51,367 bases of DNA, taken from positions 1-51,367 of the forward strand of contig DAHUZH010000008.1 of assembly GCA_027306695.1 (NCBI GenBank), written 5' to 3'. The notes beneath the pieces are model-generated. The model saw only the letters and a list, made by a program, of their open reading frames with translations. It was not told where the DNA came from and did not search any database. A program made the position numbers and the translations under genes. Shown here piece after piece: positions 1 to 51,367 of this stretch (position 1 is its first letter; each line of letters starts with the position of its first letter). Source of the stretch: Acidobacteriaceae bacterium (GTDB taxonomy: Bacteria; Acidobacteriota; Terriglobia; Terriglobales; Acidobacteriaceae).

Positions 1-320
1 GACGAATAGATCGTATGTGTCGGCAGCTCTAGAACGCTAGCCGCGTGCATCCGCAAGGGGGCGATGCGGAATCTTGGGAAATGCTCGGTGAGATAAACGA
101 CCTGCTGGTTCTCATCCAGATAAATCAGATCGAGAGGGAACAATACCCCCCATGTATGGACGCCGCTCGAAGGCACTACCCATAGCCCTTCGTCAAACCT
201 TAACTTGATTCTTCCAATCAAGCCCTTGAGGCGCGCGAATGGCGTATCGGCAATCGTGACACCGAAGCTGAGAAAGCATTCCCGTGTCTTGTTGTATACG
301 CAATAAGTGATTCTTTCCAT
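1..320 (-). CDS. DUF192 family protein (C-terminus beyond window)
   Basis: Reading leftwards from an ATG at 320 gives at least 106 residues with no stop before the window edge. The translation carries the DUF192 pattern: LKGLIGR at residues 31-37, a GLW...VHTWG segment at 45-58, PLDLIYLDE at 62-70 and VLELP at 96-100. DUF192 proteins are small all-beta domains of unknown biochemical function. A GGAG lies four bases before the ATG, a slightly short spacing. The gene follows the tad genes on the same strand but is separated from the preceding small ORF by 278 bases that contain a strong hairpin, so co-transcription is uncertain. The domain assignment is by eye. Confidence 0.75.
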   Translation of the reverse strand, partial: MERITYCVYNKTRECFLSFGVTIADTPFARLKGLIGRIKLRFDEGLWVVPSSGVHTWGVLFPLDLIYLDENQQVVYLTEHFPRFRIAPLRMHAASVLELPTHTIYS

Positions 321-499
321 GTCTCTCCAGCCCAGGCAATCCACGAGCAACCGAGGATTTTGGTTTCAGCCAGTGCCAGCCTGAACTCGCGCCCCAATCA
401 CACCGTTTCCCCGTATTGCTATCGCGTCAGCCATACTTGCAATGGTTTTCGCAATAACTGCCTAGGCCCTCCTTTCGTGTTATGGACAAATAGGTACAC

Positions 500-536
500 T
501 TGTGCGATTGCGAAAGAGCATTTCGCAATCGCACAA
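500..536. repeat. Perfect 16-bp inverted repeat, 5-base loop
   Basis: Bases 500-515 and 521-536 are exact reverse complements around a 5-base centre. No T-run follows on either side, so it does not look like a simple intrinsic terminator. It lies in the 278-base gap between the small tad-linked ORF and the DUF192 gene. A related TTTCGCAAT core also occurs near 444-452. It could be an operator, an RNA processing hairpin or a palindromic interspersed element. Confidence 0.7.
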
Positions 537-598
537 CTGGAACCGGTATGCAAAATGCATGCCTGTTCCCGTCTTCATCGCACCGCAACCGCAACGCA

Positions 599-694
599 CT
601 AGCGAACTTTTGTACGGCGGCGTTGGATCAGAATGAACAGTATGACGACGAAAAGTACGCCTGCAACTACCCGGATGATTGTGACGTTATCCAC
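599..694 (-). CDS. 31-residue single-pass membrane peptide in tad locus
   Basis: A GTG at 694 opens a 31-codon frame ending at TAG 599-601. An excellent Shine-Dalgarno (GGAAGGAGA) lies seven bases upstream, starting within ten bases of the end of tadC. The product has a short charged head (residues 1-8), about 18 hydrophobic residues (VVAGVLFVVILFILI) and a basic RRRTK tail, which is typical of a single membrane span with a cytoplasmic C-terminus. It is too short and has the wrong start codon for most gene callers. The position suggests a role linked to the Tad machine. It has no cleavable prepilin motif, so it is not an obvious Flp pilin. No function is recognised. Confidence 0.7.
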   Translation of the reverse strand: MDNVTIIRVVAGVLFVVILFILIQRRRTKVR

Positions 695-710
695 GCTATG
701 TCTCCTTCCC

Positions 711-1622
711 TTATTGGTTGAAGTACTTGTGAAAATTCTCAGTGATTATGATGATCGCAGGACCCAGAGTTACCAGGAAGAGCGATGGAAAAATCAGGAA
801 GACAAGAGGAAAGACCAGTTTGATTGTGGTCTTCGCCGCTTGCTCCTCCACCTTCTGGCGACGCTGGGTCCTGAGAGTGTCGGAATGAACGCGCAGGGTC
901 TTGGCGGCGCTGGTTCCAAACTGCTCCGACTGGACCAGCACCGAAACCATATTGCGCACGCTGTCCACGCCGGTACGGTCCGCAAAGTGCCGCCATGCTT
1001 CAGTGCGAGGGCGGCCCGCGCGTTGTTCCAGCACCACGACGGACAATTCATCGCTGATCTCCGGCCGGGCCTCGCGCAGTTCCTCGGATGTGCGCATCGT
1101 CGCTTGATCCAGGCTCTGGCCTGCCTCGATGCAAATCACCAGCAGATCCAGGACATCCGGAAGTCCTTTGTTGATGGCCGCCTGACGCCGTTTAATTTTT
1201 CTTCCCAGCCAGAAATCCGGCAATAGAAATCCGATCCCGAGGCACATGGCATAAAGTATGAACGGACTGTAGCGCCCGACGCCCGTGACCGTGATCAGCA
1301 CACACAACACAAGAGGAACCAGGACCTTGGCCCCGTAGAAAGTTTTGAACGCGGAATCTTTTCTGTAACCGGCAGTAGTCAGACGTTGTTGCGTCACTGA
1401 GGCTTCCGCATCGCTCTTTGGCAGCACTTTCTCTAAATGCTCCATCACGCCGCCGAGCGAGGCCCCCGTCTGCTGAATGGCGCTCAACAGGTTTCCGCGC
1501 TTGCCTTGCGGCGCGACTACTGCAGCGATCCGCTGTAGCATCGCTTCCCGATAGAACAGGAGCAGACCGCCGCTCACGAACAGTACGAAGATCGCCACAA
1601 ATGTAAAGACAATAAATGCCAT
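711..1622 (-). CDS. tadC: TadC-like inner-membrane platform protein
   Basis: 303 residues of the type II secretion F (GspF/TadC) family. An N-terminal membrane segment (residues 5-25) is followed by a central pair of spans (about 100-135). The cytoplasmic F domain starts near INKGLPDVLDLLVICIEAG and contains the usual LDQA segment, and a C-terminal span ends the protein (VFPLVFLIFPSLFLVTLGP). In Tad systems TadB and TadC form the platform that couples the CpaF ATPase to pilus assembly. The start lies nine bases after tadB, behind a GAAGG site. The size matches the family. Confidence 0.88.
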   Translation of the reverse strand: MAFIVFTFVAIFVLFVSGGLLLFYREAMLQRIAAVVAPQGKRGNLLSAIQQTGASLGGVMEHLEKVLPKSDAEASVTQQRLTTAGYRKDSAFKTFYGAKVLVPLVLCVLITVTGVGRYSPFILYAMCLGIGFLLPDFWLGRKIKRRQAAINKGLPDVLDLLVICIEAGQSLDQATMRTSEELREARPEISDELSVVVLEQRAGRPRTEAWRHFADRTGVDSVRNMVSVLVQSEQFGTSAAKTLRVHSDTLRTQRRQKVEEQAAKTTIKLVFPLVFLIFPSLFLVTLGPAIIIITENFHKYFNQ

Positions 1623-1631
1623 TGTTAACCT

Positions 1632-2603
1632 TCAAACTTCCATGTTGACGATCTTCCGAATGACCAGTGCTCCCGTAATCGTCAGAGCACCGGCCGCATA
1701 GAGAAGCTTGAGACCGATTGGACGCGTCCACAAGACACTCATTGTCTTGGGATTGACAAGATATAAAGCGAGGCCGAGTACCACAGGAAGAAGGGAGAGA
1801 ATCCAACCGGTCAGGCGACCTTGAGCGGTGTGGACGAGGACCTGTTTCTTCAGGCGGTAGCGTTCCCGGATCACATAGGCCGTTTTGTCGAGCACCTCGG
1901 CGAGGTTTCCTCCGCTCTCTTTTTGAATCAGAACTGCGGTCACAACGATTCTCAGGTCCTGCAGGGGTGCCCGCGTAACTAGATTGTTCAATGCCGTTCT
2001 CAACTCAAGGCCGTAGTTCTGCTCATCGAAGCAGATGCGGAACTCGCCGCCTATGGGATCGGGCGACTCGCGGGCGACCAGGCCCAATGCAGAAACTAGA
2101 CTGTGTCCAGCGCGAAGTGCGCTCACCATCAGATCCAGCGCCTCCGGCAACTCTTGTTCAAATCTGTTGAAGCGCTTACGGCGCATATGGAACACATATA
2201 AAATAGGCGTAGATCCCAGCACCAGACCGCCCAATAGAGCGAAGATGATCGTTCCGGTTCGCAGGTACAGAAGGTATCCGGGGACCACACAAAAGGCTAT
2301 GCACATGAACAGCAGCCCTGCCGTTGTCCATTTCAAATTTGCCTGATACAGGAGGGTGCGTAAGCGTGGCGCGATCTCGATCTTCATCAGCCAGCGATTG
2401 AGCCATGGGACCGCACTGAGCAATTCCTGTTTGCGAACATCGACTGCAGAATCGCTCGTTACCGGATTGTCGACAGCGAGCGCTGATTCGAGCACAGCCA
2501 GCGTTTGTTTGGCCTGCTGCGAGGCGCCAGCGCCGCTCGCGGCCAGGAGCAGCCCGACCACCGTGAATGCGCCGATGAATACCAACACTAGCAGAAGCAA
2601 CAT
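1632..2603 (-). CDS. tadB: TadB-like inner-membrane platform protein
   Basis: 323 residues of the type II secretion F family. It has an N-terminal membrane anchor (residues 1-22), two spans around 95-135, the conserved ELPEALDLMVSALRAGHSL segment that begins the F domain, and two C-terminal spans. TadB pairs with TadC as the membrane platform of the Tad pilus machine. It sits 22 bases after cpaF and nine bases before tadC, as in a single operon. No frameshift or missing region is seen. Confidence 0.88.
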   Translation of the reverse strand: MLLLLVLVFIGAFTVVGLLLAASGAGASQQAKQTLAVLESALAVDNPVTSDSAVDVRKQELLSAVPWLNRWLMKIEIAPRLRTLLYQANLKWTTAGLLFMCIAFCVVPGYLLYLRTGTIIFALLGGLVLGSTPILYVFHMRRKRFNRFEQELPEALDLMVSALRAGHSLVSALGLVARESPDPIGGEFRICFDEQNYGLELRTALNNLVTRAPLQDLRIVVTAVLIQKESGGNLAEVLDKTAYVIRERYRLKKQVLVHTAQGRLTGWILSLLPVVLGLALYLVNPKTMSVLWTRPIGLKLLYAAGALTITGALVIRKIVNMEV

Positions 2604-2625
2604 GTTCCACTGTCCTCTGGCTTGC

Positions 2626-3906
2626 TTAGTTCACTTCCATAGTCCGCTCAAACAGGTCCGCAGGCAGGAAGATACCTGAAATGCGGAGCTGCTCCAGGAA
2701 TTTCGGGCGAATGTGGCTGGGTTGAAATGCGCCAATCACACGGCCATCCGGTCCGATGCCTTTTTTGTTGAAACTGAAAATTTCGTGCATACTGATGACG
2801 TTTTCATCCATGCCGGTGATTTCTGAAATGCTGATCGCCTTGCGACTGCCGTCGCTGAGACGTGACACCTGGACGATAATCGCGATCGCTGAGGATATCT
2901 GCTGACGCACTGTCTTTTCTGGAATATTGAAATTGCTCATCGCGACCATCGATTCGAGTCTGGACAATGCATCGCGCGTGGTGTTGGCGTGGATCGTCGT
3001 CATGGAGCCTTCATGGCCGGTGTTCATGGCCTGAAGCATGTCGAAGGCTTCTTCACCGCGGACCTCGCCCATGATGATCCGGTCCGGGCGCATGCGCAGA
3101 CTGTTAATGAGCAACTGACGCTGACGAATGGCCCCGGCCCCTTCAATATTGGGCGGACGGGTTTCCAGCCGCACGATATTTTCCTGTCCTAGCTGTAGTT
3201 CGGCTGCATCTTCGATTGTGACCAGACGTTCGCCTTTGGGAATGAACCGAGACAGAATATTGAGAAAGGTCGTTTTACCGGATCCAGTACCTCCGGAAAT
3301 AAGAATGCTGATGCGTGCGCGCACCGCAGCGGCCAGCATTTCCATCATTTCAGGAGAAACTGTTTTCAGTTCCACCAACTGCTTCGCGCTGACTGGGCCG
3401 GTACCGAAACGCCGGATGGAAAGGGCTGGGCCATCCAGCGCCAACGGCGGAATGATGGCGTTGACACGGGAGCCATCCGCCAAACGCGCATCGACCATGG
3501 GGGAGGATTCGTCCACCCTGCGGCCAACGCGCGAAACAATCCGGTCGATGATCTGCAACAAGTGCCGGTCATCACGAAAAGCTGCATCGATCCGCTGTAG
3601 GATCCCTCCGCGCTCGATAAAGACGTGGTCTTTGCCGTTCACTAGGATTTCCGAGATTTTCGGATCGCGCAGCAAAGGCTCCAGCGGTCCCAGGCCGAAG
3701 ACCTCATCCAGCAGGTCCGCTTGAATTTTTTCTTGTTCGACAAGGCTTAACGGCACTTTCTGGTCGGTGATAATCTGGTCCACCATGCCGGCAACCGCCT
3801 GGCGCGCCTGGGTGGAGTTGATACGCGACAGCTTTTCCAGATCGAGCCTGGAGATCAGCGTGTGGTGCGCTTCCGTTTTAAACTTTTCAAGATTCAGCTG
3901 TTCCAC
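2626..3906 (-). CDS. cpaF: CpaF/TadA pilus assembly ATPase
   Basis: 426 residues, the secretion ATPase that powers Flp/Tad pilus assembly. Visible motifs in order are Walker A GGTGSGKT at 205-212, an Asp box TIEDAAEL at 230-237, Walker [10 protein letters not shown] at 276-284 and a His box [12 protein letters not shown] at 297-308. An N-terminal helical domain (1-100) precedes the ATPase core, as in VirB11/CpaF proteins. The start is GTG (3904-3906) with only a weak ribosome site, 43 bases after cpaE. All catalytic motifs are intact, so the machine is probably functional. Confidence 0.95.
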
Positions 3907-3949
3907 TTCGTGCCACCCATTCCATCGTCGGGAAAAATTTCTTCCGTAT

Positions 3950-5155
3950 TCATCCGAATAAACTGAAAGGCTTCTTTTTCGTCTTGTTTTCCGATAAGCC
4001 GCAAGCTGTTCTTGCCATTTGCCGAATCACCCGCGAAATGGAAGAATCTTCCATCGCGATTGCGTTGGCCGCATTCTGTGCGCGCAATGCGGCCCCATAA
4101 TCGTTGGGGATTTTCCAACGCGGCTTTTGATTCAACGCCTTCTCTAGTTCTTTTTCGCCGATTCCCAGTGAGCGAGGAGTGAAGCGGTTGAGCACGATCT
4201 CAGGCTTGCGGCCATAGGCCGCCTGAAACTTGGAAATCAGACGATTGGAATTGCGCAGTTCCGAGATGCTGACCTGAGTGATCAGGTAAACCATGGCAGC
4301 TTCTTCAATCAGTCGCTTGTCGAAAGTGCCGACATTGGGCCCGGCATCGACGATGACGTGGCTGAAATTCTGGCGCGCCACGGCCAGCAGCTTCTCGACG
4401 GCTTCCACTGTGGCTTGAACGTCGGTGTACTCCTCAGGAGCGGCCAGAACGAAGAGGCCGGAACTATGCTTGGTTAGAAGCTTCAGGAGGAAATTCGAGT
4501 CTAGCCGGCTGGTATTCTGTAGAGCGTTGGCCGTCGAAAATTGAGAGCGAATTCCCAGGCTGAGAGCGGCATCCCCCATCGGCAGGCTAAGGTCGATCAG
4601 TAGAGCGCTAGCGCTCTCGCCTGCCTCCTGCGCAAGGGCCACAGCAAAATTGCTGGATATGGTGGTCGTGCCCGATCCGCCCTTGGCGCCGATGAACAAA
4701 AATAATTTTCCGCCTACCTTTTTTGCGGGGCCAGGAGCCGGGCGGCGAACCATAGCGCGCACCAGCGCTTCGTCCATGGCGGCCTCGGCGATTGGTAGAG
4801 TGAGAAACTCGCGCGCCCCAGCTCGCATGCAGCGGACCAACATTGCAGAATCGGACCGCGCAGAATAGATCATTACAGTGATGGAGCTGACGGCGCAGAT
4901 ATTCTCCACCAGATCCAGTGCGCAGTCCGGATCGCTGTCCAGCTCAACCATGATCACGTCATAATTGGCGCCCAACAGGCTGGGAACGTCGTCGGGGCCG
5001 GGATACGAGGTGAACTCTCGGGTCACGCGTGCCTGCGAATTGGCCAGCACCCCCACAACGGCCTGTCGGCGCATTTCTTCCGGGCCAATCAAGGCAACGG
5101 ACAGAGTGCTCGTGCCAAGCGTATCGCGATCCTGGGCAGTCGTCGCCATCAGCAC
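3950..5155 (-). CDS. cpaE: CpaE/TadZ pilus localisation ATPase-like protein
   Basis: 401 residues. Residues 17-135 resemble a degenerate response-regulator receiver. Residues 150-380 form a MinD/ParA-like domain beginning [15 protein letters not shown]. In that loop the KGG lysine of the deviant Walker A is kept, but the usual GKT lysine is replaced by threonine, a change common in TadZ/CpaE proteins that marks weak or absent ATP hydrolysis. CpaE/TadZ positions the Tad machine, often at a pole. The GTG at 5155 is preferred to the ATG at 5149 because GGGAG lies about seven bases before it. It is followed by cpaF on the same strand. Confidence 0.9.
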
Positions 5156-5243
5156 CCCATTACTCCCTTTAGCGCGCGGACACCAGTTCGCGCTGTCTGG
5201 GTTTTACCGATAGTTGGTGACTTCGCCATCGCTGTGTACGTCC

Positions 5244-5759
5244 TCAGTGAGAAAAGAAGGAGAAAAGTGTTCCGATCGCAATGGCCGGAGCATAAGGCAT
5301 TTTGCGCGTCAGTGGATTGTCGAGTACCAGATCGGGGTGGGGACGAAGTCCGCGCTGTTTCACGCCGAAAATCAGCTCCCCAGCACCATGGAACAATTCG
5401 CCAACAAACCCGCCGCCGATGGCCCAGCAAAGCGCCATGACGCCTCCGGCAATTCCCGTCATGACCAGTGCGATTAGCAACTGGGCCGGACCGATCCAGG
5501 CGCCGATTGCAGCACAGAGCTTCACGTCTCCCATACCCATGCCGCCCATCCAGCAAAGAAAACCGAAGACCAAGGCCCCCAGACCAATCCCTAGTAAGCT
5601 CTGCCCCAGCCCATGCCAGCCGTGTGTCCAGCCGGAAACTGCGACTCCCGCAACCAGAAAAGGCAATACCAGCCAATTCGGGATGCGGCAACTGCGCAGA
5701 TCTGTGAACGTCGCAACGGCTAGAACAAAGACAGTCGGCCACCAGGCGATCGAATGCAT
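5244..5759 (-). CDS. cpaA: Prepilin peptidase (A24 family, CpaA/TadV type)
   Basis: 171 residues of almost continuous membrane spans. Both catalytic aspartates of the A24 aspartic peptidases are visible: Asp20 in TDLRSCRIPN and Asp78 in GMGDVKL. Such enzymes cleave the leader of Flp-type prepilins at the inner membrane. The frame is open to 5876, but the ATG at 5759 begins the conserved part and has an AGGAAGAG site, so it is chosen. The gene is 88 bases before cpaE and 85 bases after the upstream glycosyltransferase. No pilin substrate gene is seen in the window. Confidence 0.9.
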   Translation of the reverse strand: MHSIAWWPTVFVLAVATFTDLRSCRIPNWLVLPFLVAGVAVSGWTHGWHGLGQSLLGIGLGALVFGFLCWMGGMGMGDVKLCAAIGAWIGPAQLLIALVMTGIAGGVMALCWAIGGGFVGELFHGAGELIFGVKQRGLRPHPDLVLDNPLTRKMPYAPAIAIGTLFSFFSH

Positions 5760-5844
5760 ACACAAACTTTCTCTTCCTTGTAGAGGGGAAGAGCAATCCT
5801 CCGTCCAAATCAGCTGGAGGCAAGGGCGGTATGAATTCAGAGCT

Positions 5845-7443
5845 TTACAGGCCGTGCTGACCAGTTGAGTGTGCACGGCTGTTTACAGGCTGAGTTTGAG
5901 AGTGACGCGATGGATATACACCCTGGCGAAACATCATCACGCCCGGAAACAACAGGCGCAGGTCAGAGATTGGCCCCATGACAAAATCGTGACCACCGGC
6001 ATGGATTGTTTCAAGGTCTTGCTGCGGGAGTTTTTGCTCGACGGTCTTCAGGTAATCCCGATAGGCGGCGGACCCATTTGGGAGCGGGAACAGAACGAAG
6101 CGGGAATAAGAAGCGACGGGTAGCGCGGAAAGCAGGTGGGTGTCGCGGTCATGCATGACGAATACCCGAACGCCTCGCCTCAGCTTAACTTCAGGGTATT
6201 CCACGGTGACATATTCAGGCAGGTAATAGCCTGCGTGGCGGAAGCCGAGAAAATGAGAGTCGAAGCTGACGATCACGGTATTTTCTGCGGGCGCAACCTG
6301 GGGAAGGGCAGTCTGAACGCTGTTCATTTCTGCCTCAAACTGCCGTACGGACCGGTAGGAACAGTAGAACGGAGACAGGAGGAAGATGGCGACGTTGGCC
6401 GCCGCGCAAACACCGATTACCCCGAACTTAAGGGACCGACGCCATGAAGAATTCCCATACCACTCGGATGCCCAATGTCCCAGCCAGAGGCAGGCGGGCG
6501 CCGACAGCAGCAAAAGGTAGCCGCTGTTGACGAATTTGAGAAAAATGAAAGTGAAAAAGCATAGCGCCGGAGCAATCCAGGCGATCGTGAATGTCTTTTT
6601 TCGAGGATCGAGTGGAGTTGTGTCCTGAGTTGTCCGCCGCATTGCCTGGAGCGGAATGATGGATGCCGCACCGAAGCCTAGAAAGTAAATGAACACAATG
6701 GTGAATGCACGCGCAATCGAAGTGGCGGGAGAGGAGTTGAAGACAGTGGTTTTGCCTGGCACCATTTGCCACAGGAAGAACAACGCCCGTAAATAAGCGC
6801 CGAATCCGCCACTGGCCAAAATCATCGGCAGGAACCAGGAGATGAGCGTCAGCAGAAGTGCGGCCAAGGCCAAGAACTTCCTTTTCAGTGGTTCCTTGTG
6901 TTGGGAAAAAAGAAAGAGCGGACCGAGAAAAAGAAGAGAAGACGGGCGAATGCCGGCCGAGAGTCCCAGAATGATGGCGGCAGGCAGAAGAACACTCCTG
7001 CTCCCGCAATATACCCGCCAGCACAGATGGCCCAGAAGTGCGGAAAAGAAGGCCTCGACGATGTACGTCAAGGCCACCGTGCCATGAAACCACGCGAGAG
7101 GGGAAAGCAGGAAAAATGCCCCGGCAAATTTCGCCGTGCGCTCGTCAAACCAATCCAGCGCCATTCGGTAGATGACAATGACGGCCCCGCAACTGGAAAG
7201 AATGCTCAGCAACACGAGTGCGAGGTTCGCGTCGTGCAGAACGGCGTTCAACATTCGGCCCAGGCATTCGTACACGAAATAGCCCGGCGGGTGAGGTTGA
7301 TGAACGCGAGGATCGAAGCGCTGGAGTCCGAGCGCGAAATTCACGGAATCCAGATCATAAAGGTAATGACTTCGGAACACGTAGCGGGTCACGGCAACCG
7401 AGCCTGTCAGAAGCGAGATATCCAACCAGTGCTTGGATGTCAT
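5845..7443 (-). CDS. Polytopic GT-C type glycosyltransferase-like membrane protein
   Basis: About 532 residues with roughly ten hydrophobic spans. After the first span comes a loop with YDLDSVNFALGL followed by HQPHPPGYFVYE, the arrangement of acidic residues and HPPGY seen in GT-C (family 39/ArnT-like) enzymes that transfer sugars from lipid-linked donors. The C-terminal third is a less hydrophobic, probably extracytoplasmic domain. The start is taken at ATG 7443; the frame extends to a TTG at 7536 with no better ribosome site. It is the first gene of the leftward tad operon, so it may modify a pilin or surface polymer. That link is inference; substrate and donor are unknown. Confidence 0.7.
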   Translation of the reverse strand: MTSKHWLDISLLTGSVAVTRYVFRSHYLYDLDSVNFALGLQRFDPRVHQPHPPGYFVYECLGRMLNAVLHDANLALVLLSILSSCGAVIVIYRMALDWFDERTAKFAGAFFLLSPLAWFHGTVALTYIVEAFFSALLGHLCWRVYCGSRSVLLPAAIILGLSAGIRPSSLLFLGPLFLFSQHKEPLKRKFLALAALLLTLISWFLPMILASGGFGAYLRALFFLWQMVPGKTTVFNSSPATSIARAFTIVFIYFLGFGAASIIPLQAMRRTTQDTTPLDPRKKTFTIAWIAPALCFFTFIFLKFVNSGYLLLLSAPACLWLGHWASEWYGNSSWRRSLKFGVIGVCAAANVAIFLLSPFYCSYRSVRQFEAEMNSVQTALPQVAPAENTVIVSFDSHFLGFRHAGYYLPEYVTVEYPEVKLRRGVRVFVMHDRDTHLLSALPVASYSRFVLFPLPNGSAAYRDYLKTVEQKLPQQDLETIHAGGHDFVMGPISDLRLLFPGVMMFRQGVYPSRHSQTQPVNSRAHSTGQHGL

Positions 7444-7535
7444 ATCCGGGATATACTGCAAGTTTAATACCAACCGCTGCTTACAGGGGATGCTTGAACC
7501 AGTCCGACGTGTGTCAATGCGCGCCTTACCCGCCA

Positions 7536-7564
7536 ATTATAAGGGTTCCCAGATAGTTACTAAA
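7536..7564 (-). promoter_or_regulatory. Candidate sigma-70 promoter for the leftward tad operon
   Basis: On the minus strand TTTAGT (7559-7564) and a perfect TATAAT (7536-7541) are separated by 17 bases. Transcription would begin near 7529, about 85 bases before the glycosyltransferase ATG at 7443. The -35 matches the consensus at only three of six positions. Confidence 0.4.
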
Positions 7565-7754
7565 GTTCTATGGACGGTTTTGTTCGACTTATGTTACGAA
7601 TGTCTCACAACCTTTGAGTTTCCTGACACGAGTGCCTACCTCCCCCGCCCTCTGCGATAGGTAGCGATCTAAAAAGATGAAAGGCCCTCCACCTTAAAAA
7701 ATATGGAGCGGTTTCGTTGATCGTATTGTGAGTTTGAGGAAATGAGAGAAGCCT
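7565..7754. other. Divergent intergenic region
   Basis: Together with 7444-7535 this forms a 311-base gap between the leftward tad operon and the rightward activator gene. No coding frame was convincing. A CTACCT...AGGTAG dyad flanks a pyrimidine-rich stretch near 7637-7665. No clear sigma-54 element (GG-N10-GC) was identified by eye. Confidence 0.4.
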
Positions 7755-9149
7755 ATGGTTCGAATTGCGCTGTACTCGGAAGACCGAAAACTCCAGCAGC
7801 TTTTGTCCTCAGCGCTGGGAAAAGAATTTCAAATCCTTCTGGAGTCGGCGGACGGCGAAATCGCGCGCAAATTTTCGGCTGGTGAGTACGATGTCGCCCT
7901 ACTTGACCTGGACACCAATCATTCATCGCTGGAACAGCGAATTGCTGGGTCCCGCAGGATCGTGACGGCGCTGTATCCCGCAGTGGTGCTTGCGGACGAC
8001 GGCCTTCGATCCACTGCGGTAGAGCTAGTACGGCTCGGCGCTTTCAATTATTGCCGTAAGCCACCTTCGATGCTGGACCTGAAAGCGATGCTGCGGCGAG
8101 CGCACGAAGGTTCTCAGTTGAAGTTGAAACTGAAGGTCATGCAGCAGCAACTGGAAGCGGCCACCAGTTGCGACAAAATGATCGGGTCCAGCGCGCAAAT
8201 ACGCCAGGTTTACGATCTGGTGAACCGCGTCGCCAACATCAATACCTCCGTGCTCGTAACCGGTGAAAGCGGCACCGGCAAGGAATTGATCGCGCGCGCC
8301 ATCCATAACCTGGGTAGTCGTTCCGGCCAGCCATTTGTCGCTGTCTCCTGTGGGGCCATCCCGGAAACCCTGATTGAAGCGGAGTTGTTCGGTCATGAGA
8401 AAGGCGCCTTTACCGGGACCGTCGGTTTACGGGAAGGCTATCTGGAGCAAGCGGGCGCCGGTACGTTGTTTCTGGATGAAATCGGCGAACTCAGCCTAAG
8501 CACGCAGGTAAAGCTTCTGCGTGTCTTGCAGCAGCGCGAATTCAGCCGTCTGGGCAGCGGCCGTCTCATCCCGTTGCGCGCGCGCCTGATTTTCGCCACC
8601 CACCAGGACTTGTCTGAAATGATTGTGCAAGGGAAGTTCCGTCAGGACCTCTATTACCGCATCAATGTCATGAGGATCGATATGCCGCCGCTCCAGGAGC
8701 GTCCGGAAGATATACCCCTCATGGCGATGTATTTCCTGCGGCTTTACTCCGAGATGCATCAGCAAACCATAGACGAGATCGATCCGGACGCAATGAAATT
8801 GCTGCAAGCCTATTCCTGGCCCGGAAATGCGCGTGAACTGGAGAATGTGATTCAGCGTGCCATCATCGTCGCACGGGACAATATCATTCGCGTGGAAGAC
8901 CTGCCACAGAACATTCAGGAAGAGGGTATCGTCAATATCGACGATTATCGTCCCGACGGTTCATTCGAGCGGCAGCTTCGCGATTACAAGATAAAGCTGG
9001 CCACAAATGCAGTGCGTGAGAACAACGGAAACAAAACGCTGGCCGCGCGCAGCCTCAATATTTCCCGGGCCTACCTGCACCGGCTGATCCGGGTCGCTGT
9101 GGACGAGCATTTTCCTGAGCAGGAAGGCCATGAAGCGGGGACGGCTTGA
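7755..9149 (+). CDS. Sigma-54-dependent type response regulator
   Basis: 464 residues in the NtrC order. Residues 1-115 are a receiver with an acidic pair at 9-10, a probable phosphoacceptor Asp51 in LLDLD, and Lys102. Residues 140-370 are an AAA+ domain with Walker A GESGTGKE (170-177), loop GAFTGT (217-222) and Walker B TLFLDEIGEL (237-246). The C-terminus is a Fis-type helix-turn-helix (NNGNKTLAARSLNISRAYLH). The sixth position of the sigma-54 contact loop GAFTGA is threonine instead of alanine. The gene lies divergent to the tad operon and overlaps the next gene by four bases (TTGA), so those two are co-expressed. Its target promoters are unknown; the tad genes are a natural candidate. 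No sensor kinase is adjacent. Confidence 0.9.
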   Translation: MVRIALYSEDRKLQQLLSSALGKEFQILLESADGEIARKFSAGEYDVALLDLDTNHSSLEQRIAGSRRIVTALYPAVVLADDGLRSTAVELVRLGAFNYCRKPPSMLDLKAMLRRAHEGSQLKLKLKVMQQQLEAATSCDKMIGSSAQIRQVYDLVNRVANINTSVLVTGESGTGKELIARAIHNLGSRSGQPFVAVSCGAIPETLIEAELFGHEKGAFTGTVGLREGYLEQAGAGTLFLDEIGELSLSTQVKLLRVLQQREFSRLGSGRLIPLRARLIFATHQDLSEMIVQGKFRQDLYYRINVMRIDMPPLQERPEDIPLMAMYFLRLYSEMHQQTIDEIDPDAMKLLQAYSWPGNARELENVIQRAIIVARDNIIRVEDLPQNIQEEGIVNIDDYRPDGSFERQLRDYKIKLATNAVRENNGNKTLAARSLNISRAYLHRLIRVAVDEHFPEQEGHEAGTA

Positions 9150-10657
9150 GTACGACCCAGCATACGGTCGAGAGCGCTCCTAGTCATAAATACAGGGCTT
9201 TTTTACAAAAGATATTTTCTTTCCCCGTCATGCTGCTGGGCCTTTTGTCCGTTCTGGCTGTGCTGACGGTGCGCTCTCGGTTCGACGACCCGGACATGTG
9301 GTGGCACCTTAAGACGGGCCAAATCATTTGGACGACCCACGCTATTCCCACTACAGACGTTTTTTCTTACACGACCGGCCACCATCCCTGGGTGCCGCAC
9401 GAATGGCTGGCGCAGACGCTGATTTATGGGGCCTATCGATTTGGCGGCTATTCCGGACTGATGCTCTGGCTATGTTTTTTCGCCGCCGCGCTGCTGATCG
9501 CCGGATATGCATTGTGCACACTTTATTCCGGCAATGCGAAGGTAAGTTTCGTTGGCGCGCTGACCATTTGGCTGTTCGCGACCGCCGGTCTAGCGATACG
9601 GCCCCAGATGATCGGCTATCTTCTGCTCATCGTTGAGTTGCTATTGGTGCAACTGGGACGTACCCGCAATCCGCTTTGGTTTTTCGGATTGCCACTGTTG
9701 TTTGCCGTTTGGGTAAACTGCCATGGGTCTTTTTTCTTCGGCCTGATACTGGCAAGCACATTTCTTGGCTGTTCCTTTTTTCGCTTCCGAGCAGGCTCCC
9801 TCGTGGCATTGCCGTGGGAGCCGCGCCGCCGCAAGATGCTGGCCTTGGCATTACTTTTCTCGGCGGCGGCTCTGTTCCTGAATCCTGTGGGCATAAGACA
9901 GGTCATTTATCCCTTGAATACCATGCTCCATCAGTCGATTCAGCTCAACTACGTACAAGAGTGGATGCCGCTCCAGATGAACGGCGCGCGCGGGGTTGCG
10001 CTGATGGCTTTGCTTGGAGGCGTCTTCCTTTTGGTCGCGGTCCAACGATCGGATCTGTTCCTGGATGAGATGGTGTTGCTGGCCATGGGCACATGGCTCG
10101 CCGTCGGCCATCAGCGGATGCTGTTCGTTTTCGGCATATTGGCGGCCCCTGTTTTGACGCGGCTTCTTTCTACCTCCTGGGATGGATATGACGCCGCTCG
10201 CGATCATCCATGGCCAAACGCGATATTGCTCGCGATGTCTGTCCTGATCGCCTTCTGGGGATTTCCCAGCCGTCAAAACCTGGTAAGGCAGGTGGACGAG
10301 CACAGTCCGGTGCAGGCGGTCGAATATCTCAAAACCCACTCCCTTTCAGGGAACATGCTGAACGATTACGTTTATGGCGGATATCTCATCTGGGCCGCGC
10401 CAGAGCACCCGATTTTCATCGACGGGCGCGGCGATGTTTTTGAATGGACCGGGGTCCTCGCCGAATTTGGAAAGTGGGCAATGCTTCAGAGCGATCCCAA
10501 TGCGCTTCTGAACAAGTACAAAATAAATTTCTGCCTGTTGGCCCGCACCTCTCCCATGGCGTATGTCCTTCCATTGTTGCCCGACTGGAAGGCAGTCTAT
10601 ACCGATAATATGGCAGTGATCTTCGTGCGAACCACTGGCGCGATTTCTTCCAGATAA
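9146..10657 (+). CDS. Large polytopic membrane protein, GT-C-like
   Basis: 503 residues, about ten membrane spans and a small C-terminal soluble domain. The first loop carries DDPDMWWHLKTGQ and later DVFSY...HPWVPHEWLAQ, a pattern shared by an uncharacterised GT-C-like family in which acidic and tryptophan residues lie just after the first span. It starts at TTG 9146, overlapping the stop of the activator gene (TTGA), with purine-rich GAAGCGGGG upstream, so translation is coupled. The link with the regulator suggests control or synthesis of a surface structure. No enzymatic motif is secure, so the function is left open. Confidence 0.65.
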   Translation: MSTTQHTVESAPSHKYRAFLQKIFSFPVMLLGLLSVLAVLTVRSRFDDPDMWWHLKTGQIIWTTHAIPTTDVFSYTTGHHPWVPHEWLAQTLIYGAYRFGGYSGLMLWLCFFAAALLIAGYALCTLYSGNAKVSFVGALTIWLFATAGLAIRPQMIGYLLLIVELLLVQLGRTRNPLWFFGLPLLFAVWVNCHGSFFFGLILASTFLGCSFFRFRAGSLVALPWEPRRRKMLALALLFSAAALFLNPVGIRQVIYPLNTMLHQSIQLNYVQEWMPLQMNGARGVALMALLGGVFLLVAVQRSDLFLDEMVLLAMGTWLAVGHQRMLFVFGILAAPVLTRLLSTSWDGYDAARDHPWPNAILLAMSVLIAFWGFPSRQNLVRQVDEHSPVQAVEYLKTHSLSGNMLNDYVYGGYLIWAAPEHPIFIDGRGDVFEWTGVLAEFGKWAMLQSDPNALLNKYKINFCLLARTSPMAYVLPLLPDWKAVYTDNMAVIFVRTTGAISSR

Positions 10658-10790
10658 GTAGGAGATTGCGCCTGATACGCGAGCCCAAAGCAGGGAAGTC
10701 GAGCCTGCTGATCCACCGTCCGGCATTGCATTCGGGTGACCCATCCTCGCCGCGTTGTTTGCAGTTATGGTGGGAGAAAATTGGTTCAAT

Positions 10791-11642
10791 TCAATCCAGC
10801 TTGAGCGGTTTTTGCCGTAGATACATTCCGCTGAACGCCTTGACGGAATTGTCCGGGTAGAACGGAATGTAGCAGCCGAAGTCGGGATTCTCCCAGCTAT
10901 CCACCAGTTCATAGTTCAGGTCGAACATCGACTGTAAAAACTCCTCGCGGTTCGCAATGCGGTACGGAGCCAGCGCAGGCCCCATATTGTGCAGCGTGTA
11001 AAACGTCTTTTGCTCGGTCAGCGGCAGCTTGTTCAGCAAAATATGCGCGGGCCGCTGCGCCAGCGAACGCAGGGTCTCCGCCAGGGTCAATTCTGGAAAC
11101 TGCAAAGAGCCGAAGGCGAGAAACAGCGGGCACTTCTGCGCGCGTCCCACGTCAGTGGTGAAGGAAAGCCGGCGCATGCGGTCATTCTCCTGCGCCAGTT
11201 TTTCTCCCGCGCGGACCACAGCAGGCACGTCGTAGATCAGCCATTGCAACTGCGGCGGATAGCGCAGAAGTTTCTCGAACGAATAATACGAGATCCCAAG
11301 ATAGCCGCCGAAGTCGAAGACCTTAGGATGGTCTGGCAATAGCTGCGACAGCCAGAAGAGCACGGGATAATCGCTGGCGCGGATCGAGCCTTTGTAGCCG
11401 AGAAATGTGGCGGACTCGGGATTGTCATAGCTATTGTTTCGGCCTGCGGGAATGGCGGCTGCGGCAGCGGCAAAGGATGGGTAGACGCCGGAGAACATCC
11501 GTTCCCACTGCGCCACGCGCAGGAAATGTTCCTCGTACTCAAAGCGGTGCCATTTGCGCAGCAGCGGAATGGCGGCCTCGACTCGATCCACAAGCCGTTT
11601 GGTTCCAGGCGACAGCGCCAGGGCTTTCAGGTGACGTTTCAC
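10791..11642 (-). CDS. TIGR04325-type putative methyltransferase
   Basis: 283 residues resembling the TIGR04325 (LIC12133) family of putative methyltransferases found in polysaccharide clusters. A Rossmann-like segment KVFDFGGYLGISYYSFE near residues 106-120 takes the place of the usual glycine-rich motif I, and WLIYDVPAVV corresponds to the acidic strand-2 end. The open frame reaches TTG 11666, but a GTG at 11642 has AAAGGAG five bases upstream and is the better start. It is the leftmost gene of the sugar cluster, on the minus strand, convergent with the membrane protein at 9146-10657. The substrate is unknown. Confidence 0.75.
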   Translation of the reverse strand: MKRHLKALALSPGTKRLVDRVEAAIPLLRKWHRFEYEEHFLRVAQWERMFSGVYPSFAAAAAAIPAGRNNSYDNPESATFLGYKGSIRASDYPVLFWLSQLLPDHPKVFDFGGYLGISYYSFEKLLRYPPQLQWLIYDVPAVVRAGEKLAQENDRMRRLSFTTDVGRAQKCPLFLAFGSLQFPELTLAETLRSLAQRPAHILLNKLPLTEQKTFYTLHNMGPALAPYRIANREEFLQSMFDLNYELVDSWENPDFGCYIPFYPDNSVKAFSGMYLRQKPLKLD

Positions 11643-11902
11643 CAGCTCTCCTTTTTCAATCTGCAACGTGCAATCTCAGGATGACGCATTCTTGCTGGAA
11701 CAGCCAATAAGAAAAGACAGGCTAGTTAAAAATAGAGCGACTTAACCGGAAAACATAAAGAAAGAGTCGATATATAGGTAAATTTGTTACGTCCGATAAC
11801 ATGTATTCTGTAAAGTAGTGACGGATGCGAATATCTGCCGGATTACCCTGTGCCTACGCTATCCTTAGCTACGCAATCCCAACAAACCACTTCCCTCCAC
11901 GT

Positions 11903-13059
11903 ATGAAGGTCGCTTTTTCAACCGGACGTCCAGCCCACGTTGCATTGCCCGCAAATCTGCTGGCACAGCGCGGCATCGATGTCACCATCTATACCGCTGC
12001 GTATCGAAGCCGTTTCCAGCAACTTGCCCCCAGTGTCCACCTGCGTTGGGTCCCTCAATTCGTGCCGACATTTCATTTTCTGACCGGCGTACAGCTTCCA
12101 CGCCCATTCCAGCGCGCCGATACCACTCTTTACGACCATCTGGTGGCGCAGCGGAATCCATGGATCGCTTTAACCTTTTCTGGGGCTGGGCCTCCGGTGC
12201 GTTGGCCTCTGGACGCGCGGCGCGCCGCCGTGGCGCCTGCTTTGTGCTCGACCGCGCCTGTCCGCATGTGGACATACAGCAAGCGCTAGTGCGGACCGAG
12301 TGTGAACGACTCGGCGTACGCTTTCAGGCCGAACCATCCTGGTTCCGGGCGCGCCAGATTGCTGAGTATGAAGAGGCGGACATTATCGTGCTGCCTTCAC
12401 ATTACTCCCAGCGTTCGTTCCCGCAAGAGCTGCAATCCAGGATCATCGTCGCGCCTTTGTTTGGACGTGTGCCGCCGCCACAACCCACGGCGCGTTCCAA
12501 TTCTCCAGTGCGGCCCTTCACCTTCGGCATGGTGGGCGGACAGCCGCTGCGAAAAGGCTTTTTATATCTGCTCCAGGCGTGGGAGCGGCTCCAGTTGCCC
12601 AGCGCCTGCCTGCTGCTGCGCACAGATGCGCATTTGAACCGCTTTCCCGCGCTGCGGGACCTGCTCCAGCGGCTGCGGAACGTCAAGATCGTCGGCTACC
12701 TCGACAATATGAGCGACTTTTATCGCCAATGTGACGCTTTCGTCTTGCCGACGCTCGATGATGGATTCGGCATGGTACTGCTGGAGGCCATGGCCCACGG
12801 AGTGCCTACGATTGCAACGACGCATTGTGGGGCCGCGGAACTTTTCACGCCGAATGAAGACCTTCTGGTTGTTCCACCTCAGGACGCCGATGCCCTGGCA
12901 ACTGCAATGCAGCAGCTTCACGGCTCCGTCGATTTGCGGGCACGCCTGCGTACCCACGCTCTCCGCACACTGCAGCAGATTGAAGGGGCTGGCTCCTATG
13001 CGCTGTACTCGCAAGCGCTGGACCGCATTCTGAAAACTCTAAAAGACAGGAAGAATTAG
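11903..13059 (+). pseudogene. Frameshifted family 1/4 glycosyltransferase
   Basis: Two frames together make one glycosyltransferase. The first, from ATG 11903 (open since 11825), has the N-terminal start MKVAFSTGRPAHVALPANLL and runs through TTLYDHLVAQR near 12150. The second continues from about 12160 as MDRFNLFWGWASGAL to a stop at 13059. It holds the GT-B C-terminal half, with the GMVGG...RKGFLYLLQAWE donor-site region and the DGFGMVLLEAMAHGVPTIAT loop with its conserved acidic residue. One base appears missing (or two extra) between 12150 and 12160. It is either a real inactivating mutation or a sequence error; the remaining codons look well preserved, which favours a recent event. Confidence 0.75.
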
Positions 13060-13073
13060 TGGTATATACGTCA

Positions 13074-13101
13074 TTGACTTTCCTGGGCAAGCAGTTAACA
13101 T
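13074..13101 (+). promoter_or_regulatory. Candidate sigma-70 promoter before methyltransferase
   Basis: TTGACT (13074-13079) and TAACAT (13096-13101) with a 16-base spacer, ending 43 bases before the ATG at 13145. It sits in the short gap after the frameshifted glycosyltransferase, so the methyltransferase may have its own start site. Confidence 0.4.
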
Positions 13102-13144
13102 TCACTTGGATAACAGTCTGCAATTGATTTTCAAATAGAACAAG

Positions 13145-13858
13145 ATGGCAGGCACAAATTCTTTACTGAAACAGCTACGACGTCGTGTCCACGTTTTGCT
13201 CCATCCGCGCCGCAAAATGGCCTTCATCTATTCCATCGCAAGGTCCGGAAAACTGCTGGATGTGGGATGCGGCAACGATTCTCCAGAGATCACTAAAAGA
13301 GCACGCCCCGACATTCTGTACACCGGTGTGGACGTCTCGAACTACGAGCAGGCGCATCCCGTCACCGATTATGCCGACGAATATCTTCTTGTCACTCCAG
13401 AAAACTTCGCTGCTGCCATTGAAGCTCGGCCCGAGAGCTATGATGCTGTGATTTGCTCGCATAATTTAGAGCATTGCCTGGAACCGGAAAGAGTTCTACT
13501 GGCCATGCTGCAAGCGCTCAAATCGGAGGGCATCCTTTATCTCGCATTTCCCTGCGCTGCAAGCGTCCGATTTCCCAGCCGCTCGGGGACCCTGAATTTT
13601 TATGACGACAAGACGCACGTTTATGTTCCAGAGTTTTCTCGTATCCTGAACACCATCCGGCAGCATGGATGCGAGATATCATTTGCACGCGAACGATACC
13701 GCCCATGGAGATTGTTCATGATAGGGATGGTCCTTGAGCCTGTGAGCGCGCTTCAAAAGAAAGTCATTCGTGGAACGTGGGCATTTTATGGTTTTGAATC
13801 GATAATTTGGGCGCGTATCTCCTCGGCGACCGCCTCCAGTGAGCCGCCCCGGATATAG
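13145..13858 (+). CDS. Class I SAM-dependent methyltransferase
   Basis: 237 residues. Motif I is clear as LLDVGCGND (residues 37-45), followed by the strand-2 acidic end TGVDVSNYE and the motif IV segment YDAVICSHNLEHC. The HNLEHC form is common among small-molecule and sugar methyltransferases in polysaccharide clusters. The last dozen residues are read from DNA that also encodes, on the other strand, the end of a small ORF (13786-13988), so the natural C-terminus may be shorter. The ribosome site is weak. The substrate is unknown. Confidence 0.8.
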   Translation: MAGTNSLLKQLRRRVHVLLHPRRKMAFIYSIARSGKLLDVGCGNDSPEITKRARPDILYTGVDVSNYEQAHPVTDYADEYLLVTPENFAAAIEARPESYDAVICSHNLEHCLEPERVLLAMLQALKSEGILYLAFPCAASVRFPSRSGTLNFYDDKTHVYVPEFSRILNTIRQHGCEISFARERYRPWRLFMIGMVLEPVSALQKKVIRGTWAFYGFESIIWARISSATASSEPPRI

Positions 13859-13988
13859 TCTCTGGAAGTCAGGCCCGACAAACTCGCCATGTCCAGAACG
13901 ATCTGCCCGCGCATGATAACCAGGCAAAAGCGTTCATACAGTAAACGCTTCAGTTTTTTCTGAAGGATTTAGAAAAACTTCGTGTCAT
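13786..13988 (-). pseudogene. Small basic ORF with one-base frameshift in an A6 run
   Basis: An ATG at 13988 follows a strong AGGAGA five bases upstream but stops after 12 codons (TGA 13950-13952). One extra A in the A6 run at about 13954-13960 (minus strand) would join it to a frame that runs to TAA 13786-13788, giving a product of about 66 residues. That product has a basic head (RKKLKRLLYERF), a hydrophobic middle (CLVIMRGQIVLDMASL) and a helical tail (SLEAVAEEIRAQIID). The product is not recognised. Its 3' end overlaps the convergent methyltransferase by 73 bases. It could be a sequencing error, a decayed gene or slippage-dependent expression. Confidence 0.45.
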
Positions 13989-14049
13989 GTACTTCTCCTG
14001 AACATAAGACGGAATGATGCGTCCTTGCATGCGAATAGTGCGCGGAATG

Positions 14050-14817
14050 TCAGTCCTTTGCTGCGATCAATGTAATTGAGTATTCCGGCCAGTCAAAAAC
14101 TTTGAAAATCCATGGATCGAACAGAAGGGGCAGCACGCGCAACGGGAAAACAAGTGCCCACCCAAATAGAGGATGAATGGAAGATGCCGTCCTCATAAGC
14201 GCAGTTATTTTCTGGCTGAAAAATCCGCTGCAGTAGCCGACATGCAGGACATTCAATCCTGCGGCGGCGCACAATCTCTCCAAACCTTCCGCCGTATATC
14301 CTCGCCGCACATGTCCACCCGTCTCTACCTGCAGGAATGGCCCATCGTCGTGCCTGGTCATCGGCCTGTAATTGAAGTTCGGGGCCGTCAGCAGCAGAGT
14401 TCCTCCTGACTTCAAACAGCGGCCCATGTCCATCATCAGTTTTTGGTCGTTGAGAATATGTTCGATATTTTCGCAGCATACGACAATCTCGAACTTTTCG
14501 CGTAGGTCGGGACGCTGGTCAAGATACCGAACATCTTGCACCTCAAAATCTGCCAAGGTGGTCTTGCAGATTGCCGCTCTGTGCCGGGCCACGTTTTGGT
14601 TGCGTTGGTCCCAGCTTAAACCTAACGATCTGTACCCTCGACGGGCCGCTCCAATCGTGAAGGCCCCAGTTCCACACCCTACATCGAGCAAGTTTTTTGT
14701 GCCAGGCGCGACACGAGGTAGATGTTGTCTCAACCAGAGCCATCGATCCAGTACCAGAGTGTCGCCATGGACCAGTGTGGCGGGAAAACCGAATACCCGA
14801 ACTAAAAACGACTTCAT
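14050..14817 (-). CDS. Class I SAM-dependent methyltransferase
   Basis: 255 residues. Motif I NLLDVGCGTGAFTIGAA lies at about residues 43-59. The strand-2 region is YRSLGLSWD, and a later EIVVCCENIEHIL matches the motif IV region. The C-terminal 60 residues contain a hydrophobic stretch (LFGWALVFPLRVLPLLFDP) that may touch the membrane. The start follows GGGAAAGGG. It lies 58 bases downstream of the flippase gene on the same strand, so both are probably made from one transcript, in keeping with modification of a lipid-linked or exported saccharide. The substrate is unknown. Confidence 0.82.
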   Translation of the reverse strand: MKSFLVRVFGFPATLVHGDTLVLDRWLWLRQHLPRVAPGTKNLLDVGCGTGAFTIGAARRGYRSLGLSWDQRNQNVARHRAAICKTTLADFEVQDVRYLDQRPDLREKFEIVVCCENIEHILNDQKLMMDMGRCLKSGGTLLLTAPNFNYRPMTRHDDGPFLQVETGGHVRRGYTAEGLERLCAAAGLNVLHVGYCSGFFSQKITALMRTASSIHPLFGWALVFPLRVLPLLFDPWIFKVFDWPEYSITLIAAKD

Positions 14818-14875
14818 TTCAGCCCTTTCCCTTTGTTATTTCGTATTTTCACCATGGATAGATTTACCGTTTCAC

Positions 14876-16381
14876 TCATGCCAGGCGTTTTTTTATTCGA
14901 GTAGAAAATTTCTGGACTATGGTCCGCAGGTCGAAGATCAAAAATGCCATTCCTCCCATTGCAAAACTGACGGCGAAACCGGCCGTGAGCTGTATCCAAA
15001 ATGGATCTGTGAAAGTATGTCTCAGCAAGATACCAGACGAAACCCATCCGAAGAGGCACAACCCGGCCAGGCGGTAGACATACGTGAGCCGATGTTCGCC
15101 GGTGTGCGCGAACAGTTCCTGATTCAACCGAATGATCTGCACAAGTTGGAAAATTTCTATTGCCAGCCACGCATACAGAAAGCCCAGCATCCCGCGCCAG
15201 TGCGCCATTGGAATCGTTAGGGCCGCCAGCGCAACGTAGCTGAAAAACATGATGCGCGCCAGTTGTTCATGCGTGTTGGTCGAAAGTTGAAATTGGAATT
15301 TGTGTTCCTTGGCGCTCAGGGTCATGGAAATGGCGGCCATCATCACGTACGGAAGCACAGAGAACAGCGCAGGCTTATGCAGCCAGACGGTCAGCAACAC
15401 CGGGGAGATAATGAGCACACCCAGATTCACGATGGGAATAAGAGAAAAAATCAGCCGCTCGGAATAGCTGTAGATGGCGGTCAATTCCCGCCATTCCTCC
15501 CTGCCGAACATCCGTGTGATCTCCGGCCCCAGCGCTTGCGTAGGCGCAGCCAGGATTTGTCGGCACATCGAAAACATGGTCCGCATCACGGTAAATGCGA
15601 CGACAACGAACGGCCCCGCTTCGCGCTGCAAAATCAGCACAGGAACCTCGTAGGAGAGGAATGTGCTCATGTTGATAAGTCCGAAGTAGCTGCTGGGACG
15701 AAGGATGGCGCTGACTGCCGAGCGGTCCCACAAGCCCACCTGCGGAAATATCTCCGGCGCGATCCGCCGGATATGCAGCAGCACAAGCAAAATTCCCAAC
15801 CCATAGATACTTGCCTGGAATGCGGCCAGCGCAGGAAATGAAAACCGCATCCAGGCCCCAGCCGAGGTAACGACGACCATGGTCAGCCGCAATCCATTTA
15901 CCCAGAGCACGCCGGCGTGGGCGCGACTCAACACCATGTACATGCCGGTAAAGTAGCCAAACAGCACACCCAACAACACCTGCAATGCCAGAAAATAGAG
16001 CGCCAGCGCGGCGACGTGCTGCGGAATCGTGAGACGCAGCCAACTTTGCACCGGCAGTACAAAAATAACCAGGCACACCGCAGCGGCGCTGCCAAGAATC
16101 CCCAGCAGTACACGCAATGAAGTGGATTGTTGTATGTGGTAGTGCTCCAGGTCGTGGCGCTGGTAGCGGACGGTCAGGTCTTGCGTAACGTAGGTCTGGA
16201 TGCCAAAATTCAGGGTGCTTAGGTATGCGACCGCGCCCGACAGCGCAAGCCATTCGCCATACAGCGTGGTCCCATAGCGATAGAGAAAAATTGGAGGCAG
16301 CAGCAGCTTTGTGGTCAGGTTCACCACGTTGGAGGTCAGCAGTGCCGCCATCACTTTAACGATGCGAGTCAGTATGCCCAT
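14876..16381 (-). CDS. Wzx-type polysaccharide flippase
   Basis: About 501 residues with 12-14 predicted membrane spans, matching the length and hydrophobic profile of MOP-superfamily flippases that move lipid-linked oligosaccharide across the inner membrane. The N-terminus (SNVVNLTTKLLLPPIFLYRYG) and the FGIQTYVTQDLT segment near residue 65 are typical of the family. The ATG at 16381 is used; a TTG at 16396 is an alternative, and neither has a good ribosome site. It is divergent from the glycosyltransferase at 16518 and co-directional with the methyltransferase that follows. No Wzy polymerase is seen nearby. Confidence 0.83.
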   Translation of the reverse strand: MGILTRIVKVMAALLTSNVVNLTTKLLLPPIFLYRYGTTLYGEWLALSGAVAYLSTLNFGIQTYVTQDLTVRYQRHDLEHYHIQQSTSLRVLLGILGSAAAVCLVIFVLPVQSWLRLTIPQHVAALALYFLALQVLLGVLFGYFTGMYMVLSRAHAGVLWVNGLRLTMVVVTSAGAWMRFSFPALAAFQASIYGLGILLVLLHIRRIAPEIFPQVGLWDRSAVSAILRPSSYFGLINMSTFLSYEVPVLILQREAGPFVVVAFTVMRTMFSMCRQILAAPTQALGPEITRMFGREEWRELTAIYSYSERLIFSLIPIVNLGVLIISPVLLTVWLHKPALFSVLPYVMMAAISMTLSAKEHKFQFQLSTNTHEQLARIMFFSYVALAALTIPMAHWRGMLGFLYAWLAIEIFQLVQIIRLNQELFAHTGEHRLTYVYRLAGLCLFGWVSSGILLRHTFTDPFWIQLTAGFAVSFAMGGMAFLIFDLRTIVQKFSTRIKKRLA

Positions 16382-16517
16382 GTGAAATCGATACAACCGG
16401 GATGCCCAGCATCCAACCTTGAATCCAAACGCAGGTTCGAGATATTAGTCTATAGTCTTGGAGAGGATGGGAGCTTGTCTCGTTGCTAGACAGATCGCCT
16501 TCTCAGAAAATTTCCGC

Positions 16518-17627
16518 ATGTCAACGGTTTCCGAGCGCGTCTTGTTCATCGCTGAAGTCGAAGCCTGGGGAGGGGCCGAGCGCAGCTTCCTGACGCTCTG
16601 CGACTGGCTACATCGACACTCCCTTCCCTATCGACTCGTCGTTTATTGGGATCGGATTGGGCTGGAACAATTCGCCTCGCATCCGTTGAATAAAGTCGAA
16701 CTTCTACCGAAGGACAATCCGCTCTCCAAGGTAAGAGCACTTCGGAAATTTTTTGCATTACAGCCTGGCAACCCCTACCAACCTCTCATGTCCGGATATC
16801 AACCAGCTCTCCATGCATCGCTTGCCGGGTTGCGCGGTTTCCATTGCATGATGCACGATACGGAAAGTCTGTTCGATGACTGGGATAAGCAACGGGGCTG
16901 GAAACGCCGCGCGCGACTCGCATTGAATCGGCATCTACTCCGAAAAGGCCTGGGCAGCGGTGGCCAGACCATCGTCGCAAGTGAGTTTCTTCGACAGGAT
17001 ACGGAACGACTCTACGGTGCAACTGCGACAGTATTAAGGATTGGCAGCGCAGCAGATGGAATTGCCTTTCGGCGTCGGCCCGTTGAGAGACAGCTGCATA
17101 TGCTGAGCGTGTCCAGACTGGAAGCCAACAAACGTATCGATTGGATTTTGCGTGCGCTGTCGACTTTGGAAAAGCAGAATCCTGCACTGAGTGAACAGAT
17201 CGACTGGCGCCTGGATATTGTGGGAAAAGGAGCGGAGCGAGAGGGACTCCAGGTATTGAGCAGAGATCTGGGACTAGAAAGCCGCGTCACGTTCTCCGGC
17301 TTTGTCAGCGACGAGGAGCTTTCCATCTTATACGACCAGGCGCACCTCTTCTTAATGCCTGCCCGACAGGGCTATGGAATTCCAGCGCTTGAAGCCCTTC
17401 ATAGTGGGATCCCTGTTCTGCTTCATCGTGAATCCGGTATCAGTGACATCTTGATGGACACCCCTTGGGCACGCGTATTCGAGGGCTGCTCCGAGGATCT
17501 GATCCCCGCGCTCGAGCAAACGATCCACTCTCTGATCGCCGGAAACCATCTCTACACCGCCCCCCCGAATTTACCAAGACAGGATGCGTGGGCAGAAGAG
17601 ATGGCGCGCCTTTGCCGATGGATCTAG
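16518..17627 (+). CDS. GT4-family glycosyltransferase
   Basis: 369 residues in the GT-B fold. The N-terminal domain starts RVLFIAEVEAWGGAERSF, where the GGAE loop is typical of GT4. The C-terminal domain begins LHMLSVSRLEANKRIDWIL and contains the QGYGIPALEALHSGIPVLL segment, in which EALHSG replaces the usual EAMA-G loop. The frame is open from TTG 16458 and ATG 16467; ATG 16518 is chosen because homology begins just after it, although no clear ribosome site precedes it. Its stop codon shares the palindromic CTAG with the stop of the convergent GT9 gene, so the two coding regions overlap by four bases. Confidence 0.85.
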   Translation: MSTVSERVLFIAEVEAWGGAERSFLTLCDWLHRHSLPYRLVVYWDRIGLEQFASHPLNKVELLPKDNPLSKVRALRKFFALQPGNPYQPLMSGYQPALHASLAGLRGFHCMMHDTESLFDDWDKQRGWKRRARLALNRHLLRKGLGSGGQTIVASEFLRQDTERLYGATATVLRIGSAADGIAFRRRPVERQLHMLSVSRLEANKRIDWILRALSTLEKQNPALSEQIDWRLDIVGKGAEREGLQVLSRDLGLESRVTFSGFVSDEELSILYDQAHLFLMPARQGYGIPALEALHSGIPVLLHRESGISDILMDTPWARVFEGCSEDLIPALEQTIHSLIAGNHLYTAPPNLPRQDAWAEEMARLCRWI

Positions 17628-18802
17628 CGCGCCGACCCTTCGACAAGCGAATGGTTGCAACGCGCTTCTCGCGCTTTGGAGGATACCGGAAACGCTTCCA
17701 GTAGAGCGTGGGCTGCGGTCAGCACCTGCTCCACGCTGACCTCCTTGATCCAGTAGTCGGGCTGACCCTTTGCGATCGCCGGCCCCCGCAGCACTCGATA
17801 GCGCAAGTCATTCATAGGTAGCCACTCTCGAGAATCTTGCCACGCAGGCGCAATCACGACGCCTGGCAAGCCAACGGCTCTGGCCACATGAAAAGGCCCC
17901 GTGTCCAGACTCACTACCAAGTCGCATTGCGTAAGCAAGAATGCCAGTTCCGTGGTGGTCGTTTTTCCTGCCAGGGAAATGCCCTTCTCCGGCAGGTCCT
18001 TGCGCAGGTCGTCGATTGGAACGGCTTCGTTCTCTGTGCCCACAAAGACGGGGATGGCCCCGCTCGCGCTTGCAAGGCGCGAAATCACTTGCCGAAAGCG
18101 AGTTGGACTCCACTGGTTCCTTTGTCCCCCGCTATTTTGCGTGACAAAAACAATTCGTGGCACGGCGGGATCGATCTCTAGAGAAGCCAACCATGGCTTT
18201 GTTTTTTCGACATCCTGCCGCGAAAAAAATACGCGCGGCTCGTAGAATGGAACAGGATGCCCAAGACTGCGCACGATGTCGAGGTTGCTCTCGATCTGCC
18301 CGCGCTGCGGGTCGAACACCAGGGGTACGTCGCACAGTTCCGGAGCCAGGGTGAAGCCAATCCGAGCTGCGCTTCCAGCGAGTAAACTCAAGAGCGAAAG
18401 CCGTGTTCGTTGTTTTCCAATCGCAGTGATCACACAACGAGGGCTGGCTGGCGTTGACTCCAGCAGCGCTCGCACCGCACGCACGCTCCTCCAAAAATCC
18501 TTGAAGGGGCTGGGCGTCACCACGCATCGATCAATATATGGGTTAGAGTGAAGGACATTGGCAGCAACTGTGGAGGCGGCCACGGCTATATGGCAGTCGG
18601 GCATCGAGCGTTTCAACGCTTCAAACAATGGAGTCGCATGAACTACGCTGCCGAGCGGGGATTCGTACTGTAACACCACGAAGTTGCGGATGCCCGCCAA
18701 TTCGGTCCGTGAAAATCTGCCACCACCATGCAACAGACGAACAACATGCGCGATCATCCGAAAAGCTGCTCTCTTCCATCGCGAACGTGGCGGCTGCAGC
18801 AT
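17624..18802 (-). CDS. GT9 (heptosyltransferase-type) glycosyltransferase
   Basis: 392 residues of the ADP-heptose:LPS heptosyltransferase superfamily. The N-terminal domain has NFVVLQYESPLGSVVHATPL, in which the early GD(V/A) loop of classical enzymes is altered to SPLGSV. The C-terminal domain has VFVTQNSGGQRNQWSPTRF and the donor-site segment CDLVVSLDTGPFHVARAVG, the GT9 signature region (usually TDTG.MHLA). This points to LPS core or a related envelope sugar. It starts 46 bases after the nuclease gene on the same strand and may be read from the miaB promoter. Donor and acceptor are unknown. Confidence 0.82.
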   Translation of the reverse strand: MLQPPRSRWKRAAFRMIAHVVRLLHGGGRFSRTELAGIRNFVVLQYESPLGSVVHATPLFEALKRSMPDCHIAVAASTVAANVLHSNPYIDRCVVTPSPFKDFWRSVRAVRALLESTPASPRCVITAIGKQRTRLSLLSLLAGSAARIGFTLAPELCDVPLVFDPQRGQIESNLDIVRSLGHPVPFYEPRVFFSRQDVEKTKPWLASLEIDPAVPRIVFVTQNSGGQRNQWSPTRFRQVISRLASASGAIPVFVGTENEAVPIDDLRKDLPEKGISLAGKTTTTELAFLLTQCDLVVSLDTGPFHVARAVGLPGVVIAPAWQDSREWLPMNDLRYRVLRGPAIAKGQPDYWIKEVSVEQVLTAAHALLEAFPVSSKAREARCNHSLVEGSAR

Positions 18803-18848
18803 CGCGGGCCCTTGGCAAGTCAGAATTGGAGCGGCACCTGGCCAGGCA

Positions 18849-19373
18849 CTACATCTTGTAGCGGCCGAGATCTTCGTCGTTCAGATTTTCCAGCCAGCGC
18901 CGCAGTTCTTCCGCTGAAAAATTCTCAACACCTGCATTCGCCGTCCGCGTCGTGCGCAGCACCTGTTCGGTCAGAAAGATGGGGCAGTCCATGCGCAGCG
19001 CCAGGGCCAGCGCATCTGACGGACGAGCGTCCAGGCTGATCAGTTCCCCGCCGCGCTCCATCCAGATCAGCGCATAATACACATCGTCGCGCAACTCGGT
19101 AATGACCACGCGCCGCACCTCGCCATCCAGTGTGCGGATCAGGTTGGCCAGCAAATCGTGGGTCATGGGGCGTGGCGTGGAGGTCTTTTCGATTTCGAGC
19201 GCAATGGCATTCGCCTCAAAAATCCCCACCCAGATGGGGACCAGCGCATCGCTTTGCACGTCCTTCAGCACGACGATAGGAGCATGCGTGACCGGGTCCA
19301 TCATCAGGCCCCGAATCTTCACTTCCATTTCGGGCTGAACTTCCCGCGAGGCGGATTGGAGAGGGGCCGTCAT
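18849..19373 (-). CDS. Bifunctional nuclease (BFN/DUF151) domain protein
   Basis: 174 residues. Residues 15-140 match the BFN/DUF151 domain: VKIRGLMMDPVTHAPIVVLKD, then PIWVGIFEANAIALEIE, then SLDARPSDALALALRMDCPI. The ARPSDA-ALA segment is the most conserved part of this family, whose plant member has RNase and DNase activity; bacterial roles are poorly known. The start overlaps the miaB stop by four bases (ATGA), so translation is coupled to miaB. The last 30 residues, rich in acidic and aromatic residues, are an extension often seen in these proteins. Confidence 0.88.
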   Translation of the reverse strand: MTAPLQSASREVQPEMEVKIRGLMMDPVTHAPIVVLKDVQSDALVPIWVGIFEANAIALEIEKTSTPRPMTHDLLANLIRTLDGEVRRVVITELRDDVYYALIWMERGGELISLDARPSDALALALRMDCPIFLTEQVLRTTRTANAGVENFSAEELRRWLENLNDEDLGRYKM

Positions 19374-20761
19374 ACGATGGAAATTTCTATGGATGCATCC
19401 TGAATAGAAAGATGCATCTGCGCGGCTTCGCGGCCAGAAACGACGGCCTCACCCAGCAGACTGTTGGGAAACGCCTGCGTGATGCGGACATTCAGATAAT
19501 TGCCCGGCGCGGGAAGGATGGGTGCGTCGACCGTGAAATTGACTACTTTGTTCTGCGAGCTCCGTCCGAAAACCTGGCCGCGCGCCGTGTTGTGACCTTC
19601 AACCATTACTTCAACAATCTCTCCGATGTGTCTGCAGTAATTCTTTCTTTGAATTTCTCGTTGGCGGTCGAGAAGAATCTGCAGGCGTTGCGTTTTGATC
19701 TCCTCGGGGATGCTGTCTTCCATGGAAATCGCAGGTGTATTCGGGCGCGGAGAATATTTGAAGGCAAAGACGGCATCGTACTGGACCTGCGCGAGAAGCG
19801 TGATGGTCTGCTCGAAGTCTTCATCCGTCTCGCCGGGAAAACCTACAATAATGTCCGTCGTCAGGCTGATGGGTCGACGCGCCGCCTGAATCCACGCGAT
19901 CCGTTCCAAGTACCATTCGCGCGTGTACTCGCGCTGCATCCGCTTCAATACATGGGAAGAACCGCTCTGCACCGGCAGGTGAACGTGATCGCATAGCGTT
20001 GGCTGTGCGTCAATCGCCTCCACGATGTCACGGGTAAAGTCACGCGGATGCGAAGTAGTAAAGCGTACGCGCCTAATCCCGGCGACTTGACCGACGGCGG
20101 CGAGCAACTCGGCGAAGCTCATCTTGCCGGAGGGATCTTTGTAAGAATTTACGTTTTGTCCGAGAAGCTGAATGTCCGTGTACCCGGCATCCGCCATGCG
20201 GCGCGCCTCGGCCAGCACGGAGTGCGACGTGCGGCTGCGCTCTTTTCCGCGCGTATAGGGCACAACGCAATAGGCGCAGAACTTGTCGCAGCCTTCAATG
20301 ATGGTGATGTAGCCACGATGGCGATTGCTGCGTGCGGTGAACTCGGTCTCAAAGGTCTCGTCGGTCTGCCGGTCGTCCAGACCGGTAATGCGCTCCTCGC
20401 CCGCTTCCAGTTGCGCCAACATCTCCGGTAATTTGCGATATGACGCAGACCCGGAGACGAGCGAAACATACGGTGCGCGCTCGAAGATTTTCTCGCCTTC
20501 CTGCTGGGCCACGCATCCGAGCACGGCAAAACGCTTCCCTTTTTTGTGCAGCGCTTTATAGTCGTTCAACCGGTTGAAGACCTTCTGCTCCGCCTTGTCG
20601 CGAATCGAGCAGGTGTTGTAGAGGATCAGCGCAGCCTCGATCTCCGTTTCGACCTGACGATAGCCTTCATGCACCAGCGTTCCGATGACCTTTTCCGAGT
20701 CATGGACATTCATCTGGCAGCCGAAGGTTTCAATGTAAAACGTCTTGTCGAGAAGCGCCAT
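19370..20761 (-). CDS. miaB: tRNA-2-methylthio-N6-dimethylallyladenosine synthase MiaB
   Basis: 463 residues, the radical-SAM methylthiotransferase that adds methylthio at C2 of i6A37 in tRNA. The N-terminal UPF0004 domain has its three cluster cysteines (FGCQMN near 15, NTCSI near 51, LGCVAQ near 82). The radical-SAM motif is CDKFCAYC with GKERSR following. A TRAM domain is at the C-terminus. The length is standard. It overlaps the nuclease gene by four bases and is divergent from the kelch lipoprotein gene; the 165 bases between the two starts must hold both promoters. Confidence 0.96.
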   Translation of the reverse strand: MALLDKTFYIETFGCQMNVHDSEKVIGTLVHEGYRQVETEIEAALILYNTCSIRDKAEQKVFNRLNDYKALHKKGKRFAVLGCVAQQEGEKIFERAPYVSLVSGSASYRKLPEMLAQLEAGEERITGLDDRQTDETFETEFTARSNRHRGYITIIEGCDKFCAYCVVPYTRGKERSRTSHSVLAEARRMADAGYTDIQLLGQNVNSYKDPSGKMSFAELLAAVGQVAGIRRVRFTTSHPRDFTRDIVEAIDAQPTLCDHVHLPVQSGSSHVLKRMQREYTREWYLERIAWIQAARRPISLTTDIIVGFPGETDEDFEQTITLLAQVQYDAVFAFKYSPRPNTPAISMEDSIPEEIKTQRLQILLDRQREIQRKNYCRHIGEIVEVMVEGHNTARGQVFGRSSQNKVVNFTVDAPILPAPGNYLNVRITQAFPNSLLGEAVVSGREAAQMHLSIQDASIEISIV

Positions 20762-20879
20762 CGCAACGCAAGTATATCGCAGCGGGCAAGAGCATTTCTT
20801 TGCTGCGATGCTGCCTGGACATGTTGGCTGTGAGGTTCCGTTGCATAAAAACCTCTCCTGTGACGAAGGCGGCGTTCTG

Positions 20880-20885
20880 TATACT
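20880..20885 (+). promoter_or_regulatory. Candidate -10 element before the kelch lipoprotein
   Basis: TATACT at 20880-20885 lies 41 bases before the ATG at 20927 in the miaB/kelch divergent region. No good -35 is present at 16-18 bases, so this is a weak call. Confidence 0.25.
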
Positions 20886-20926
20886 GCTCAAAATTCTCAG
20901 CCCGACCGAGATCCCGCGAGGAATCG

Positions 20927-22510
20927 ATGAAACTCGAGAAATGTCGCACATATTTCCCGTCGACTATGTTTGTCTTTTCTGCTTTGGTTCTCCTCACCCT
21001 CAGCGTAGGCTGCGGCGGCAACAGCAGCGCATCGAGCGGCGGAACCACGACCCCGCTACCCAGTACACCGCCGCCCGTACCTTCCAACGAGTGGACATGG
21101 ATGGGCGGAAGTGATGTATCGTCTATCGGCAATACAAGCAATCAGGCGGGCGTCTACAGCACAAGCACTGGCGTCCAGGTTGGCGTATATGGAACGAAAG
21201 GCCAGGGCGCAACAACGAATATTCCTGGAGCCCGGCTAGGGGCGACCAGTTGGACGGACAGTAGTGGAAATTTCTGGCTTTTCGGAGGTGGTGGATTTGA
21301 CGCCAATGGCGCAGACGGCTTGCTCAACGATCTGTGGGAGTTCAGTCCAACAGCCAGGACATGGACATGGGTCAGTGGAAGTAGTACGAGCAATGCGAAT
21401 GGTGGCCAATCGGGCGTGTACGGAACCCAGGGGACTGGAGCAGCAAGCAACGTGCCAGGAGGCCGTTTTTATGCGCTTAGCTGGCGCGATGGCCAGGGAA
21501 ATTTCTGGATTTTTGGCGGAACCGGCTACGATGCGAACGGCGGATACGGTGCACTCAACGATCTGTGGGAATTCAGCCCTTCCGCGAATATTTGGACATG
21601 GGTTAGTGGGGCCAATACGCTCAACTCGATGGGAGTGTTGATCGGCGTGTATGGAACGATGGGCACTCCCTCTGCAACCAATGTTCCGGGTGGTCGAAGC
21701 AGGGCTGTGAGTTGGATCGATAACAATAACAATTTGTGGCTCTTCGGGGGCTTGGGTTACGACTCGACTGGGGCGCGAGGAGCACTGAACGATCTATGGG
21801 AATTCAATTCAGTTTCAAAGAACTGGATATGGGTAGACGGAAGCAGCACTACAGGAAATAGCGGGCTTGGACAGCCTGGCGTGTATGGCACAAAAGGAAC
21901 GGCATCCGCCAGCAACATACCAGGCGGCAGAGTTCATGCCGTTGCCTGGGTAGACCCCAGCGGTAATTTTTGGTTGTTCGGTGGCCACGGCTCCGACTCG
22001 ACTGGCAGCCAGGACCAGATGAATGACTTGTGGAAGTTCACGCCAACAGCCAAAACCTGGACATGGGTAAGCGGCACAAATATCGAAGTGACCGGTGGCG
22101 TCTACGGCACTATGGGTACTGCCTCTCCAAACAATTTCCCCGGCCCCAGAGAAACGTCTGTGTCCTGGACAGACAATAGCGGAAATCTCTGGTTATTCGG
22201 TGGCGATGGCTTCGATGTGAACAGCCAGTCAGGTTTTCTGAACGATCTTTGGAAATTCAGTCCTGGAACGGGGGAATGGACCTGGGTAAGTGGAAGCGAG
22301 ACAGTTGGCAGCAACTCGTCTGGCATCCTGGGTCAATTCGGCATCTACGGCACGCTGGGTACCCCGGCTGCCACGAATGTTCCTGGAGGGCGGCTAGGCA
22401 CTGTCTCATGGATTGACAGCAGCGGCAATCTTTGGCTTTTTGGCGGGCAAGGCTATGGTTCGAGCGGCGCGGAGGGATATCTGAACGATCTGTGGAGCTA
22501 CACGCCATAA
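20927..22510 (+). CDS. Kelch-repeat beta-propeller lipoprotein
   Basis: 527 residues. A signal peptide ends in LLTLSVGC, a plausible lipobox with Cys29, followed by a low-complexity Ser/Gly/Thr/Pro linker to about residue 53. The rest is six similar units of roughly 70-80 residues. Each has a WTWV-G strand, a VYGT-G and PGGR turn, a SW-D--GN-WLFGG strand and an LNDLWEF strand. The double-glycine and paired aromatic pattern is that of kelch motifs, so a six-bladed propeller anchored to the outer membrane is likely. The first and last units carry complementary strand parts, consistent with ring closure. The ATG has GAGGA five bases upstream. Ligand and enzyme activity are unknown; it resembles galactose-oxidase-like propellers only in fold. 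Confidence 0.8.
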   Translation: MKLEKCRTYFPSTMFVFSALVLLTLSVGCGGNSSASSGGTTTPLPSTPPPVPSNEWTWMGGSDVSSIGNTSNQAGVYSTSTGVQVGVYGTKGQGATTNIPGARLGATSWTDSSGNFWLFGGGGFDANGADGLLNDLWEFSPTARTWTWVSGSSTSNANGGQSGVYGTQGTGAASNVPGGRFYALSWRDGQGNFWIFGGTGYDANGGYGALNDLWEFSPSANIWTWVSGANTLNSMGVLIGVYGTMGTPSATNVPGGRSRAVSWIDNNNNLWLFGGLGYDSTGARGALNDLWEFNSVSKNWIWVDGSSTTGNSGLGQPGVYGTKGTASASNIPGGRVHAVAWVDPSGNFWLFGGHGSDSTGSQDQMNDLWKFTPTAKTWTWVSGTNIEVTGGVYGTMGTASPNNFPGPRETSVSWTDNSGNLWLFGGDGFDVNSQSGFLNDLWKFSPGTGEWTWVSGSETVGSNSSGILGQFGIYGTLGTPAATNVPGGRLGTVSWIDSSGNLWLFGGQGYGSSGAEGYLNDLWSYTP

Positions 22511-22566
22511 GCCTATTCCGAGATGTGTCCAGACCCTCTCATCCTTTAGTTCGTTAAAATTGAGGC

Positions 22567-23175
22567 ATGGCAGCTACAGATCAGCAAACCTGGAACCAAC
22601 GCTATCTTGCGGGAGAATTTGGCTTCCGCGAGCCGGATGCGTTTGTCACGGAAGCGCACAAAAACTATTTACATCCTTTACTCCCCCCAGGCAGCGCTGG
22701 GATCGATCTAGGTGGAGGCGCGGGCCATCATGCTGTCTGGCTGGCGCAACAGGGCTGGCGGATGACGCTGGCAGACTGGTCCGATGCTGCGCTCGGAGTG
22801 GCGCGAGAAAAAGCGGCCCCGCTGGCCCTGGACCACCCTCTCGAAACCGTGCAAGGCGCAGCGCTCGATGTAGTGACACAGTCCCATGAGCAAGGCCGCC
22901 GCTTTGGGTTTATGCTGATCTCGTTCTTTCTGGACCGCGCAGTCCTGCCGTGGCTGCCAAAGATTCTTGTGCCGGGTGGCCTTCTGCTCTATCGCACCTA
23001 TACAGAGGACAACGAACGCCTGGGCAATCCACGGGGACCGCGCAACCCGGAGTATCTTCTGCGTTCGCAGGAATTGCTGGAAGTCTATCGCGGCATGAAA
23101 ATCCTGCATTACAACGAAACCGTCGCCAACAAAGGTGTGGCGGAATTGATTGCACAAAAGCTGTCCGTTCGCTGA
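22567..23175 (+). CDS. Class I SAM-dependent methyltransferase (TehB-like)
   Basis: 202 residues. The N-terminus WNQRYLAGEFGFREPDAFV followed by GIDLGGGAGHHAVWLAQQGW resembles the small TehB/thiopurine-type methyltransferases, with GGGAG in place of the usual GCGxG in motif I. TLADWSDAAL provides the strand-2 acidic residue, and FLDRAVLPWLPKILVPGGLLLY the motif VI region. It precedes the thioesterase gene by 14 bases on the same strand. The substrate is not known; TehB-like does not imply tellurite resistance here. Confidence 0.8.
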   Translation: MAATDQQTWNQRYLAGEFGFREPDAFVTEAHKNYLHPLLPPGSAGIDLGGGAGHHAVWLAQQGWRMTLADWSDAALGVAREKAAPLALDHPLETVQGAALDVVTQSHEQGRRFGFMLISFFLDRAVLPWLPKILVPGGLLLYRTYTEDNERLGNPRGPRNPEYLLRSQELLEVYRGMKILHYNETVANKGVAELIAQKLSVR

Positions 23176-23189
23176 AATCAGGATCGGAA

Positions 23190-23735
23190 TTGAAAACTTC
23201 AATTGCCTTACCAAAACGTAAAGATGCAGCCCAATCCAGCCACACGCTGAACGGATCAATGCCCGGTGTGACGCACCACTGCTTCGGCTGTGCACCCAAT
23301 AACCGGCAGGGATTGCGGCTGCGGTTTCAGGAAAATAAAGACGGCAGCGTCGAGTGTCTATTTCGTATGCCACGCCGTTTTGAAGGGCCACCCGGACATC
23401 TGCACGGCGGAATCATTGCGACCATACTCGACGAAGCTATGGGCAAGGTGAACCGCAAGAAAGGAATCGTCGCACTCACGCGCCGCATGTCGATCGACTA
23501 TCTACAGCCAGTTCCGCTGCGCGTCAAACTGAGCGCGGTCGGCTGGCCGGTAAAGGTGGAAGGCCGCAAACATTTTCATGCAGGTGAAATCCGCACGCTC
23601 GACGGCGATGTGCTGGCGCGCAGCGAGGGGCTATTTATCGCGATTGACCCCATAGAAATGTTTCGCAAATACGGCGAAAGAGTGTCAGGCCATGCGAAAA
23701 CGCAGAGCATAAGAACTGCTAAACTTAAGGGTTAG
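23190..23735 (+). CDS. PaaI-type hotdog thioesterase
   Basis: About 181 residues. The conserved part starts with [18 protein letters not shown], a Cys-containing lid segment found in many PaaI/4HBT proteins. It continues with [19 protein letters not shown], the HGG helix of the hotdog fold with the catalytic acidic residue, and [15 protein letters not shown]. The most likely start is TTG 23190, preceded by AGGATCGG; ATG 23259 would remove 23 residues and lacks a ribosome site. It probably hydrolyses an acyl-CoA. It sits 32 bases ahead of pdxS, but no functional link to B6 synthesis is known. Confidence 0.8.
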
Positions 23736-23767
23736 TCGAAAGTTTGGCATCGCAAGGGAGAAGCACC

Positions 23768-24697
23768 ATGACAGACCATAAAAATAATGGGAGCGGCGGA
23801 CACGGGTTGCGCTTGAAGGTCGGCCTGGCCGAGATGTTGAAGGGCGGCGTGATTATGGACGTCACCGACGCGCAGCAGGCCGAGATTGCGGAGCGGGCCG
23901 GCGCCGTCGCGGTGATGGCGCTCGAACGTGTGCCTGCGCAGATTCGTGCCGAAGGCGGCGTGGCCCGCATGGCTTCCATCAAAAAGATCAAAGAGATCAT
24001 GAGCGCGTCTTCCATTCCAGTCATGGCGAAGTGCCGCATCGGCCATTTTGTAGAGGCGCAGGTTTTGCAGGAACTGGGCATCGACTTCATCGATGAGTCG
24101 GAAGTGTTGACGCCTGCGGATGAACTCCATCACGTCGACAAGCACGCCTTCAAAACTCCATTTGTCTGCGGCGCGCGCGATCTGGGCGAGGCCCTGCGGC
24201 GCATTGCAGAGGGCGCGGCGATGATCCGCACCAAGGGCGAGGCCGGTACGGGCGATGTGGTCCACGCGGTGAAGCATCTGCGGCAAATCGTAAAAGACAT
24301 GCGCCAGTTGACCGTCATGGGTGAAGAAGAACTCTACGCGGCCGCCAAAGAACATCGCGCACCCTATGAGTTGATCCGCATGGTTGCGAAAAGCGGCAAA
24401 CTACCCGTGCCAAACTTCTCCGCCGGTGGCATTGCAACGCCCGCCGATGCCGCACTGGTGCGCCAGCTTGGCGCTGAAGCTGTTTTCGTTGGCTCGGGAA
24501 TTTTCATGAGCGACTCCACCACCTTTGCTCCGCCGAAGGAAGCCGAGATTCGCGCGCGCGCCATCGTCCGCGCGACCACGTTCTTCGACGACCCGAAGGT
24601 GTTGGCCGAAGCGAGCGAAGAGTGCACCGGCGCAATGAAGGGCCTGGCCATTTCCGCGATGGATCCGTCTTCTATGATGCAGACGCGCGGCTGGTAG
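23768..24697 (+). CDS. pdxS: Pyridoxal 5'-phosphate synthase subunit PdxS
   Basis: 309 residues, the synthase (lyase) subunit of the DXP-independent vitamin B6 pathway, which condenses ribose 5-phosphate, glyceraldehyde 3-phosphate and PdxT-supplied ammonia to PLP. Visible landmarks are MKGGVIMDV-like [18 protein letters not shown] at the start, the active-site lysine in [10 protein letters not shown], the second lysine in [14 protein letters not shown], and the phosphate-binding [15 protein letters not shown] and VFVGSGIF. The ATG at 23768 has GGGAGAAG upstream, better than the longer frame from 23744. It is followed by pdxT. Confidence 0.97.
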
Positions 24698-24741
24698 CGG
24701 ACTGCAAAACTACAGCTTCCACGATTGCAAACATACCTCCT

Positions 24742-25401
24742 ATGACTCGTTCGTCTCATGCAGCTTCGCCCGTTGTCGGCGTGCTGGCCTTACAGGGCGA
24801 CTACGCGCCGCACGCGCAGGCGCTCGAAGAGATCGGCGTGCGTACAAAAATGGTCCGTACGAAAGAGGAACTCGCGCAGGTCGATGCGCTGGTTCTTCCG
24901 GGCGGCGAATCGACCACCTTTCTGAAATTGCTGGATCGAGAAGGACTGTTTGTGCCACTTCAGAGCTTTGTACAAACACGACCTACATTCGGCACCTGCG
25001 CGGGCTGCATTTTGCTGGCGAAGAAGGTCTTGAACCCAGAGCAGCAAAGCCTTGGCGTGCTGAATGCGACGGTCGAACGCAATGCGTATGGCCGTCAAAA
25101 TGACAGCGAAATTCTGACCGAGGAAACTTCCCTGCCCGGCGGCCCGCTGGAGATGGTCTTTATCCGCGCGCCACGCATCGCAGATGTAGGCGATGGCGTG
25201 GAAGTGTTGGCCCGGCGCAGTGGCGCTCCTATTTTGGTGCGTGAGCAGAATGTTCTCGCAGCCACCTTTCATCCCGAGTTGTCGGAAGATCGGCGTATAC
25301 ATCGCTATTTCCTGCAAATGGTCGAGGAATTGCCAGACGCTAGCCACACGTCTCACTATAAAAAAACAGCGGTTGCCCAACCCGTTCGGACGAATCTGTA
25401 A
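24742..25401 (+). CDS. pdxT: Pyridoxal 5'-phosphate synthase glutaminase PdxT
   Basis: 219 residues, the glutaminase partner of PdxS. The class I amidotransferase signs are GVLALQGDYAPHAQALEEIG at the N-terminus, LPGGESTTFLKL, the nucleophile in FGTCAGCILLA, and the His/Glu pair in ATFHPELSED. A roughly 15-residue C-terminal tail follows the fold. The ATG at 24742 fits the family length; upstream frame is present but not homologous. The stop TAA overlaps the start of the oxidase subunit II gene by one base, so pdxST and the cox genes appear to be one transcription unit. Confidence 0.95.
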   Translation: MTRSSHAASPVVGVLALQGDYAPHAQALEEIGVRTKMVRTKEELAQVDALVLPGGESTTFLKLLDREGLFVPLQSFVQTRPTFGTCAGCILLAKKVLNPEQQSLGVLNATVERNAYGRQNDSEILTEETSLPGGPLEMVFIRAPRIADVGDGVEVLARRSGAPILVREQNVLAATFHPELSEDRRIHRYFLQMVEELPDASHTSHYKKTAVAQPVRTNL

Positions 25402-26168
25402 TGCCGCAACCGGTTCGGGGTGCAGGCTTATTCATCGCTCTGACAACACCCCAAACCTGGCTGCCGCGCGCAGGCTCGCTGCACGCTCATGCCATTGACG
25501 CGCTGCTGCGGTCCAGCTTGTTTCTGCTGTTCGTATTCTGCGTGTTGGCACAGGTGATGCTTGTTGCCGGCCTGCTCCCGCGGCGCGAGCAAAATCCTCG
25601 CTTTTCGCGGATTTGGCGATGGATCGCAACCGGCGCGATCGTGGTGCTGTTTGTGTGGATGACCATTACAGCGGAGCATCTCTGGTCCACGGTCCGGTTG
25701 ACACGCGCCGAAGCCAACGCAGTCCCAGTGGAAGTGACGGGCGTCCAGTTTCAATGGTACTTTCGCTATCCTGGCACGGACGGCGTCTACGGCAAAACGA
25801 AGCCGGAACTGATCGACGCCGCTGGAGGCAATCCTCTCGGACTCGATCCATCCGATCCAAACAGTCAGGATGATGTCGTCAGCAGCGTTTTGATGCTGCC
25901 CGTGGATCAGCAGGTGGACCTGCGATTGCGCGCACAGGATGTTGTCCACGGATTTTTTGTCCCTGGAATGCGCGTGATGCAGAACGCAACTCCGGGCCGC
26001 GTATCGGAGATTCACATGACACCGAATCATGTCGGTGACTACGCGATTCTCTGCTCGCAGGTCTGTGGACTGGGACACTATCGAATGCATGCCGTATTGC
26101 GCGTCGTCTCCACGCAGCAATTTTCTGCCTGGATGGCGCAGCGCGAAGCGGCGCAGACAGCGAGATAA
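25401..26168 (+). CDS. coxB: Cytochrome c oxidase subunit II (CuA)
   Basis: 255 residues. Two membrane spans (about 37-58 and 73-92) are followed by a periplasmic cupredoxin domain. The binuclear CuA ligands are all visible: His in DVVHGFFVP, then CSQVCGLGHYRM, which supplies two Cys, the bridging Glu-position carbonyl, His and Met. The aromatic entry patch is VQFQWYFRYPG. An insertion of about 30 residues rich in Asp/Pro (GNPLGLDPSDPNSQDD) lies between the aromatic patch and the first strand pair, as in oxidases of several acidobacteria and relatives. There is no fused cytochrome c domain, so a separate electron donor is needed. Confidence 0.93.
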   Translation: MPQPVRGAGLFIALTTPQTWLPRAGSLHAHAIDALLRSSLFLLFVFCVLAQVMLVAGLLPRREQNPRFSRIWRWIATGAIVVLFVWMTITAEHLWSTVRLTRAEANAVPVEVTGVQFQWYFRYPGTDGVYGKTKPELIDAAGGNPLGLDPSDPNSQDDVVSSVLMLPVDQQVDLRLRAQDVVHGFFVPGMRVMQNATPGRVSEIHMTPNHVGDYAILCSQVCGLGHYRMHAVLRVVSTQQFSAWMAQREAAQTAR

Positions 26169-26171
26169 CAT

Positions 26172-27851
26172 GTGATTGCATCGGCAACACATCGTCCAGC
26201 CCCGCGCTCGTGGATGCGACGCTATGTCTTCACCACTTCGCACCGCGTGGTGGGCGTGCAATATCTGCTACTCGGTCTTGCCGCCGTCGTAGGTGGGACA
26301 GTCCTGTCGCTGCTGATGCGGTGGCATCTTGCGTGGAGCGACGCGAACCTGCCTGGCTGGGGACAGATCAAGCCGGAGGATTATCTGGCGCTGGTCACGC
26401 TCCACGGTACGTTGATGATTTTTTTCGTGATGACGGCCGCACCGCAGAATGGACTGGCCAGTCTGATTTTGCCGGAGCAGTTGGGCGGAAGATACTCCGC
26501 GGGTCCCGAAACAAAAATCTCCGCGCGCATGGCGCTGCCACGGCTCAATGCGCTCTCCGTCTGGCTGACTCTGCTGGCATTGCTGGTATTGCTGGCTACG
26601 CCGTTTCTCCCCGGCGGCGCGGCCATCTCCGGCTGGACGAGCTATCCGCCGCTAAGCGCGATTCCTGCGGCTGGCCCCGGTCAGAGCTATGGCATGGACG
26701 GATGGCTGCTGGCAATTGCCCTGTTCTGTCTTGGCTCTCTGCTCAGCGCAGTCAGCGTGATCGCCACCGTCCTTACACGCCGCTTACAAAACATGCGGTG
26801 GATGCAGATGCCGTTGACCGCATGGTCGTGGTTCGTTGGCGCTTGCATGGTGTTCCCCGCCTTCAGCGTTCTGCTGGCTGCCTGCGGCATGTTGTTCAGT
26901 GACCGGCATCTTGGGACCAGCTTCTTTTTTCCTCCCATCGATGTGGTGAACAGCGTGGTGCTGCGCCACGCCGCCGGTTCCCCACTGCTCTGGCAAAACC
27001 TCTTCTGGTTCTTCGGGCATCCCGAGGTCTACATCGCCGTGCTTCCGGCGATGGGCCTGACGACCACATTGCTCGGGACATTCTCAGTGCGCCAAAGTCC
27101 CGGCTATCGGGCAGGCTATCGCACCATGGTCTTCTCGACCATCGCCATCGGTCTGCTCGGCTTTGCCGTGTGGGGCCATCACATGTTCGTCAGCGGCATG
27201 AATCCCTATGCCAGCCGTGGATTTGGGCTGCTGACTATTGCCATCGCCGTCCCTTCTTCGATTGAAGTAATCCAGTGGCTGGCCACGATTCTCACCGGAG
27301 GCCTGCGCCGCGCGACCCCTCTGTTGTTCACGCTTGGCTTTGTGTCGTTGTTCATCACTGGCGGACTGACCGGCCCCATCCTGGCGCAACCGATTCTGGA
27401 TAGCTATCTGCACAACACATTTTTCGTGGTCGCGCATTTTCATCTTGTCATGGGCATGGCCGGCGTCTTTGCTCTGTTTGCCGCCATCTATTATTGGTTC
27501 CCGCTGCTCACCGGGCGGCTGATGAGCGAACGACTGGGCCGGTGGCATTTCTGGCTCTCACTGATTGGCGCGTACGCGGTTTTCTTTCCCATGCACTTCG
27601 CCGGCCTGGCAGGCGAGCCGCGCCACTACGCGCAACTGACGGGCACGGCAGCGTATCTGGCGACATTGCTGCCGCTGCAACGATTTATTACCATCGCAGC
27701 GTTCCTGCTGGCGGCGACGCAACTGATTTTTCTGTGGAACCTGTTGCGCAGCCTGCGGCGCGGTGCGCCATCCCCCGCCAATCCCTGGAACGCCGAGACG
27801 CTGGAGTGGCCTTTGACGGAGGATTTCTTAGTGCGGGTGCATCCATCTTGA
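26172..27851 (+). CDS. coxA: Cytochrome c oxidase subunit I, divergent A-type
   Basis: 559 residues, 12 membrane spans. The metal ligands are intact: TLHGTLMIF for heme a, HPEVY for CuB and the cross-linked Tyr, GHHMF for CuB, and VVAHFHLV for the two heme irons. Against the Rhodobacter enzyme, read ungapped after HHMF, the K-channel helix TGIKV is SSIEV, so Thr359 becomes Ser and Lys362 becomes Glu. The D-channel entrance aspartate (Asp132, in APDMAFPR) is arginine in SARMALPR after an 11-residue insertion, and Asn121 is Ser. Glu286 and Tyr288 remain. Asp412 at the magnesium site is Asn and Arg482 is His. It starts at GTG 26172, four bases after coxB. It is probably an oxygen reductase, with an altered proton path. 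Confidence 0.93.
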   Translation: MIASATHRPAPRSWMRRYVFTTSHRVVGVQYLLLGLAAVVGGTVLSLLMRWHLAWSDANLPGWGQIKPEDYLALVTLHGTLMIFFVMTAAPQNGLASLILPEQLGGRYSAGPETKISARMALPRLNALSVWLTLLALLVLLATPFLPGGAAISGWTSYPPLSAIPAAGPGQSYGMDGWLLAIALFCLGSLLSAVSVIATVLTRRLQNMRWMQMPLTAWSWFVGACMVFPAFSVLLAACGMLFSDRHLGTSFFFPPIDVVNSVVLRHAAGSPLLWQNLFWFFGHPEVYIAVLPAMGLTTTLLGTFSVRQSPGYRAGYRTMVFSTIAIGLLGFAVWGHHMFVSGMNPYASRGFGLLTIAIAVPSSIEVIQWLATILTGGLRRATPLLFTLGFVSLFITGGLTGPILAQPILDSYLHNTFFVVAHFHLVMGMAGVFALFAAIYYWFPLLTGRLMSERLGRWHFWLSLIGAYAVFFPMHFAGLAGEPRHYAQLTGTAAYLATLLPLQRFITIAAFLLAATQLIFLWNLLRSLRRGAPSPANPWNAETLEWPLTEDFLVRVHPS

Positions 27852-27945
27852 ATTTGCTACAGTCCCTCTCCGACAAATTCCGTTCGATCTCATCGATTGT
27901 GAGCCGCTTTCGCTGTGATGCCGCATCCAAACGGGAGTAAACTGC

Positions 27946-28725
27946 ATGTATCCGGGGAAAGCCGCTATGCCTGCCATTATTACCCGCGCTCCAGTTGACA
28001 CCGAACGGAAAGACCCAGGCTTTGGTGGGCGTCCGCCTGTCGATCATCGCCCCACGGGTGGCGGAGGCGGGGACGAAAATTGGGAGCACCGCCCTCCCGG
28101 ACGCCGTGGCCCACGGGAACTGCTGACGCGCTATCGCATGGGACTGGGCTTTGCGCTGGCGGGCGACCTGATGTTCTTCATCACTCTTGTCAGCGCGTTT
28201 TTCGTACAGCAGCACACTGGACACATCGATCCCAACGACCAATTCATTCTCGATTGGCGGCCGCTTACCATTCCACCAATTCTCTGGATCAACACTGCCA
28301 TTCTGCTGCTGAGCAGCCTGACCATGGAAATGGGGCGGCGCAGCGTGTTTCACGAGGGCCATGTGATGGAAGAGTGGCTAGGCCTGGGACGGCCTACCTC
28401 CCGACGCGCGCTGCCATGGCTGATTGCGACGGCTGCTCTGGGAACTTTATTTATCGTGGGGCAATGGATGGCATGGGAGCAGCTTGCTTCCCAGGGTATC
28501 TTCTTCGGATCCAATCCAAGTAGCCATTTCTTTTATCTGATCACCGGCGCACATGCGCTCCACCTTGTGCTGGGGGTCGCGGCCATCGCAGCGGCCCTGG
28601 CTGCGCTGTGGTATGCCAGACGCATTGAAATCCGCCAGATCGTTGTCGATTGCGCTAGCTGGTACTGGCATGTGATGGGCGTCCTGTGGCTGTTTTTATT
28701 CGGCTTGTTGATCTTCGCCCAATAA
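27946..28725 (+). CDS. coxC: Cytochrome c oxidase subunit III
   Basis: 259 residues. The N-terminal 55 residues are a Pro/Gly/Arg-rich soluble segment. Five membrane spans follow, the short form of subunit III common outside mitochondria. Conserved parts are ALAGDLMFFITLVSAFF, PPILWINTAILLLSSLTM, an internal FHEGH, and the last two spans with YLITGAHALHLVLG and ASWYWHVMGVLWLFLF. GGGAG lies eight bases before the ATG at 27946. It is separated from coxA by 94 bases that show no frame of interest. Confidence 0.9.
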   Translation: MYPGKAAMPAIITRAPVDTERKDPGFGGRPPVDHRPTGGGGGDENWEHRPPGRRGPRELLTRYRMGLGFALAGDLMFFITLVSAFFVQQHTGHIDPNDQFILDWRPLTIPPILWINTAILLLSSLTMEMGRRSVFHEGHVMEEWLGLGRPTSRRALPWLIATAALGTLFIVGQWMAWEQLASQGIFFGSNPSSHFFYLITGAHALHLVLGVAAIAAALAALWYARRIEIRQIVVDCASWYWHVMGVLWLFLFGLLIFAQ

Positions 28726-28755
28726 CTTCACGGTCGTGCGTTGCAAGGCAGTCCA

Positions 28756-28950
28756 TCAATTGCGCGGATCGAATACCTCCTCAATGCGTTTGCCAAAAGC
28801 CCTGGCAATCAGAAACGCAAGTGGCAGGCTGGGATCGTACTTGCCGATTTCGATGGCATAGATCGTCTGCCGCGAGACGCCAATCTGCTGGCCGAACTCC
28901 GCCTGAGACAGATTTTTTAGCTCCCGCAATTCCCGCACTCGGTTCTTCAC
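28756..28950 (-). CDS. Small XRE/Cro-CI family repressor
   Basis: 64 residues starting at GTG 28950, with AGAGGAAA seven bases upstream. The whole protein is a five-helix HTH_3 domain: VRELRELKNLSQAEFGQQIG, then VSRQTIYAIEIGKYDPSLPL and AFLIARAFGKRIEEVFD. The SRQTIYAIE recognition helix is typical of the compact YozG-like subgroup. The start overlaps the end of the upstream membrane-protein gene by four bases (GTGA), so the pair is expressed together. It is a likely autorepressor acting at the double dyad upstream of the pair. A longer frame reaches 29016 but lacks a ribosome site. Confidence 0.85.
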   Translation of the reverse strand: MKNRVRELRELKNLSQAEFGQQIGVSRQTIYAIEIGKYDPSLPLAFLIARAFGKRIEEVFDPRN

Positions 28951-29327
28951 TGGTATTTCCTCTTGGCGATCAGTTTGCCGATGATCCAGAGCGTTCCCAT
29001 CAGCGGCCAAACCCACGCCCAGTTCGCATCGGGAAAGCCGGCGTTCTGCAAAAATCCATAGGTCAGCGAAAGTACCGCCGTGCCGGCAAAGGCAAATGCA
29101 AAGGCCTGGAGATGGATGCGCGCCTGCAACTCATCGCAGCGACCTAGAAAATTGAGAAAGGCGCGCACGAACAGCAAAGCCGGAAACACAGGCGTGATGG
29201 CGACGGGTATCTTCCACCCACCAAGATGAAACTTTGAGATGGCCCAGATAGATGCGGCCACAACAACCGAATAAAGGCCGAGGGCCAGTAAGCCTTCTTT
29301 TCGGAAACTCTTGCAGGCTTCGTTCAT
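28947..29327 (-). CDS. Four-span membrane protein paired with XRE repressor
   Basis: 126 residues with four hydrophobic segments at about 12-31, 40-60, 72-92 and 99-118, and a charged loop RCDELQARIHLQAFAF in the middle. The DELQ-RI-L-A-AFA pattern before the third span is shared by small uncharacterised membrane proteins found beside YozG-like regulators. The ATG at 29327 has AAAGGAG ten bases upstream, inside one arm of a perfect dyad. Translation ends within the start of the repressor gene. The function is unknown; such pairs may act in envelope stress or as regulator-antagonist pairs, which is inference. Confidence 0.75.
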   Translation of the reverse strand: MNEACKSFRKEGLLALGLYSVVVAASIWAISKFHLGGWKIPVAITPVFPALLFVRAFLNFLGRCDELQARIHLQAFAFAFAGTAVLSLTYGFLQNAGFPDANWAWVWPLMGTLWIIGKLIAKRKYQ

Positions 29328-29328
29328 A

Positions 29329-29382
29329 ACGTTAAGTCTCCTTTACATAAATCAACGTAAAGGAGACTTAACGTGGAGTCAA
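29329..29382 (-). promoter_or_regulatory. Double-dyad operator overlapping promoter and ribosome site
   Basis: Bases 29329-29346 and 29357-29374 are exact 18-base reverse complements with a 10-base centre. Each arm is itself an imperfect dyad of the form GTWAAG-N4-CTTWAC (29331-29346 and 29357-29372), centres 26 bp apart. On the minus strand TTGACT (29377-29382) and TACGTT (29354-29359) are 17 bases apart, so one dyad covers the -10 and spacer and the other covers the early transcript and the AAAGGAG ribosome site. It is the expected site of the XRE protein encoded downstream. Confidence 0.7.
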
Positions 29383-29397
29383 GCAAAATTCTTTGTC

Positions 29398-29610
29398 TTA
29401 TATTTTTCCGCCGCCGACAAATTGGACGATTTCCAATTTGTCGCCATCCTTGAGAAACACTTTTTCCCATGTCGATCTTGGGATAATGGCCCCGTTGTGT
29501 TCAATGGCAATGCGGTCGGCTTTCATCTGCAGCAGTTCGACGAGAGGGGTCAGGCGAGGATCGGAGTCCAGTAAGAATTCCCTGTCTCTTCCATTGATGC
29601 ACAGCTTCAT
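29398..29610 (-). CDS. thiS: Sulfur carrier protein ThiS
   Basis: 70 residues of the ThiS/MoaD beta-grasp fold. The conserved end is present: AIEHNGAIIPRSTWEKVFLKD, then DKLEIVQFVGGGKI. ThiS carries sulfur as a thiocarboxylate on its C-terminal Gly-Gly for thiazole synthesis. Here Lys-Ile follow the glycines, so either the tail must be trimmed or the protein works differently. No ribosome site is evident. No thiG, thiF or thiE lies nearby. Confidence 0.85.
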   Translation of the reverse strand: MKLCINGRDREFLLDSDPRLTPLVELLQMKADRIAIEHNGAIIPRSTWEKVFLKDGDKLEIVQFVGGGKI

Positions 29611-29664
29611 CGTGCGTGGATTGCCCCGTCTGTTGTGCCGTCTATCGTGCAGCGGCCTCGACGA

Positions 29665-30087
29665 TTAGCGTACCACGGGTGCTGGGTTGGCCGTGGATTT
29701 GCGATGGAAGAGGACATTCCTTATGCGCTGGGAGAAAGTCTCGCGCAGTGGCAGAGAGTTCAAAAGCTCCCGGCGTGTTGCCACGAGAATCCGAACGGCT
29801 TCCATCGCGGGGGAATCGGAGCGGAGAATTTCTTGGTCCGGGCCGTGATGCAGATAAATGTCCTGCAAATAATCGACGGCGTGACCGATGGTTTCCAGGG
29901 CGCGGCCTTGCTCGCGGGTCATGACACGCCGTTTTCCAGTTACGGCCGCCTGAGAGGCAGTATTCCATGGCAGGACGGACTGTTGGGCCAATGGAGTGGA
30001 CGAACGCCGAGCTGGCTGGCGCAATTCCGTTCCCTGCCCATCGCCTGCGCGTTCTAAATCTGCCTCGAACCTAGCATGCGTCGCCAT
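29665..30087 (-). CDS. Conserved-looking hypothetical protein
   Basis: 140 residues on the minus strand, 54 bases upstream of thiS. The first 50 residues look disordered. The second half appears folded and helical: MTREQGRALETIGHAVDYL, then DYLQDIYLHHGPDQEIL, AMEAVRILVATRRELL and ETFSQRIRNVLF. The ATG follows AGAGG by eight bases. A plus-strand frame covers the same bases (29635-30057) but lacks a ribosome site and reads less like protein. It has no membrane span or signal peptide, and no function is recognised. Confidence 0.55.
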   Translation of the reverse strand: MATHARFEADLERAGDGQGTELRQPARRSSTPLAQQSVLPWNTASQAAVTGKRRVMTREQGRALETIGHAVDYLQDIYLHHGPDQEILRSDSPAMEAVRILVATRRELLNSLPLRETFSQRIRNVLFHRKSTANPAPVVR

Positions 30088-30474
30088 AGAAAAACCTCTA
30101 CTTATATAGTGACGTCTTTGAGTGTGGTCGTAGGCAAAGGATGACGTTACGAAAGTTTGTTCGTATCAAATCGGGACGAATTTACAAATGCGGAATGCGC
30201 AACAGTTACTAAAGTTTGCAGTGATTGGACAATTTTCTTGAATGCCACATAGCGCGTCTTGTAAACTAGCCCCCCCCTAACATCCACTGGCACGCTCCCG
30301 CACGCACGACTTTCTCTCTTGCGTGGTGTCGGCTTTTTCAATGGCCCCTCGATTTCTGCGATGCGATGTTCATTCCGTGCAACTTCCACACCTATAGGGC
30401 CTGTCGGCTTGACACTCGCGCGATTCAACCTTAAAGTCGAGCTATAGGCGGCAACGGAGCAACGTGGCGCGTCC
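30088..30474. other. Intergenic region before the nuo operon
   Basis: 387 bases between a leftward gene and nuoA. A minus-strand frame at 30147-30491 has no ribosome site and reads as non-coding. The region includes a C8 tract at 30270-30277 and the nuo promoter at its right end. Confidence 0.55.
30409..30437 (+). promoter_or_regulatory. Sigma-70-like promoter for the nuo operon
   Basis: A perfect TTGACA (30409-30414) and TAAAGT (30432-30437, four of six consensus bases) with a 17-base spacer. The predicted start near 30444 leaves a leader of about 31 bases before the nuoA ATG at 30475. This is the only strong promoter seen ahead of the 15-kb gene string. Confidence 0.6.
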
Positions 30475-30897
30475 ATGACTGCGGTCCTCATGCAAACTCC
30501 TAATTATTTCTGGAATTATCTGCCGCTCCTGCTCCAGATTCTCGCTGCCACGGGCCTTTCCAGCTTCATCGTTCTGGCTTCCTGGCTGATTGGCCGCCAT
30601 CGCCCCGGAAAGATCAAGCTCTCCACCTACGAGTGCGGCATGGTGGCGCAGGGAGACGCGCGCGGACGCTTTTCAGTCCGCTTCTACATGGTCGCCATGC
30701 TGTTCATCTTGTTCGATGTCGAAGCAGTCTTCATGTTTCCCTGGGCGGTGATTTATCGCAAGCTGCCCGCCCTCACTGGCTCGCGTTTCTTCGGCTTCTG
30801 GGAGATGCTCGTCTATATCGGCTTTGTGCTGGTCGGCTACTTCTATATCTGGAAAAAGGGCGTCCTCGAATGGTCGAAAGACAAGGCAGATCTCTAA
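30475..30897 (+). CDS. nuoA: NADH-quinone oxidoreductase subunit A
   Basis: 140 residues, three membrane spans. The family motif STYECG is followed by GRFSVRFYMVAMLFILFDVE, whose acidic residues in the second span take part in the quinone-site/proton channel region. It is the first gene of the operon. The ATG at 30475 is used; ATG 30490 is a possible internal start, and neither has a close ribosome site. The next gene is nuoC only four bases on, so nuoB, which normally lies between them, is absent here. Confidence 0.95.
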   Translation: MTAVLMQTPNYFWNYLPLLLQILAATGLSSFIVLASWLIGRHRPGKIKLSTYECGMVAQGDARGRFSVRFYMVAMLFILFDVEAVFMFPWAVIYRKLPALTGSRFFGFWEMLVYIGFVLVGYFYIWKKGVLEWSKDKADL

Positions 30898-30901
30898 GGC
30901 C

Positions 30902-31411
30902 ATGGAATCTGTGAGCAGCCAATCCGATCAGGAAGACAAAAACGCAGTCCTCGCGGCCCAAGCGGACCACCCCGCCGTTGCCGCCCTCACTCAGCAATGT
31001 CCCGACGCGATACTGGACGCAAAATTCGACCGCAATGAACTGACGCTGACCATGGCCCGGGAACGCATTGGCGATGCTTGCCGCGCCGTGCAGTCCGCCG
31101 GATATAACTTCCTCGCCGACGTGACCTGTGTCGATTGGTATCCGAACCAACCGCGTTTTCAGGTCGCCTACCATATTCTGTCGCATACCCTGAAGCAGCG
31201 CATTCGCCTTTGCGTGCTGGTGGACGAAAGCGACCCCTCCGTCGACAGCATCACCTCGGTATGGCCGGCGGCGAATTTTTACGAACGCGAGGTCTTTGAC
31301 CTCTTCGGCGTCCGCTTCGGCGGCCATCCCAACCTGCGCCGCATTCTGCTGCCGGAAGAGTTTCGCGGCAATCCCCTGCGCAAGGACTTTCCGGTGGAGG
31401 GCTATCGCTGA
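30902..31411 (+). CDS. nuoC: NADH-quinone oxidoreductase subunit C
   Basis: 169 residues, the 30-kDa peripheral-arm subunit. Characteristic parts are FLADVTCVDWYPNQPRFQV in the middle and the C-terminal signature PAANFYEREVFDLFGVRF followed by LRRILLPEEFRGNPLRKDFP. It is a separate gene and not fused to nuoD. TAAGG precedes the ATG at 30902. It overlaps nuoD by one base (TGATG). Confidence 0.95.
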   Translation: MESVSSQSDQEDKNAVLAAQADHPAVAALTQQCPDAILDAKFDRNELTLTMARERIGDACRAVQSAGYNFLADVTCVDWYPNQPRFQVAYHILSHTLKQRIRLCVLVDESDPSVDSITSVWPAANFYEREVFDLFGVRFGGHPNLRRILLPEEFRGNPLRKDFPVEGYR

Positions 31412-32625
31412 TGGCGGAATTGGAACTCATGACGGCCCCCGCCGTGGTCGAGTCCGATCAGGACCGCACCATGATTCTGAACATGGGACCGCAGCACCCT
31501 TCGACCCACGGCGTTTTGCGCCTGGTGCTGGAAATCGACGGTGAAGTGGTGGTTCGCGTTGCGCCCGACATCGGCTATCTCCACACCGGCATCGAGAAAA
31601 CCTGCGAGGCGAAGTTTTATCAGCAGGTCGTTCCGCTCACCGACCGCATCGACTACCTGAGCCCGATGCACAACAACCTTTGCTACTGCCTGGCGGTGGA
31701 AAAGTTGCTGGAACTCGAAGTCCCCGAGCGCGCGCAGTGGCTGCGTGTCCTGCTCAGTGAGCTGACGCGGCTGAATTCACACCTGGTCTGGCTGGGCACG
31801 CACGCAATGGACCTTGGCGCGTTGACAGTGTTCCTCTACTGCTTTCGCGAGCGCGAGGAGATTTTGCGCATCTTCGACGCCGTGGCCGGACAGCGCATGA
31901 TGACATCGTATTTCCGCATCGGGGGCGTGTCGCTCGAACCGCCGCTGGATTTTCATGATCGCGTCCGCAAGCTGCTGAAAAGTCTGCCGGAAAAGATCGA
32001 TGAATATGAGAACCTGCTGAGTGGTAATCCAATCTTCATCAACCGCACCAAGAATGTCGGCCTGCTGAGCGCCGAAGACGCGATTGCACTGGGCGTCACC
32101 GGGCCGCCGCTGCGCGCCAGTGGCGTGGACTGGGACCTGCGCCGCGACATGCCGTATTCCAGCTACGAAAAATTTCAATTCAAGGTCCCCGTGTCTACCG
32201 ACTGCGACGTGTGGGCGCGGTACGTGCTGCGCGTGCAGGAAATGCGCGAGTCGGTGAAGATTGCCACCCAAGCGCTCGACGGCCTGCCGGAGGGCCGCAT
32301 CAAGGCCGACGCGCCGAAGATCGTGCTGCCCGACCGCGAGGCGATGAAGACGCAGATGGAAGCCTTGATCCATCACTTCAAGATCGTCACCGAAGGCTTT
32401 GCCGTTCCTGCCGGGCAGGTGTACCAAGCGATTGAATCTTCACGCGGCGAGATGGGCTATTTTGTCGTCAGCGATGGGACCGCCAAGCCGTACCGCGTAC
32501 ATATGCGCAACCCGACCTTCGCCACGCTCCAGGCAATTGAAAAAATGTGTGTTGGGCGTCTGTTGGCTGATGTGGTCGCCGCCATCGGTTCGATCGACAT
32601 CGTTCTTGGGGAGATTGACCGATGA
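31411..32625 (+). CDS. nuoD: NADH-quinone oxidoreductase subunit D
   Basis: 404 residues, the 49-kDa subunit that forms the quinone site with NuoB. Visible landmarks are MNMGPQHPSTHGVLRL-type NMGPQHPSTHGVLRLVLE near residue 26, the GYLHTGIEK loop, and the C-terminal PSFATLQ-like NPTFATLQAIEKMC and IGSIDIVLGEIDR. The catalytic histidine of the THG motif is present. The length is normal. It overlaps the next small gene by four bases (ATGA). Confidence 0.96.
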   Translation: MAELELMTAPAVVESDQDRTMILNMGPQHPSTHGVLRLVLEIDGEVVVRVAPDIGYLHTGIEKTCEAKFYQQVVPLTDRIDYLSPMHNNLCYCLAVEKLLELEVPERAQWLRVLLSELTRLNSHLVWLGTHAMDLGALTVFLYCFREREEILRIFDAVAGQRMMTSYFRIGGVSLEPPLDFHDRVRKLLKSLPEKIDEYENLLSGNPIFINRTKNVGLLSAEDAIALGVTGPPLRASGVDWDLRRDMPYSSYEKFQFKVPVSTDCDVWARYVLRVQEMRESVKIATQALDGLPEGRIKADAPKIVLPDREAMKTQMEALIHHFKIVTEGFAVPAGQVYQAIESSRGEMGYFVVSDGTAKPYRVHMRNPTFATLQAIEKMCVGRLLADVVAAIGSIDIVLGEIDR

Positions 32626-33011
32626 GCGCCGCCGCCATGCCCGCGCATAGTTCTCTCGCTTCCAGCGCTTTGGCCGCAGAGCTTTGGGTATCGCTCGCTT
32701 CCCTGCTGCACTCCCATGTGGCGATGCATTCGGTCACGCGCCCAGACGTTAAACTGCGTCTGGCGTCCAAATCCAAATCCGAATTGGAACTCCTCGGCCC
32801 GATTGGAAAACTGCTCATCGTTGGGCCGGATGCCTCCGGTATTGGCGCTACCGAGTTTCGCCCAGAAGCAGGCGAGCTTGGGGATGAATACTCTACATTT
32901 TTCTTCACGGAAGACGGCATGGTCCATTTTGAAAGCGCTGACGATGCGCCCGTTTCCGAAATGGATATGGAAGCCGCCGTCGAACACTGGCTGCGCAAGG
33001 TGTCCGCATGA
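32622..33011 (+). CDS. Hypothetical protein between nuoD and nuoE
   Basis: 129 residues, coupled on both sides by ATGA overlaps (start in nuoD, stop in nuoE). The first 40 residues are Ala/Ser-rich and weakly hydrophobic. The remainder looks like a small alpha/beta domain: ELELLGPIGKLLIVGPDASG, then STFFFTEDGMVHFESADDAP and AAVEHWLRKVSA. It has no cysteines, no membrane span and no known motif. Its fixed place in the peripheral-arm genes suggests an assembly or accessory factor of complex I, which is inference only. Confidence 0.75.
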   Translation: MSAAAMPAHSSLASSALAAELWVSLASLLHSHVAMHSVTRPDVKLRLASKSKSELELLGPIGKLLIVGPDASGIGATEFRPEAGELGDEYSTFFFTEDGMVHFESADDAPVSEMDMEAAVEHWLRKVSA

Positions 33012-33541
33012 CTCTGACGAACATCGCCGTAACTCCAAAAACCGACGCGACAATTTTTTCTCCCGCGCTGGCCGCACGCTTCGACAAGCTGGTCACGCTC
33101 TATCCGCTCCGCCGCTCCGCGCTGATTCCCATGCTGCTCTACGCGCAAGACGAAATCGGCCATCTTTCAGACGCGGCCATTGCCGAGATTGCCCAACGAA
33201 TTCAAATCACCGTCCTCGATGTGCGCAATGTGCTGACGTATTACTCTATGCTGCGTACCAGGCCGGTGGGCAAGTTCAATGTGCAGGTCTGCACCAATAT
33301 CAGTTGCATGCTACGGGGCGGACAGGAACTCTTTGAGCACTGCGAAAAACGTCTGGGCATCGGCCACAAACAGACCACGCCGGACGGACTTTTTTCTCTG
33401 GAAGAAGTCGAATGCATTGGGGCCTGTAGCTGGGCGCCCGCCGTGCAGGTGAACTACGACTTCCACGACAATCTCACGCCCGAATCCATGGACGCGCTGC
33501 TGGAACAATACCGTAACAACGCCGGTCAAGCCGGTCAATAA
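33008..33541 (+). CDS. nuoE: NADH-quinone oxidoreductase subunit E
   Basis: 177 residues, the 24-kDa subunit of the NADH-input module. The four ligands of the N1a [2Fe-2S] cluster are visible: CTNISC, then later ECIGACSWAP, giving the C-x4-C and C-x3-C spacing of the family. DVRNVLTYYSMLRTRPVGKF precedes the first pair, as usual. It overlaps the upstream hypothetical gene by four bases and is 15 bases before nuoF. Confidence 0.96.
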   Translation: MTLTNIAVTPKTDATIFSPALAARFDKLVTLYPLRRSALIPMLLYAQDEIGHLSDAAIAEIAQRIQITVLDVRNVLTYYSMLRTRPVGKFNVQVCTNISCMLRGGQELFEHCEKRLGIGHKQTTPDGLFSLEEVECIGACSWAPAVQVNYDFHDNLTPESMDALLEQYRNNAGQAGQ

Positions 33542-33556
33542 GACCACCCGATAAAA

Positions 33557-34870
33557 ATGCCCACACTCGTTTCCCATCCCGAAGAAGTCAAGATTGTGTC
33601 CAGCCGTTTCGGCCAGGGCGCGGCAGAGATCGACCGCTACATCGAACTCGGTGGTTATCAATCGGTGCGCCAGGCCATTGAAAAAGGGCCGGAGTGGATT
33701 ATCGCCGAGATGAAGGCGTCGAACCTGCGCGGGCGCGGCGGCGCGGGTTTTCCCACCGGCATGAAGTGGTCCTTCGTTCCGAAGCAGTCCGAGAAGCCGA
33801 AATATATTCTAGTGAACGGCGACGAGAGTGAACCCGGGACCTGCAAAGACCATCTGATTTTCCTGCATGACCCGCACTCCGTCATAGAAGGATGCATCAT
33901 CGCCGGTCTTGCTGTCGGCGCGAAGATGGGCTTCATCTATCTACGCGGGGAGTATCGTTACCTGCTCACCATTATGGAAAAGGCCATCGCGGACGCGTAC
34001 GCGATAGGTTTTCTCGGCAAAGGAATCTTCGGCTCCAGTTTCGCCTTCGACATCATCTCGCAGACCGGAGCGGGCGCGTATGAAGTTGGCGAAGAGTCCG
34101 CGCTTATGGAGTCGCTCGAAGGCAAGCGCGGCATTCCGCGCATCCGTCCGCCGTTTCCAGCCGTCGTAGGACTGTACGGTGGGCCGACGGTCATCAACAA
34201 TGCAGAAACGATTGCGTCGGTGCCGCACGTTCTGCGCATAGGCGGTGAGGCGTACGCCAAGATCGGCTCGGAACGCAACGGTGGCACGCGGCTGTTCTGC
34301 ATCAGCGGCCATGCCGAGCGCAATGGCGTGTATGAACTGCCGATGGGCTATAACCTGAAAAAAATGATTTATGAAGTTGCCGGAGGCATTCGCGGCGGAC
34401 GTAAGTTGAAGGCCGTCGTTCCCGGCGGATCTTCCACGCCTGTCCTACTGCCGGAAGAAATCGATATCGGCATGGACTTCGATCAGGTCGGCAAAGCTGG
34501 CAGCATGCTCGGCTCCGGCGGCGTGGTGGTTCTGGATGAAACAGTCTGCATGGTGGAGTTTGCGCTGCGCACCATCAAGTTCTACCAGCACGAAAGCTGC
34601 GGCTGGTGCATTCCCTGCCGCGAAGGCACGGATTGGTTGAAGAAGACGCTGACACGCTTCCATGCCGGCGCGGGTGAAGCGCGCGACATCGACAATATCC
34701 GCTATCTTGCCGAGAACATGATGGGCCGCACCTTCTGCCCGCTGGGCGATGCGGCAGCGATGCCTACGATTGCCTTCGTGAAAAAATTTCGGCAGGAGTT
34801 TGAAGACCATCTGGGTGGCAGGCCATGTCCGTATGCGAAACATTCTATAAATGAATTGGTCGTCGCGTGA
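33557..34870 (+). CDS. nuoF: NADH-quinone oxidoreductase subunit F
   Basis: 437 residues, the NADH- and FMN-binding subunit. The NADH site LRGRGGAGFPTGMKW and FMN site NGDESEPGTCKDH are intact. The N3 cluster ligands are ESCGWCIPCREGT and later TFCPLGDAA. In the segment GAGAYEVGEESAL the cysteine of the common GAGAYICGEETAL form is valine. The stop codon overlaps the GTG start of hicA by four bases (GTGA). Confidence 0.96.
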   Translation: MPTLVSHPEEVKIVSSRFGQGAAEIDRYIELGGYQSVRQAIEKGPEWIIAEMKASNLRGRGGAGFPTGMKWSFVPKQSEKPKYILVNGDESEPGTCKDHLIFLHDPHSVIEGCIIAGLAVGAKMGFIYLRGEYRYLLTIMEKAIADAYAIGFLGKGIFGSSFAFDIISQTGAGAYEVGEESALMESLEGKRGIPRIRPPFPAVVGLYGGPTVINNAETIASVPHVLRIGGEAYAKIGSERNGGTRLFCISGHAERNGVYELPMGYNLKKMIYEVAGGIRGGRKLKAVVPGGSSTPVLLPEEIDIGMDFDQVGKAGSMLGSGGVVVLDETVCMVEFALRTIKFYQHESCGWCIPCREGTDWLKKTLTRFHAGAGEARDIDNIRYLAENMMGRTFCPLGDAAAMPTIAFVKKFRQEFEDHLGGRPCPYAKHSINELVVA

Positions 34871-35067
34871 ACTATCGGGAGTTTATTCGTATGATCGAAA
34901 AGAATGGCTGGAATCATGTGAGAACAACCGGCAGTCACAAACATTACCATCACCCGGTGAAACCTGGAACGGTAACGGTTGCGGGACGGGGTAATGATGA
35001 TATTCCCAGAGGAACGTTGAACAGCATGCTGAAACAGGCCGGACTGAAGCAGGGGAGCTTGAAATGA
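34867..35067 (+). CDS. hicA: HicA-type mRNA interferase toxin
   Basis: 66 residues with the dsRBD-like HicA fold. The catalytic His24 is in TTGSHKHYHHP, followed by TVTVAGRGNDDIPRGTLNSM and a final LKQAGL. HicA toxins cleave mRNA and are held off by HicB. It starts at GTG 34867, overlapping the nuoF stop by four bases, and overlaps hicB by four bases. It therefore has no room for its own promoter unless one lies inside nuoF, an odd setting for a toxin gene. Confidence 0.9.
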   Translation: MNYREFIRMIEKNGWNHVRTTGSHKHYHHPVKPGTVTVAGRGNDDIPRGTLNSMLKQAGLKQGSLK

Positions 35068-35282
35068 GATACACGGTAATTTACGAGAAGTCGGCTACCG
35101 GCTATGGCGCCTATGTTCCAGATCTACCGGGACTGGGAGTCGTGGGCAAGACGCTTGACGATACTAAAAAGCTGATCCGCGAAGGCATTGAAGCGCACAT
35201 TCAGGTCATGCGGGAGCACGGCGAAGCTGTTCCCGAGCCGACTTCTACAGCGGAAATGGTCGAAATTCCTTTTTCCGCCTGA
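35064..35282 (+). CDS. hicB: HicB-type antitoxin
   Basis: 72 residues with the HicB partial RNase-H fold: YTVIYEKSATGYGAYVPDLP, then LGVVGKTLDDTKKLIREGIEAHI and a C-terminal AEMVEIPFSA. The short form has no C-terminal DNA-binding HTH or RHH domain, so this antitoxin may not autoregulate as longer HicB proteins do. Beyond the stop the same frame stays open for 25 codons (to 35360), which may be a remnant. Confidence 0.87.
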   Translation: MRYTVIYEKSATGYGAYVPDLPGLGVVGKTLDDTKKLIREGIEAHIQVMREHGEAVPEPTSTAEMVEIPFSA

Positions 35283-35443
35283 GAATCGTTAACGGCGCGC
35301 TGGAAAGACCTAAGCTTCATGCTTGAAGACCGCGAAGAGGTGGCGGAAGGAATTTAAAGGATGGAAAGCCGTGCCCTTATGTGAACAATCTGTGGCAGGA
35401 ACTGACGACTGTGTAAACTGGATGCCCCTAAAAGGAGGTCGCA

Positions 35444-35916
35444 GTGCACACATATAAAGCTAAGCGCTTCTTCTTGGCGATTGTAGTTTTGATGCTGTCC
35501 ACAGATGCTTTCAGCCAGTCTTCATCAGACTCCAGGAATGGGTACTGGTGGCAGTCATGCTCAGATGGAATGAAGGTGGGTTATGTAAGTAATTGGTTAC
35601 GTTGAAGGAGCAGAGACTTCTTCCGCGGAGCGGAAAATATACAACAATCATTTCAGGAAAAAAGTTGCCGCAAGTCGCTTCAAATTTAGCTAATAAAGAA
35701 GAGGACTTCTCTGAGGTTAGATTCGGACAGTACGAAAGCGGCCTTGACGTCTTTTATCGAGATTTTCGGAATATGAGCATACACGTCGAAGACGCAATGC
35801 CTTACGTCCGAGATCAAATAAAGGGCGTGGATCATAAGGAGCTTGAAACAGAGCTGGATTCTGTTACGCAAGATGTCTACCTCACCCGGATACGATCAAT
35901 AATATGGCTGACGTAA
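35444..35916 (+). pseudogene. Decayed secreted-protein gene between hicB and nuoG
   Basis: A GTG at 35444 has a perfect AAGGAGGT four bases upstream and opens a signal peptide (KRFFLAIVVLMLSTDAFS) followed by NGYWWQSCSDGMKVGYV, then stops at 35603-35605. In a second frame the sense continues as VIGYVEGAETSS (from about 35589). In a third it continues as QYESGLDVFYRDFRNMSIHV and DQIKGVDHKELETEL, running to 35916 and overlapping the nuoG start. The pieces fit one small exported protein of about 140 residues with two frameshifts. The pattern NGYWW...GYV..Y.EG...GLD.FY.DFRN resembles small exported proteins of acidobacteria, from memory. It is probably inactive. Confidence 0.6.
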
Positions 35917-38249
35917 CCCTCACCGTCGATGGCAAGAAGATCACCGCACCCGCGGGCACGCTTCTCATTGAAGCCTGCCGCAAGGTCGGCATCGAGATTC
36001 CTGCATTTTGCTATTACCCTGGCCTGTCGCTACAGGCGGCGTGCCGCATGTGCCTGGTGCGCATTGAAAAAATGCCGAAGCTCCAGACCGCATGCACCAC
36101 GCCGGTCGGCGAAGGCATGATCGTCGCCACCGAAACGGACGAGATCAAGCAGGCGCGCAAAAGCATGTTGGAACTGGTGCTTGCGAACCATCCCCTCGAC
36201 TGCCCGGTTTGCGATGCCGGCGGCGAATGCGAACTCCAGGACATGACCTTCAAATACGGCGCTGGCGGCTCGAAGTTCATCGAGATCAAAAATCATCGCG
36301 ATGAGCGGCAATGGTCTCCGGTGGTCTTCTTCGACCGTCCGCGCTGCATTCTCTGCTATCGCTGCGTACGCGTCTGCAATGAAGGCATGGACGTGGCCGC
36401 GCTCGGCATTCAAGAACGCAACGCGAGTTCGGTGATCGCGCCCAACGCCGTAGACCATTTGGACTGCGAGCAATGCGGCATGTGTATCGACATCTGTCCC
36501 GTCGGCGCGCTCACCTCCGATACGTATCGCTACAAAACGCGGCCTTGGGAGATGACCCACGTTGGTACGATCTGCACGCATTGCGGCGATGGCTGCAAGA
36601 CAACGCTGGGCGTCCGTCGCAGCGAAGATGGCATGCAGATCGTACGCGGCGACAACCGCGATAAGAGCGGCCTGAACGGCGATTTTCTCTGCGTAAAGGG
36701 CCGCTACGCCTTCGACTTCGCCGACAGCCCCGCGCGCTTGACCCAACCGCTGGTGCGCCAGCCGGATGGGCAGCTTGCTCCGGTCAGTTGGGAAGAGGCG
36801 ATCAACGTTGTCGCGCGGCGTTTTCGCGAAATTCGCGACAGTCGCGGCGGCAACAGCATCGGCGTCATCGGCTCGACACGCATCACCAATGAAGAAGTCT
36901 ATCTGCTGCAAAAATTTGCGCGCGGCACGCTCGGTACAAATAACATCGACCATCACCGCACTGCGGACTACGTCCGCTTCATGTATGCACTGGCTGGCCA
37001 GAAGAATCGTTTTGCCAGCGTGGCCGACAGTGCGACCGCCCCGGCGATTCTGCTGATTGGCAACGACCCCACCGAACAGCATCCGCTTCTGGCGTGGAAT
37101 TTGCGCACCAATGTCCGCCACAACGGCGCGCATATCTATATCGCTAATCATCGCGAGATCAAGCTACGCCGCCAGGCAAAATCTTTTGTCCAGATTGCAG
37201 CGGACGGCTACGACAGCTTTGTGCGCTTTCTCGGCGGCGAGGAGAACGCTGCGTTTGGCGACGATGCAACGTCACTGTGCGATGCGCTGCGTCAGGAACC
37301 AAACCTGTTGATTATTTTTGGCTCGGAGTTGCGCGGAACTGCCATTGGGACGCTGGTAAAATTCGGCCTGTCTCTGCCAGACACAAAATTTGCCTGCCTC
37401 GGCGATTATGTGAATTCGCGCGGTGCAGCCGACATGGGTCTCTATCCCGATCAACTGCCTGGATATCAGACCCTCGGCGCATCGAGCGCGCTGCAAGCTG
37501 AATATGGCGAGCGCTTTCCTTCGCAAGCCGGACTCGACCTGCCGCAGATGTTGGAAGCTGCCGCCCGCAACGAACTGGCAGCGCTCTACGTTGTCGGAGA
37601 TGATCCGGTCGAGCGGCTGGGCGTTCCCGCTGCAACGTTGCAGAATACTTTCCTTGTCGTGCAGGACATGTTTTTGACCGCCACCGCGAAGCTCGCCGAT
37701 GTCGTGTTGCCCACAGCGAACCTCTACGAAAAATCCGGGACCGTCACCAATACTTATGGTGATCTGCAACTGGTCAAGAAAGCCGCCGACCGCGCCGGTG
37801 TGCGTACTGATCTTGAGTTGATCGTTCGCATCGCAGACACAATGGGAGAGGATGTTCGCACACTGGTCCCATTCGGCAAGGGAGTGCGGGCGGACATGGG
37901 CCAGTCGCGCGGTTCGCAGTCCGGTGAGGCGGACCGCCATGGCATCTGGCTGGCCGCGCATAATCTGGAGCCAAAGCTCAGCCCGTTCGATCCGAATGCC
38001 ATTCTCGATGAAATCCAGCGCGTAGTTCCGGGCTATGACTTTGACCGCTTCGACCTGTTGTCGGGAACCAGCCAGCTCGTTCAGCCAGCAATGGCCCCCG
38101 GAACGTTGGTGCAGATTTCCGAACGCGCGGATGGTATTGTGCCGTCGGGAGACAGACTGTTTACCTCTGGGACGCTAGGACGCTACAGCGAAAAACTGAT
38201 GGAAGTGGAAGTGTTTCAAGAAAACCGAAGTATGGCGGCTGCAGACTGA
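35904..38249 (+). CDS. nuoG: NADH-quinone oxidoreductase subunit G
   Basis: 781 residues. The N-terminal ferredoxin-like domain binds N1b (FCYYPG, AACRMC, TACTTPV). Then come the His-Cys N5 ligands (NHPLDCPVCDAGGEC), the N4 cluster (RCILCYRCVRVC and CEQCGMCIDICPVG), and an N7-type set (CTHCGDGC with a later LCVKGRY). The last 500 residues are the molybdopterin-oxidoreductase-like domain without an active site. The N7 ligands are present in only some bacterial NuoG proteins. The ATG at 35904 sits inside the end of the decayed gene upstream. Confidence 0.96.
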   Translation: MADVTLTVDGKKITAPAGTLLIEACRKVGIEIPAFCYYPGLSLQAACRMCLVRIEKMPKLQTACTTPVGEGMIVATETDEIKQARKSMLELVLANHPLDCPVCDAGGECELQDMTFKYGAGGSKFIEIKNHRDERQWSPVVFFDRPRCILCYRCVRVCNEGMDVAALGIQERNASSVIAPNAVDHLDCEQCGMCIDICPVGALTSDTYRYKTRPWEMTHVGTICTHCGDGCKTTLGVRRSEDGMQIVRGDNRDKSGLNGDFLCVKGRYAFDFADSPARLTQPLVRQPDGQLAPVSWEEAINVVARRFREIRDSRGGNSIGVIGSTRITNEEVYLLQKFARGTLGTNNIDHHRTADYVRFMYALAGQKNRFASVADSATAPAILLIGNDPTEQHPLLAWNLRTNVRHNGAHIYIANHREIKLRRQAKSFVQIAADGYDSFVRFLGGEENAAFGDDATSLCDALRQEPNLLIIFGSELRGTAIGTLVKFGLSLPDTKFACLGDYVNSRGAADMGLYPDQLPGYQTLGASSALQAEYGERFPSQAGLDLPQMLEAAARNELAALYVVGDDPVERLGVPAATLQNTFLVVQDMFLTATAKLADVVLPTANLYEKSGTVTNTYGDLQLVKKAADRAGVRTDLELIVRIADTMGEDVRTLVPFGKGVRADMGQSRGSQSGEADRHGIWLAAHNLEPKLSPFDPNAILDEIQRVVPGYDFDRFDLLSGTSQLVQPAMAPGTLVQISERADGIVPSGDRLFTSGTLGRYSEKLMEVEVFQENRSMAAAD

Positions 38250-38331
38250 TTCAATTTTTTCAGGCACGGAACGGAACCTGTGCGCGTTGTGCGCGCAGCG
38301 CAATGTAAGACAGAGTGGAAACGAAACCGAC

Positions 38332-39378
38332 GTGAATATTCTCATCTTTGTACTTTTAAGCTTGCTCAAGGTCGTCGTGGTCACGGTGATCTTTTTGACG
38401 GCTGTGGCCTACACAGTGCTACTGGAACGTAAACTCGTCGGGCGCATTCAAAATCGCTGGGGACCCTCGCGCGTTGGCCCGTTCGGGCTGCTCCAGCCTT
38501 TGGCGGACGGCCTCAAGCTCTTCTTAAAAGAAGATTTGATGCCCGATGCAGTGGAGCGTCCGCTGTTTATTCTTGCACCCATCATCGCGCTCTCCTGCGC
38601 GTTGATCTCCATCGGAGTCATTCCCTTTGGCGAAAATATCCGCTGGCATGGCGTGGACATGTTTCAGATCGCCGACCTGAACATCGGTTTGCTGGTCATC
38701 CTCGGAGTCACCTCGATCGGCGTTTACGGAATCGCGCTCTCCGGCTGGTCGTCAAACAATAAATATTCTTTGCTCGGCTCCTTGCGTTCCACCGCGCAGA
38801 TGATCAGCTACGAGCTGGCGCTGGGCCTGTCCGTCATCGGCGTGGTGCTGCGCACCGGCTCGCTTCGGCTGCGCGACATCGTCAACGTCCAAAATACGCA
38901 CGGCATGCTGTCTTGGAACGTCTTTGGCGGTCTGCAACTGATTGCATTTTTTATTTATTTGACTGCGGCCTTCGCGGAAACGAATCGCACTCCTTTCGAC
39001 CTGCCGGAAGCGGAGAGCGAACTGACGGCTGGTTATCACACCGAGTACAGTTCGATGAAGTTCGCCATGTTTTTTATGGCCGAATACGCCAACATGATTA
39101 CCGTCGGCTGCGTCGCGACACTGCTTTTTCTCGGCGGATGGTCCAGCCCCTTCGGCCATCTGCTGCCCGCCTTTGGCGGCCCTATCGTGCAGGCGCTACT
39201 CCCGGTTTTGTGGTTCGTCGGCAAAGTATTCTGCTTTCTGTTTCTCTATGTCTGGGTGCGTGGCACGCTTCCACGCTTCCGCTACGATCAACTGATGGGA
39301 TTCGGCTGGAAATTTCTTTTGCCGGTTGCCATTGCCAATGTGATGGCGACCAGTCTGGTGTTGGCCTTCCATGGTTAA
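38332..39378 (+). CDS. nuoH: NADH-quinone oxidoreductase subunit H
   Basis: 348 residues, eight membrane spans, the subunit that joins the membrane arm to the quinone chamber. Family segments are AYTVLLERKLVGRIQNRWGP, GPFGLLQPLADGLKLFLKED and the acidic loop NRTPFDLPEAESELTAGYHTEYS. The GTG at 38332 is chosen since family members begin about eight residues before the first span; the open frame goes back to 38287. The next gene on the strand is nuoJ, with 66 non-coding bases between, so nuoI is missing from its usual place. Confidence 0.95.
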   Translation: MNILIFVLLSLLKVVVVTVIFLTAVAYTVLLERKLVGRIQNRWGPSRVGPFGLLQPLADGLKLFLKEDLMPDAVERPLFILAPIIALSCALISIGVIPFGENIRWHGVDMFQIADLNIGLLVILGVTSIGVYGIALSGWSSNNKYSLLGSLRSTAQMISYELALGLSVIGVVLRTGSLRLRDIVNVQNTHGMLSWNVFGGLQLIAFFIYLTAAFAETNRTPFDLPEAESELTAGYHTEYSSMKFAMFFMAEYANMITVGCVATLLFLGGWSSPFGHLLPAFGGPIVQALLPVLWFVGKVFCFLFLYVWVRGTLPRFRYDQLMGFGWKFLLPVAIANVMATSLVLAFHG

Positions 39379-39444
39379 GACTGAATTACAATCCAATGGG
39401 AGCACCTGCGCTTTCGCCGCAACTTTCCATGCAACCGAGACGCT

Positions 39445-39939
39445 ATGCATCTAGCCCTCTTCCTCATCTTCGGACTGTTGTGCATCGGCGGAGCGTTGAA
39501 TCTCCTGCTGCAACGCCACCCCATCAACAGCGCTCTGTCGCTGATTGTGGTGATGTCCTCGCTGTCCGTTCTCTATCTATTGTTGGGCGCGGAGTTTCTC
39601 GCGCTGGCACAGATCATCGTTTACTCCGGCGCAATTATGGTGCTGTTCGTTTTCGTAATCATGCTGCTGAATGCTGGGGAGGAGCAGCGCACCCACGGCA
39701 GCCGCGCCGCTTATCTCGCGGGCATTCCCGGCGTGCTGGCGCTGTTTGCGGTGCTGGCTTCCACATTTTTCACGCTGCGCACCAACTTGGGCAGCGCCCG
39801 GCTCGGCAGCTTTCTAGTTTCAACCGGCGACCTGAGTCGCGTGTTGTTTCGCAACCTTTTGCTGCCGTTTGAAGTCACTTCGGTTCTGATACTGGTGGCC
39901 ATTCTGGGCGCTGTTGTGCTCGCTGGAAAGGAACAGTAA
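39445..39939 (+). CDS. nuoJ: NADH-quinone oxidoreductase subunit J
   Basis: 164 residues, five membrane spans. [20 protein letters not shown] and the third-span segment [26 protein letters not shown] are typical; the pi-bulge tyrosine of TMH3 is in IVYSGA. It is directly followed by nuoK. Confidence 0.95.
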
Positions 39940-39940
39940 C

Positions 39941-40246
39941 GTGGCCGTTCCGATTGCGTGGTATCTCATCCTCAGCGCCGCCCTGTTTTCGCTGGGCGTA
40001 TTTGCATTCCTTATCAAGCGCAACATCATCTCCATCTTCATGTCGATTGAGCTGATGCTGAACGCCGTCAACCTCGCCTTTGTCGCCTTTGCAAATCACT
40101 GGCACCAGGTCAGCGGACAAATTTTTGTGTTTTTTGTGATGGTCGTCGCCGCGGCGGAGGCTGCGGTGGGTCTGGCAATCATCATCGCCGTCTTCCGCTC
40201 GCGGGGAACGCTGAACGTCGATCAAATTAATTTGATGAAGCTATGA
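39941..40246 (+). CDS. nuoK: NADH-quinone oxidoreductase subunit K
   Basis: 101 residues, three spans, starting at GTG 39941 with AAGGA about nine bases upstream. Both conserved membrane glutamates are visible, in [16 protein letters not shown] and [15 protein letters not shown]. These carry protons along the central axis of complex I. It overlaps nuoL by four bases (ATGA). Confidence 0.96.
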
Positions 40247-42201
40247 CACCTTCTTTGCATCTTTGGCTGTTGCCGTTGTTGCCGCTGGCTGGCTTTGCCG
40301 TCAATGGCACGCTGGGCCGCCGTTTACCAAAATTTGCCGTGTCGCTGGTGGCGCTGTTGTTCCCTGCCGCTGCCTTTGCGCAGGTGCTGTGGATCGTTGC
40401 ATACGTGCATTCCGGGCTGATGTTACCGCATGTCGAACGATTTGCCACTCCATGGATTGCCGTCAGCGGCTTTCATGCGAATTTCTCTTTTCTTCTCGAC
40501 CAACTCACGCTCATCATGCTGCTCGTCGTTACCGGCGTGGGCTTCGTCATCCATCTTTATTCGGTCGGCTACATGGCGACGGAAGACGGCTACTGGCGCT
40601 TTTTCAGCTATCTCAATCTTTTCCTCTTTTTCATGCTGACGCTGGTCCTTGCGGCGAATTTTTTGCTGCTCTTCGTCGGATGGGAGGGCGTCGGCCTGGC
40701 TTCGTATCTCCTGATCGGTTTCTACTATCAAAAAGACTCCGCCGCGAACGCGGGTAAAAAAGCCTTCATCGTCAATCGCATAGGCGACTTTGGTTTTCTA
40801 CTCGTCATATTTCTGCTCATCGCGCACTTCGGCACACTAAGCTTCAGCACTGTCTTTGAAAGCGTCGCTGCGCACCCGGAGCTACAGGGCGGCTTCCTGA
40901 CCACGATCTGTTTGCTGCTCGTCCTTGGAGCGACGGGTAAATCCGCGCAGATTCCGCTTTACGTGTGGCTACCCGATGCGATGGAGGGTCCGACGCCGGT
41001 CTCCGCGCTCATCCACGCTGCGACCATGGTCACGGCGGGCGTTTATATGGTGGCCCGGACGCATGTGCTGTTCGACCGTTCGCCGCTGGCCCTCGGGGTG
41101 GTCGCCATTATCGGTGCTGCGACTGCATTTTTCGCGGCGACCGTCGGCATCGTGCAGACGGACATCAAGCGTGTGCTCGCCTACTCCACCATCTCGCAAC
41201 TAGGCTATATGTTTCTGGCCTGCGGTGTCGCCGCCTACTCGATGGCCATCTTCCACCTCGTCACCCACGCATTCTTCAAAGCGCTGCTCTTTCTGGCTGC
41301 TGGCAGCGTGATTCACGCGCTCGGTGGCGAGCAGGACATGCGCGCCATGGGCGGCCTGCGCAAAAAACTGCCCATCACCTTCTGGACCATGACGGCGGCC
41401 GTCTTCGCCATCAGCGGGTTCTTTCCCTTTGCCGGATTTTTCAGCAAGGACGCAATCCTTGCCGCTACCTTTCAATCTGCCCATGGCGGCAAGCTGCTGT
41501 GGGCGGTTGGCCTTATCACGGCGGGACTGACTTCTTTCTATATGTTCCGCCTGTGGTATCTCACGTTCTTCGGCGAAGCTCGCACGCCCGCACAGCCCAC
41601 ACACCAAACTGCGCACGGCAGCCATGGCGTGCATGAAAGTCCTTGGGTCATGCTGCTGCCGCTCGTTATTCTCGGCGTTCTCTCGGTGGCTGGCGGATGG
41701 ATTGGCTGGCCACAAGCGCTCGGCGGACACGACTGGATCGCGCATTTTCTTGACCCTGTTTTTGGCAGCTCAGCCCTTCGCGCCGCCAGTCTGGCAGACA
41801 TGAGACTGGAGCGGATTCTCGCAGGAGTTTCCGCGCTGACCGCGCTGATCGGTTGGTTCGTGGCGGATTTAATGTACCGTCGCAGGCCGCTGCTGGCCGA
41901 CAAAGCCGAGCGCGCGGCTCAGCCGCTTTATAAATTGTTGTGGAACAAGTATTGGGTCGATGAAATTTACGCGGACTTGATCGTCTGGCCGCTGCTTGTA
42001 TTTTCGAGGAATGAGCTGGGGCGTGGCGTCGATCAAGGAGTGATCGATGGCGCGGGCACGGCATGGACTGCGGGAGCACGCGGTGCTAGCTCGTGGATTC
42101 GCCGCATGCAGTCTGGAAATATCCGCTCCTATGCCGGCTGGCTGGCCATGGGCGCGGCTGCTGTATTGGTTGTGGTGCTCTATCTCGCGCACTTGTACTG
42201 A
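40243..42201 (+). CDS. nuoL: NADH-quinone oxidoreductase subunit L
   Basis: 652 residues, the distal antiporter-like subunit. The TM5 glutamate is in [19 protein letters not shown], the TM7 lysine in [20 protein letters not shown], and the discontinuous-helix region in [19 protein letters not shown]. The C-terminal part holds the long lateral helix ([19 protein letters not shown] and following) before a last span. All expected proton-path residues appear intact. Confidence 0.96.
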
Positions 42202-42215
42202 AGAGGAAGAACTTT

Positions 42216-43733
42216 GTGTTGAACGCAAGCATTCTTACATGGCTCACCCTGCTGCCCGCTCTTGGCGCGGTGGTGGTGCTATTGCTGCCCCGGCGGGGAC
42301 GCGCTCCGCAGATTTTCTCGCTGCTGCTGACCTTGTTTCTTTTTGTGCTGGCGCTGCACCTGCCCGCTCACTTCAATTACCACCAGCAACAGGGCTTTCA
42401 ATATGAACTGAATGTTCCATGGATTTCCAATCCCGCCATTCATTATCACGTTGGCGTGGACGGCCTTTCCATGTGGCTGGTGGTGCTGGTTTCGTTTCTC
42501 GCTCCGCTCGGCGTGCTCATCTCCTGGCGCGCCATTGAGGACCGGAAGAGCGAATTCTATGCGCTCCTCCTGCTCCAGCAAACAGCGATGTACGGTGTCT
42601 TCATCGCGCTCGACCTGCTGGTGTATTACGCATTCTGGGAGCTATCCATCGTCCCGCTCGCGCTGCTGATCGGCATGTATGGCCGCAAAAATGGCCGCCG
42701 CGCCGCCATCCAATTTTTTCTCTACGCATTCATTCCTTCCGCGCTGATGTTGGTCGGAATGCTGTGGCTCTACGCGCAGACAGGCACGTTCGACCTGGTG
42801 CGGTTGCAGCAACAGCTTCATGGCTGGAGTACCGGCGCCCACGCGACTGGGCTGTGGTTCACCTCACTGGCCTTTCTGCTGGCCTTCGCCGTCAAGGTCC
42901 CGGTGTTTCCGCTGCACGGCTGGCTGCGCGATGGCATCGGCGAAGCGCCCACTGCGGTCGCAATGATACTGGCCGGCAAGCTCGGCCTATATTCCCTGCT
43001 GCGCTGGCATGTGGCGCTGTTTCCCACGGAGGCCGCGCATGTCGCGCCGCTCATGGTCGCGCTGGGGGCCATCGGCATTCTTTACGGCGCGATGCTGGCA
43101 TTGGTGCAGACCGACCTGAAACGCCTCGCTGCATACGCGACTCTCAGCGCCGTCAGCTTCGTCGTGCTCGGCATTTATGCATTCACGACCGCCAGCATGG
43201 ACGGCGCAGCCTATCAGATATTGAACGAAAGCATCTCCGCCAGCGCTTTCTTCATGCTGCTCGGCATTCTGTATGAACGCTACGGTACGTACGATATGGC
43301 GCAGCTCGGCGGCATTGCGGCAAAGCTGCCTCGGCTGGCGGTGCTCTTCGTCATCACCACGCTGGCGCTGATCGGCCTGCCCGCACTGAATAATTTTGTC
43401 GGAGAGTTTTTGATCCTCAGCGGCAGCTTTCAAACGCACGCTCGCATCACAGCCGTCGCCACGTTAGGCGTGATCTTCGCTGCCGCCTACATGTTGTGGA
43501 TGGTGCAGCGCGTGTTCTACGGCGCGCCCTCCGAGCATGTGATGGCACTGGCGCGGCCCGATGTGAACTGGCGCGAGCGTGCCGCCATCTGGCCAACGAT
43601 TGTTCTTATGGTCGCAATGGGCGTGGCTTCGATGTACTGGATGCATGCGATCGATCTGACCGTTCCGAACATGGCCCCAAACACTGCCGCAACGCACACA
43701 GGAATTTATGTCTGGGTGGCATCGACGCGATGA
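42216..43733 (+). CDS. nuoM: NADH-quinone oxidoreductase subunit M
   Basis: 505 residues, an antiporter-like subunit with about 14 spans. The TM5 glutamate is in [19 protein letters not shown], the TM7 lysine in [19 protein letters not shown], and the later lysine in [20 protein letters not shown]. The start is GTG 42216 (or TTG 42219) behind AGGA. It overlaps nuoN by four bases (ATGA). Confidence 0.95.
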
Positions 43734-45262
43734 TCCCGATGACCACAATAACCACTTCGGCGATTCCAGTCTCTCCTGCACTACGTATCTTGCCGGAGAT
43801 TCTGCTCACCGTGACTGGCGTGCTCGTCATGTTGATCGAGTCCGTGCTCGCCCCGAACACCAGCCGCAAGCCGCTCGGCGTGATGGCCATTTTGGGCACG
43901 CTTGCCGCGCTTGCGGCCAGCCTCTATCAGTTGCAGCTTCCCGCCGGAACAGCCTTCTTCGGCACTGTCCAGTCCGATGCCTTCAGCGTTTTCTTTCATC
44001 TGGTCATCGGCGGCATCGTTCTGGTCACGCTGCTGGTTTCGCTCGACTACTTTGAAGGCCACACCAGTTATGTCGGCGAATACTATGCGCTGATTCTATT
44101 CGGCGCGGTCGGCATGATGCTGATGACCAGCTCCGTCGAACTGCTAATGGTCTTCATCAGCCTGGAGATTTCTTCCATTTCAACATACATTCTCGCCGGT
44201 TATCGCAAGCGCAGCGCCACCAGCCCGGAAGCATCCATCAAATACTTCCTGCTTGGTTCTTTCGCCACGGCATTTTTCCTGTACGGCATCGCTCTGTGTT
44301 TTGGCGCGACCGGCTCGACGAACATTTACGACATCGCCAAAGGCGTCGCCAGCGGCGCATCTCCGCTCCTGCTCACCGTCGCCTTCGGCATGATGCTGAT
44401 CGGGATCGGTTTCAAAGTGTCGCTTGCGCCATTTCACGTCTGGACGCCCGATGTGTACGAGGGCGCGCCCGCTCCGGTCGTCGGTCTGATGTCCACCGCC
44501 CCGAAGGCCGCCGCCTTCGCCGTCCTGCTGCGCATCGCGTACGGCGCGTATGGGACCATGACGCATGTATGGATGCCGCTGATCTGGATGCTCGCCGTTC
44601 TGTCGATGACCATCGGCAACTTGGGCGCGCTGACGCAGCACAATGTGAAGCGCATGCTGGCCTACTCCTCCATTGCGCACGCCGGGTATCTGCTGGTTGC
44701 CTTCACCGCGCTCGCGCCCATGGGCATTGCGGCGGCCAGCTTCTACACCGCCGCCTACGCGGCGATGAACGTCGGCGCGTTCGCAATCATCAGCTATCTT
44801 TCCGGCTACGACGAAGCACGCACCAACCTGGGCGACTATGCTGGAATCGCGCGACGTCATCCGATGGCGGCCGCTGCGCTCGCTGTCTTTTTAATTTCTC
44901 TGATCGGGATTCCCTTCACGGCGGGCTTCTTTGGCAAGTTCTACGTCTTCACGGCCGCCATCAACTCCGGCAATGCATGGCTGGCGATCCTCGGCCTCTT
45001 GAACAGCGGAGTTGCGGCCTTCTACTATTTGCGGCTCCTTGGCCAGATGTACATGCTGCCGCAAGAGGCGGGCCTTGCGCCGGACACAATTCGAGCGCGT
45101 CCATCGTTCGTGCTCGGCGTGGCAATCCTTGTGATTGCGGTCTTCGCGCTGGGTATCTTTCCCAACAGCGCGCTGCGACTGGCGCGCGCTGGCGCGGCGA
45201 CGTTTAACGTACAGCACAGGATCGCTGCCGCAGCGTTTCCAGTAGCGAGGTTTGAACGATAG
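43730..45262 (+). CDS. nuoN: NADH-quinone oxidoreductase subunit N
   Basis: 510 residues, the third antiporter-like subunit. The TM5 glutamate is in [22 protein letters not shown]7 lysine in [20 protein letters not shown] followed by [20 protein letters not shown], and the later lysine in [20 protein letters not shown]. The start at ATG 43730 overlaps the nuoM stop. It is the last complex I gene; an Mrr-type nuclease gene begins 15 bases after it. Confidence 0.95.
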
Positions 45263-45277
45263 ACTAGCGAGATCTCC

Positions 45278-46036
45278 ATGCCTAAAGAAGAAAGCGCGCG
45301 GTTTTTCAGGTATTTCGGTCCTTTACTGGATGCACTTCGCGATCTCGGCGGATCCGGGACACCGGATGAGGTCATTGAGCGGATTGCTCAGAAAATGCAA
45401 CTCTCCGACGATGTCCAGAATGAGCTAATACCATCGGGTCAGTCTCGTTTTCGGAACCAGGTAGCATGGGCACAGTACTATCTCGTCCGAGAAGGGCTTC
45501 TCGACTCATCGAAACGCGGTGTCTGGAGCCTTACGGAGCGTGGTCGGGCGACCCAACTATCTTCAGATCAATCTCGTGATCTCTACCGCAAGCTTATCCG
45601 CGGCTACCAAGAAGAACGTCGAGCAAAAGTAGTCGAGCCGGAACAGTCTCTTGAACAGTCAAGTGATTCCACCGGACCGATTTCAAAAAATTACCGCAGC
45701 GAGGTAATTAATTTGCTGCTTGCTTTACCATCGGATGGATTTGAACGCCTGTCCCAACGTTTGCTTCGCGAATCAGGATTTACGCAAGTATCAGTTACTG
45801 GCAGAAGCGGCGACGGGGGTATTGACGGGAATGGAACTCTTCAAATCAATCCGCTCGTTTCCTTCAAAGTCTTATTTCAGTGCAAGAAATACACCGGCTC
45901 CGTCATTCCGTCGCAAGTGCGGGATTTTCGCGGAGCAATGGCCGGCCGCGCCGACAAAGGCATCATTATCACGACGGGCACCTTCACCGCCGAGGCCCGC
46001 CGTGAAGCATCACGGGATGGTGTACCCCCCCATTGA
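45278..46036 (+). CDS. mrr: Mrr-type restriction endonuclease, frameshifted near the 3' end
   Basis: 252 residues as read. Residues 1-95 are the Mrr N-terminal winged-helix domain (YFGPLLDALRDLGGSGTPDEV and WAQYYLVREGLLDSSKRGVW). Residues 140-250 are the Mrr catalytic PD-(D/E)xK fold: RSGDGGIDGNG, then LFQCKKYTGSVIPSQVRDFR, with Asp, Gln and Lys of the active site. Mrr enzymes cut modified DNA. The frame breaks in a C7 tract (46025-46031); with six Cs it continues as PPIELIDGEKLIDMLEQLEL to a stop at 46148, the usual Mrr C-terminus. Catalytic residues lie before the break. It follows nuoN by 15 bases. Confidence 0.88.
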   Translation: MPKEESARFFRYFGPLLDALRDLGGSGTPDEVIERIAQKMQLSDDVQNELIPSGQSRFRNQVAWAQYYLVREGLLDSSKRGVWSLTERGRATQLSSDQSRDLYRKLIRGYQEERRAKVVEPEQSLEQSSDSTGPISKNYRSEVINLLLALPSDGFERLSQRLLRESGFTQVSVTGRSGDGGIDGNGTLQINPLVSFKVLFQCKKYTGSVIPSQVRDFRGAMAGRADKGIIITTGTFTAEARREASRDGVPPH

Positions 46037-46194
46037 GCTTATCGACGGAGAAAAGCTAATCGATATGTTGGAGCAACTTGAGCTGGGTCTTAAGCCAGTA
46101 AAAACCTACGAAATTGACAAGGCATTTTTCAGCGAGTTCCAGACGTAACGCATAGTATCAACCGATAAAAAAGTATGCCGCGCACACCACCGCG

Positions 46195-46233
46195 AAAACA
46201 AAACGGCCTCCGCGACGGAGGCCGTTTTGTTTT
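46195..46233. terminator. Bidirectional intrinsic terminator
   Basis: A perfect 18-bp stem (46195-46212 with 46216-46233) around a 3-base loop, GC-rich at the apex and with A/T-rich bases at both feet that give T-runs on either strand. It lies between the convergent mrr and atpE genes and should stop both the nuo-mrr transcript and the F0 operon. Confidence 0.92.
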
Positions 46234-46248
46234 CAGAAAACCCCGCGG

Positions 46249-46554
46249 CTACTTCACCTTGAACAGGATGATGGCAAAGGTGAACAGGGCCAGCGACTCA
46301 ATGAACGCAAGACCCAGCACGAGAAACAGGAAAATTCCCGGCCGCGCTCCAGGGTTGCGCGCGAGCGCTTCGGTGGAAGACGCGACGGCGCGGCCCTGAC
46401 CGAGACCGCAGAGTCCCGAGGCAATGGCCATCGAGATGCCCGCGGCGAGCGGGACCATGCTGTTGCTGGACGAACCAGCGGCCTGTGCGAACGCCGGGAC
46501 GGCCATACAGAGGACCGAGAGCGTCATAAAAACGTTTTGCATCGTGGTACGCAT
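46249..46554 (-). CDS. atpE: F0F1 ATP synthase subunit c
   Basis: 101 residues. After an N-terminal hydrophobic, signal-peptide-like segment ending AFAQA, two hairpin helices follow: MAIASGLCGLGQGRAVASS with the polar-loop ARNP, and LVLGLAFIESLALFTFAII carrying the ion-binding glutamate. A glutamine in the first helix (GLGQGRA) and Glu-Ser in the second match part of the sodium-binding pattern seen in Ilyobacter, although the following Thr is Leu. The ATG at 46554 has GGAG six bases upstream; the longer frame to 46668 lacks one. It is the last gene of a short F0 operon. Confidence 0.93.
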   Translation of the reverse strand: MRTTMQNVFMTLSVLCMAVPAFAQAAGSSSNSMVPLAAGISMAIASGLCGLGQGRAVASSTEALARNPGARPGIFLFLVLGLAFIESLALFTFAIILFKVK

Positions 46555-46721
46555 ATGTGACTCCAATGCTTCCTTAGGATTGCCCGTCAGTGGGTGGTTG
46601 ACGCTCACCGTGCTGGCGCCCTCACGCTGCCGGGGTGCTGCTGCTGGAGCGGAAGCCGGTTCCAGCAAAATTGAAAATGTGAAAACAATCTAAAAACTAA
46701 AGGCATTCTGCCAATTTTTCC

Positions 46722-47453
46722 TTAGTGTTCGTGCGCTACGGCCTGTCCAATGTAAATGGAGGCGAGCAGCATGAACACATACGCCTGAATCAAAGAAACA
46801 CCCAGATGCAGTCCGAGGAAAATCACCGGCAGCGCAAACGGGAACAGAGAGAAGAAAATCAGCGTGAGCAGGTCGCTGGCGAACATGTTGGCGAACAGAC
46901 GTATCGTGAGCGAAAGAATGCGCGCGAGGTGGGAAATGATTTCAATCGGCAGCATCAACGGCGCAATCCACCACAGAGGCCCGAGAAACTGCTGGATGTA
47001 TTTGTGCTTGTTTTCCTTCAATCCCTGCCAGTGATAATAAACGAAGGTCAGCAGCGCCAGCCCTAGCGGAACCACCGGGCTGGCCGTCGCCGTATCGACA
47101 TCCGGCAACAGGCCTAGCAGATTATTGATGACTACAAAGAGCAGAATGGAGGAAAGAAACGGCAGATATACGCGATACTTGTGCCCAATAATGGGCTCGG
47201 TCTGGTTGGTGACAAACTCTTCCACCATCTCCGCCAACTGCTGCGCCGTACCAGGCTTCTCCACGTTCAGCGAAAGCCGTACAATTACAAAAAAAATCAA
47301 CAGCAGCAGAAACGCCAGCAGTTCCATGGTGAAGACGCCATCGATGGGTGCAGCCGGGTTGATCGGCGGGCGGCCGATCCAGTTCATCAGGGCCGTCACC
47401 GGTGCGGCCATCAACAGGTTCAGTAAATGTTCAAGGAAATGTTGAAGAGGCAT
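46722..47453 (-). CDS. atpB: F0F1 ATP synthase subunit a
   Basis: 243 residues, five or six spans. The stator arginine essential for rotation is in SLTIRLFANMFASDLL, and the channel residues follow in GVSLIQAYVFMLLASIYIG. NNLLGLLPDVDTATASP is a standard family segment. The distance to atpE (about 170 bases) is larger than usual but shows no gene; atpF is not present on either side. Confidence 0.95.
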   Translation of the reverse strand: MPLQHFLEHLLNLLMAAPVTALMNWIGRPPINPAAPIDGVFTMELLAFLLLLIFFVIVRLSLNVEKPGTAQQLAEMVEEFVTNQTEPIIGHKYRVYLPFLSSILLFVVINNLLGLLPDVDTATASPVVPLGLALLTFVYYHWQGLKENKHKYIQQFLGPLWWIAPLMLPIEIISHLARILSLTIRLFANMFASDLLTLIFFSLFPFALPVIFLGLHLGVSLIQAYVFMLLASIYIGQAVAHEH

Positions 47454-47517
47454 GCTGCGTACTTTCTTCCAATGTCTGAAATGTTTCGCTTGTCGGGAAC
47501 CCGGTTCGACTTACGGT

Positions 47518-47931
47518 TTATCCGCGCATCATCAGGCGGGTTGATTCCACCAGCAGGGCGAACAGCGATACCGCCAACCCCGCCAGCAAAGCGTAAATCG
47601 AGCCATGCAAACTATTTAGACTAGCATACAAAAGCAGGCCCGCCAGCGCCAAACGTAGAAAAAACATGACCAGGACGCGGCCCATCGGCGTCGGCGTGCG
47701 GCCCTCCTCCATCCGCGACATCATGGCCGACAGCAGTTGCAGCCACTCAAAAATTCCAGTCGCGGAAATGGCCGCGCCAATCAGAAACATCAGCCATGTC
47801 TGCCATCCCTGCCACATCCATAGGATGGGCGTGGCCACCAGCGCAATCGCCCCGGCCAACATCAGCGCACGGCGCAAGGTGCGGCGAATATCGTCTTCGG
47901 TAAAATTGGTCAAAAAATTGGTCTGCGGCAT
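47518..47931 (-). CDS. atpI: ATP synthase subunit I-like membrane protein
   Basis: 137 residues with four spans at about 24-40, 46-64, 84-102 and 108-128. An acidic N-terminus (FTEDDIRRTLRRALML) and a basic loop (MSRMEEGRTPTPMGR) fit the loosely conserved AtpI family, which helps c-ring assembly and ion uptake in some bacteria. Its place between atpZ and atpB supports the call. Sequence conservation of the family is low. Confidence 0.75.
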   Translation of the reverse strand: MPQTNFLTNFTEDDIRRTLRRALMLAGAIALVATPILWMWQGWQTWLMFLIGAAISATGIFEWLQLLSAMMSRMEEGRTPTPMGRVLVMFFLRLALAGLLLYASLNSLHGSIYALLAGLAVSLFALLVESTRLMMRG

Positions 47932-47955
47932 GAAGGTAGACGGGCTGGAACTATT

Positions 47956-48222
47956 TTACTTGGATGGATTGTCATCGCTGCGATTGGCGTGGTTCGCGAC
48001 CCGAACGATCTGCACAAATCCCGCCACCGCGCCCAGCACGAGGCCCACAATGCCAATCCAGGACTGGTGCAGCTTGTGGTCGAGCCATACGCCGAGTCCC
48101 CAGCCGATGATGGTCGAGAGCGGCACGGCGAGCGCGATCTGCACCATCGACTCCGCGCGCGCCAGCCCCCGCAGTACTACTTTGCGGTCGCCATCGTTGC
48201 CGGAGTGGTTCGAGGAAGCCAT
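47956..48222 (-). CDS. atpZ: AtpZ-type ATP synthase accessory protein
   Basis: 88 residues, two spans (about 27-47 and 54-73) separated by the short HKLHQSW loop, the ATPase_gene1 pattern: MVQIALAVPLSTIIGWGLGVWLD, then GIVGLVLGAVAGFVQIVRV. AtpZ and AtpI form a calcium or magnesium channel-like complex in alkaliphilic bacilli; in other phyla the role is open. It is the first gene of the leftward F0 operon. Confidence 0.85.
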   Translation of the reverse strand: MASSNHSGNDGDRKVVLRGLARAESMVQIALAVPLSTIIGWGLGVWLDHKLHQSWIGIVGLVLGAVAGFVQIVRVANHANRSDDNPSK

Positions 48223-48318
48223 CGTTTTGTTGGAGCAGTCCCCGTTAGCCTACCGCAGACACCTTATTTTCGGGAAACAATTCTTCAGACCGCAAATGGC
48301 CTCCGTTCCATGCATCTT

Positions 48319-49506
48319 TCACTTGTTCGCAAAATAATTGTCGATTAAATAATCCCGCAATTGCTCATCGAACTTCTGCGTGTTTTGTTTTGCATCCTGT
48401 GCGTCCGTGTTGTAGGCCACGATGTAAGCGCGATGCGAAGCAGGGTCGAGATAGAACTGGCTCAGAAAGCCATTCTGCGACCCGGACTTCCCCACCAGAT
48501 GCAGACCGCCATCCGTATGAACGAAAAAACTTCCTGCAACAAAATCGTGCGCGCCGGTGCGTGAAGGAAAATCTGCGTCGGCAACGATGGGCAGCACCGG
48601 CCTCCACATCTCTTCCAGCGAAGACCGCTTCAGAATCGCGTCATACTCGGCCTGGCGCGCCGGATCGCCAACCAGAAAATTCAAGTACTTCACCATGTCC
48701 GGCAGCGGCGCATTCAAACCGCCATTCGCCCGTGTAATGCCGGTATCGAAGTCGAAGGGGTCTTCCGTCCGCTTGCCATTTTTCAGGTCGTAACTGTGCG
48801 AGCGATAGCGCAGCAATGTATACGGGCTGCGGTCAAAATACGAATGCTCCATGCGCAGCGGCCCCAGGACGTTTTTTTCCATGTATGCCTCATAAGGCTC
48901 GCCCGAGACGCGCTCGATGATCTCGCCCAGAAATACGACGGCGAGATTGGAGTAGCCGAAGCGCGAACCGGGCGCAAAATGGATGCTGGTATACGGCAAC
49001 ATGGCGACGATCTGCGACCATTGTGTCGGCTCAAACGGCTGCCAGGGTTTGTCTCTCCACGGCCATGTCTGGTTGCGAAAGCCGCTGGAGTGAGACATCG
49101 CTTCGCGAATCGTTATGGCGGAAATAGGTCCGTAAGCGTCATGCACCACAGCAAGCTCAGGAAGGTATTTGACCAGCGGGTCGTCGAGTGAAAGCAGTCC
49201 ATGATCGCGCAGTTGCATAATGGCGATTCCGGTAAAGGTCTTGGTAATCGAGGCCCAGTGGTAGGTAGTGCTTGCGTCCACCGGCTGCAAAGGCGACAGA
49301 TTTTGCAGACCGTAAAAATCCTGAAAAACAACTTTGTCGTTCTCCAGCAGGACAAGACTGCTGCCGACAATTCCATTACGATGAAGTCCAGCTTCGTAAA
49401 AAGACTGGAGCGCAAGAGTGTTTTGCCTGGGGAATGACTGGGCATGGAGGCCTGCGGTCGCCAATAGCAATCCTAGCGGGTACAAACAAAATTGCGGCAT
49501 TCGCAC
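48319..49506 (-). CDS. Secreted beta-lactamase-fold serine hydrolase
   Basis: 395 residues. The signal peptide is RMPQFCLYPLGLLLATAGLHAQS. The class C beta-lactamase/DD-peptidase fold shows the S-x-x-K motif in YHWASITKTFTG and the Y-x-N motif in FGYSNLAVVFLGEIIERVSG; a third-motif candidate is HLVGKSGSQNG. The GTG at 49506 sits eight bases after GAGGG and adds an arginine to the signal peptide, so it is preferred to ATG 49500; the frame is open far upstream (49716). The activity could be esterase, D-aminopeptidase or peptidase. It is upstream of atpZ on the same strand, 96 bases away. Confidence 0.85.
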   Translation of the reverse strand: MRMPQFCLYPLGLLLATAGLHAQSFPRQNTLALQSFYEAGLHRNGIVGSSLVLLENDKVVFQDFYGLQNLSPLQPVDASTTYHWASITKTFTGIAIMQLRDHGLLSLDDPLVKYLPELAVVHDAYGPISAITIREAMSHSSGFRNQTWPWRDKPWQPFEPTQWSQIVAMLPYTSIHFAPGSRFGYSNLAVVFLGEIIERVSGEPYEAYMEKNVLGPLRMEHSYFDRSPYTLLRYRSHSYDLKNGKRTEDPFDFDTGITRANGGLNAPLPDMVKYLNFLVGDPARQAEYDAILKRSSLEEMWRPVLPIVADADFPSRTGAHDFVAGSFFVHTDGGLHLVGKSGSQNGFLSQFYLDPASHRAYIVAYNTDAQDAKQNTQKFDEQLRDYLIDNYFANK

Positions 49507-49641
49507 GGAGAAAACCCTCGACAGCTTTATGATCGGAATTGTAGCCTGACACAGCCACCCCGCAATGCGGCGATTGCAAGGGCGTAAGTCATAAACCCGG
49601 TCCAAACGCAACATTTTTGCTAAATTTACGTTATTACAAGC

Positions 49642-49675
49642 AGAGGTTGAGACCCAGATAAGGTCAACGACCTCT
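49642..49675 (+). promoter_or_regulatory. Two-tier hairpin in the leader of the glycine-rich gene
   Basis: AGAGGT (49642-49647) pairs with ACCTCT (49670-49675), and inside it GACC (49651-49654) pairs with GGTC (49662-49665), with unpaired bases between the two stems. It lies 42 bases before the ATG at 49718. It may be an RNA structure controlling translation, or a DNA dyad. Confidence 0.35.
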
Positions 49676-49717
49676 AAAGAAATGTTACGAGCTTGGAGTA
49701 AGAATAGGAGGCTCACA

Positions 49718-50296
49718 ATGCGTTACCTACGGTACTTCGCAATCCTCGGTGCTCTTTTTCTACCGGCCGCTTATTCACACGCTCAGATTTCCGTCGGTAT
49801 TGGTATCGGAGGCCCGGCGTATGGCCCTCCAGCCTGCGCATACGGCTATTACGGCTACTACCCTTACACTTGCGCACCGTATGGATACTACGGCCCGCAG
49901 TGGTTTAACGGTGGCATCTTCCTCGGGGCTGGCCCGTGGTATGGTCGCGGCTGGTACGGCGATGATGGCGGTTGGGGCGGCTGGGGTGATCGCGGCGGCT
50001 GGGGTGGCGATCGCGGCGGATGGGGTGGCGATCGCGGCGGATGGGGTGGTGATCGCGGCGGATGGGGTGGCGATCGCGGCGGATGGGGTGGTGATCGCGG
50101 CGGATGGGGTGGCCGGGGCGGCTATGGGCATGGACGAGTAGCCTATGCTGGCGGTCGCGGTGGCTTCCACGGCGGCGGCTTTCATGGTGGCGGCGGAGGT
50201 TTCCACGGTGGCGGTGGCTTCCATGGTGGTGGATTCCATGGCGGTGGTGGGGGCGGCTTCCACGGCGGTGGCGGGCATGGCGGCGGTCGCCGTTAG
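49718..50296 (+). CDS. Glycine-rich secreted repeat protein
   Basis: 192 residues. A signal peptide (residues 1-23, RYLRYFAILGALFLPAAYSHA) is followed by a Tyr/Gly/Pro-rich section with two Cys (about 38 and 51). Then come six tandem GGWGGDR-type heptads and a His/Phe/Gly tail built from GGGFHGG units ending in RR. AGGAGG is seven bases before the ATG. The product is likely exported and of low structural order, possibly metal-binding through the histidines or a surface/adhesive component. It is preceded by a hairpin leader and followed by a terminator, so it is a single-gene unit. Confidence 0.8.
   Translation: MRYLRYFAILGALFLPAAYSHAQISVGIGIGGPAYGPPACAYGYYGYYPYTCAPYGYYGPQWFNGGIFLGAGPWYGRGWYGDDGGWGGWGDRGGWGGDRGGWGGDRGGWGGDRGGWGGDRGGWGGDRGGWGGRGGYGHGRVAYAGGRGGFHGGGFHGGGGGFHGGGGFHGGGFHGGGGGGFHGGGGHGGGRR
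49988..50113 (+). repeat. Six tandem copies of a 21-base unit
   Basis: Six contiguous 21-base copies beginning GATCGCGGCGG, each encoding the heptad DRGGWGG, differ only at the wobble base of the last codon and at one base in the first copy. Near-identity at the DNA level suggests recent expansion or copy-number change. Confidence 0.9.
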
Positions 50297-50319
50297 CTTC
50301 TAGCCAAACTACGAATACA

Positions 50320-50358
50320 AAATGGCTGTCGGCTCCACGCTGGCGGCCATTTGCTTTT
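50320..50358 (+). terminator. Probable intrinsic terminator after the glycine-rich gene
   Basis: AAATGGCTG (50320-50328) pairs with CGGCCATTT (50344-50352), nine pairs with one G-T, and is followed by GCTTTT. It is 24 bases after the stop codon. Confidence 0.55.
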
Positions 50359-50448
50359 GGGTATCTGCATCGCTTAAACAACGCCATCCAGCAGCAACCT
50401 CTATACTGTCCTTGCATCCTGCCCGCAATCTCTTAAAGGAACAACCGC

Positions 50449-51367
50449 GTGTACGAATCGGAATTTGAACGAAGCGTCTTTGAACTTCGCCGCGAAAAAT
50501 TGACGCAAATCGAAGCGCTTGGCCAACCGGCCTATCCCAACAGCTTCGCCGCTACGCATTCCATTGCCGCAATTCGCGCGGCCTACGACGCCTCCACCAG
50601 CGAAGCACTGGAGCAAAATCGCATTCCGGTCGCCGTTGCCGGGCGCATCATGGCCATCCGCGCCCAGGGCAAGGCGGGCTTCGCCGTGCTGCAACAAAAT
50701 GGCGAGCGTTTGCAGATTTACGTCCGCATGGACGCCGTCGGCGAACAGGGTTTCCAGCTCTACAAGCTGCTCGACATGGGCGACCACATCGGCGTCGCGG
50801 GCTACTTGTTCCGCACTCGCACCGGCGAGCTGACCATCCACGCCGATTCCCTCACCTTCCTGTCCAAGGCCATGCTGCCGCTGCCGGAAAAATATCACGG
50901 CCTGGCCGATGTCGAGCTGCGCTATCGCCAGCGCTATGTCGATCTGTTCATGAACGCCGATGTGCGCGAAGTCTTCGTCAAACGCGCCGCCGTGCTGCGC
51001 GCCTTGCGCAAGTTTTTCGACGCGCGCGGATTTCTCGAAGTGGAAACGCCGATGATGCAGCCCATCGCCGGAGGGGCGATGGCGAAGCCTTTCACCACGC
51101 ACCACAATGCGCTCGACATCGACCTATATCTGCGCATCGCTCCGGAACTGTACTTGAAACGGCTCGTCGTTGGCGGCATGGATCGCGTGTATGAAATCAA
51201 TCGCAATTTTCGCAATGAAGGCATCTCGACCCAGCACAACCCTGAGTTCACCATGCTGGAGTTCTATCAGGCCTACGCGAACTATCACGACTTGATGGAC
51301 TTGACGGAAGAACTAATCCAGTTCGTCGCTATGGAAGTGAACGGAACGACGAAGACGACGTTTAACG
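50449..51367 (+). CDS. lysS: Lysyl-tRNA synthetase class II (N-terminal 306 residues)
   Basis: The frame opens at GTG 50449 with AAAGGA eight bases upstream and runs off the window. An N-terminal helix is followed by the OB-fold anticodon-binding domain ([20 protein letters not shown]). Then come the link [20 protein letters not shown] and class II motif 1 ([17 protein letters not shown]). Motif 2 begins at [20 protein letters not shown]. It charges tRNA-Lys. The C-terminal third with motif 3 is beyond the window. Confidence 0.95.

What the first reader, a model, noticed from the sequence alone, without database searches (positions are those of the whole stretch)
26172..27851. Oxidase subunit I lacking the standard D- and K-channel residues
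All metal ligands, Glu286 and Tyr288 (Rhodobacter numbering) are kept. But Lys362 is Glu, Thr359 is Ser, Asp132 is Arg and Asn121 is Ser, with an 11-residue insertion at the D-channel mouth; Asp412 and Arg482 also differ. The helix VIII comparison is ungapped for 28 residues after HHMF. The enzyme may pump by another path, pump less, or have another role. NO reductases derived from this superfamily often lack the channels, but the retained Tyr favours oxygen reduction.
Basis: partly seen in the sequence, partly recalled or inferred. Interest (0 to 1): 0.65.

Follow-up and report, generated by a model that had tools for sequence, protein, structure and literature searches.

The report
Oxygen-using enzyme with abandoned proton channel
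This soil-bacterium gene encodes an ordinary-looking oxygen-consuming respiratory enzyme, but one of its two proton entrances appears to have been given up and the other rebuilt with opposite charges, which makes it a natural test of how such enzymes pump protons.

Summary
Window 26172-27851 is CoxA of an intact pdxS-pdxT-coxB-coxA-coxC cluster in an Acidobacteriota MAG. Against Paracoccus 1ar1_A all metal ligands, Glu278 and Tyr280 are kept; D124R, N113S, N199S, K354E, D404N and R474H are real. The title overstates: 5 of 8 D-channel residues remain and T351S/S291T are mild.

The enzyme is not isolated. In its 98-sequence clade (SH-aLRT 99.6, tested columns excluded) Asp124 is gone in 97 (eleven replacements, 8 of them Glu; 37 parsimony steps), while ligands and Tyr280 are invariant. 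Position 354 is only Lys (72) or Glu (26). With Glu, the subunit-II K-channel mouth Glu78 is usually lost too (17 of 25, versus 1 of 69 with Lys); here K354/E78(II) has become E365/R73(II). Similar paralogues in the same family show the reverse: Asp124 kept, Lys354 and Glu78(II) lost.

Best reading: an A1-derived O2-reducing oxidase that gave up the D-channel antenna and takes protons mainly through a charge-inverted K channel, probably pumping less. Inner D-channel residues stay conserved (Glu278 96/98, Asn131 94/98), so a headless but working D channel is the main rival. No biochemistry was possible.

The parts
23744..24697 (+). pdxS, PLP synthase lyase subunit, first gene of the cluster
   Evidence: NCBIfam PRK04180 480.8 bits; synteny
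24622..25401 (+). pdxT, PLP synthase glutaminase subunit (true start probably internal); its stop overlaps the coxB start (TAATG)
   Evidence: TIGR03800 215.7 bits; junction read; PdxT found in 80 of 98 clade loci, 73 of the 84 with at least 700 nt upstream of coxB
25401..26168 (+). coxB, subunit II: reads as two TM helices and a CuA domain; no cytochrome c domain found
   Evidence: PF00116 51.6 bits; CuA ligands H183, C218, C222, H226, M229 present
25617..25619 (+). CoxB Arg73, at the column of the K-channel mouth Glu78(II) (Rhodobacter Glu101)
   Evidence: multiple alignment, (a first pairwise reading gave Ser)
26058..26060 (+). CoxB Gln220 in place of Glu218(II), a ligand of the Mg site (role recalled)
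26172..27851 (+). coxA, A-type heme-copper oxidase subunit I
   Evidence: AlphaFold2 pLDDT 85.3; PDB matches
26460..26462 (+). Ser97 (Paracoccus Asn113 / Rhodobacter Asn121)
26490..26522 (+). 11-residue insertion in the loop at the D-channel mouth (exact limits arbitrary)
   Evidence: low pLDDT
26526..26528 (+). Arg119 (Paracoccus Asp124 / Rhodobacter Asp132), D-channel entry
27024..27032 (+). Glu285 to Tyr287 (Paracoccus Glu278, Tyr280), kept
27264..27266 (+). Glu365 (Paracoccus Lys354 / Rhodobacter Lys362)
27414..27416 (+). Asn415 (Paracoccus Asp404 / Rhodobacter Asp412)
27946..28725 (+). coxC, subunit III
   Evidence: PF00510 45.9 bits

Best explanation
It is the catalytic subunit of an A1-derived, CuA-containing cytochrome c oxidase that reduces O2 to water at an intact heme-CuB-Tyr site (site shown by sequence; activity inferred). 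Its lineage has abandoned the acidic antenna of the D channel (shown: the site evolves freely), and its subgroup has rewritten the K channel as Glu365 in subunit I with Arg73 at the subunit-II mouth (shown as coupled substitution; contact inferred). Protons for chemistry therefore enter mainly through the remodelled K channel, much as B- and C-type oxidases use only a K-like channel, and pumping is reduced or absent (inferred, untested). In this genome it is a second oxidase beside an A2-like enzyme that sits with alternative complex III genes.
For: Asp124 absent in 97 of 98 clade members; 89 of 98 have neither Asp nor Glu there, and 68 of 98 have no acid anywhere from 117 to 131. 37 parsimony steps against a median of 9, rank 42 of 539 columns. 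Arg is common at the mouth: at 123 in 65 of 98, at 124 in 46. The sister group has Asp 28 of 28; 17 of 17 sequences from other families of the phylum sample have Asp and Lys. Six His ligands and Tyr280 98 of 98. Position 354: Lys 72, Glu 26; Lys to Glu five times by parsimony. Glu78(II) lost in 17 of 25 Glu354 and 1 of 69 Lys354 enzymes; 10 of 11 inferred changes at that site on the Glu354 background, which holds 27% of branch length (p 1.7e-5). dN/dS about 0.10. B-type ba3 has Arg100 at this place and no active D pathway (PMC12901375 passages).
Against: Glu278 is kept in 96 of 98, Asn131 in 94, Asn199 in 83, Asn113 in 78: a dead D channel could have let them drift further. Eight members have Glu at 124 and 30 of 98 have some acid between 117 and 131, among them the window, whose own insert carries a Glu. 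The p values do not fully remove kinship. No I/II interface was modelled, so a Glu365-Arg73 contact is not shown. I found no purified enzyme of the clade in the papers seen.
Confidence: 0.5

Rival explanations
1. Headless but working D channel: the inner water chain (N126, S129, Glu285) still carries protons, entering without the Asp, from loop acids, bulk water or lipid carboxylates; the enzyme still pumps.
For: Glu278 96/98 and Asn131 94/98 conserved; acids in the insert of the window genus; Glu at 124 in 8 and some acid from 117 to 131 in 30 of 98. Recalled: Rhodobacter D132 mutants regain uptake with fatty acids or without subunit III.
Against: Arg is the commonest residue at 124 and common at 123; 68 of 98 have no acid from 117 to 131. 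A Paracoccus D-entry double mutant (D91N/Y19F in bovine numbering) is blocked in the proton-dependent steps (PMC12901375 passages).
Confidence: 0.3
2. Nitric oxide reductase or another non-oxygen role derived from an oxidase.
For: NORs lack the cytoplasmic channels (PMC3084760 passages), and channel residues are altered here.
Against: Cross-link Tyr 98 of 98; the second NOR motif named is absent from the translation; TIGR02891 CtaD is the best NCBIfam model (502 bits); CuA subunit II present.
Confidence: 0.04
3. Pumping through an H-type pathway, with D and K used only for chemistry, so that pumping is unaffected.
For: A 2026 paper argues that this path is conserved in all families (PMC12901375 passages).
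Against: The same paper calls the mechanism a matter of active debate (start of abstract); H-path residues of the window were not examined here.
Confidence: 0.06
4. Protons for chemistry come from the periplasm, as in cNOR.
For: Both cytoplasmic entries are altered, and two acids of the Mg site (location recalled) are neutralised in most of the clade (D404N 84/98, E218(II)Q 86/95).
Against: Position 354 and Glu78(II) co-evolve, unexpected if the cytoplasmic K path were unused; the Mg-site changes also occur in enzymes with both channels.
Confidence: 0.07
5. Relict gene drifting after loss of function.
For: Several canonical residues are lost.
Against: Open frames, dN/dS about 0.10, invariant ligands, conserved cluster.
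Confidence: 0.03

Closest known systems
A1-type aa3/caa3 cytochrome c oxidases (Paracoccus, Rhodobacter, mycobacteria)
   Same: Fold (Z about 49, rmsd 1.6-1.8 A over 495-502 residues to Rhodobacter structures, D132A and K362M mutants among them), ligands, Glu278, Tyr280, CuA
   Different: Asp124 and Lys354 replaced, mouth Glu78(II) is Arg, two Mg-site acids neutral, insert at the D mouth
B-type ba3 oxidase of Thermus
   Same: Works without an active D path; Arg at the Asp132 place (PMC12901375 passages)
   Different: Far in sequence (SoxB model 51 bits against CtaD 502); other K-path residues; Glu278 kept here
A1 caa3 oxidases of Acidobacteriaceae (Trojan et al. 2021, PMC8407424)
   Same: Same family by the names of related records; extra single oxidase copies apart from complex III genes; low-affinity enzymes used at nanomolar O2 (abstract, passages, sections 9, 11, 13 seen)
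   Different: I saw no channel residues discussed in the parts read; whether any of their copies is of the Asp-less clade is unknown
A-type oxidases with K-channel variants or losses in archaea (PMC8239418)
   Same: Natural channel variation inside family A is in print; the authors count seven K-channel losses under one of their hypotheses (passages)
   Different: There the K channel goes; here the D entry goes and K is rewritten. D-channel variants are mentioned there too, details not seen

Membership tests
A-type heme-copper oxygen reductase | Six His ligands and the cross-link Tyr in helix VI | tested here: met
A-type heme-copper oxygen reductase | D-channel residues D124, N199, N113, N131, Y35, S134, S193, E278 (list: PMC3084760) | tested here: not met
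   D124R, N199S, N113S; the other five kept (helix-I Tyr equated with Tyr35 from recall)
A-type heme-copper oxygen reductase | K-channel residues K354, T351, S291, Y280 | tested here: not met
   K354E, T351S, S291T; Y280 kept
A-type heme-copper oxygen reductase | Sequence and fold inside family A | tested here: met
   CtaD best model, trees, fold
CtaD_CoxA equivalog TIGR02891 | Score above the curated cut-off 670.75 | tested here: not met
   502.3 bits: best model but below cut-off
B-type oxidase | Alternative K channel with Thr/Ser/Tyr in place of Lys354 and neighbours | tested here: not met
   Glu at 354; SoxB model 51.3 bits
Nitric oxide reductase | Cross-link Tyr absent; motif HHX(Arom)(Arom)X17E | tested here: not met
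   Tyr287 present; HHMFV is not followed by the Glu (read by eye)
Proton-pumping oxidase | H+/e- stoichiometry | not testable with these tools
   needs purified enzyme

The most novel reading that the evidence does not exclude
Within one bacterial family, related copies of an A-type oxidase have parted the two proton channels: one large clade lives without the D-channel antenna, another set of paralogues without the K-channel Lys and its mouth Glu, and inside the D-less clade the K channel has repeatedly changed its charges (Lys-I/Glu-II to Glu-I, in two lineages with Arg-II). The window enzyme would be a natural single-channel A-family oxidase, an evolutionary route to the B/C-type design.
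Probability: 0.4. Interest if true: 0.82.

Novelty: new variant of a known kind. Interest (0 to 1): 0.66.

Why it matters
What each proton channel does has been inferred largely from crippled point mutants. Here are natural, selected enzymes in which one channel entry is missing, with a sister clade that keeps both and paralogues with the opposite loss, so the share of each channel in chemistry and pumping, and how K-only oxidases could arise, become directly testable. It also warns that acidobacterial 'low-affinity aa3' genes should not be assumed to pump 1 H+/e- in energy budgets.

Tried and rejected
NOR reading: rejected on Tyr, motif and CuA. Relict gene: rejected on dN/dS and open frames. 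Misalignment at the insert: rejected because 95 of 98 clade members have no insert and 94 of those 95 still lack Asp. The coxB mouth residue was first read as Ser from the pairwise alignment to Paracoccus and is Arg73 in the multiple alignment. Search for a conserved new acid near the D mouth found none; acids gained at columns numbered 71, 258 and 483 in that output (one more than the protein number) seem to lie on the outer side by topology and were not followed. Electron donor: in G000 the only PF00033 hit is a cytochrome b fused to c-type domains beside a Rieske protein, a lead only. Cytochrome bd was not found in G000 (genome 91% complete).

Rows dropped before counts: coxA matches with under 450 aligned residues (the G006 and G008 pieces among them), the broken copy L022, L003 and the window copy as duplicates of L002, and rows with identical last 400 residues; 166 rows including Paracoccus remained. 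The set is the best-scoring part, whose list was cut, plus loci; it is not every family member. The 98-clade had support 0.2 in FastTree and 99.6 SH-aLRT in IQ-TREE without the tested columns; its joining with the 28-member sister has 86.8. One grouping behind the count of five Lys-to-Glu changes has support 5.3, so that number may shift. The one Asp in the clade (L193) is read as a reversal by parsimony. The K-less count holds 33 rows, of which L252 and L272 are one place, L018 comes from another family of the class, and L269 holds an in-frame stop; they were grouped by similarity and no tree of them was made. PdxT also lies in 8 of 28 sister loci, so the pdx link is probably older than the channel change.

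Papers: seen as passages PMC8239418, PMC9599518, PMC3084760, PMC12901375, PMC8239185, PMC9687966, PMC8509429; PMC8407424 as abstract, passages and sections 9, 11, 13. All others only as search listings.

Full report
What is there. Window 26172-27851 (+) encodes a 559-residue heme-copper oxidase subunit I (PF00115 391.9 bits; CtaD model 502.3 bits, below its cut-off 670.75). It lies between coxB (25401-26168) and coxC (27946-28725); upstream, overlapping the coxB start by one base, is pdxT, and before it pdxS. Complex I genes follow: ORFs that read as NuoA, C and D from 30475 (by eye) and Pfam-confirmed F, G, H and antiporter-type subunits further on. The window is contig C370 of a 4.0 Mb, 91% complete genome; named relatives at 84-85% identity are MAGs labelled Acidobacteria, and one at 72% Acidobacteriaceae.

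The observation. Against Paracoccus 1ar1_A (letters confirmed) the six His ligands, Glu278 and Tyr280 are kept; N113S, D124R, N199S, S291T, T351S, K354E, D404N and R474H are present. The 11-residue insert at the D-channel mouth occurs, in the 98-member clade described below, only in the three full-length sequences of the window's genus, and is a low-confidence loop in the model. 'Lacking' is too strong: N131, S134, S193, E278 and Y280 remain.

It is real and selected. Congener genes carry the same residues; dN/dS of the window gene against two of them is 0.10. Five of the ten genomes of the genus have the gene, two of them only in pieces. The AlphaFold2 model (pLDDT 85.3) matches Rhodobacter and Paracoccus oxidases, with the Rhodobacter D132A and K362M mutant structures among the nearest.

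A clade without the D-channel Asp. I compared 166 subunit I sequences including Paracoccus. The window protein belongs to a 98-member group of its family, support 99.6 when the tested columns are left out (only 0.2 in a quick FastTree). Asp124 is absent in 97 of 98: Arg 46, Ser 10, Glu 8, His 8, Gly 7, Thr 7, Gln 6, Asn 2, Lys, Val and Ala 1 each. The site needs 37 parsimony steps, rank 42 of 539 columns, median 9. No single acid is conserved near the mouth: 68 of 98 have no acid from 117 to 131, 30 have one somewhere, and Arg is common at 123 and 124. The sister group of 28 has Asp 28 of 28 and Lys354 28 of 28 (by difference). The 17 sequences fetched from other families of the phylum sample keep Asp and Lys, 17 of 17, and of the 20 named relatives outside Acidobacteriota, 15 have Asp and 5 Glu. 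Outside the 98-clade three Acidobacteriota MAG sequences (L070, L071, L073) also have Arg, and L069 has Glu, so departures from Asp are not unique to the clade.

The K channel is rewritten, not lost. In the 98-clade position 354 is Lys (72) or Glu (26) and nothing else. Lys to Glu is inferred five times, in two groups and three single tips; one grouping is weak. Subunit II Glu78, the mouth of the K channel (Rhodobacter Glu101; PMC8239185 and PMC9687966 passages), is lost in 17 of 25 Glu354 enzymes but in 1 of 69 Lys354 ones (Fisher p 8e-12, not corrected for kinship). On the tree 10 of 11 changes at that site fall on the Glu354 background, which holds 27% of the branch length (binomial p 1.7e-5). 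Replacements under Glu354 are Arg 8, Ser 3, His 2, Lys, Pro, Trp, Asp 1 each. In the window's group it is Arg (CoxB Arg73), so Lys-I/Glu-II has become Glu-I/Arg-II; a second lineage also went to Arg. This is coupled substitution across two subunits along the K channel.

The reverse case. Similar paralogues, nearly all from the same family (33 rows, 32 distinct places, one from another family), keep Asp124 in 32 of 32 readable rows but have Leu, Ile, Met or Val at 354 in 33 of 33 and Val in place of Glu78(II) in 31 of 33. Thus one set dropped the D antenna and kept a charged K residue, the other dropped the K residues and kept D. One MAG protein, L073, has Arg124 and Thr354 together.

Evidence against a dead D channel. 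Glu278 stays in 96 of 98, Asn131 in 94, Asn199 in 83, Asn113 in 78. Either these are structural or serve a relay from elsewhere, or the D channel works without its antenna. I give the latter 0.3.

Other changes. Asp404 is Asn in 84 of 98 and Arg474 is His in 79 of 98; Glu218(II) is Gln in 86 of 95. Asp404 and Glu218(II) are Mg-site ligands and Arg474 lies by the heme propionates (recalled). Asp404 to Asn and Glu218 to Gln also occur in enzymes that keep both channels, so they are not diagnostic.

Setting. Of 26 genomes searched, 22 carry the Asp-less gene; in none of the 22 is a cytochrome b gene found within 100 kb on the same contig (some contigs are short), and in 17 of the 22 a cytochrome b gene sits a few kb from a different oxidase. 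This fits the additional single copies described by Trojan et al. (PMC8407424, passages). Those authors report that low-affinity oxidases of this family work at nanomolar O2; which of their genes belong to the Asp-less clade I could not determine. G000 itself shows this enzyme and an A2-like one (Glu278 is Ala) beside alternative complex III genes, no cytochrome bd, and a Rieske gene with a cytochrome b fused to c-type heme domains that could feed CuA.

Mechanism. Shown: intact O2 site; unconstrained D entry; constrained and co-evolving K path; purifying selection. Inferred: O2 reduction, proton uptake mainly by the K path, lower pumping. B- and C-type oxidases, which lack an active D path, pump about 0.5 H+/e-, and ba3 has Arg at the Asp132 place (PMC12901375 passages).

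Novelty. K-channel loss inside family A is in print (PMC8239418 passages), and B/C types lack D. In ten searches of the held library and the passages opened I saw no report of family A oxidases without the D-entry Asp or of a K354/E78(II) charge swap; most subscription papers are not held, and D-channel variants mentioned in PMC8239418 were not seen in detail. New variant of a known kind.

Noticed in passing
L253-L282, L252, L017, L018: Paralogous oxidases that keep Asp124 but have Leu/Ile/Met/Val at Lys354 and mostly Val at Glu78(II): natural K-channel-less A-type oxidases.
   Followed up: partly
window 23744-28725: pdxS-pdxT-coxB-coxA-coxC is a conserved cluster across the clade (PdxT in 80 of 98 loci, also in 8 of 28 sister loci) with overlapping pdxT/coxB codons; why vitamin B6 synthesis travels with an oxidase is unexplained.
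   Followed up: partly
L283:3664-7142: The only cytochrome b match in the window's genome is an 873-aa protein with four cytochrome c stretches, next to a Rieske protein; frames of about 890-920 aa with a cytochrome b match occur in G002, G004, G064, G113, G144.
   Followed up: partly
L065 (same as L054) and L066: Two Asp-less clade members have also lost Glu278 (Gly, Val).
   Followed up: no
L073: Terriglobia MAG oxidase with both Arg124 and Thr354, Tyr280 kept.
   Followed up: no
L094: Qipengyuania oxidase with N113I, N131T, N199E, K354Q, Glu78(II) to Gly and His at the CuA Met column: another channel variant.
   Followed up: no
L022: In G016 the related coxA falls into two frames with a run of unknown residues; broken or misassembled copy.
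   Followed up: no
window 45278-46036: Mrr-type restriction endonuclease directly after the complex I genes.
   Followed up: no
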